Positions 1-31,221 of a stretch of DNA of 31,221 nt are shown piece after piece (position 1 is the first letter of the stretch; every line of letters starts with the position of its first letter). The DNA is from a virus, in the IMG/VR virus record IMGVR_UViG_3300045855_000044, positions 1-31,221 of that record, one strand, 5' to 3'. The translations under genes and the position numbers were made by a program. Below the pieces are notes generated by a model. The model did not search any database, was not told the DNA's origin, and saw only the letters and a list, made by a program, of their open reading frames with translations.

Positions 1-221
1 GCCGCAGCCCATGACGCATCACTTGCCGCAGCCCTTGCCGAATCCCATGCCGCATCACTTGCCGCAGCCCATTCCGCATCCCTTTCCGCAGCCCTTGCCG
101 CAGCCCATGACGCATCACTTGCCGCAGCCCATGACGCATCACTTGCCGCAGCCCATGACGCAGCCCATGCCGAATCACTTGCCGAATCACTTGCAGCAGC
201 CCTTGCCGAATCACTTGCCGC
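1..221. repeat. 12-bp coding tandem repeat at left edge
   Basis: The stretch is a degenerate 12-base tandem array with units such as gccgcagcccat, gacgcatcactt and gccgaatcactt. It continues to the window edge. Read on the minus strand, each unit gives a tetrapeptide from the Ala/Ser/Asp/Trp/Arg set. Variation falls mostly at fixed columns, so W, R, S and D alternate while the Ala positions stay constant. Confidence 0.9.
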
Positions 222-542
222 AAATAATTCATTATTATTCGCATATCCATGTGCAAATCTTTCAGCAACATCAAGCGCGGTAATGCTTCTTTCATCTTTC
301 ATTAAATGTTGCACCTGACGAGCGCACCAGACTGCAAACAAGCGCCATTCTTTGTCATATTCAGGAGCTGACGATATGCACCATAGTGTGTCATCAAACC
401 CATTTGATTCCATAATTGTAAGGAACGATAATTCCTCATCGTCTGCCTTTGTTTTTCCCAGGTGCTTTAATAGCGTGCCCCATCCTTCTCTACATGGCGC
501 ATGTAGTTTTATTTTATTTAGTGTTGTTACTAATTTTGGCAT
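1..542 (-). CDS. Ala-rich tetrapeptide-repeat phage protein, C-terminus cut by window edge
   Basis: The frame is open from an ATG at 542 to the left edge, giving at least 180 residues. Residues 1-107 form an ordinary globular region beginning MPKLVTTLNKIKL, with aromatic and Cys residues (TLWCISSAPEYDKEW, RLFAVWCARQVQHL). From about residue 108 to the edge the protein is a degenerate tetrapeptide array of SDAA, WAAA, ARAA and SDAS type, encoded by a 12-base repeat at about 1-221. The array should be helical. The start has a clear ribosome site, with AAGG ten to thirteen bases upstream, and a strong promoter at 574-602. I recall similar N-termini with Ala-rich tails in uncultured phages, but know no proven function. 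Repeat number may vary, and the missing C-terminus probably explains why the assembly stops here. Confidence 0.8.
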   Translation of the reverse strand, partial: MPKLVTTLNKIKLHAPCREGWGTLLKHLGKTKADDEELSFLTIMESNGFDDTLWCISSAPEYDKEWRLFAVWCARQVQHLMKDERSITALDVAERFAHGYANNNELFAASDSARAAASDSASDSAWAASWAAASDASWAAASDASWAAARAAERDAEWAAASDAAWDSARAAASDASWAA

Positions 543-573
543 TTTATTTACCTTGGTTGTTAAAGTGTGATTA

Positions 574-602
574 ATTATAATTACAAAATAACAATTATTC
601 AA
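574..602 (-). promoter_or_regulatory. sigma70-like promoter of the repeat-protein gene
   Basis: On the minus strand there is a TTGAAT -35 box (597-602), a 17-base spacer and a perfect TATAAT -10 box (574-579). It lies between the stop of the VRR-NUC gene and the ATG at 542, so the repeat-protein gene can be transcribed on its own. Confidence 0.7.
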
Positions 603-607
603 GCTAT

Positions 608-1144
608 TTATTCATTGCAATTAATTGAATCATGAAATGCGATAATCTTCCGCTTTGCGTCTTCAAATCCACGAACTAACAAATAATGCTTGCCATTACT
701 TTGTACTTTGTGAGCAAATTTTTGTTGATCCTCGCTCCATACTCCGCCTTTAGTGCGTTTGAATTCAACATAACAATTCCAATCATCAATAAAAAGATCC
801 GCTACACCAGCAACAACCCCCTCCAACACTAATCCACGCGCCTCACTTGCCGAGCGTAAGCCGCCATTTGGGATGGCAAAAATCAACACGCCTGGATAAG
901 TTTTTCTAAACCATAATATAAAGTCGCATTGCTCTTTATGCTCAGTCGGTACGCGCTTTGCTTCTGCACGTTCTGCCAAATATTCCGCTGTTGCCGCTTG
1001 CTCAATATCCAGATATTCATCAAACATATTAGATGGAAGATTTGCAATTAAATCTCCGATATATTCACTACGAGGCTTTTTTAGCATTTTGCGCTGTTTA
1101 AGTATTTTATCCAGCTCGGTGCGGAATCGGTCATTTGTTATCAT
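608..1144 (-). CDS. VRR-NUC domain nuclease
   Basis: This 178-residue protein has the VRR-NUC fold signature of the PD-(D/E)xK nuclease superfamily in residues 68-155. The visible core is an early acidic residue in HKEQ (E71), the PNGG motif at 92-95, the catalytic D116 in GVAD, the E127-x-K129 pair in CYVEFKR, and a later DQQKF helix. Family members include phage-encoded enzymes thought to act as structure-specific or flap nucleases in replication and recombination. The first 65 residues are a charged helical extension. The ATG lies directly before the stop of the upstream 75-residue gene with no gap, so the two are co-transcribed and probably translationally coupled. The leftward transcript starts at the promoter at 1403-1431. 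Confidence 0.88.
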   Translation of the reverse strand: MITNDRFRTELDKILKQRKMLKKPRSEYIGDLIANLPSNMFDEYLDIEQAATAEYLAERAEAKRVPTEHKEQCDFILWFRKTYPGVLIFAIPNGGLRSASEARGLVLEGVVAGVADLFIDDWNCYVEFKRTKGGVWSEDQQKFAHKVQSNGKHYLLVRGFEDAKRKIIAFHDSINCNE

Positions 1145-1372
1145 TTAATTATCCCTGCTTCTGTAATATTTAATGTATGCGTCTCGCTCTGTCACCGGCT
1201 CTTCTAACAGACATTCTATAATGTCGTCAGCCAATCCCAATTTTTTAAGTTCTGCGATGAAAAAATCGTCATGGAGTGATAGTGAGCCATCGGTGCAGTA
1301 TTGGCGCTTTGGTGGCTCTGGCTCGATGGCTTGCTCCGGCGCCATTCTGCTTAGTGCGTCGGCTATGTCCAT
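1145..1372 (-). CDS. Small acidic hypothetical protein
   Basis: This 75-residue acidic protein (MDIADALSRMAPEQAIE...) has no recognised domain. Its C-terminal half looks helical (FFIAELKKLGLADDIIECL). The start is set by an AGGGG ribosome site seven bases upstream in a leader shared with three other leftward genes. It is the first gene of the leftward transcript and abuts the VRR-NUC gene. Its promoter overlaps the rightward promoter of the replication genes. A regulatory or replication-accessory role is possible only by position. Confidence 0.75.
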   Translation of the reverse strand: MDIADALSRMAPEQAIEPEPPKRQYCTDGSLSLHDDFFIAELKKLGLADDIIECLLEEPVTERDAYIKYYRSRDN

Positions 1373-1397
1373 TTCATTCCCCTGGTTAGTTTGTGAG

Positions 1398-1426
1398 TTG
1401 ATATTATCATGTGGCGGTGGTATTCT
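1398..1426 (+). promoter_or_regulatory. Rightward promoter for the HTH-primase operon (candidate)
   Basis: The plus strand has TTGATA (1398-1403), exactly 17 bases, then TATTCT (1421-1426). The -10 box is weaker than the opposing one. It lies 35 bases upstream of the HTH gene start at 1461 and is almost fully overlapped by the leftward promoter. Confidence 0.45.
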
Positions 1427-1431
1427 GTCAA
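1403..1431 (-). promoter_or_regulatory. Leftward promoter for 1372->608
   Basis: The minus strand carries a perfect TTGACA -35 box (1426-1431), a 17-base spacer and a GATAAT -10 box (1403-1408). It faces and overlaps the rightward promoter at 1398-1426. The 8-base inverted repeat TGAGTTGA/TCAACTCA flanks both. Confidence 0.7.
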
Positions 1432-1460
1432 CTCATAAAAAACACAATGGATAAAATAAC

Positions 1461-1628
1461 ATGATTTTAAGCCCAAAAGAGGCAATTAAACGGCTAACAC
1501 TTTCCCGGTCAACATTTTATAAATTAGTTCGCCAGGGGCATATAAAAACAGTTAAATTGTCAGAAAAAAGAATAGGCGTATTGGATTCCGAGCTAGTTAG
1601 ATATTTAAGTGAATTAAATGATAAATAG
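1461..1628 (+). CDS. Small HTH DNA-binding protein (excisionase/AlpA-like)
   Basis: This 55-residue protein (MILSPKEAIKRLTLSRSTF...) matches the winged helix-turn-helix pattern of excisionase/AlpA/MerR-type phage regulators: SPKEAIKRL, then LSRSTFYKLVRQGHI as the recognition unit, a short wing, and a final LDSELVRYLSEL helix. The start codon ATG at 1461 is the only sensible one, because an ATG at 1447 hits a stop within six codons. It overlaps the primase-helicase gene by 11 bases. The position just right of the divergent promoters makes it a natural candidate to bind there, or to act as an origin-binding or loader protein. Neither role is shown by the sequence. Confidence 0.8.
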   Translation: MILSPKEAIKRLTLSRSTFYKLVRQGHIKTVKLSEKRIGVLDSELVRYLSELNDK

Positions 1629-3789
1629 CAAAATAACTTTTCTAAAGAATGCATTGATACCGTACAAATTTGATGAATTAACAATAGAAGGGGCGTTAAA
1701 ATACATCAAAAACAGCGAAACAATGAGAGATAGAATAGCGCATTTACGCACTATTAAAGATCCAGAGCAATACAAGAATGAAAAGATAAAACTTCCAGCG
1801 TTCTCATTTTCCGGCACGTTCAAAGATAGCGTAACCAATGCTAATTTTGACCAGCATAGCGGCGTTTTTACAGTTGATATAGACCACCTTGAAGATGTCA
1901 ATGCGGACAAGGAGCTGGTGTGTTCCATTCCTTATGTGCTGGCCTGTTTTTTATCTCCCGGCGGCAATGGTTTAAAAGTTATTTTGCGAATAGATACGCT
2001 TAAAGATGATGCAGACCTTAAGGATAAATTTGCATCAATAACTGCTCTATTTGCTGGCTATGGGGTAACTATAGACCAAAGTTGTAAAGACATCCGTAGA
2101 GTATGCTTCTCAAGCTATGACCCTGATATTTATATCAATTATGATGCTGATATTTTTATCACAACGGCTGAAAAACGAGCCAAAAGTGAGCCAAAAGTGA
2201 GCCAAAGCGCCGCCGCTGTCGGTGATGCTGACACATGCATTAAGCGAATTATTGATCTAATGCAAAGCGCAACGCCTGGAACTCGTCACAATACACGGTT
2301 AAAGGCTGCGCGATTGGCTGGCGGGTATGTAGCTGGGGGTTTTTTGCAGAGAGATATGGCAATGGATGTATTGCATCAAATCTCCGACAGCATATCAGAC
2401 AAAGGGACAACTACGCCGGGCGAGCTGAATACCATAGCGGATGGGTTTAATGAAGGTTTGCGGTTGCCTATTACGCATATATTTATACAGCGCGTACATG
2501 AACAAGATGTTGAGCAACATGATGAGTGGGAAACACCATTTTATAAAATAATTTTGCATGAAATATTAGCGCCATTCCCAGGAGTGATGAAGGCTTTGGT
2601 GGAGGAGACTTTGCGTGTGGCAAACAAACCGCAGCCTGAGCTTAGTATTTTATCGGCTTTAATTGGTATGGCTGCAAGTATTGGGGGGAATTACAAAACC
2701 CCAGGTGGCCAGCGTTTTAATCTATATGGGATTGGCATATCAGGAACCGGAACCGGAAAAGACAAAGCTATGTTACCTGCTATTATGTTGAGTAAAGTGG
2801 CAGGTGCAGAGCTAGGTGGTCAGCCAGGATCAGGTGCAGCACTTGAAGATATGCTTGAAGAGCGTGGCACAAAAATATTGCTAAATATGGATGAGGTGGC
2901 TCACTTTATCGCTTCAATGAACGACATTAAACAAACACACATGGCTTCCCTTGCTGGTTATTTGTTAAAGCTGTTTAGTGCATCGAGAGGCGTTTATCAT
3001 ACTAGGAGGCTAGCAAATAGCAGCAATAATGCGCAGAAAGAATGTATCAATCCATGTGTAAGCTTGATGGGTTTTGCGTGTCCTGAGAAGCTTGGTGACG
3101 CGTTTGGTAATTCTAGCAACATAGAAGATGGACTGATGGGCAGGGTTTTGTTTGTGTCGGGGAGGGATAGTGTGAAGCCAAGGCGCGACCAAGGGGAATT
3201 TGCTATACCTGGATTTGTTATCGATACCTGCAAAAAAATATCCTTTAACCAGGATATTACACTAGAAATAGATTATCAGGCTGATTCAGAGTTAGACCGT
3301 GTTTTAATGGATTTTGACAACGAGAGCGGTTCTTCTAGCAATCCTTTTGCCAAAGCCTTAAAGATGCGTAGCTATGAGAAATGCGAGCGTGTAGCGGGTG
3401 TTTTGGCTGTATTTGATAACCCAGCCCAGCCGGTAATAAGATTGCAGCATATTGAATGGGCAGAAATGTTTATTAAATACTGCGACAAAGAGATTTTGGA
3501 ATTCACCAGCAAGCATTTACATGGTGGACAGGTGCAATCGGACGCAGCAAAAATAACAAGCTTAATTGATAGATTCGGAAGCGGGGCATTGAAAGCAACA
3601 AATAAAATCCATTCCGTAATGATTAAAGATAAATATTTTCCCAGGTCATTACTGCTGAAAAATTCCAAGTTATGCAAGCGCGATTTTGATTTCGCCATAG
3701 ATCACTTAACGGATTTAGAGGCAGTGAAGCCGGTGAATTGGGAGGCCAAAAACAGCGTTTTTAGGGCTATTTTGGTCAATAAATCGTAA
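1618..3789 (+). CDS. Replicative primase-helicase (BT4734-like primase N-terminus + DUF3987-type ATPase)
   Basis: This 723-residue protein is the main replication gene of the window. Residues about 63-180 match the BT4734/VirE N-terminal domain, an archaeo-eukaryotic-type primase fold. The DID metal pair is at 87-89, SPGGNGLK at 113-120 and DQSCKDIRRVCF at 153-164. Residues about 305-560 match the DUF3987 helicase-like ATPase, with Walker A SGTGTGKD at 375-382 (K381) and Walker B ILLNMDEV at 420-427 (D425, E426). The C-terminal 150 residues look like a wHTH-containing tail. It should prime and unwind DNA at the phage fork. It follows the small HTH gene with an 11-base overlap and is closed by a strong terminator. 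No DNA polymerase gene accompanies it, so the polymerase is presumably from the host or outside the window. Confidence 0.88.
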   Translation: MINSKITFLKNALIPYKFDELTIEGALKYIKNSETMRDRIAHLRTIKDPEQYKNEKIKLPAFSFSGTFKDSVTNANFDQHSGVFTVDIDHLEDVNADKELVCSIPYVLACFLSPGGNGLKVILRIDTLKDDADLKDKFASITALFAGYGVTIDQSCKDIRRVCFSSYDPDIYINYDADIFITTAEKRAKSEPKVSQSAAAVGDADTCIKRIIDLMQSATPGTRHNTRLKAARLAGGYVAGGFLQRDMAMDVLHQISDSISDKGTTTPGELNTIADGFNEGLRLPITHIFIQRVHEQDVEQHDEWETPFYKIILHEILAPFPGVMKALVEETLRVANKPQPELSILSALIGMAASIGGNYKTPGGQRFNLYGIGISGTGTGKDKAMLPAIMLSKVAGAELGGQPGSGAALEDMLEERGTKILLNMDEVAHFIASMNDIKQTHMASLAGYLLKLFSASRGVYHTRRLANSSNNAQKECINPCVSLMGFACPEKLGDAFGNSSNIEDGLMGRVLFVSGRDSVKPRRDQGEFAIPGFVIDTCKKISFNQDITLEIDYQADSELDRVLMDFDNESGSSSNPFAKALKMRSYEKCERVAGVLAVFDNPAQPVIRLQHIEWAEMFIKYCDKEILEFTSKHLHGGQVQSDAAKITSLIDRFGSGALKATNKIHSVMIKDKYFPRSLLLKNSKLCKRDFDFAIDHLTDLEAVKPVNWEAKNSVFRAILVNKS

Positions 3790-3806
3790 GGTCGTCACCA
3801 CGATTC

Positions 3807-3845
3807 AGTCCGATTCACCATAGCCAGTGAATCGGGCTTTTTTTT
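3807..3845 (+). terminator. Intrinsic terminator after primase-helicase
   Basis: AGTCCGATTCAC (3807-3818) pairs with GTGAATCGGGCT (3827-3838) as a 12-bp stem with one G-U, an 8-base loop, and a run of eight T (3838-3845). It lies 18 bases past the stop codon at 3789. Confidence 0.9.
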
Positions 3846-4044
3846 GGAAAATGGTTGTAAGTTATTGTTATTTATTATATATATTAAAAAAAATAATACA
3901 CATATACATACTCTCACACATTAATTCACTAATTCACACCCATGTACACATACACCCCCCCTAAAATGACCAATTACATGTTACGCGTGAAGCGAGAGAT
4001 TTTGTGAATTTTGGTTTTATTGGATATTTATTTTGTTTGATGTA
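3846..4044. other. Gene-free AT/AC-rich region, candidate replication origin
   Basis: There is no credible gene here. The stretch starts with an extremely AT-rich block (about 3856-3895, TTATTTATTATATATATTA then A-runs). It continues with a strand-biased A/C-rich block (about 3897-3960), including a direct repeat TAATTCAC twice and a run of C. It lies next to the replicative primase-helicase. Easily melted DNA plus a strand-biased block beside the replication gene is compatible with an origin, but no known initiator site is recognised. Confidence 0.35.
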
Positions 4045-4072
4045 TTGTAATTTTGGCAATATGTTTTATAAT
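4045..4072 (+). promoter_or_regulatory. Promoter of the putative small RNA
   Basis: TTGTAA (4045-4050), a 16-base spacer and a perfect TATAAT (4067-4072) put the transcription start at about 4076-4080, exactly where the first RNA hairpin begins. Confidence 0.6.
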
Positions 4073-4078
4073 TGCATT

Positions 4079-4180
4079 GGGTTTTAAAAAGTTTAGTGCA
4101 GATTGACTTTTTAAAACTTCCTCTGGTTTTTACCCCCATTAGTTAGCCCTGCACGGCTGGACGAGTTGGGGGTTTTTTTT
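4079..4180 (+). ncRNA. Putative ~100-nt structured small RNA with loop-loop complementarity
   Basis: A complete RNA transcription unit lies in a gene-free gap. It has a promoter (TATAAT at 4067), a 5' hairpin with a perfect 12-bp stem (GTTTTAAAAAGT 4081-4092 with ACTTTTTAAAAC 4106-4117), a short pyrimidine-rich linker (4118-4131), and a 3' hairpin ending in eight T. The 3' hairpin has an outer stem ACCCCCA/TGGGGGT (4132-4138/4167-4173) and an inner stem GTTAGCC with GGCT-G-GAC (4142-4148/4155-4162, one bulge), capped by the hexaloop CTGCAC (4149-4154). That hexaloop is fully complementary to GTGCAG (4096-4101) in the loop of the first hairpin, so a six-pair kissing interaction can form. The linker contains UUCCUCU, an anti-Shine-Dalgarno sequence. 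I do not recognise the family. The alternative is a leader/attenuator of the gene starting at 4191. Confidence 0.6.
4132..4180 (+). terminator. Intrinsic terminator of the putative small RNA
   Basis: The GC-rich outer stem ACCCCCA/TGGGGGT is followed directly by eight T (4173-4180). An inner stem-loop (4142-4162) sits inside it. The T-run ends eleven bases before the ATG at 4191, so read-through would express the small-gene operon. Confidence 0.8.
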
Positions 4181-4190
4181 GGAATTAATT

Positions 4191-4379
4191 ATGGAAATAA
4201 AAAGACACATAGGGGACGAGTGCCCAGTTCCCGGCATTGATCGTGTAACCTACAGAACCGCCATAAATGGCGCTGGTGGCACAATATCAAAGTGGCACTT
4301 ACCAATAGCAGCCTATGAACTGGATTGGTCATTCAAGCCCAGCATTGGGCGTATTTATGATTATGTGGTGGTGGCGTGA
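4191..4379 (+). CDS. Hypothetical protein, 62 aa
   Basis: Begins MEIKRHIGDECPVPGIDRV and is not recognised. I chose the ATG at 4191 (GGA seven bases upstream) over an in-frame TTG at 4179, which would sit inside the terminator T-run. It is the first gene of a compact set of seven and overlaps the next by four bases (GTGA). It has one Cys and a hydrophobic C-terminus (IYDYVVVA), and no clear membrane span. Confidence 0.65.
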   Translation: MEIKRHIGDECPVPGIDRVTYRTAINGAGGTISKWHLPIAAYELDWSFKPSIGRIYDYVVVA

Positions 4380-4588
4380 GCGCAGATAATTTAGACCACG
4401 CACAGGAACTGTCACAATTTATGCTTGACGCCAACCTTGCAAACATACGCCAGCGATCACAAATTCAAATCCAGGGAAGCGGCACTTGTCAGGTGTGCGC
4501 TAACGAAGTGGAGGCGGTCGAGTGTTTCGGAAAATTAATAGTGCCTCGCTGGTGCTCAGTTGACTGTCGTGATAGGGCGGATTTATGA
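4376..4588 (+). CDS. DksA/TraR-like small zinc-finger protein
   Basis: This 70-residue protein has an N-terminal helical half (DHAQELSQFMLDANLANI) and a C-terminal Cys cluster, C38xxC41 then C60xxxC64 in RWCSVDCRDRAD. This is the layout of short phage/plasmid TraR-type proteins of the DksA family, which bind RNA polymerase through its secondary channel in the better-known members. The CxxxC in the second pair is slightly irregular. The GTG start at 4376 overlaps the preceding stop as GTGA. It ends in ATGA, overlapping the next small membrane gene. A role in modulating host transcription is inferred from family resemblance only. Confidence 0.65.
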   Translation: MSADNLDHAQELSQFMLDANLANIRQRSQIQIQGSGTCQVCANEVEAVECFGKLIVPRWCSVDCRDRADL

Positions 4589-4719
4589 AAGATGCGGCGC
4601 GATGCATGGCATGGTGGATAGTGCTTACTTTAACTTTTTTTATAGTGATTCCAGTCGGTATTATTTGTATCATTATCGACTCTGGTGCGCGTGAATTGTG
4701 GGATTGGGCTTTGAGATGA
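4585..4719 (+). CDS. 44-aa single-span membrane peptide
   Basis: The peptide begins MKDAARCMAWWIVLTL, with one clear hydrophobic span at about residues 9-31 and a short charged tail ending WDWALR. Four-base overlaps at both ends (ATGA at 4585-4588 and at 4716-4719) place it exactly within the operon and are the best evidence that it is real. The function is unknown. Confidence 0.6.
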   Translation: MKDAARCMAWWIVLTLTFFIVIPVGIICIIIDSGARELWDWALR

Positions 4720-4898
4720 ATTACGAAGAAACATTGCAAGCAATTCGTGAAATAGTGGCAGAAAGAGAAGCTATCAGGCAAGAAATAAGGAGGTCAGCTA
4801 AACATCATGAGATCGCATTAAATGCGCTTTTGTATCACTATAAAAACCTTAAATTATTATCGCTGGTCAATTTTTGCAATACCGGGAAGTTTTTATGA
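4716..4898 (+). CDS. Small coiled-coil protein, 60 aa
   Basis: The N-terminal two-thirds (MNYEETLQAIREIVAEREAI...) is a strongly helical heptad-like region, followed by an LKLLSLVNFC tail. The ATG at 4716 forms an ATGA overlap with the preceding stop, which I prefer to an in-frame GTG at 4698. The function is unknown. It overlaps the next small gene by four bases. Confidence 0.6.
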   Translation: MNYEETLQAIREIVAEREAIRQEIRRSAKHHEIALNALLYHYKNLKLLSLVNFCNTGKFL

Positions 4899-4978
4899 TT
4901 AAAATTTTATGGTTAATTTTGGTGATGTGCGTCGCACTGTCCATACCGTTTTGCGCGGTTACCGGGTGGCCTCAGTGA
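4895..4978 (+). CDS. 27-aa hydrophobic signal-like peptide
   Basis: The peptide MIKILWLILVMCVALSIPFC continues for seven residues. It is a basic start followed by a hydrophobic core and a Cys, like a signal or lipoprotein leader. It is joined by ATGA (4895-4898) to the gene before and GTGA (4975-4978) to the gene after. No independent promoter is visible. It may act as a coupling peptide or a membrane micro-protein. Confidence 0.45.
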   Translation: MIKILWLILVMCVALSIPFCAVTGWPQ

Positions 4979-5235
4979 GCATAGAAAGCACTTTAATTGA
5001 GCGGGGAAACCGGTACGGTAATTTTGCAGAACATGCGCGGATTACCCAGAACATTAAACGCGCAATGGTAGACTCGCCAAATTGGCAAGGGCTAAGCGAC
5101 GATAAAAAGGAATGTTTTGAAATGATAGCGCACAAAATAGGCAGGGCATTGAATGGTGACTCTGAATATCATGATAATTTCCATGACATTATCGGTTATA
5201 CAAAATTAGTAGCTGATACTTTAAGCCATGATTGA
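4975..5235 (+). CDS. DUF6378-type phage protein
   Basis: This 86-residue protein contains ERGNRYGNFAEHARITQNIK, a Trp-Gln-Gly-Leu segment, KKECFEMIAHKIGRALNGD and EYHDNFHDIIGYTKL. These are the conserved blocks of the phage family I know as DUF6378. Its all-helical, acidic/His-rich pattern resembles the MazG-like/nucleotide-pyrophosphatase style of fold, but this is not established. I chose GTG 4975 (GTGA overlap, MSIESTLIERG...) over an upstream in-frame start at 4909 that would run through the 27-residue gene. It overlaps the next gene by eight bases. Confidence 0.75.
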   Translation: MSIESTLIERGNRYGNFAEHARITQNIKRAMVDSPNWQGLSDDKKECFEMIAHKIGRALNGDSEYHDNFHDIIGYTKLVADTLSHD

Positions 5236-5419
5236 GTCAATTATAGCAGTGTCAGTCCTGGCAGTGGTGGCAGCCTGGGCGGTGGAGATAATAGCGCATT
5301 ATAGGGCGCCTTGTTTGCATCCGCACATAATGACACAACATAGCACCGGTCAACATCGATGCTATGATTGTCGAAAAGTTGTTGATTCTGAGAATGTTAG
5401 TATTAAGCACCAGCGTTGA
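5228..5419 (+). CDS. Small membrane-anchored zinc-binding protein
   Basis: This 63-residue protein has an N-terminal hydrophobic span (IIAVSVLAVVAAWAVEII, residues 5-22) followed by a probable zinc site, C29-x-H31 and C45xxC48 in HRCYDCRKVVD. The function is unknown; I recall similar short proteins in uncultured phages. It is the last gene of the rightward small-gene operon and stops two bases from the stop of the convergent 144-residue gene, with no terminator between. Confidence 0.65.
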   Translation: MIESIIAVSVLAVVAAWAVEIIAHYRAPCLHPHIMTQHSTGQHRCYDCRKVVDSENVSIKHQR

Positions 5420-5421
5420 TA

Positions 5422-5856
5422 TTATGACCAATTAAGGGCATTGCTATCGTTGCTAACATGCACAACGATAGTTTTTAACCTTTTGGCTAAAACTTTAGCC
5501 ATTTTTAATTCGATGCTGTTTGGATTTTTTACCCAAATAGCGTCAATAGATGACGGTTTAAAAAATATTTCTGAATATTTATAATTTCCTTTTTTCTGAT
5601 AAAAAGATATTTCACTTTTCAGCATGTCTAAATCATCAGCAGGTAAATAATTAACGTCAGTCACACGTTTTTTACCATTCAGATAAGACCAACAATCATT
5701 ACTGTAAGCCGATATTATTTCACCGCTTACAAATACACCAATATTTCCTATTGGCTTGTCAGATGTGCATATTTCGTTTCCAATGCAATTTTTTGCTTTG
5801 GAAATTAATCCATAAATTCCTGTTTTTTTGCTGTATGCTGTTAGTCCATGAAACAT
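5422..5856 (-). CDS. Hypothetical protein, 144 aa
   Basis: The protein begins MFHGLTAYSKKTGIYGLISK and is not recognised. It is basic and tyrosine-rich, and its C-terminal half ends in a helix and strand (ELKMAKVLAKRLKTIVVHV). The start at 5856 has a strong AGGGGG ribosome site. A longer in-frame reading to 5931 would start in the -35 box of the promoter and is rejected. It forms a single-gene unit with its own promoter and a leader hairpin, the same arrangement as the unit starting at 6882. Early, autonomous expression and accessory (host-takeover or defence) use are inferences. Confidence 0.7.
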   Translation of the reverse strand: MFHGLTAYSKKTGIYGLISKAKNCIGNEICTSDKPIGNIGVFVSGEIISAYSNDCWSYLNGKKRVTDVNYLPADDLDMLKSEISFYQKKGNYKYSEIFFKPSSIDAIWVKNPNSIELKMAKVLAKRLKTIVVHVSNDSNALNWS

Positions 5857-5874
5857 TTTATTCCCCCTGGTTAA

Positions 5875-5895
5875 CGGCCTGGGAAATCCAGACCG
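5875..5895 (-). other. Leader hairpin upstream of the 5856 gene
   Basis: CGGTCTGG and CCAGGCCG (minus strand) form an 8-bp stem with one G-U and a 5-base loop, between the -10 box and the ribosome site. The paired unit at 6882 has a hairpin of different sequence at the same place. Confidence 0.5.
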
Positions 5896-5903
5896 TGAAT
5901 AAT

Positions 5904-5931
5904 AGTATATAGATTTATTCTGTAATGTCAA
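5904..5931 (-). promoter_or_regulatory. Leftward promoter, copy 1 of a duplicated 44-bp block
   Basis: TTGACA (5926-5931), a 16-base spacer and TATACT (5904-5909) on the minus strand. The surrounding 44 bases (5897-5940) match 6921-6964 at all but one position, which falls in the -10 box. Confidence 0.8.
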
Positions 5932-5979
5932 CTTTTATTTTAATTAAGATACAATTTAACCGCCTCTTCAACGATATAA

Positions 5980-6159
5980 TTATTCTATGAGATTAAAATA
6001 TTTAATTAACGCATATTCAACTATTTGACTTTGTTTACCAGGACATTCCCTAAGTTTTTTTATTAGCCAAGGCTTCAATGATGTTGATATTTTTTGCTTT
6101 TTTGCATCATCATCTAATTTTTTTCTACCAGCTCCTCTGGGGTTTTTTTCACTTTTCAT
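5980..6159 (-). CDS. Small DNA-binding-type protein paralogous to the GIY-YIG protein's C-terminus
   Basis: This 59-residue basic protein begins MKSEKNPRGAGRKKLDDDAK. Residues 9-56 align with residues 94-143 of the neighbouring GIY-YIG protein: G-x-G-R-K-K-L, A-K-K, P-W, P-G, S, I-E and A-L positions are shared. The layout, a basic N-terminal strand followed by two helices around KPWLIKKLRE and SQIVEYALIKYF, fits a ribbon-helix-helix DNA-binding domain. Its ATG overlaps the end of the GIY-YIG gene by 11 bases, so the two are made together. It could dimerise with, compete with or repress the nuclease; this is inference. Confidence 0.7.
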   Translation of the reverse strand: MKSEKNPRGAGRKKLDDDAKKQKISTSLKPWLIKKLRECPGKQSQIVEYALIKYFNLIE

Positions 6160-6598
6160 GTTCGCACCATCCCATTACTTCGCAAAGCGCTTCTTCTATT
6201 TTCCCTGACATTGTTCCTGGTACTGATTTTATAGCCGGAACTACCCAGGGAGAGACGCAAAATAAAATATGTTTCTTTGCTAGCCCATCTGCAAGCTTCT
6301 TCCTCCCAGATCCTTTAAATCCAGATACACCAACACCACCGCTTGTTAAGTTATATCCGTTTGGGTGTAACGTATTAAACTGTGATATATAAATCTGCTC
6401 AAACATATAAAGTTCCTCTAAATCATCAGTTTTTTTGAGAATCTCCATAATTGGATCACCATTTTTTCTTATTGCCGCAGATATTAATGTTTTAGACCTA
6501 GATTTATAGTGGTCAATAAGTCTTTTTTCCCCTGATTTTATTGACAATCCTATGTATGACTTATCGTCTCCTTCAAAGCTAATTCTATATATTTCCAT
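6149..6598 (-). CDS. GIY-YIG endonuclease with C-terminal DNA-binding domain
   Basis: This 149-residue protein has residues 1-90 as a GIY-YIG nuclease domain: YRI (4-6) and YIG (15-17), R26 in EKRL, the metal-binding E67 in FEQIYI, and N83 in GYNLTSGG. All expected catalytic positions are present. Residues 93-149 form a small basic domain starting GFKGSGRKKL, whose free-standing copy is encoded just downstream. The start has an excellent AGGAG site. It is the second gene of the 6882 unit. Phage GIY-YIG proteins are often homing endonucleases; no intron is evident nearby, so it would be a free-standing one. Confidence 0.85.
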   Translation of the reverse strand: MEIYRISFEGDDKSYIGLSIKSGEKRLIDHYKSRSKTLISAAIRKNGDPIMEILKKTDDLEELYMFEQIYISQFNTLHPNGYNLTSGGVGVSGFKGSGRKKLADGLAKKHILFCVSPWVVPAIKSVPGTMSGKIEEALCEVMGWCEHEK

Positions 6599-6630
6599 GC
6601 CATTCTCCTCGTGGGTTTTTAATTTTCATT

Positions 6631-6882
6631 TTATTCTCCAATTACCTCGACTGAACTTAAATTTTTGATTATACCTACCTCCCTTTTGGCTATACCGCCA
6701 ACATTAAAGGTTTGTCTTTTAGCTCCTGTTCTAGAGCCATACCCATGGATTCCTAATCCATCAACATCTAAACAGTCGATTATTTTAACGCGTTTAGGGC
6801 TGATTTGCTCAGCATTGGCAATTATTAAAACAGACCGCCATCCGGCGGCTACCATTACCGATGAACTATATTTTATTTTCAT
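6631..6882 (-). CDS. Hypothetical protein, 83 aa
   Basis: The protein begins MKIKYSSSVMVAAGWRSVLI and carries a strand-rich, Gly-containing stretch (DVDGLGIHGYGSRTGAKRQ) and a C-terminal GGIAKREVGIIKNLSS. I recall similar short sequences in environmental phages but no function. It is the first gene after the second copy of the duplicated promoter, with an AAGGG ribosome site in the shared leader, and is followed 32 bases later by the GIY-YIG gene. Confidence 0.7.
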   Translation of the reverse strand: MKIKYSSSVMVAAGWRSVLIIANAEQISPKRVKIIDCLDVDGLGIHGYGSRTGAKRQTFNVGGIAKREVGIIKNLSSVEVIGE

Positions 6883-6902
6883 TTTATTCCCTTGGTTTTG
6901 TG

Positions 6903-6918
6903 CGTCTCGGTTGAGACG
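6903..6918 (-). other. Leader hairpin upstream of the 6882 gene
   Basis: CGTCTC and GAGACG form a perfect 6-bp stem around a 4-base AACC loop, between the -10 box and the ribosome site. This mirrors the hairpin at 5875-5895. Confidence 0.5.
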
Positions 6919-6927
6919 TTGAATAAT

Positions 6928-6955
6928 ATTATATAGATTTATTCTGTAATGTCAA
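6928..6955 (-). promoter_or_regulatory. Leftward promoter, copy 2 of a duplicated 44-bp block
   Basis: TTGACA (6950-6955), a 16-base spacer and TATAAT (6928-6933), both boxes perfect, on the minus strand. It drives the 83-residue, GIY-YIG and 59-residue genes. Confidence 0.85.
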
Positions 6956-7018
6956 CTTTTATTTAAATTATTTTGTTGGTGACTTGCTGATTATTATTAT
7001 TGTGTTATTATTGAGATT

Positions 7019-7243
7019 ATGGCAGCGAGATTAAACCCAGGTCATCAACAAAGTGTACGGGACAAGATACAAGGCAGTCAGCTTGTAAATGTCTTGCAAG
7101 ATCATGCGCTTGGTAAAAGGGATTTATTACCCTCACAAATCCAAGCCGCCAAAATACTTTTAGATAAACTGGTCAGCAACGCTCCCACCGACGTTAATAT
7201 GGTCGCAGACCAAACCATCAATATCATTTTACATAAACCATAG
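7019..7243 (+). CDS. terS: Small terminase-like protein (short)
   Basis: This 74-residue protein starts MAARLNPGHQQSVRDKIQGS, followed by a second helical block (LLPSQIQAAKILLDKLVSN). This is the pattern of very short small-terminase-like proteins that precede the large terminase in podophage-type genomes. They are DNA-binding helical proteins that recognise the packaging site. It is much shorter than classic small terminases, so the call rests on resemblance and position. The ribosome site is weak (GAG), and a possible promoter (TATTAT at about 7005) is poor. It heads the long rightward late block. Confidence 0.6.
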   Translation: MAARLNPGHQQSVRDKIQGSQLVNVLQDHALGKRDLLPSQIQAAKILLDKLVSNAPTDVNMVADQTINIILHKP

Positions 7244-7252
7244 GTGCAGATC

Positions 7253-7330
7253 ATGGACACAGTAATCGTATCAATCATAGGCATAGTGCTAAACATAGTA
7301 GACTCCATCATTACCGCCTGCGGTGGATAG
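7253..7330 (+). CDS. 25-aa hydrophobic peptide preceding terminase
   Basis: MDTVIVSIIGIVLNIVDSII continues for five residues and is almost entirely hydrophobic. An AGGTG ribosome site lies nine bases upstream. Its TAG stop is immediately followed by the TTG start of the large terminase, which would allow re-initiation. The peptide itself may be a leader for coupling rather than a functional protein. Confidence 0.4.
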   Translation: MDTVIVSIIGIVLNIVDSIITACGG

Positions 7331-8761
7331 TTGGATATACACCTACCTAATTGCTGGACGGCCAGACCTCACCAAGCTCCGGTACTAAAATACCTGTGCG
7401 ACGGTGGCTTAAGAGCTGTTACTAAGTGGCACCGCAGAGCAGGCAAAGATGATACATTTTTAAACTGGTCCGCTATCGCAGCACATGAGCGACAGGGCAA
7501 CTATTGGTACATGCTCCCGGAGTACGGCCAGGCTCGCAAATCTATGTGGGACGCGACTACAGAGCGCAAAGTGGGCGATGTGGTAAAAGCAGATACGCGT
7601 ATGAATTGGGCATTCCCTCCTGCTATACGCAAGTCAACGCATCAGCAGGAGATGAAAATAACATTCCATAATGGCAGTACTATACAGCTCGTCGGCTCTG
7701 ACAATTTTAATAGCTTAGTCGGCTCGCCGCCAGTTGGCCTAGTTTTTTCAGAGTATTCAATTTCAAATCCTTCATCCTGGGCATATCTAATGCCTATCCT
7801 CGAGGAAAATAATGGGTGGGCCTGTTTTAATGGAACTCCACGCGGTAAAAACCACTTCCAAAAAATTTGCATAATGGCTGAGGATCGCGACGACTGGTTT
7901 TATGACTCGCGTACCGTAGATGATACAGCTGTATTTAATACCGACCAGCTCCAGCGGATCCGCGCAGAATTACATGACCAGTACGGTCCGGATTTTGGCG
8001 AGGCGATATTTTTGCAAGAGTATTATGTCAGCTTTGAGGCTGCAATTATTGGCGCTATATGGGCAGATTGCGTAGAAAAACTGCGAATACAGGGTAAAAT
8101 TTGTGACGTTCCGTATGACCCACAGTATCCAGTCCATTGCTCATACGACATAGGCAAAAGCGATGCAACCGCAATTTGGTTTTTTCAAATTGTCGGTCAA
8201 GAGATAAATTTGATTGATTATCATGAGTCAAATCATAAAGACGTGCCGTTTTATTGCCAATTATTACGCGACAAAACTACAGAGCTAGGCTATCGTTACG
8301 CTACGCATTGGCTACCGCATGATGCGTGGCACGATACCCTTGCAAGCGGCGGTAAAACCGTTGTCCAGCAGTTTGTTGACAATGGCAAAGATGGCAGGAT
8401 TGGCAAATTTAAGCGTGTGCCCAGCGTCAGCAGGCAAGACGGCATCCAGGCGGCAAGAGCTACGTTCCCGCGCTGCAACTTTGATGCGAAACGCTGTGGA
8501 GATGGACTTGAGGCTTTGCGGTCGTATCATCATAAATACGACGATGTTAAAAAGATTTTTAGTAACGATCCTGACCACGACTGGGCATCTAATGGGTCTG
8601 ATAGTTTTAGGTATCTATCTCTCGTCTGGAAAGAAGCAAGAGCAGAGCCAGCACTGCCCCCGGTTGACGAGATGCTGATAAAACACGGCGTGACTAATAT
8701 AAAAATGGGCACACTAACAAAACAACACTTCGCGCGGATGAAAGCCGCCAGGGAAAACTAA
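7331..8761 (+). CDS. terL: Terminase large subunit
   Basis: This 476-residue packaging motor and nuclease has Walker A HRRAGKDD at 34-41, Walker B VGLVFSEYS at 135-143 (catalytic E141), and the coupling motif FNGTPRGKNHF at 166-176. The C-terminal RNase H-like nuclease has D273 and D278 in SYDIGKSDA, an acidic site near E299, D331 in HDAWHD, and acidic residues in the late DPDHDWASNGSDSFRY. The start is a TTG directly after an in-frame stop. No ATG exists before Walker A, so this is the only possible start, and GGTGGA provides the ribosome site. Its stop shares a base with the portal ATG (TAATG). Length and layout fit podophage terminases. Confidence 0.95.
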   Translation: MDIHLPNCWTARPHQAPVLKYLCDGGLRAVTKWHRRAGKDDTFLNWSAIAAHERQGNYWYMLPEYGQARKSMWDATTERKVGDVVKADTRMNWAFPPAIRKSTHQQEMKITFHNGSTIQLVGSDNFNSLVGSPPVGLVFSEYSISNPSSWAYLMPILEENNGWACFNGTPRGKNHFQKICIMAEDRDDWFYDSRTVDDTAVFNTDQLQRIRAELHDQYGPDFGEAIFLQEYYVSFEAAIIGAIWADCVEKLRIQGKICDVPYDPQYPVHCSYDIGKSDATAIWFFQIVGQEINLIDYHESNHKDVPFYCQLLRDKTTELGYRYATHWLPHDAWHDTLASGGKTVVQQFVDNGKDGRIGKFKRVPSVSRQDGIQAARATFPRCNFDAKRCGDGLEALRSYHHKYDDVKKIFSNDPDHDWASNGSDSFRYLSLVWKEARAEPALPPVDEMLIKHGVTNIKMGTLTKQHFARMKAAREN

Positions 8762-11121
8762 TGCTTGACGAAACACAAGAGACCGGCGGTATAAAATATT
8801 GGTTTAAAGAGCTGGAAGAAGCAAAGAAGCGCGATAAAGGTTTTTTGCGCGAAGGCCAGCGCATCATTGACATATACGAGTGTAAAGACAATGACAAAGT
8901 CCCGTTTAACATCTTGTACTCAAACACCGATACATTAATACCGGCTCTATATTCAGCAGTACCGCGCCCTGTTTGTCAGCGTAGATTTAAGGACGACGAC
9001 CCTATCGGCCTGGCAGTATGTAAAGCAAGCGACCGGATGTTATCGTACCTGATCGATACAGACCTGGACGGGTACGAGACTTTTAACGAGGGCATATTAT
9101 GCGCTGTAATTGACTCATTGCTCCCAGGCCGAGGCGTAACCCGCATTAAATACGATGCTGAGGTGGGCGAGTATCTGGAGCAAGATAGCGAAATGGAGGA
9201 CAGCGACGAGGAGCCAATAGACGGTGATCAGGCTGAGGATGCAGCCGAGCCAGGATTGCAAAAAGAGTCTGAACTGGTGTGTGTTGACTCGATCAAATGG
9301 GACAAGGTTCTGTTCGGCTATGCTACAAAGTGGTCTCGCGTGCCGTGGATTGCGTTTGAAGAAATCATTGATAAAGATGAGGCTATCAGGCTATTCGGAA
9401 AAGAAACAGCAAACAAAATAAAGTTTACGCTCAGTGACGAAGAACAAGCAGCGGACGAAGATCAAGAACATAAAGACGAACACCAAGGCGGAAGAAAAAC
9501 CGCGACAATCTATCAGATATGGGACAAAGACGGCGGGCGCAAAGTTCGCTATGTATCCAAGCATTTCAAAGATGACTATCTAAAAGTTGAGGACGACCCG
9601 CTACATTTAAGTGGATTTTATCCAATGCCCAAGCCGATTGTATTGCTAGCAAAGTCCAATAATTTAGAAGTTACAGCACCGTATCTGGTGTATGAAAATC
9701 AATCGAAAGAGATTAACGAACTAACTCGCCGTATTAATAGGCTGGTCAAAGCTATCAAAGCCAAAGGAGTATATGACGCAGAACTTGGCTCTGACATTGA
9801 AAACCTTATGGGTGGCGATGACAACACACTGATTCCAGCCGATAAGTCAGCAGCGCTGGCAAGCGATAAAGGGTTCGCCAATGCAATTTGGTTTATGCCT
9901 ATCGAAGAAATGGTTAACGTATTGCGGGAGCTGTATGTTGCCCGTGACGCATGTAAACAGGTAATTTACGAAGTTACCGGCATATCTGACATCATACGCG
10001 GCGCAACTAACGCAAACGAGACAGCTACAGCTCAGGGCATTAAATCCCAATGGGGCACAATGCGTCTTAAGCGAAATCAAGGTGAAGTACAGCGTTATTG
10101 TCGAGATATGTTGCGTATTATGTTGGAGGTTGCAGCGACTAAATTTAGTGAAGAGACATGGGTAAAAGCGACAATGCTGCCCTATGCAACCGAGCAGCAA
10201 GTAGCACAGGCTCAACAAGTAATGGCTGCAGCGCAACAGATGCAAGCGCAGCTCCCACCACCACAAATTGGGCCTGATGGCCAGCCACAACCGCCACAAA
10301 TCCCTCCACAACTACAGCAAATACTAGACCAAGCGCAACAAACACTATCTCAACCTAAATGGGCTGAGGTGTTGGGGGTACTTAAAGATGATATGCAGCG
10401 TACCTACCGGGTGGACATTGAGACTAACTCAACCGTTGTGCCTGAGGCTGTAGAAGATCAGAAAAACATTGCTGAGGTAATGACAGCATTGGGCAGCTAC
10501 TTGCAGGGCGTAACCCCACTAATACAAGAAGGCGCGTTTCCATTCGAGGCAGCCAAGGCAATGATGCTGGCGGTTGTTAGGCGCTATCAGTTCGGCGATG
10601 AAATCGAGCAGTATATTAACGAGATGCACGCGCCACCGCCTCCACCGCCACCAGCTCCGGACAACTCGCTACAAGTTAAGCAAATGGAAATCCAGGCGGA
10701 CGGACAAAAAACCCAAGCCCAGACCCAAGCCAGAGTTCAGGAGCACCAAGCGCAGATTATGATGGACGCAAGAAAGGCGCAGTCACAAAACGCGCTCGAT
10801 GAAAAGCGGCTTGAGGTAGATCAACAGAACAAGCAAATTGAGATACAGGCAGCGCGTGAGCTGGAAATAATGAGGCTGGATACGCAAGAGCGCATAGCTA
10901 TGTTCCAGGCTAACTTACAGTCACAAACACAGCTAGAGATAGCCAGAATTCAGGCAGAGTCAACTATACATCAACTAAGTGTTGAAACTTTTAATCAAGA
11001 TCAGAAACAAGCAGAAGAAAACGACCGACAAGATCAGCAACATGAAATGGACTTGTTAGAGATGCACTTAAATAATCAACAACATAATCAGGATTTAAAC
11101 AATGCCAACATATCTGTATAA
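8761..11121 (+). CDS. Portal protein (P22-like, with Gln-rich C-terminal extension)
   Basis: This 786-residue protein lies immediately after terminase. The N-terminal part (PFNILYSNTDTLIPALYSAV and PRPVCQRRF) and the central GISDIIRGATNANETATAQG block at about 414-433 are typical of podophage portals, which form the dodecameric DNA gate of the capsid. Residues about 475-535 are a Gln/Pro-rich insert, residues about 622-635 carry a proline run, and from about 640 to the end is a long Gln-rich coiled coil, comparable to the barrel helices of the P22 portal. Acidic loops are at 146-165 and 228-242. The C-terminus overlaps the zinc-ribbon gene by 20 bases. Confidence 0.92.
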   Translation: MLDETQETGGIKYWFKELEEAKKRDKGFLREGQRIIDIYECKDNDKVPFNILYSNTDTLIPALYSAVPRPVCQRRFKDDDPIGLAVCKASDRMLSYLIDTDLDGYETFNEGILCAVIDSLLPGRGVTRIKYDAEVGEYLEQDSEMEDSDEEPIDGDQAEDAAEPGLQKESELVCVDSIKWDKVLFGYATKWSRVPWIAFEEIIDKDEAIRLFGKETANKIKFTLSDEEQAADEDQEHKDEHQGGRKTATIYQIWDKDGGRKVRYVSKHFKDDYLKVEDDPLHLSGFYPMPKPIVLLAKSNNLEVTAPYLVYENQSKEINELTRRINRLVKAIKAKGVYDAELGSDIENLMGGDDNTLIPADKSAALASDKGFANAIWFMPIEEMVNVLRELYVARDACKQVIYEVTGISDIIRGATNANETATAQGIKSQWGTMRLKRNQGEVQRYCRDMLRIMLEVAATKFSEETWVKATMLPYATEQQVAQAQQVMAAAQQMQAQLPPPQIGPDGQPQPPQIPPQLQQILDQAQQTLSQPKWAEVLGVLKDDMQRTYRVDIETNSTVVPEAVEDQKNIAEVMTALGSYLQGVTPLIQEGAFPFEAAKAMMLAVVRRYQFGDEIEQYINEMHAPPPPPPPAPDNSLQVKQMEIQADGQKTQAQTQARVQEHQAQIMMDARKAQSQNALDEKRLEVDQQNKQIEIQAARELEIMRLDTQERIAMFQANLQSQTQLEIARIQAESTIHQLSVETFNQDQKQAEENDRQDQQHEMDLLEMHLNNQQHNQDLNNANISV

Positions 11122-11533
11122 GTGCGGCGTATGTCGGTCAAGTTTTGAGCGTATAACCCGCATATCTGAGCATCAAAGAGAGGTTGAGTGTCTGTGCGGA
11201 GGCGTAGCGAAGCAGATTATTACGGCGCCCATTGTTGTTATCCCTGCTCACATGCGCTGGGATGCAAATACCACGTATGAGTCACCGACAACCGGCAGGA
11301 TGATAACTAACATATCACAGCGTAGAGAGGATATGGCGCAGTCTGGCTGTTTTGAATATGAGCCAGGAATAAGGCAAGATGCAGACAGGCGCGTTGCTGA
11401 TGATGATATAAAACTCGACAAGCTAGTCGATGAGACATTCGATAGTGAACTCGAAAAAATGCCCACAAAAAAACGTGAGCGATTAGAGACAGAAATGGTT
11501 AATGGCGTTAGCGCTGAAACAGTGAGGTTATAA
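11102..11533 (+). CDS. FmdB-like zinc-ribbon phage protein
   Basis: This 143-residue protein starts MPTYLYKCGVCRSSFERI, the FmdB-type zinc ribbon, with C8xxC11 and a second pair C30xC32 in ECLCGG. The rest is hydrophilic and helical. Such genes commonly sit between portal and scaffold in this phage type; their role is not known. It overlaps the portal gene by 20 bases, and its stop overlaps the scaffold ATG (TAATG). Confidence 0.7.
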   Translation: MPTYLYKCGVCRSSFERITRISEHQREVECLCGGVAKQIITAPIVVIPAHMRWDANTTYESPTTGRMITNISQRREDMAQSGCFEYEPGIRQDADRRVADDDIKLDKLVDETFDSELEKMPTKKRERLETEMVNGVSAETVRL

Positions 11534-12495
11534 TGAGTGACGAATTAGGGTTTGATATTGATGCTGGCGTGGATTCTATCGCTGCTGACATGGGATGGGA
11601 TAGTAACGACGATGATAACGACGATAATGGTATTGTTGCGGAGGAATCGACCGAGGAAGATACTAAAGAACATGAGGAGGAGGCTACAGAGGAGGTTGAA
11701 GAAACCGAGGTAACAACAAAGGAACCCCCAGCGTCATGGGCTAAAGAACAGCATGAAAATTGGGCAAAGGTGCCTAAAGAGGCTCAGGATTACATCGAAC
11801 TGCGCGAAAAGCAAATGCTGGATGGCATCGAGCAGTATAAAGCGGGTAATCAATTTGCTCAGGAAATGGCAAAGGTAGTTGATCCATTCAGGGCAGCCAT
11901 TGACAAGCACGTGGGCGGTAATGAACTGCAAGCCATCCATAACCTATTTAGCCATCAACAAGTGCTGACTGAGGGAAGCCTTGAGTCAAGACAGAATGCA
12001 TTTTTGGCACTGGGTAAAAACTTGGGGCTAATCCCGGAAGAAGGCCAAGCGCAGCCTGACCAGCGCACAGTTGAACTACAACAGCGTGTCGAACGTATGG
12101 AGCAACAAGAGCGCCAACGTGCCGAGCAGATCAGAACCGAGCAGTACAACAAGGTATCGCAAGAGGTTGAAGCATTCGCAACCGACAAGGCCAATGAGCA
12201 CTTTGAGCTAGTAGCTGATGACGTAGTGCTATTGTTAAAGACTGGCCTAGACCTTAAGACTGCATACGAGCGGGCAGTGTGGGCAAATCCGATAACCCGC
12301 GCCAAAGAAATGGCAAAGACTACTGAGGCGCAGAGCAAAGAAGCCGCTAAAAAGAACACAGAAGCAGCAAAACAGGCGCAACGCGCTAAAAGTGCCAATG
12401 TAAAAGCCATCAAATCAAACCATCAACCGACAGAAGTAACTGGAAGTTGGGATGAGACCATGATGAACGTAATACGTAAAAGCCGCGATGCTTGA
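11533..12495 (+). CDS. Putative capsid scaffolding protein
   Basis: This 320-residue protein begins with an extremely acidic region (residues about 1-62, Asp/Glu runs). Next come a PPASWAKEQHENWAKVPKEA motif at about 65-84, a long helical middle with EERQR-type coiled coil at about 185-215, and a basic Lys/Ala-rich tail (about 255-305). This order, between portal and major capsid, is typical of phage scaffolds, whose basic C-terminus binds coat protein. It ends inside the left arm of a 10-bp inverted repeat. No protease domain is visible. Confidence 0.75.
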   Translation: MSDELGFDIDAGVDSIAADMGWDSNDDDNDDNGIVAEESTEEDTKEHEEEATEEVEETEVTTKEPPASWAKEQHENWAKVPKEAQDYIELREKQMLDGIEQYKAGNQFAQEMAKVVDPFRAAIDKHVGGNELQAIHNLFSHQQVLTEGSLESRQNAFLALGKNLGLIPEEGQAQPDQRTVELQQRVERMEQQERQRAEQIRTEQYNKVSQEVEAFATDKANEHFELVADDVVLLLKTGLDLKTAYERAVWANPITRAKEMAKTTEAQSKEAAKKNTEAAKQAQRAKSANVKAIKSNHQPTEVTGSWDETMMNVIRKSRDA

Positions 12496-12532
12496 CAGTG
12501 ACAATATTTTGACGTAGCATGTAAGCATCGCG
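12484..12532 (+). other. 10-bp inverted repeat spanning the scaffold stop codon
   Basis: CGCGATGCTT (12484-12493) and AAGCATCGCG (12523-12532) are perfect inverted arms with a 29-base loop. The left arm is the last codons of the scaffold gene. No T-run follows, so it is not a standard terminator. It may block or process the mRNA at the scaffold-capsid boundary. Confidence 0.55.
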
Positions 12533-12538
12533 TATAGG
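12492..12538 (+). promoter_or_regulatory. Candidate promoter(s) for the major capsid gene
   Basis: Two overlapping options exist: TTGACA (12492-12497) with a 17-base spacer to TAGCAT (12515-12520), and TTGACG (12509-12514) with an 18-base spacer to TATAGG (12533-12538). The -35 boxes are good and the -10 boxes mediocre. Either would give the capsid gene extra transcript. Confidence 0.35.
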
Positions 12539-12618
12539 TCTCTGACAGAGAAGGCCGCGAGAGGCGTAAAGCCGCTCATATACCATTCAAAGGCCCCGAC
12601 AGGCTCCCTTGGAATTGG
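12539..12618 (+). other. Structured 5' leader of the major capsid gene
   Basis: The gap before the capsid gene has successive hairpins: TCTCT-GAC-AGAGA (12539-12551), GAGAGGC-GTAAA-GCCGCTC with one mismatch (12559-12577), and CCATTCAAAGG with CCTTGGAATTGG (12583-12593/12607-12618, one bulge and one mismatch). CGCG at 12529-12532 can pair either backwards with the scaffold end or forwards with CGCG at 12556-12559, so exclusive folds are possible. Confidence 0.45.
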
Positions 12619-12659
12619 AAGTGATTAAACTCATTTTTAACTTTTAAAGGAGTCCTGAC

Positions 12660-13619
12660 ATGGGCGCAAGTTCTACTTTTACGGAACTGGTATCAACGAC
12701 CTTTCGTAAACATCGCAAAGAAATAAAAGACAACATTTCAAACCGTAATGCACTGTTAAAGTACATTATGAAAAAAGGCAATTACTCGCAAGAAGATGGC
12801 GGGTTGACTATTGCTACTCCCCTGGATTACAACGCAAATGGCACTTATCAACGCTATTCAGATTGGGACACGCTGAACATTTCACAATCTGATGTTATCA
12901 GCTCGGCTGAGTATCAATGGCGCCAAATCGCCATTAACGTGGTCGCTTCTGGTCGTGAACTACGTATTAACAGCGGTGATGCACAAATCATCAAGCTTGC
13001 AAAAGCTCGCATGAAAAATGCTATTCGTACGTTTAACAACAACTTTTCAAGTGATTTGTATTCATCCGGTTCATTAGCAAACCAAATTAATGGACTGCAG
13101 GCGCTTGTCGCTGATACCAACACCAACGTAGTTGGTGGTATTGATGCGAGCGTGTGGTCATTCTGGCAAAACAAGTCATACGGCGCAGCTGCTCACTCTG
13201 TAACCGCATCCGCTATAACTATCGAAGGCTCTTTGATGCTTCCGACTTGGTTGTTAGTGGACAGAGGGCCAGACGATCAACCAAACTTGATTGTTGCTGA
13301 TAATACGTTTTACTCGTACTTTGAAAACAGCCAGACTTCACTTAAACGTTATGCTTCGACTGAAAGTACTAGTGCCGGTTTCGTAACTTTGAAATACAAG
13401 AACGCTGACGTAATTTATGACGGTAACAGCGGTATTCCTGCAAACCACATGTACATGTTGAATACTGAGTATTTGAAATTGTGTGTACATAAAGATGCAG
13501 ACTTAACAGAAGTGCCTGAACAGCGACCAGTCAACCAAGATGGATCAGTTATTCCTATTCTTTGGATGGGTAACCTGGTTTGTTCTAACAGAGCGCAACA
13601 AGCTGTTATCACTCTTTAA
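12660..13619 (+). CDS. Major capsid protein
   Basis: This 319-residue protein begins MGASSTFTELVSTTFRKHRK. It contains the blocks ISNRNALLKYIMKKGN, YSDWDTLNISQSD, EYQWRQIAINVVASGRELR and a C-terminal IPILWMGNLVCSNRAQQ. This is the HK97-fold coat protein type found with P22-like portal/terminase sets in podophages. It has the best ribosome site in the window (AAAGGAG, seven bases from the ATG), as expected for the most abundant virion protein. It is preceded by a structured leader and followed by a GC-rich stem. Confidence 0.88.
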   Translation: MGASSTFTELVSTTFRKHRKEIKDNISNRNALLKYIMKKGNYSQEDGGLTIATPLDYNANGTYQRYSDWDTLNISQSDVISSAEYQWRQIAINVVASGRELRINSGDAQIIKLAKARMKNAIRTFNNNFSSDLYSSGSLANQINGLQALVADTNTNVVGGIDASVWSFWQNKSYGAAAHSVTASAITIEGSLMLPTWLLVDRGPDDQPNLIVADNTFYSYFENSQTSLKRYASTESTSAGFVTLKYKNADVIYDGNSGIPANHMYMLNTEYLKLCVHKDADLTEVPEQRPVNQDGSVIPILWMGNLVCSNRAQQAVITL

Positions 13620-13625
13620 TTCAAT

Positions 13626-13648
13626 GCCCCGTGAAAGCGGGGTGTTTT
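13626..13648 (+). terminator. Weak terminator after capsid gene
   Basis: CCCCG (13627-13631) pairs with CGGGG (13638-13642) around a 6-base loop, followed by TGTTTT. The stem is strong but the T-tract short, so partial termination is likely, keeping capsid message more abundant than downstream message. Confidence 0.55.
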
Positions 13649-13669
13649 ATAAATTATCAAGGAATTATT

Positions 13670-14386
13670 ATGTTTGCAACAATAACGGCAGGCAATCAGC
13701 CTTTTAATGATTGGTTCGCGCCCGACACCGTACAACGTCATCCGCTTGGTTTCCAAGTCGATGCAGTTGATCCTTTTTGGGGTGGAGGTCGGTTTATTTA
13801 TGTCAAGTCTGGCGATGCTATTTTAAAAGGCTCGCTGGTTATGTTTGATGAGCAGTACACAGCGGTATTATTACCTAATACAGCATCACAACAATTTCCA
13901 TTCGGCATTGCAATGGCTCCATCTGCATCAGGCACTTATGGTTGGTTACAGATTGCAGGGCGCGCAGTTATCAAGACCAATGCAACAGTTGCAGCGGATG
14001 CGGCTATGGGTGTTACGGCGGCAGGTATTGCTGGCGCTTACAGCACGCTGAAAGGCTTTGTTGGTGTTCGTAACCGTAAGGCTGCAACAGGTACCGAGAC
14101 AATTGCCAACGTGAATGTAAAGCTTGGTAGTTCGGCTTTATATTGCGTCAATGGTTATGACGGTGCTTTCTTGGGTGCGGCCATTACATCAGGCTCAGGT
14201 ATCCCTGTTTCTTCTGTAGTAGCAAAACTATTGCCAGACGGCAAAACCATCATGATGGGATCCGCAATCGGCACGGTTGATAAAATATCTACAGCTGATG
14301 GCACTATTGCATCATTGACGTTAACTTATACCGGCTATGGATCAGCTTTGATCAATAATCCATCCTGCACTTCCGCAGTCGCTTAA
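13670..14386 (+). CDS. Putative capsid decoration / head protein, 238 aa
   Basis: The protein begins MFATITAGNQPFNDWFAPDT and is rich in small residues, with beta-type segments (FIYVKSGDAILKGSLVMFD, GWLQIAGRAVIKTNA) and Gly/Ala/Thr-rich stretches. The position between capsid and neck genes, flanked by two terminators of its own, suggests a head decoration or fibre protein made in quantity. The ATG at 13670 has AAGGA eight bases upstream. A GTG at 13631 in the same frame lies inside the terminator stem and is rejected. Confidence 0.6.
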   Translation: MFATITAGNQPFNDWFAPDTVQRHPLGFQVDAVDPFWGGGRFIYVKSGDAILKGSLVMFDEQYTAVLLPNTASQQFPFGIAMAPSASGTYGWLQIAGRAVIKTNATVAADAAMGVTAAGIAGAYSTLKGFVGVRNRKAATGTETIANVNVKLGSSALYCVNGYDGAFLGAAITSGSGIPVSSVVAKLLPDGKTIMMGSAIGTVDKISTADGTIASLTLTYTGYGSALINNPSCTSAVA

Positions 14387-14393
14387 CAATAAA

Positions 14394-14419
14394 AGCCCCG
14401 CTTCGGTGGGGCTATTTTT
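14394..14419 (+). terminator. Intrinsic terminator with UUCG tetraloop
   Basis: AGCCCCGC (14394-14401) pairs with GTGGGGCT (14406-14413) around a TTCG tetraloop, followed by ATTTTT. Confidence 0.85.
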
Positions 14420-14428
14420 AGGAATAAT

Positions 14429-15097
14429 ATGCAAAATCAAGTGCAATTAAATAATGACGTTGGCGGAATGCCGTTTGTTCGCTTTGAACGTATGCCTGTT
14501 GAAGATGCGCAGGCTAGCCTTACGGCTGGTCACTATGTCGCGAAAGACATAGATTATGCAAAGATCACTCCACCTTTTAGCAAAGATATATTTGTAACCA
14601 CCGTTGCTAATTGGAAAGAACAATTAAAGCAGGATGCAGCTCAAGGCCGAATCCCGCATGAATGGCTGGCAAAGTATGACGCGCATTATCAAGCGTGGCT
14701 GACGGGTCAGGAATTGCCAGTTGACGGAACTCCTATCCGTGGCTGGGGCGTATGTTCACCGGCTCAACAAGAGACGTTGATACGTATGCACATATTAACC
14801 GTCGAGCAACTAGCACAATTGCCACACGAGGGTATTATGCGCGTTGGCATGGGTGCGGTCGATTTAAAGAATAAAGCAGAAGCATGGCTAAAACAGCTTA
14901 AAAAGGCCGGGCCAAATACGTTGGAAATTGCCGCATTAAAAAAGGAAAATGATGTACTTAATGTATCAATTGCAGGGCTAGAGTCGCGCGTTGTTGAGTT
15001 GACCAGGCTTATTGACCAGGCTGGTCTCTTGAAACAAGAGCCAGTGGCGCAGCAAAAGCGCGATACTATAACCGTTGACGACCTGATGGCTGACTAA
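14429..15097 (+). CDS. Putative virion-associated protein with HhH-like and coiled-coil regions
   Basis: This 222-residue protein is not firmly recognised. Residues about 101-165 (GTPIRGWGVCSPAQQETLIR, then LTVEQLAQL and VGMGAVDLKNKAEAWLK) resemble a helix-hairpin-helix-like small domain of the kind that follows a hinge of Thr-Val-Glu-Gln-Leu. Residues about 172-200 form a short coiled coil (ALKKENDVLNVSIAGLESR). It sits just before the head-tail adaptor gene and joins it by TAATG. An AGGAAT ribosome site precedes the ATG. A head-completion or structural role is inferred from position. Confidence 0.6.
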   Translation: MQNQVQLNNDVGGMPFVRFERMPVEDAQASLTAGHYVAKDIDYAKITPPFSKDIFVTTVANWKEQLKQDAAQGRIPHEWLAKYDAHYQAWLTGQELPVDGTPIRGWGVCSPAQQETLIRMHILTVEQLAQLPHEGIMRVGMGAVDLKNKAEAWLKQLKKAGPNTLEIAALKKENDVLNVSIAGLESRVVELTRLIDQAGLLKQEPVAQQKRDTITVDDLMAD

Positions 15098-15807
15098 TGA
15101 ATCTTTTAACGCTAGTACAAAAAGTATGTGACCGTATTAGTATACCTAAGCCGACTTCGGTAATGGGATCAACTGATAGCCAGATTACACAACTTTTAGC
15201 GTTATTGGAAGAAGAAGTAAACGACCTTGCCAAACGCCACGACTGGCAGGGTTTAGAGCATGAGGCCGTACACACAACTATAAATGCTGAAGATCAAGGC
15301 GCTATCGAAACCCTTGACCCAGGTTTTAGGTTTTTACGTAATAATACCATTTGGGACTATACCGATAGACTGCCAGTATTAGGGCCATTAAGCGGTAAAC
15401 AATGGCAGGCGATTAAAGCTATTCTAGCCAATGGCCCGCGTTATTATTTCCGGTTTCGTGGCAATCATTTAATTGTTAATCCTATCCCTGCCGCGGGACA
15501 TGTTTGGAAGTTTGAGTATCAATCGAAATACGCGATACTTGCAGCGGACGGCGTGACGCTAAAAGAGTTTTTTACTGCTGATACCGATACTTTCATCTTG
15601 CCTGATGATTTGCACCTATTGGGATTAAGGTGGCGCTGGATGCGAGAAAAGGGGCTGGATTATGGCGAGTTATTCAATACCTATGAATATCAAGTAAAAG
15701 ATGCAATGGGGCGCGATGGTGGCGCACCTGTGTTAAGCATGGATGGAGACAGGAAGGAAACGCGGCCTGGTATCTTTGTACCCAATGGCAACTGGACTGT
15801 TCCATGA
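15097..15807 (+). CDS. Head-tail adaptor (P22 gp4-like)
   Basis: This 236-residue protein starts MNLLTLVQKVCDRISIPKP, continues with LLEEEVNDLAKRHDWQGLEH, then beta-rich central strands (RYYFRFRGNHLIVNPIPAAG, HVWKFEYQSKYAIL) and a late helix with LRWRWMREKGLDYGEL. This matches the adaptor proteins that dock under the portal of podophages and begin the tail. It overlaps the gene before by one base and the gene after by four (ATGA). Confidence 0.8.
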   Translation: MNLLTLVQKVCDRISIPKPTSVMGSTDSQITQLLALLEEEVNDLAKRHDWQGLEHEAVHTTINAEDQGAIETLDPGFRFLRNNTIWDYTDRLPVLGPLSGKQWQAIKAILANGPRYYFRFRGNHLIVNPIPAAGHVWKFEYQSKYAILAADGVTLKEFFTADTDTFILPDDLHLLGLRWRWMREKGLDYGELFNTYEYQVKDAMGRDGGAPVLSMDGDRKETRPGIFVPNGNWTVP

Positions 15808-17369
15808 GACAGCCAGCTATAAACAAGGCGCAGGCAAAGCAACAAATTAGCCAATTTGTAAGCTATCAAGCGCCGATAGGCGGCTGGAACGCCATTGATG
15901 CACTGGCAAACATGCAGCCAACCGAGGCCGTACAGTTAGATAACTGGTATCCACGTCCTAATTATTGTGAGATTCGAGGCGGCAGCGTAGCAACTGCAAC
16001 TGGCATGACTGGGAACGGCAAAACACTTGCTGTTTATAATGGTATAACCGGGCTTAATAAAATGTTTTGCGCCACTGCAAGCGGCGTATATAACGTATCA
16101 TCCAGCGGCGCAGTAGGGGCATCCGTAGCAGCCAGAACCAATGGCAAGCATCAACACATGATGTTCGGAGATGGGACAAATAATTATCTAATCATGGTGA
16201 ATGGGGTTGATAAACCGCTTTACTATGATGGTACAACTTGGCTGGCAGTAGATGGAGCGACAAGCCCAGCATTAACAGGAGTAACCACTACAAACCTTAT
16301 CGGCTTATGCATGTTTAAAGGCCGGTTAATGTTTATTGAGAAAGGCACGTTGGCGTTTTGGTATCTGGCGGCGGGGGCGGCTGGTGGACTGCTTACAAAA
16401 TTTGATCTATCAGGCGTGGCGCAACAAGGCGGCTATTTGATGGCGGCTGAATCATGGACAGTTGACGCTGGCAACGGCGTTGATGATCGGATGGTTTTTG
16501 TTACCAGTAATGGCGAGGTCATTGTCTATCAAGGCACTAATCCCTCATCATCTACAACATGGGGCTTGGTTGGTATCTACCATATAGGAGAGCCATTAGG
16601 CCGTCAGTGCATACTAAAGATAGGTGCAGAATTAATATTTTTGACCAAAGACGGCGCTTATCCAATATCGACAATTTGGCAGGCATCAGGCCTTGACTTT
16701 TCAAAAGCGGCAACACGTAAAGTACAGAACGAATTTAATGATATGGCGCGTATTTATGGCGCTAATTATGGATGGAAAGCCATATCTTATCCTGAACAAT
16801 CGGCGGTATTAGTCAATATTCCGCTTGCAGAGGATGGCATACATTATCAGTTTGTCATGAATACGTTAAACAATTCATGGTGTCGATTTATTGGATGGGA
16901 TGCTGAGGACTTTGCGCTGTTTAACTCTGAGTTATATTTTTGCAAAGGTACTGGCGTTTACAAGGCATGGACTGGTCTGTCTGACTTAGGCAGCAACATT
17001 TCAGCCTACGCAAAAACAGCATTTTCATACTTCAATACACCAGGACAGCAGAAGGATTTTAAACTGTTTAGGCCGGTAATAGCGGCCAGCGGGACACTAT
17101 CATTTTTAACCGGAATGGACATTGATTACAGCGATAATCCATTAACCGCATCATCTACTTACGCCATATCAAGCGGCGGGCTTTGGGGTACGGCAGTATG
17201 GGGTAGTTCATTATGGTCTACGACGACCTTAACCACCGTTAAAAAATGGGCGACTCCTAACATTTACCCAGGATATGCGGCGGCAGGGAAACTAAAGATC
17301 GATACCAAAAATTTAAATGTGCAGTGGTATAGTGTTGATTATGCGTTCGAGGTCGGTAATGGCATATAA
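15804..17369 (+). CDS. Tail hub / head-closure protein (P22 gp10-type)
   Basis: This 521-residue beta-rich protein opens with a helical segment, then SYQAPIGGWNAIDALANMQP and AVQLDNWYPRPNYCEIRGGS. That motif pair is characteristic of podophage hub or DNA-stabilisation proteins that close the neck after packaging. Repeated strands with Trp/Tyr-Gly turns (TSNGEVIVYQGTNPSSSTTW, LKIGAELIFLTKDGAYPIS) suggest a propeller-like fold. Position after the adaptor supports the call. Its end overlaps the acetyltransferase gene by 11 bases. Confidence 0.75.
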   Translation: MRQPAINKAQAKQQISQFVSYQAPIGGWNAIDALANMQPTEAVQLDNWYPRPNYCEIRGGSVATATGMTGNGKTLAVYNGITGLNKMFCATASGVYNVSSSGAVGASVAARTNGKHQHMMFGDGTNNYLIMVNGVDKPLYYDGTTWLAVDGATSPALTGVTTTNLIGLCMFKGRLMFIEKGTLAFWYLAAGAAGGLLTKFDLSGVAQQGGYLMAAESWTVDAGNGVDDRMVFVTSNGEVIVYQGTNPSSSTTWGLVGIYHIGEPLGRQCILKIGAELIFLTKDGAYPISTIWQASGLDFSKAATRKVQNEFNDMARIYGANYGWKAISYPEQSAVLVNIPLAEDGIHYQFVMNTLNNSWCRFIGWDAEDFALFNSELYFCKGTGVYKAWTGLSDLGSNISAYAKTAFSYFNTPGQQKDFKLFRPVIAASGTLSFLTGMDIDYSDNPLTASSTYAISSGGLWGTAVWGSSLWSTTTLTTVKKWATPNIYPGYAAAGKLKIDTKNLNVQWYSVDYAFEVGNGI

Positions 17370-17787
17370 GATTATTGATAATGATCGGGTAAGGTGTCAG
17401 GCATGGGTAGCCAGTATATCCGGTACAGTCGGCGCTGAAATGACCGAGACTATCGGCCTTGAGAAAGACGGAGAATTGGTGTGTGTAGTAGGGTATAATT
17501 GCTTCAATGGCAAGTCATGCCAGCAACATATTTATAGCGACGGAATAGCAAAATACGCGCCACGAAATTTTATATGGTTTATTTATTATTATCCGTTTAT
17601 ACAGCTTGGACTTGACCTATTAATAGGCATATTCCCAGAGGATAACGCCAATATTATCAGACTGGCATCACATGCAGGATTTGAGGAAAAGTATAGAATT
17701 GATGGAGGCCATCCAGATGGCGATTTAATTTTATGTACGATGAAAAAGTCAGACTGCAAATTATTAAACATCAAAATCAAGGTATAA
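17359..17787 (+). CDS. GNAT-family acetyltransferase-like protein
   Basis: This 142-residue protein has the GNAT layout: a GLEKDGELVCVVGYNCFNGK strand pair, a central helix, then LGLDLLIGIFPEDNANIIRL and ASHAGFEEKYRI. The last two correspond to the strand-5 and helix-4 region where an asparagine-rich turn and the aGF motif contact CoA. The usual Q/RxxGxG/A loop is not clear. Similar GNAT-like genes stand among podophage structural genes, with unknown substrates. The ATG at 17359 has GAGG eight bases upstream and replaces a longer reading from 17317. It overlaps the hub gene by 11 bases. Confidence 0.72.
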   Translation: MAYKIIDNDRVRCQAWVASISGTVGAEMTETIGLEKDGELVCVVGYNCFNGKSCQQHIYSDGIAKYAPRNFIWFIYYYPFIQLGLDLLIGIFPEDNANIIRLASHAGFEEKYRIDGGHPDGDLILCTMKKSDCKLLNIKIKV

Positions 17788-17791
17788 AATT

Positions 17792-18637
17792 ATGGGCGGC
17801 GGATCAGCACCAGGAACACCGGATTATGTAGGGGCGGCAAATGCCCAGGGCGAGGCTAATTTAAAGGCAGCGCGCGCAACTGGGCAAATGAACAACCCAA
17901 ATGTCAACAATCCATACGGAAAGCAGTCTGTTACCTGGAATGGGGACACAGCAACCATTAACCAAACTCTATCACCTGAGCAGCAAAAACTGTATGAATC
18001 AGGTTTGATCGGCAAGAACACTAATTTGCAGACCGGCAACTCGCTTGCTAAAAACTCTCAAATGGCACTTAGTAAGCCGGTAGACTTTAGCGGGCTACCA
18101 GCGGCGCCAACAAGTGCAAATAAAACCCGGCAAGATGTAGTAGACTCGATGATGAGTCGCGTTAATACCGATACGACAGGACAACGAGACGCAGCAAACT
18201 CTCAGCTAATAGCGCAGGGAATAAGGCCGGGTACGGCGGCGTATTCTACGGCAATGACCCAAATTGACCGCCAATATAACGATGCAAGACAGCAGGCGAT
18301 TAATGCTGGCACTTCGGCGGCGAGTCAAGATTACAGCCAAAACATGGGAACGCACCAGCAAGCTATTAGCGACATGTTGGCGCAGCGTGATACTTCATTA
18401 AACGAAATGAATGCCCTACAGGGTGGAACACAGGTTAGTAACCCATTTGCTGGTAACTTAGGTTTTCAAGGTGGTGCAAGCGTACAGGCCGCTCCTATCG
18501 CTAATGCAGTAGGGCAACAAGGGCAAGCGGCACAAAATATGTACAACGTCCAACAAGCAAGCCAGAACGGTAATATTTCAGCCGGAGCTGGCATGTTGGG
18601 TTCATTAGGTCAAGCCGCAGCTACATATTACAAATGA
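17792..18637 (+). CDS. Putative internal/ejection protein, 281 aa
   Basis: The protein begins MGGGSAPGTPDYVGAANAQG, a Gly/Ala/Gln/Asn-rich start common in podophage internal virion proteins, and continues with SVTWNGDTATINQTLSPEQQ. A long helical middle has QLIAQGIRPGTAAYSTAMTQ and DRQYNDARQQAINAGTS. It lacks a catalytic motif. By order it belongs to the set ejected into the cell with the DNA. It overlaps the next gene by four bases (ATGA). Confidence 0.65.
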   Translation: MGGGSAPGTPDYVGAANAQGEANLKAARATGQMNNPNVNNPYGKQSVTWNGDTATINQTLSPEQQKLYESGLIGKNTNLQTGNSLAKNSQMALSKPVDFSGLPAAPTSANKTRQDVVDSMMSRVNTDTTGQRDAANSQLIAQGIRPGTAAYSTAMTQIDRQYNDARQQAINAGTSAASQDYSQNMGTHQQAISDMLAQRDTSLNEMNALQGGTQVSNPFAGNLGFQGGASVQAAPIANAVGQQGQAAQNMYNVQQASQNGNISAGAGMLGSLGQAAATYYK

Positions 18638-19047
18638 TAAGCGAATTAGCCAAACAAGGTAATATGCCGTCTATCATGGAAGTGGAGCGGCAGTTATTGA
18701 CAATGGAGCAAGTAGAATGCCCCGTAACCCATTATCATATTGACGGGGTTTATTGTCGGTCGATGTTCATTCCTGCCGGGACACTATTAACTGGCAAGAT
18801 CCACAACAAAGAAAATATTTCAATACTTGCTCAGGGTACGATTAGGATAACCAACGGCGAAACGTCAAAGTTCGTTGGCGCTCCTTACATTATGGTTGAT
18901 AAGCCAGGGATTAAACGTATGGGGTATGCTGAAACGGATTGTACCTTTATCAATGTTATGAGGTCTGATTTAACCGACATTGCAGAGCTTGAGCGTGAAT
19001 TAGTGAGCGACACTTTTGAAGAATACGAACAAAGGCGGCTAACATGA
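18634..19047 (+). CDS. Small cupin-like phage protein
   Basis: This 137-residue protein has CPVTHYHIDGVYCRSMFIPA, GTLLTGKIHNKENISILAQG and PGIKRMGYAETDCTFINVMR. These read as the two jelly-roll halves of a cupin-like barrel, with His residues in the first half. The helical C-terminus is acidic. Such genes recur within podophage ejection clusters, and their role is unknown. Four-base overlaps on both sides tie it to the cluster. Confidence 0.62.
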   Translation: MISELAKQGNMPSIMEVERQLLTMEQVECPVTHYHIDGVYCRSMFIPAGTLLTGKIHNKENISILAQGTIRITNGETSKFVGAPYIMVDKPGIKRMGYAETDCTFINVMRSDLTDIAELERELVSDTFEEYEQRRLT

Positions 19048-19880
19048 GTTTTATAGCAGCAGGGGCAGCAGTAGCGGCGGCGGCTGGATTATCCGGTGCT
19101 GCTGCCACAGCAGTAGGGGCGGCGGCAACTGTAGCCATGTCAGCAGCTACCGGATCGGCTCTCGGCGCTGGTGTATCGGCAGCGACAGGAGGAGATGTAG
19201 GCAAGGGCGCATTAATGGGTGCGGCAGGCGGAGCGGTTACGGGTGGTCTGGGCGCACTTGGTGCGGCAGGCGGAGCAGCGGGCGCGGCAGGTGAGGCAGC
19301 AGCGGCAGCAGCACCGGCAGCGGGGACAGAAGCGGCAGCAGCAGGAACCAGCGCGGCGGGTGGCTTATCCAGCGCAGGCGCAGCGGGTACTGAGGCGATA
19401 ACCCCGGCTTTTGAATCGGGTGTAGCGGGAACAAGCGCAGGAACAGGGGCAGGCGAGGCTGGCTCTACAACCGGACAATTAGCAGGGGCAAGCAGTATTA
19501 ACCCGGCATTCGACTCAGAAGTTGGACGGATGGCAGCTCAGGGAGGCGTTGCTGGCACGCCTGGAACAGAGGCACTCGGCACAGCAGGAACAAGCGCGGG
19601 TGATGTTGCGGGCGGGGCGGTCACTCCGGACATTGCAGGAGATGCGGCAAATGCTGGGATGCTGGCTAATCAACCAGCCGTACAAGGGCTTAAGACGCTG
19701 TATAAGATTAACGATATGTCCAACAACATAAACGGCCTAACTCAACAGCCAGATTACAGCAACATAACCAGGGCAGAAGGCAACCAGCTAGGCCAGGCTA
19801 TTATTGCAACACCAGCGCCAAATTTTAAAGATAAGATTAAAAATCAAATGCTAATGAATAACTTTGGGATGGGTTTCTAA
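19044..19880 (+). CDS. Ala/Gly-rich internal virion protein
   Basis: This 278-residue protein has a first 115 residues that are nearly all Ala, Gly, Val and Ser, with glycine-zipper-like spacing (GAAGGAVTGGLGALGAAGGA). This is the style of membrane-inserting ejection proteins. Two related blocks occur, TPAFESGVAGTSAG and NPAFDSEVGRMAAQ. The C-terminal 60 residues are more ordinary. The stretch is GC-rich compared with its neighbours because of GCN/GGN codons. A role in forming the DNA-entry channel is an inference from composition and position. Confidence 0.65.
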   Translation: MSFIAAGAAVAAAAGLSGAAATAVGAAATVAMSAATGSALGAGVSAATGGDVGKGALMGAAGGAVTGGLGALGAAGGAAGAAGEAAAAAAPAAGTEAAAAGTSAAGGLSSAGAAGTEAITPAFESGVAGTSAGTGAGEAGSTTGQLAGASSINPAFDSEVGRMAAQGGVAGTPGTEALGTAGTSAGDVAGGAVTPDIAGDAANAGMLANQPAVQGLKTLYKINDMSNNINGLTQQPDYSNITRAEGNQLGQAIIATPAPNFKDKIKNQMLMNNFGMGF

Positions 19881-21295
19881 TGGCTACACTAGACGAAGAA
19901 CAAGCGGCGATAGCAAGGCGGCAGAAGATTGCAGAAATGTTAATGCAGCAAGGACAGCAACCACTAGAAACAAATCAAATGGCTGGGGGTTATGTTGTGC
20001 CGGTTTCGCCATTAGCCGGGATTGCCAAAGTAACACAACAGTTAGCGGGGGCTTATGTTGCGCGCAAAGTAGATCAGGAAAGCAAAGACCTATCGCAAAG
20101 AAAACAGGATATAGTGAAGGCGCTTTATACCGGAGCAGAGCCGCCAACATTGGCAGCGGTGGCTAATAGCGGGCTTGCGTCGCCAGAAAGCTTATTGACA
20201 ATGGGCGCTAATATCCAGACAGCCAACGCATTACACGGTGCAAAGGTTGAGGATAGACAAGCCGCGTCAAATAATATGATGGCGCAACACGCAGCGGATG
20301 CAAAAGCACGCGCAGAGGAGGCTAGTATTAGACGGCAAGAGGAGGCGGCTAATAGAGAGCAAATGATAAGATTAACAAGGAGCCTGACACCACCACCCAC
20401 ACCACCCGCAGATCCGGCAGTACAGGTTATTGGTACGGATGGAAAGCCCCATTTTATGCGCACATCTGACGCTATCAAGAATGGCGCTTCACCTTATGCG
20501 CAACAGTCCGCCGGTGGTGTTGAGATTATTGGCCCAGATCAAAAACCTGTAGTCGTATCAAAGGCCGATTCTGTAGGTCATCAGTTATTCCATCCGTCAC
20601 TAACTTCTGGAACGTCGATGGAATTGCCTCCAGAAACGGCTGATTTTATAGCAGGGCAGCTATTAGCTGGAAATAAAAGCGCGGCAGCAAGTATAAGAGC
20701 AAGCGGAGATAAAAGCGCCTGGACAAAAGTACAAATATCATTACAAAAACAAGCAAAAGATGCGGGTATTGATCCAAAAGAATTAACGGCAATAACCGGA
20801 GAATTTGAAGGCTTCAAATCAGGACAAAGGGCACTCGGTAATAGACAGGCTAATATTGAAATGGCAAGCACAGCTGCGGCTAAATTGGCACCATTAGCAG
20901 TTGAAGCAAGCGATAATTGGGAGCGTACAAAGTACATGCCAATTAATAAGATAATGGCGGCGTATGATGCGGGGACAAGTGACCCAGAAATACTTAAATT
21001 TGGAGCAGCGCACAATGCGCTTATCAATGTTTATTCAAGAGCCATTAACCCGACTGGCGTACCAACTATTTACGATAAGCAACACGCGAGTGAAATACTT
21101 GATAAAGCCGTAGGTAAAGAAGGTTATCAAGCAGCAGTTAGCCAGTTAATGAAAGAAATACAAGTAGAGCAAGAGGTGCCAGACGCAGTAAAGGCTGATA
21201 CAAGAGCAAGGTTTACGGGCGCTGAAAGACCAAAGGATAACAAACCCAATACTAAGGTTTTGAAATTTGATGCTAATGGCAATGTGGTGCAATAA
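19880..21295 (+). CDS. Putative ejection protein, 471 aa
   Basis: The protein is largely helical. The N-terminus has DEEQAAIARRQKIAEMLMQQ and a QLAGAYVARKVDQESK helix. Residues about 125-175 form a charged coiled coil (AADAKARAEEASIRRQEEA). The C-terminal half has helical Lys/Glu-rich segments. No enzymatic motif is seen. It joins the neighbouring genes by single-base overlaps (TAATG) on both sides, consistent with a stoichiometric virion component. Confidence 0.65.
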   Translation: MATLDEEQAAIARRQKIAEMLMQQGQQPLETNQMAGGYVVPVSPLAGIAKVTQQLAGAYVARKVDQESKDLSQRKQDIVKALYTGAEPPTLAAVANSGLASPESLLTMGANIQTANALHGAKVEDRQAASNNMMAQHAADAKARAEEASIRRQEEAANREQMIRLTRSLTPPPTPPADPAVQVIGTDGKPHFMRTSDAIKNGASPYAQQSAGGVEIIGPDQKPVVVSKADSVGHQLFHPSLTSGTSMELPPETADFIAGQLLAGNKSAAASIRASGDKSAWTKVQISLQKQAKDAGIDPKELTAITGEFEGFKSGQRALGNRQANIEMASTAAAKLAPLAVEASDNWERTKYMPINKIMAAYDAGTSDPEILKFGAAHNALINVYSRAINPTGVPTIYDKQHASEILDKAVGKEGYQAAVSQLMKEIQVEQEVPDAVKADTRARFTGAERPKDNKPNTKVLKFDANGNVVQ

Positions 21296-23520
21296 TGACT
21301 AGAACTGCAATAATGCATGACGGAACGGAACTACAATTCCCTGACGATACGCCAGACGCAGTAATTCAGGCTACGGTAAAGCGCCAGTTATCAGGAGAAG
21401 TTCATTCGCCATCATCAATGCCCTTATCAGAAGTAGCAACACAAGCCGCATCAAATCTCATTCCGTCTATTGGTGGACAGGTGGTTAATGTCGTAAAGGC
21501 CGCAATTCATCCCATTGACACCTTAACTAATTTACATAAAATAGTTAGTGGCGCAGCCCAAAACATGCTTCCTGAATCGCTACAGCCTGAAAGCAGGAAG
21601 GGCGACAGGGATGCTGCTAATGCTATCGCTGAACTATATAAAAATAATTATGGAAGCGCAGAAGGGTTTAAACATCATTTAGCATCAGACCCAGGCGCGG
21701 TGATGATGGACGCATCGGCCTTATTGACAGGTGGCGCAGGATTGGCGGGCAAGGTTCCGGCGCTTGCAAAACCCGCAGCCATAGCAATGGAGGCCGGTAC
21801 AAAAGTAAATCCTTTGTATGTACCGGCTATATTGGCACGTAAAACAGCGAGAGGCGCGGCGCAAGTGGCCCCCGTCATAGCTGATGCGGTTTCTCCTACA
21901 GGACAAGCGGCGACACTGATAAAGCGAGACTTTCCAGACGGGAATATTCCAACACAGGCACCCTCATTATTGCGGGACATGCCAGCGGATTTTGTTGGCG
22001 CTCCGGTTCCAAAGTTTGGCTATGCTGGGGTTGAGCCTACGGCGGCGATGATTTCAGACAATCCAAATATATTACGAATGGAGATGAACGCCAGGAATAG
22101 AAATCCTGTTGGTTTCTTCAATAAAGACAATCAAAATACATCAGCAATTTATAGCATGTTACAGGACAATGCTATAAGTGACATTAAGACTAACGGATTG
22201 CAAGACGCTTTAAATGCCAAAACAGGTCCGTTAAGGGAGGCAGCATTTGAGGCGGCACGTAACAATCCAACTTTTAGGGATAAATTGCAGGAGATAATTA
22301 CCAATAAAGGCAATGAGCCAGGTATAAGAGCAAGTAAAGCAATGCCGGTTATAAAGCGCGCTACAGATGCGTTAATATTACGCGAGCAGGGTGCAAATAA
22401 AAGTTCTTTGCCTTTAGTCCCTGGCGAGGCTCCTGTATTTAAGCCTTGGTATGATAAAGGTGTAGATTATGAAAAAGATAATTTATTAAATGCCATAACC
22501 AAAGAGGGCGGTATAAATAAAGACCTAGCACAACAAACATATGGGAATAATATCTGGGAGGATGTCCCAGGCGGCTTTAATGTTTTTAGAAACAGCGGCG
22601 GTCATTCTTTAGACGACTTGTCAGCAAGAATGGTTGAGCATGGCTACTTGCCAGAAGGTTCTGGGCCTTATGACTTAGTTGATGCATTATATGGCAATCC
22701 GAGAGAGCAATATTCTATTAATAAGAATGATTTTGGTTATAACGCTGCAACAACAGAACATGATCAGTTGACATCGAGGCTTGATAGCTTAATAAATGTT
22801 TTAGGTGAAAGGAATACACCAAAAGCACCAAAAATACCAGGTAATTTGGTATCACATGCTGACCCAAAGGACATTTATACCTTGCGTAAGGAGTTGGGCG
22901 ATAGCTTAAACTCAACCAGCATTGCTCCTGATGAATTAACCAATGCGGCAAAAAGTAATCTGCACTTAACTTCTGAATTAATGGGGCATATTGATGACGC
23001 TCTGAATGAGTCATCCGGCGGCGCTTTTGAAAATTATTTAAAACAACATTCATCCGGTATGGGGCCTATAACACAGGGCAGAGCATTTCAAAATATTGTT
23101 GATAAATTTGATCTATCTGCTCGTGTCTATGGCAATACTACACCACAAATAACTCCCTTTGCATTACGCAAAGCAGTTGATGATAATACATTTTTTAATG
23201 CCGGAAAGAAAGGTTATACTAGCACTATAGGCGACACTCAGCGCACAAAAGTAACCGATGCTGTTGATGCTATGAACGCTCTAGAAGCGGCTAAAAAGGG
23301 CACAGTATCGGTAACAGGATCGCCAACAGCTACATTTGCAGCCAGTTTAATGAAAGAAGGATTGGCGCGTGTTCCTGGTGCTGGATTGCCAACGAAAATA
23401 ATTAGTGTTGCGAAAGCGCTGGGGGAATTAAGAGGACAGAAGGCGCTTGATGATGCACTTTTGAATCCTGAAAAGTTACAAACAATTTTAGACAAATATC
23501 ACGCAAGGAACAAACCATGA
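21295..23520 (+). CDS. Large internal/ejection protein, 741 aa
   Basis: The N-terminus MTRTAIMHDGTELQFPDDTP followed by DAVIQATVKRQL is the signature strand-turn-helix that opens many podophage internal virion proteins. The rest is helical with Ala/Gly segments (SALLTGGAGLAGKVPALAKP) and no visible lytic transglycosylase or protease motif. It is the largest protein of the ejection cluster, expected to be packaged and delivered with the DNA. It overlaps the tail-fibre gene by four bases. Confidence 0.7.
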   Translation: MTRTAIMHDGTELQFPDDTPDAVIQATVKRQLSGEVHSPSSMPLSEVATQAASNLIPSIGGQVVNVVKAAIHPIDTLTNLHKIVSGAAQNMLPESLQPESRKGDRDAANAIAELYKNNYGSAEGFKHHLASDPGAVMMDASALLTGGAGLAGKVPALAKPAAIAMEAGTKVNPLYVPAILARKTARGAAQVAPVIADAVSPTGQAATLIKRDFPDGNIPTQAPSLLRDMPADFVGAPVPKFGYAGVEPTAAMISDNPNILRMEMNARNRNPVGFFNKDNQNTSAIYSMLQDNAISDIKTNGLQDALNAKTGPLREAAFEAARNNPTFRDKLQEIITNKGNEPGIRASKAMPVIKRATDALILREQGANKSSLPLVPGEAPVFKPWYDKGVDYEKDNLLNAITKEGGINKDLAQQTYGNNIWEDVPGGFNVFRNSGGHSLDDLSARMVEHGYLPEGSGPYDLVDALYGNPREQYSINKNDFGYNAATTEHDQLTSRLDSLINVLGERNTPKAPKIPGNLVSHADPKDIYTLRKELGDSLNSTSIAPDELTNAAKSNLHLTSELMGHIDDALNESSGGAFENYLKQHSSGMGPITQGRAFQNIVDKFDLSARVYGNTTPQITPFALRKAVDDNTFFNAGKKGYTSTIGDTQRTKVTDAVDAMNALEAAKKGTVSVTGSPTATFAASLMKEGLARVPGAGLPTKIISVAKALGELRGQKALDDALLNPEKLQTILDKYHARNKP

Positions 23521-24509
23521 GTAGAAACGGCAGCGGCACCCAAACAAGTCCGGCGGGATCATTCCCTGTAGCGAATGGCGATGTAACTGACGCGGTAAAG
23601 TTTAACAATGTCATCAATGACATAAACACCTCATTAACGCAGTCTATTGCTAACAATGGTGAAACGCCTATATTGGCTAACATCCCAATGAGCGGGTTTA
23701 AGCTAACTAATCTAGTAGCGGGCGCCGTTTCTGGTGACTCGGTTGAGTATGCGCAGATGCTGGCATTTGGCGCGTCGGCTATTGCTAGCGCGTTTGCATC
23801 TGCAGTCAATTTAGTAATAACTGCAGCGGGTAATCTTGCAAGCGGAGCCGGTCAGATATATTTAAACGGTACGGGTTCAAATCGAATTGATTTCAACAGC
23901 AATGGCTCGGCAGCGCCGTCATTCACTACGCGCAGCCTAGGCACAAAAATAACCCTTCTTAATGGTATCACTGGCGTATCTACTGACATAGGGTTAGGCA
24001 TTGAATCGGTCGGTATGTGGTCATCAGTGCCAACGACAGGGAACGCATTTAAATGGTATGGCGGTACTACTGTAGCGGCTACCTTGTCCGGTACTGGGCA
24101 ATTTACAACATTGAGTGATATTACAAGCGGGGCGGGTTTAACCTCAACAAGCCCAACTAGCGGCGTTGGTTATGCTACAGGGGCGGGTGGTACAGTAACA
24201 CAGCTTACAAGCAAATTAACAGGGGTAACCCTTAACAAAATTTGCGGAGTTGTTTTAACCGCCAGTGATGCATTAGCAGCAGGAGCAACAGCGATATTCC
24301 TAGTAACAAATAGCACTGTCGCAGCAACGGACTATGTTAATGTCGGATTCCAGGCGGTAGGGACTAATTCAATAGCAAATTACAGTGTTAAAGCCTCAAC
24401 TGTAACAACCGGCGGTAGTTTTTATGTTGCGCTAACAAACGTGTCGGCTGGCAGTTTATCACAAGCTATCCAGATAACTTTTAATGTCGTCAAATCGGTG
24501 AATGCATAA
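23517..24509 (+). CDS. Tail fibre protein
   Basis: This 330-residue protein has an N-terminus (MSRNGSGTQTSPAGSFPVAN, then SIANNGETPILANIPMSGFK and LTNLVAGAVSGDSVEYAQ) of the widespread tail-fibre virion-anchor type. The middle is Ser/Thr/Gly-rich beta. The C-terminus from about 215 (GVGYATGAGGTVTQLTSKLT to ITFNVVKSVNA) is a compact beta domain I recall at the ends of many environmental phage fibres, probably the trimer tip that contacts the cell. It begins with an ATGA overlap. Confidence 0.8.
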   Translation: MSRNGSGTQTSPAGSFPVANGDVTDAVKFNNVINDINTSLTQSIANNGETPILANIPMSGFKLTNLVAGAVSGDSVEYAQMLAFGASAIASAFASAVNLVITAAGNLASGAGQIYLNGTGSNRIDFNSNGSAAPSFTTRSLGTKITLLNGITGVSTDIGLGIESVGMWSSVPTTGNAFKWYGGTTVAATLSGTGQFTTLSDITSGAGLTSTSPTSGVGYATGAGGTVTQLTSKLTGVTLNKICGVVLTASDALAAGATAIFLVTNSTVAATDYVNVGFQAVGTNSIANYSVKASTVTTGGSFYVALTNVSAGSLSQAIQITFNVVKSVNA

Positions 24510-24820
24510 TGAATTATAAACAAGAAAGCATAACAGGCACGTCATACTTACGAGCCAAATCAGTAAAAATAGATAGCCCAGTAAATCAGACACCGACTGT
24601 TTATTTTGTTGAAGAACAAGTAACAACGCTGGCAAGTGGTGAGGTGCTGACAAAGGAAGTCGATCAGCTTTTAGTCAGCTATGACCCGCTGGCAGCTATT
24701 ACGGTGCTTGACCCTGCAACTGGCTTGCCGACAGGCTCAACATTAACCCATGCCCAAATTTACCAATATTTATACAGTGTCTACATGGCCGCTGCAACTA
24801 AACGCGATCAAGGAATTTAG
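24509..24820 (+). CDS. Small tail-associated hypothetical protein
   Basis: This 103-residue protein begins MNYKQESITGTSYLRAKSVK and continues with PTVYFVEEQVTTLASGEVLT and a C-terminal THAQIYQYLYSVYMAAATKR helix. Its position between fibre and SGNH tail protein suggests a fibre-assembly or connector role. No catalytic motif is visible. It joins the fibre gene by TAATG and lies two bases before the next ATG. Confidence 0.6.
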   Translation: MNYKQESITGTSYLRAKSVKIDSPVNQTPTVYFVEEQVTTLASGEVLTKEVDQLLVSYDPLAAITVLDPATGLPTGSTLTHAQIYQYLYSVYMAAATKRDQGI

Positions 24821-24822
24821 AA

Positions 24823-26433
24823 ATGGCAACAGAATACAGAGACATAGTTAAGCCAGCAGTACAGGCAAAGGCTACTGACGTTACAATAGTCAACACCCCC
24901 GTCGACATAGTGCCTGGGACGGTTGGGCTTAGTGTTACTGCTAATGGTGATATTTATAGCACTAATGGCACATATAAACGAAAACTAGGCCAAGATGTAA
25001 TTAACATTCTAAAGCAAAAGCTTGTCGGAAGAAATCTAATTGCTCCTAAAGTTATGGCAAGCCCTCCAACCGTAACAGCTCAGGCAAATAATGCACAACC
25101 CGCTTCTTGGACAATACCGTTAGCCAGTGCTGTTGTTATAAAATATCAACCGACGATTGGCACATTTGACCCACGCATAAAAGTAACTACGCCAGAGCTT
25201 AAATACGATCTTCAAACTGGCGCATTCGGCGACGGTATAAGCATAAATTTCATCACTTTAGCTATTCCAACTAAGGCGTCGTCTGGTATGCAGATCAGAT
25301 TTACAACTGATTCTCCATATTTTGGCATTGCGTTTATGTCGCCTCCAAAAGTAACTATTACCTGTGATGGTGAATTAGTAAGTGCTTACCCGGCACAATC
25401 CGCCGTTCTAGGAAATCAAAGAAACTATCTAACGCTGCAATTTGCGACTCGCAAAATGCGAGAATTTGTTATTTATGCTGATAATAGTTTGGCGTTTGGG
25501 GGGATTGCTATCGGCCCAAACGATTCTTTGGCTACCCCATCTGCACCAGACTTAAAAATATTAGGCGATGGTGATAGCTATATGGGACTACCTAGTAATA
25601 GGTTCATGTACGGATTTAACGGCGAAATAGGCAGCTTCTTAAATGCTGACTGCAATATTTTATCAGGCGCAGGCACAGGCTACATAACGGCGGGTGCATT
25701 AGATACATTCAGGGGGCGGCTTCCTGGGCTATCAACCGCGTTTGCTGGAACGCCTGATGTTGTTTTTATAGCAGGTGGTATTAACGACCCTATTGGCGCG
25801 GCGTTAAACACAGAGATCCCTATTTACTACGCTGCATTAAGAGCGCAGTATCCAAACGCGTTATTAATCGTAGTTGGGCCGTGGTGCCCAACAGAAGCAA
25901 ATGGTGCAAGTTGGACAACTGGAAAAACTAATCCAATATTCTCAGCAGTTAGAGCCGCAGGCGGCTTATATATGCTCCTCGATAACCTAAACGGGACTTA
26001 TGAAATATCAGGCGGGGTCACTGGTTCGCTCGGTGGTACAGCTTGGCAAACTGGCACTACAGCAGTTACCGGCGGAGTCGGTCAGATTACAAGCATATCA
26101 AGATCGGCAAACGTAGTCACAGTAAACACGCTTGCTGCTTATGGCGTAACGACCGGAACTGTATTTCAAATAGTTGGTCTGGGCAGTTTTGACGGAAGAT
26201 TTACTGCCACAGGGGGGGCTGCAAGCACATTTACATATGCGCAGACAGGGGCAAATGAGACGGGGCCGACTAATGTCGGATACCTACCATTGTCTATAAC
26301 TCCTGGGTCTGGTTCAGGTGACGTATACTTTGCAGCGTCGGCAGGCGATCAAACACACTATAATACAAATGGTGTTGAATACCTAGCGTATAGACTGCTA
26401 TCAGCTATAGCTGTAGCTATACGGGCGTTCTAA
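24823..26433 (+). CDS. SGNH/GDSL-hydrolase tail protein
   Basis: This 536-residue protein has an N-terminal about 240 residues that are beta-rich and may anchor it to the tail. An SGNH hydrolase domain follows: block I LGDGDSYMG at 247-255 (nucleophile S252), an oxyanion Gly in SGAGTG (281-286), block III GGIND at 318-322 (N321), and block V D509xxH512 in GDQTHYNTNG. Between blocks III and V, at about 410-490, sits an extra beta module (TSISRSANVVTVNTLAAYGV, then ASTFTYAQTGAN). Such enzymes remove ester groups, often acetyl, from surface polysaccharides, which fits a receptor-modifying tail protein. The substrate cannot be told from sequence. Confidence 0.82.
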   Translation: MATEYRDIVKPAVQAKATDVTIVNTPVDIVPGTVGLSVTANGDIYSTNGTYKRKLGQDVINILKQKLVGRNLIAPKVMASPPTVTAQANNAQPASWTIPLASAVVIKYQPTIGTFDPRIKVTTPELKYDLQTGAFGDGISINFITLAIPTKASSGMQIRFTTDSPYFGIAFMSPPKVTITCDGELVSAYPAQSAVLGNQRNYLTLQFATRKMREFVIYADNSLAFGGIAIGPNDSLATPSAPDLKILGDGDSYMGLPSNRFMYGFNGEIGSFLNADCNILSGAGTGYITAGALDTFRGRLPGLSTAFAGTPDVVFIAGGINDPIGAALNTEIPIYYAALRAQYPNALLIVVGPWCPTEANGASWTTGKTNPIFSAVRAAGGLYMLLDNLNGTYEISGGVTGSLGGTAWQTGTTAVTGGVGQITSISRSANVVTVNTLAAYGVTTGTVFQIVGLGSFDGRFTATGGAASTFTYAQTGANETGPTNVGYLPLSITPGSGSGDVYFAASAGDQTHYNTNGVEYLAYRLLSAIAVAIRAF

Positions 26434-26495
26434 TGCCAATCCTCGTAATCTACGCACTAATCGCCGCATTATTTGGCGGCGGTATAACACAATAA
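26433..26495 (+). CDS. 20-aa hydrophobic micro-ORF
   Basis: The whole peptide is MPILVIYALIAALFGGGITQ. It starts on the last base of the preceding stop (TAATG) and ends 13 bases before the holin ATG, as expected for a coupled micro-gene. It is short enough to arise by chance. Confidence 0.35.
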   Translation: MPILVIYALIAALFGGGITQ

Positions 26496-26508
26496 ATAAG
26501 GAGCTAAC

Positions 26509-26931
26509 ATGTTTGGAATTGATGATGCTATAGCGGCAGGAAGCAAGCTTGTTGATGATGTAGTGACTCGGATTTGGCCGGATGCGACAGAAATAGAAAA
26601 AGCAAAGTTGGCACAGGCAGCGCAAGAAATTAATAATCAGTATGCGCTGGTCATTGGTCAGCTCGACATTAACAAAGTAGAGGCGGCCTCGCCTCACTGG
26701 TTCGTAGCTGGCGGTCGTCCTGCGGCGATATGGGTTGGCGTTCTGTCCCTGCTTTATAGCGGCGTGGGAGTATCGCTTCTATCATGGATAGCGCTATGTG
26801 CAGGGCTTCCGGTGCCCCCACCATTCACTGATACTACAGCCAATACGATCCTGATGGGGCTGTTAGGCTTAGGAGGTATGCGTACAGCTGAGAAACTGAA
26901 AGGTGTTGAGACTAAAAAGGTTGGCAAATGA
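26509..26931 (+). CDS. Holin (3TM superfamily type)
   Basis: This 140-residue protein has an N-terminal amphipathic/helical half, then HWFVAGGRPAAIWVGVLSLL leading into a hydrophobic span (about 73-99) and a second span (about 112-124, NTILMGLLGLGGM) followed by a basic tail. The W-F-V-A-G-x-R-P motif before the first span is typical of the 3TM-type phage holins. It would set lysis timing by opening the inner membrane for the lysozyme encoded at 29361. AGGAG lies five bases upstream. It overlaps the next gene by ATGA. Confidence 0.8.
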   Translation: MFGIDDAIAAGSKLVDDVVTRIWPDATEIEKAKLAQAAQEINNQYALVIGQLDINKVEAASPHWFVAGGRPAAIWVGVLSLLYSGVGVSLLSWIALCAGLPVPPPFTDTTANTILMGLLGLGGMRTAEKLKGVETKKVGK

Positions 26932-27158
26932 TTTGCTTTAGCAAAGCCCTAGAAGCCATGAAAGCAGGAAAGGCGGCGGTACGAGATAGGGGTAAAGGAT
27001 GGTGTGGGAAAGAGGTTCTAATGATTAAGCCGGACCGAAGGGAAGAAGGTCTTAACTTTTACAAGCAAACCCCCCCCACGGTCGGCATGGTAGGAGTGCG
27101 GTTTTACGAAATAACGAATCAGGATGTTTTGGCTACTAATTGGAGAATCATAGAATGA
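26928..27158 (+). CDS. DUF2829 / Tad2-like protein (putative anti-Thoeris)
   Basis: This 76-residue protein has the end motifs of the DUF2829 family: FSKALEAMKAGKAAVRDRGK with GW at the start, a central strand region, and TNQDVLATNWRIIE at the end. DUF2829 includes Tad2, a phage protein that sequesters the signalling nucleotide of the Thoeris defence system. The middle is divergent and short, and the ligand-contact residues cannot be checked by eye, so the activity is inferred. It lies in the holin operon rather than in an early region, which is late for an anti-defence gene. Confidence 0.65.
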   Translation: MICFSKALEAMKAGKAAVRDRGKGWCGKEVLMIKPDRREEGLNFYKQTPPTVGMVGVRFYEITNQDVLATNWRIIE

Positions 27159-27173
27159 TTAACTCGACATTAC

Positions 27174-27203
27174 TTTGCTACCGACACCAATGTCGGGAGC
27201 AAA
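27174..27203 (+). other. Long perfect-type hairpin between the Tad2-like gene and the next
   Basis: TTTGCT-A-CCGACA and TGTCGG-G-AGCAAA form a 13-position stem with a single central A/G mismatch and a CCAA tetraloop. No T-run follows, so it is more likely an mRNA stability or processing element than a terminator. Confidence 0.6.
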
Positions 27204-27234
27204 CTCTAACTTTTGGCATAAGACGGTGGTTATA

Positions 27235-27471
27235 ATGCAAAGCATCAGCAGGGACGAACTTAAACAAATTCTTGAGGATATTTTTGAGGAACGCTCGAAA
27301 ATGGATAGCATAGAACATGCTGAACAGCACGAGTGGCTACGGACGCGCATCCAGGCTGAGAAAGATCGGCAGGAATTTTATAAAGAAGGTGTTAAAATCA
27401 TCATGCAATATTCAATTCCCGTAATTGCCACCGGCGTGTGGATGTGGGCTAAGGGGCATATAAATTGGTAG
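27235..27471 (+). CDS. Small membrane protein, 78 aa
   Basis: The N-terminal two-thirds is acidic and helical (ELKQILEDIFEERSKMDSIE, HAEQHEWLRTRIQAEKDRQE). The C-terminus has one membrane span (IIMQYSIPVIATGVWMWA). The start at 27235 has GGTGG seven bases upstream and is preferred to an in-frame ATG at 27190 inside the hairpin. It may be a lysis accessory or second holin-like protein by position. It links to the next gene by TAGTG. Confidence 0.65.
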   Translation: MQSISRDELKQILEDIFEERSKMDSIEHAEQHEWLRTRIQAEKDRQEFYKEGVKIIMQYSIPVIATGVWMWAKGHINW

Positions 27472-27572
27472 TGGTAGCGAAAGCAATATTATGGGCGTGC
27501 TACTTACCACTTATGGCGTTATTTTTACTTGGAACTTTACAAAAGAGGTTGACTGATGGCGGCTACAACTGA
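27471..27572 (+). CDS. 33-aa single-span membrane peptide
   Basis: A GTG start shares its first base with the preceding TAG stop. The peptide has the span AILWACYLPLMALFLLGTL and a basic QKR tail (positive residues after the span). It overlaps the next gene by 17 bases. Its location among lysis genes is suggestive, but no family is recognised. Confidence 0.5.
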   Translation: MVAKAILWACYLPLMALFLLGTLQKRLTDGGYN

Positions 27573-28170
27573 ACAAGTATATTTTAATCATTCTATTTTC
27601 TTATACATAAAATACGGGTTCATGGCTGTATTTAGCCTGATAGCAAAATATCTTATCGCTTACCCACTGACGCCTTTTTTAGTGTTACTCAGTAATGGCG
27701 GTGATTCTCCTAAGCTCCCTGCGTGGCTGGAATGGTTCGATACAAATGATAACAGCCTTCGGGGAGACTTGCCGTGGCAAACAGAGTGGCGGCCATATCT
27801 AAATGAATCGAACGCATACCAACGCTACATCAACCAATGCTTTTGGCTATGGCGAAACTCGCTGCATAATTTCCAACTCTCAGTTATGGGCGTCAAATTG
27901 CAGGGGTTACTCTGCGAAAATATCTTAACCATTGGCGACGAGACAATTCAAAACACGCATCCTGGTAAATCTGGGTTGGTACGCAGGTATTTGAGGCGTG
28001 ACGGCAAGATAGCGGCATTTCAATGGTATTATGTGCGTCAGTGGAAGTGGTTTCCTGATCGTTGTATCAGAATCAATTTAGGGTGGAAGCTTTGGGGATA
28101 CACAGGCAAGTCTGGCGAGATAGCACAATTTACTTTTAGCCCTTGGATTTGGAATAACTACACCGCATGA
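27556..28170 (+). CDS. DUF7338-type phage membrane protein
   Basis: This 204-residue protein has one or two N-terminal hydrophobic segments (residues about 15-46, FLYIKYGFMAVFSLIAKYLI and FLVLLSNGG). A Trp-rich globular part follows (LPAWLEWFDTNDNSLRGDLP, RYINQCFWLWRNSLHNFQ, WYYVRQWKWFPDRCIRINLG). I recall this Trp-rich pattern from phage proteins annotated DUF7338, without known function. It overlaps the downstream zinc-ribbon gene by ATGA. Confidence 0.68.
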   Translation: MAATTEQVYFNHSIFLYIKYGFMAVFSLIAKYLIAYPLTPFLVLLSNGGDSPKLPAWLEWFDTNDNSLRGDLPWQTEWRPYLNESNAYQRYINQCFWLWRNSLHNFQLSVMGVKLQGLLCENILTIGDETIQNTHPGKSGLVRRYLRRDGKIAAFQWYYVRQWKWFPDRCIRINLGWKLWGYTGKSGEIAQFTFSPWIWNNYTA

Positions 28171-28343
28171 GCATCTTTTATAAATGCAAACACTGTGAAA
28201 CAAAGTTGATGATTATCGACCACGGAGCCGCACAAGTGCATAAGTGCCCACGGTGCGGTTACAAGAATACTGTGGTAGACTTTGACATGGTAACCATTGA
28301 CGGAGAATTACCGAGCGACGAAAACCATTGGGCGTTCAAATAG
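28167..28343 (+). CDS. Zinc-ribbon mini-protein, 58 aa
   Basis: Residues C7xxC10 and C27xxC30 (YKCKHC, HKCPRCGY) form a classic zinc ribbon, followed by an acidic tail (VTIDGELPSDENHW). It joins the preceding gene by an ATGA overlap. It could bind nucleic acid or support a protein complex. The function is unknown. Confidence 0.65.
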   Translation: MSIFYKCKHCETKLMIIDHGAAQVHKCPRCGYKNTVVDFDMVTIDGELPSDENHWAFK

Positions 28344-28349
28344 TATAAT

Positions 28350-28423
28350 GCGGGATTAGTTTAATGGCAAAACTAGAGTTTTCCAAACTCAAGTCAGGGG
28401 TTCGATTCCCCTATCCCGCTCCA
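28350..28423 (+). tRNA. tRNA-Gly (anticodon TCC)
   Basis: The acceptor stem GCGGGAT/ATCCCGC is perfect. The D-arm region TTAGTTTAATGGC is typical of tRNA-Gly, the anticodon loop TTTCCAA places TCC at 28382-28384, and the T-arm AGGGG-TTCGATT-CCCCT is canonical. CCA is encoded. The anticodon stem has four pairs (GAGT/ACTC) plus an A-A mismatch at its base. It reads Gly GGA/GGG codons and lies in the late transcript, probably processed from it. Confidence 0.95.
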
Positions 28424-28460
28424 ATAACAGACATTTTTTTTAATTTAAAGCGGACTATTT

Positions 28461-29138
28461 ATGCTAAAACCGAAGCGTAAAATAAAAGAAGTAGTTTACA
28501 TTTCCGAACATCCAACCAAGCTTTTAAAACCCCGCAACCCTCGCCAGTCTTTGGCAATTTCATCTATCTGTAACAATTCTATTACGATCCTATCCGGCCC
28601 AGCTGGAACAGGGAAAACCTTTGTGGCTGCAGCTAAAGCAATCGACCTATTACATGCCGGAATCATAAGCCAGATTATCATTACCCGGCCCTATATCGCA
28701 TCAGAAAAGATGGGTTATCTGCCAGGTGAAATAGAAGATAAATTTGCTCCATACCTTGAGCCTTATATTGATTGTTTTATTGACCGCATAGGTAAATCGG
28801 CATTAAATGCAATGCTGGCTGACGGTCGCATCCATGCGCAACCTATCGCTTTCATTCAGGGAAAAACCTTTAATGATGCGCTTATTTTGCTGGATGAAGT
28901 GGAGAACGCAACACATGAACAGATTAAGCTGGTACTTACGCGCTTGGGCGATAACAGCAGAGCTGTGCTTATGGGCGATACTGACCAGAGTTACATTAAT
29001 AATTCAGGTTTTCATGAAGCGATGAAAATATTAAAAAATGTGCCTCGCTTGGGGTTGATAGAATTTCTTATTGAAGATGTTGTGCGGTCTGACACATGCC
29101 GTCATGTCCTGGAAGCTTACGCTGAGTATAGAAAATGA
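28461..29138 (+). CDS. phoH: PhoH-like ATPase
   Basis: This 225-residue protein has Walker A GPAGTGKT at 46-53, an ITRPYIASEKMGYLPGEIED block at 74-93 that is diagnostic of the PhoH family, Walker B LILLDEVEN at 141-149, and an MGDTDQ sensor at 171-176. It lacks the extra N-terminal domain of cellular PhoH, as do other phage versions. The role in phages is unsettled; RNA helicase/ribonuclease-linked functions are proposed for the family. It follows the tRNA and overlaps the next gene by ATGA. Confidence 0.9.
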   Translation: MLKPKRKIKEVVYISEHPTKLLKPRNPRQSLAISSICNNSITILSGPAGTGKTFVAAAKAIDLLHAGIISQIIITRPYIASEKMGYLPGEIEDKFAPYLEPYIDCFIDRIGKSALNAMLADGRIHAQPIAFIQGKTFNDALILLDEVENATHEQIKLVLTRLGDNSRAVLMGDTDQSYINNSGFHEAMKILKNVPRLGLIEFLIEDVVRSDTCRHVLEAYAEYRK

Positions 29139-29374
29139 GTGATAAACTAAAGATCGTGCAGTTTGTAAAGAAGGCCAACCATGATAATCATGATTTAACC
29201 GCAAATCAGGTACTTGAGGGATCAATGAATTTACTTGACGTGTGCATGGTCATCGGCAAGGAAGCGGGCGGAGAGCCGTTTTTTATGTCTACAACAACAG
29301 ATCGAGCTACCATCTTGCTAATGATAAAAGAGCTTGAGCACGATCTCTTAACCCCGGTGTATGACTATGAATGA
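29135..29374 (+). CDS. Hypothetical protein, 79 aa
   Basis: The protein begins MSDKLKIVQFVKKANHDNHD and contains QVLEGSMNLLDVCMVIGKEA and a strand-helix end (PFFMSTTTDRATILLMIKEL). The fold is likely alpha/beta. It is commonly found in phage genomes as an uncharacterised gene; I cannot assign a function. It sits between PhoH (ATGA overlap) and lysozyme (14-base overlap). Confidence 0.65.
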   Translation: MSDKLKIVQFVKKANHDNHDLTANQVLEGSMNLLDVCMVIGKEAGGEPFFMSTTTDRATILLMIKELEHDLLTPVYDYE

Positions 29375-29801
29375 AATACTAGCGATATTGATACCACTGC
29401 TAAAAGAATTTGAAGGATGCAAGCTTAAGGCGTACAAATGCCCGGCGGGTATCTGGACAATCGGCTATGGATGCACAGGTTCGGAGGTGTGTGAAGGGCT
29501 AACATGGTCACAAGTAAATGCTGATCAGCATCTATTACAGCGGGCTATTGAGGCAATATCTCAGGTACTTGATGCAAGCCCCATACTGCATAACGAAAAG
29601 CCACATCGTGTCGCAGCGCTGGCTAGTTTTGCCTATAACTTAGGTATTGGTAATTACAACAAATCATCCCTAAAATTCAGAGTTAATCAAGGTGACTGGA
29701 TAGCGGCACAGACTGAAATTAAGAAATGGAGTAAGGCCGGCGGTGTTGCGCTTGCCGGCCTTACTAAACGCAGGGCTAGAGAGTCGTTTTTGTTGGGCTA
29801 G
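29361..29801 (+). CDS. Endolysin, GH24 lysozyme
   Basis: This 146-residue muramidase carries the catalytic signature E18-x8-C27-x5-T33 (FEGCKLKAYKCPAGIWTIGY), the E-C/D-T triad of T4/P22-type lysozymes with Cys in the middle place. SFAYNLGIGNYNKSSL and the C-terminal GLTKRRARESFLL are the other family blocks. The N-terminal hydrophobic helix (ILAILIPLL) is short and not clearly a signal-arrest-release sequence, so export probably depends on the holin. It shares its CTAG stop region with the convergent minus-strand gene. Confidence 0.93.
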   Translation: MTMNEILAILIPLLKEFEGCKLKAYKCPAGIWTIGYGCTGSEVCEGLTWSQVNADQHLLQRAIEAISQVLDASPILHNEKPHRVAALASFAYNLGIGNYNKSSLKFRVNQGDWIAAQTEIKKWSKAGGVALAGLTKRRARESFLLG

Positions 29802-30148
29802 CCAATTACCTCAGCTGTAATCTTTCCGGTCAGGGCGCATTTTGTGTATTTTGTTTTAACGGTAGAATCAATTACTGGTACAACATAATGCCCAGTATAA
29901 TAAATGTCATCCTCAACAATTTTGTATTCAAAACTTATATCCCAAGAAGGCCTAGGCGTTATTTCCCAATCATACTCTCTATCTACTCGCCACGCTATCC
30001 GCTTACCGGCCTTAAATGCGGCCTTTTCTTTTACGAATTTTTCGGCAGGATTGGTTAATTCTTCAATACGTTCTTGCGTAATTTCCAATATTTTACGCAA
30101 GTGTATGGCGTGGGTTTCAAGGTGTGTTAATTCTTCTTCTTTGGTCAT
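29798..30148 (-). CDS. Hypothetical protein, 116 aa
   Basis: The N-terminal half is an acidic coiled coil (EEELTHLETHAIHLRKILEI, TQERIEELTNP). The C-terminal half is strand-rich with aromatic residues (REYDWEITPRPSWDISFEYK). It is not recognised. It is the last gene of a minus-strand operon, overlapping its upstream neighbour by ATGA and colliding tail-to-tail with lysozyme over four bases (both stops in CTAG). Confidence 0.68.
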   Translation of the reverse strand: MTKEEELTHLETHAIHLRKILEITQERIEELTNPAEKFVKEKAAFKAGKRIAWRVDREYDWEITPRPSWDISFEYKIVEDDIYYTGHYVVPVIDSTVKTKYTKCALTGKITAEVIG

Positions 30149-30795
30149 TGTGCTGCCCCTTGTTTTAATTTATTAGCATAATATCGATTGAGTTGATAGG
30201 CCTTGTAAGCATCTGGGTTTTTTTCGCGGTTAAGTTTGACTCTTAACTTTTGCGCTTTTGGGTTAGCAGCATATTTTGCCTTTTCCCTAGCTGATTGACA
30301 GGCTTTACATTGTGTATTCCGTCCGTCAAACATGCATTTGTTTTTATAAAAAAGATCTAGGGTTTTAACCTCATTACAGCCGCGACAAAGTTTTGTTTGT
30401 TCAAGGTCTACATACTCGAAGTCATCCTCATCGTCAGCTACAATGCTAACTTTTACCGACTTCCCTGTGGTCTTAAATTTAGGTTTTTGAACAGATATAA
30501 GCGTTAATGCTTGAGCTGTTGAGATTTGTGTCAATGCTACCGTTTTGTTGTTAACAGCAGTCTCTTTCTTTGGTTTATCATTCCTTGATGGTAACGATTC
30601 TTTTGGGTGTTTAGCTATCCATTCCATGACTTGTTGTCGATCATAGATTAGTTCGTTTACATTCTTTGCGGACGTTACAAAGCCGCATGTTTGTGGAAAG
30701 TTAAGGCCAGGATGGTTATTTATTATCCTGCACAGCTTTTGGCGGTTAATGCCGATAAGTTCGCAGGCTTGGGCGCGGGTGATTACCTTGTTCAT
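30145..30795 (-). CDS. HTH protein with C-terminal CxxC-CxxC zinc finger
   Basis: This 216-residue protein has residues 1-62 as a DNA-binding helix-turn-helix (ITRAQACELIGINRQKLCRI and YDRQQVMEWIAKHP). Residues 62-125 are a flexible Ser/Thr/Lys linker, and residues 137-166 a zinc finger C137xxC140...C163xxC166 with the FYKNKCMFDGRNTQCKACQ pattern. That finger usually precedes HNH or endonuclease VII-type domains, but here only a basic helical tail follows and no HNH motif is present. It may be a transcription regulator or a degenerate homing-type protein. It overlaps its neighbours by one base (TAATG) and four bases (ATGA). Confidence 0.72.
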   Translation of the reverse strand: MNKVITRAQACELIGINRQKLCRIINNHPGLNFPQTCGFVTSAKNVNELIYDRQQVMEWIAKHPKESLPSRNDKPKKETAVNNKTVALTQISTAQALTLISVQKPKFKTTGKSVKVSIVADDEDDFEYVDLEQTKLCRGCNEVKTLDLFYKNKCMFDGRNTQCKACQSAREKAKYAANPKAQKLRVKLNREKNPDAYKAYQLNRYYANKLKQGAAQ

Positions 30796-31010
30796 TATTC
30801 TATGTCCATATCTGAAAATATGAAGCCACCTTTATAATGCTTCATATAACTTATAGCATCCGTCGATAATAACAGGTCTTTATCGGCAGCCATAAGGCGC
30901 TCACAGGCCGCATAAAAGGCAATTAATACAATCATGCCAATTATTAATTTTTTCATTACCAGCGTGTAATTTCGCACTGGTAGGCGGTGTTTTTGGTCTT
31001 TCATTATCAT
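30795..31010 (-). CDS. Small membrane protein, 71 aa
   Basis: An 18-residue basic N-terminus precedes a membrane/signal-type segment (MKKLIIGMIVLIAFYAACER) and an acidic C-terminus. The ATG at 31010 has a strong AGAGGAA site four bases upstream. A shorter start at the internal MKKLII is possible (31010 minus 54), which would read as a secreted or lipoprotein-like product with Cys at the end of the hydrophobic core. The upstream leader contains a large hairpin (31032-31082), and the ribosome site is complementary to the linker of the small RNA at 4118-4128. Confidence 0.62.
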   Translation of the reverse strand: MIMKDQKHRLPVRNYTLVMKKLIIGMIVLIAFYAACERLMAADKDLLLSTDAISYMKHYKGGFIFSDMDIE

Positions 31011-31031
31011 AAATTCCTCTAGTTAATTGGT

Positions 31032-31082
31032 GACACTCTTTATCCAGCAACGTTTCGATTTAACTAGCGTCTGGAGAGTGTC
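31032..31082 (-). other. Large interrupted hairpin in the leader of the 31010 gene
   Basis: Arms GACACTCT (31032-31039) and AGAGTGTC (31075-31082), nested CCAG/CTGG (31044-31047/31071-31074) and ACG/CGT (31050-31052/31068-31070) give 15 pairs, with all bulges on one side. It lies between the repeat-protein stop and the next start. No T-run follows on the minus strand, so processing or translation control is more likely than termination. Confidence 0.55.
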
Positions 31083-31094
31083 GTTAATTATTAA

Positions 31095-31221
31095 TTAGCC
31101 GGAGCCGTAGCCGTAGCCGGAGCCGGAGCCGGAGCCGGAGCCGTAGCCGGAGCCGGAGCCGGAGCCGGAGCCGTAGCCGTCTCCGGAGCCGTAGCCGGAG
31201 CCGGAGCCGTAGCCGTCGCCG
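31095..31221 (-). CDS. Gly-Ser/Tyr/Asp repeat protein, C-terminal end only
   Basis: The minus-strand frame is open from the right edge to TAA at 31095-31097. It encodes about 41 residues, all alternating Gly with Ser, Tyr or Asp (GDGYGSGSGYGSG type, ending GYGYGSG). The rest of the protein lies outside the window. Other frames of the 6-base repeat are also open, but this one ends in a stop just at the repeat boundary. I recall phage proteins with similar tails and a short globular start. Low-complexity Gly/Tyr/Ser tails can be disordered or adhesive; the function is unknown. Confidence 0.6.
   Translation of the reverse strand, partial: GDGYGSGSGYGSGDGYGSGSGSGSGYGSGSGSGSGYGYGSG
31098..31221. 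repeat. 6-bp coding tandem repeat at right edge
   Basis: About 20 copies of CCGGAG or CCGTAG, with two CCGTCN variants, run into the window edge. Units differ at one base, which switches the encoded residue between Ser, Tyr and Asp on the minus strand. Confidence 0.92.

Follow-up and report, generated by a model that had tools for sequence, protein, structure and literature searches.

In P4 immunity, the cI RNA and the leader of the alpha primase operon are linked by short complementary leader sequences that control premature termination self-specifically, with a processed cI RNA, repeated seqA and seqC targets and an involvement of Rho. Antisense RNAs play a dosage and immunity role of this kind for plasmids, and in TAR/TAR* and ColE1 RNA I/RNA II loops of 6 or 7 nt are paired over their whole length. 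The put RNA of phage HK022 places hairpins at the start of an early transcript and affects termination via RNA polymerase at distant terminators; we know of no pairing there between the loop of a hairpin and that of a terminator. The pT181-type plasmid attenuator is a 5' leader in which an early hairpin and an intrinsic terminator precede the controlled gene, and it uses kissing loops with interior loops next to the contact (PMC4878617), interior loops being a reported design principle of natural kissing-hairpin regulators (PMC4878617).

The element described here was found in a viral DNA of 31,221 nt (IMG/VR record IMGVR_UViG_3300045855_000044, positions 1 to 31,221), the whole of which is referred to as the window. 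It shares the leader position, early hairpin, terminator and complementary loops of the pT181-type attenuator, and the interior loop near the kissing loop that pT181-type and CopA-CopT-like regulators show (PMC4878617) lies below a short apical stem in 16 of the 17 terminators parsed here. It differs in that the pT181-type partner is an antisense RNA, whereas here both partners lie on one RNA, and in that an anti-terminator within the pT181-type 5' hairpin base-pairs with the stem of the terminator, whereas here complementarity is limited to the loops: the arms of the 5' hairpin are T/A runs, the 5' arm of the terminator reads ACCCCCA, and no pT181-type anti-terminator complementarity to the terminator stem is present. 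Given that complementarity ends at the loop edges, a kissing contact would be expected in place of a classical strand exchange by an anti-terminator. The likeness to P4 immunity lies in the primase-operon leader, the short complementary sequences and a putative self-specificity, but here the target is the loop of the intrinsic terminator itself. Hairpins at the start of a phage transcript recall put, which in contrast acts at distant terminators, and the fully paired loops of 6 or 7 nt recall TAR/TAR* and RNA I/RNA II, which join two separate molecules outside any terminator.

Architecture of the element and its operon

The primase-helicase gene ends at 3789 and the next ORF starts at 4191, leaving the gene-free gap of 3790-4190 on which a sequence-only reading had remarked. 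The features are listed below; identities refer to L003 and L119, two related phage sequences treated in the next section.

3807-3845, + strand: separate terminator of the primase operon, 3' of the primase-helicase gene
4045-4050 (TTGTAA) and 4067-4072 (TATAAT), + strand: sigma-70-type promoter TTGTAA-16-TATAAT, 16-nt spacer
4079-4080, + strand: predicted transcription start, placed by its distance from the -10 box, at the base of the 5' hairpin
4080-4092 with 4106-4118, + strand: 5' hairpin of 13 bp with a 13-nt loop (4093-4105)
4096-4101, + strand: GTGCAG, 5' half of the putative kissing pair, inside the 13-nt 5' loop
4119-4131, + strand: single-stranded linker TCCTCTGGTTTTT, 13 nt, partly retained in L119 as TCCTTGGTTTTT
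4132-4173, + strand: terminator hairpin with basal stem 4132-4138/4167-4173, interior loop and apical stem 4142-4148/4155-4162
4149-4154, + strand: CTGCAC, 3' half of the putative kissing pair, the entire 6-nt apical loop of the terminator
4173-4180, + strand: run of eight T, the terminator tail, its first T paired within the stem
4191-4379, + strand: first operon ORF, 62 aa, 90% identical in L003, with its ATG 18 nt past the start of the T run
4376-4588, + strand: second ORF, 70 aa, cysteine-rich, 84% identical in L003
4909-5235, + strand: DUF6378-like ORF (below the Pfam cut-off); the gene that follows the L119 leader is 79% identical
5228-5419, + strand: last operon gene, a 63-aa ORF with CxxC, with a homologue in L003 and L119

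The promoter is present at 4045-4072 as first read, with a 10/12 match that is among the best of the + strand in the window. Other details of that reading needed adjustment. The 12-bp hairpin proposed at the predicted start exists as perfect arms at 4081-4092 and 4106-4117, to which a thirteenth RNA pair, 4080/4118, a G-U in the window, is to be added; among relatives, four of the 13 pairs are altered on both sides. The linker was recognised but counts 13 nt and not 14, and the terminator with its eight T, ending at 4180, contains an interior loop that had gone unmentioned. The claimed loop complementarity is exact, CTGCAC being the reverse complement of GTGCAG, but in the minimum-energy fold the 5' loop is partly closed by weak AGU/AUU pairing that leaves GCAG open, and kissing would therefore have to open three weak pairs. 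The element folds with a z-score of -3.2, 1 of 200 shuffles being equally stable. The probability that a random 6-nt loop finds a match in the 5' loop is about 0.0017, a post hoc figure that is not compelling alone because the match was noticed after the fact.

The terminator at 3807-3845 is predicted to insulate the leader from upstream transcription. On the minus strand, from which an antisense RNA of the pT181 type would come, no strong promoter was found at 4180-4385, and weak 9-of-12 sites lie at 4386-4415. The stretch at 3860-4040 is AT-rich, then G-poor, then C-poor, is kept at about 94% in L003 and is a possible replication origin. Elsewhere in the window, a 12-nt tandem repeat common to both record ends (1-258 and 31098-31211) suggests that the contig ends meet, in a circular or permuted genome, and a 57-nt direct repeat at 5890-5946 and 6914-6970, ahead of two minus-strand genes, holds a near-consensus minus-strand promoter (TTGACA-16-TATACT / TATAAT). 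Relatives of the phage's capsid protein were found in gammaproteobacterial and other MAGs.

Relatives of the window type

The window type is known from three sequences: the window, L003 and L119. L003 is another contig, about 95% identical over the region, with zero substitutions across 4083-4190 and one extra C in the C run; its other changes are confined to the bases directly 5' of the stem, where they make the outer G-U pair 4080/4118 an A-U and leave the hairpin in place at the predicted start. This comparison points to mild constraint and is no test of the pairs. A leader peptide, GTG...TAG at 4096-4146, was considered and rejected, as it lacks a Shine-Dalgarno sequence and the extra C of L003 displaces its end.

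A covariance model built from the window and L003, blind to loop pairing, was scanned over other loci and identified a homologue at 354-452 of L119 (55.5 bits, E 3.5e-8), a phage with an 88% identical major capsid protein. The loops of L119 read GTGCGG/CCGCAC: one kissing pair is changed from A-U to G-C and the kissing helix is fully paired. Over the window, L003 and L119 together, pairing holds in 99% of pair cells, and both sides have changed in 10 pairs, the kissing pair included, whereas sliding the partners by 1-3 columns as a control lowers the pairing to 34-58%. The covariance search suggested at the outset has thus returned compensatory changes in both the stems and the loop pair, and these, with the loop-loop complementarity kept in similar leaders of other phages, support the proposed kissing pair. 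Judging from the covariation in L119 and from the independent cassettes described below, the loop pairing in the window is beyond chance.

The L119 promoter, TTGCAA-16-TATACT, lies at the same distance from the element as in the window, and the distance of the 5' hairpin from the -10 box is constant within 1 nt in both L003 and L119. In L119 the terminator is kept, the start codon follows about 20 nt past the start of the T run, and the operon retains the DUF6378-like gene and a 62-aa CxxC gene behind an upstream gene unrelated to the primase, which indicates that the RNA travels with the downstream operon. A second candidate leader lies about 430 nt upstream of the first in the same phage (L213, 680-828), with GTAGGAA in the hairpin region and TTCCTAC in the terminator loop; it precedes the next gene upstream (104 aa in L119).

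In Rfam 15, at the curated gathering threshold, the window yields only a tRNA, weak sRNA matches falling far below the threshold, and nothing was found in 13 loci (11 similar leaders or candidates, L119 and L213). Phage and plasmid records contained no close DNA relatives; the 34 stretches from a loose viral pattern scan comprised only L002 (an identical phage), L003/L088 and chance matches; stricter scans of viral and genome collections found no further copy besides L119; the same hairpin arms, which bear on a conceivable solitary CRISPR-repeat anti-CRISPR RNA with a hairpin matching a host CRISPR repeat, were absent from other viral contigs; and a search through the downstream proteins returned only the same two phages. 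Search R1 over 274 gammaproteobacterial genomes gave one weak match, L275, which was rejected as a leader because it looks like an integron attC site. The layout was not described in the papers searched, a search to which most subscription journals were external.

Similar leaders in phages with Bacteroidota-type promoters

The layout had been thought without parallel, but many phages share it: at least a dozen others have a promoter, a 5' hairpin, a terminator and then an ATG within about 5-28 nt, with different matching loop letters. These leaders often precede a primase operon, which is partly a selection effect since the loci were collected through primase genes. In the first survey, cassettes of hairpin, terminator and start codon were taken from all collected loci and the terminator loops compared with upstream sequence; there were 17 loop matches of 7 nt against 2.9 expected, most of them from phages with a Bacteroidota-type -7 box (TAnnTTTG), where the match lies in the hairpin loop directly after the box. 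Later cassettes were picked by promoter, 5' hairpin and terminator only, without a loop criterion, under a definition set after the first matches had been seen. Loop-loop complementarity of at least 6 bp was present in 12 of 18 such promoter-anchored cassettes, the Elemovirus loci added, against a permutation mean of 0.77 and a maximum of 6 in 5000; an earlier version gave 12 of 29, against about 0.5 by permutation and a maximum of 4 in 5000. L214, L230, L231 and L234, and after them Elemovirus A and A_13-1A, came to light later and confirm the pattern out of sample. The two loops of one leader pair over 7.0 bp on average, against 3.2 bp for other loop combinations, the kissing pair measuring 6 bp in the window and 6-8 bp in most similar leaders, and the loop codes of leaders sharing one genome have no cross-match of at least 6 bp. 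The loop signal is clear only with promoter and 5' hairpin both required, and was weak or non-significant alone in the first scan with other thresholds and in a held-out scan that was not anchored on promoters (3 matches of 7 nt or more, about 1.5 expected). Linker length correlates negatively with stem length, a relation not used as evidence, the Elemovirus E fold being mis-parsed in that set.

The host of most Bacteroidota-type contigs was assigned by promoter motif, a recorded host being available only for Elemovirus. The leaders of these phages share with the window, L003 and L119 the 5' hairpin near the predicted start site, the matching terminator loop and an ATG soon after the T run; the window covariance model scores L230 at E 0.16 and did not recover the Elemovirus records, and the two types may be homologous or convergent. 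The L230 leader (16801-16910), with its Bacteroidota-type promoter, carries a loop pair, GTGCAG/CTGCAC, identical to that of the window. Two further similar leaders, L040 4807-4931 and L023 1258-1376, differ at three loop positions, all compensated (CTTCCAC/GTGGAAG and TGTCTAC/GTAGACA).

In the Elemovirus phages of Flavobacterium sp. BAL314, the leader stands ahead of an operon with a replication protein and a DNA primase/helicase, and its transcript would be expected to start after TATCTTTGC. Three alleles occur: GTGGAGG/CCTCCAC in Elemovirus E and F, TGAGAGC/GCTCTCA in A to D, and GTGAGATG/CATCTCAC in A_13-1A, whose loop was mis-parsed at the hairpin step of the genome scan. Over the -7 box and the sequence 5' of it, Elemovirus E and A agree at 60 of 60 bases, and their leaders are 49% identical; A and A_13-1A have downstream genes that are 99% identical, leaders that are 66% identical and different loop codes. 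The genomes of Elemovirus A and E, searched nearly whole, hold one such leader each. The tRNA genes annotated beside the leader, on its upstream side, differ, Ala in Elemovirus A (L260) and Met in A_13-1A (L261), which suggests a recombination hot spot.

Probable attenuation and its alternatives

The order in the window is promoter, intrinsic terminator, first gene, with no second promoter between. As this promoter is the only one and the first start codon lies beyond the terminator, all transcripts initiated there must pass the terminator, and the RNA is by position an attenuator leader. The sequence-only reading had offered three functions, among which an attenuator for the 4191-5419 operon fits best, because in the window, L003, L119 and all the other leaders the short space from the terminator to the start codon cannot accommodate a second promoter, and because L119 has retained the RNA together with the operon behind a different upstream gene; the decoy and the host-directed small RNA found no positive support. 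It is rather probable, on the sequence comparisons above, that the element is the attenuator leader of this operon and that a kissing contact links its terminator to the 5' hairpin. Transcription would start at about 4079 and the 5' hairpin would fold at once; the intrinsic terminator would end about 100 nt later, ahead of the first start codon, with termination at 4180, and regulation would come from the kissing of the two loops. As the terminator loop leaves the polymerase before the terminator 3' arm, a ready-made 5' loop could catch it, and terminator folding, hence read-through into the operon, would then depend on the contact. This contact may either favour or oppose termination, in cis or between the RNAs of genome copies. 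By a rough estimate, the 13-nt linker reaches about 78 Å, against about 112 Å for a fully stacked kissing complex including the finished terminator, so that kissing and a complete terminator could coexist only if the RNA bends; otherwise the two would be mutually exclusive, or the contact would form between two molecules.

This shortness of the linker for a fully stacked contact inside one RNA is also in keeping with self-recognition between RNA copies, to which we give a clearly smaller chance: the terminated leader RNA would accumulate and its loops would pair with the leader of another genome copy, of the same or a superinfecting phage, so that termination would follow gene dosage or confer superinfection immunity. 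Loop codes that diversify with complementarity kept, non-matching codes among the leaders of one genome and the different codes of Elemovirus A and A_13-1A, phages of one host strain, all speak for such an arrangement, and by analogy with plasmid antisense systems and P4-type immunity, which it resembles, diversity with the self-match kept suggests recognition between leader copies. However, recombination at the leader could explain the diversity, for which alone it is the simpler alternative, and Elemovirus A to D, named as different species, share one allele.

A host-directed small RNA or decoy that stands alone, read-through being a secondary matter, would account for the stable terminator with its U tail and for an exposed pyrimidine-rich linker partly kept in L119. 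It is nevertheless unlikely, as the element always lies 5-28 nt before a start codon (about 18-20 in the window and L119), and is retained alongside the operon but not alongside other neighbours; no copy sharing its loop pattern was found among 84,980 species of bacteria and archaea. The inverted repeat at 4081-4117 might instead be a DNA operator for a repressor, the terminator being an ordinary one; its perfect 12-bp arms directly after the promoter would suit this, but the arms are not repeated elsewhere beyond chance, those of L119 differ in sequence with pairing kept through compensatory changes, and the loop complementarity would be left unexplained, making an operator very improbable. 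Several loop matches of this size are expected among hairpin pairs in a sequence this long, yet a chance match between two ordinary hairpins is scarcely credible against the compensatory change in L119, the 12 of 18 unselected cassettes and the three Elemovirus alleles.

Leader terminators and kissing loops are both already known; a terminator loop apparently addressed by the leader's own 5' hairpin, with an address that changes while the match is kept, is absent from Rfam and from the papers searched. The sequence evidence points to an undescribed RNA switch, whose layout recurs ahead of replication operons in phages of apparently two host groups and is directly testable in cultured Flavobacterium phages, where three natural alleles exist on one host strain. 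More tentatively, and in our judgement with the balance against it, these leaders may form a widespread class of phage RNAs in which the variable loop code serves as an address, each leader recognising itself or the leaders of identical genomes by kissing; the replication operon would then be under dosage control or superinfection immunity, and compatibility groups of the plasmid kind would result.
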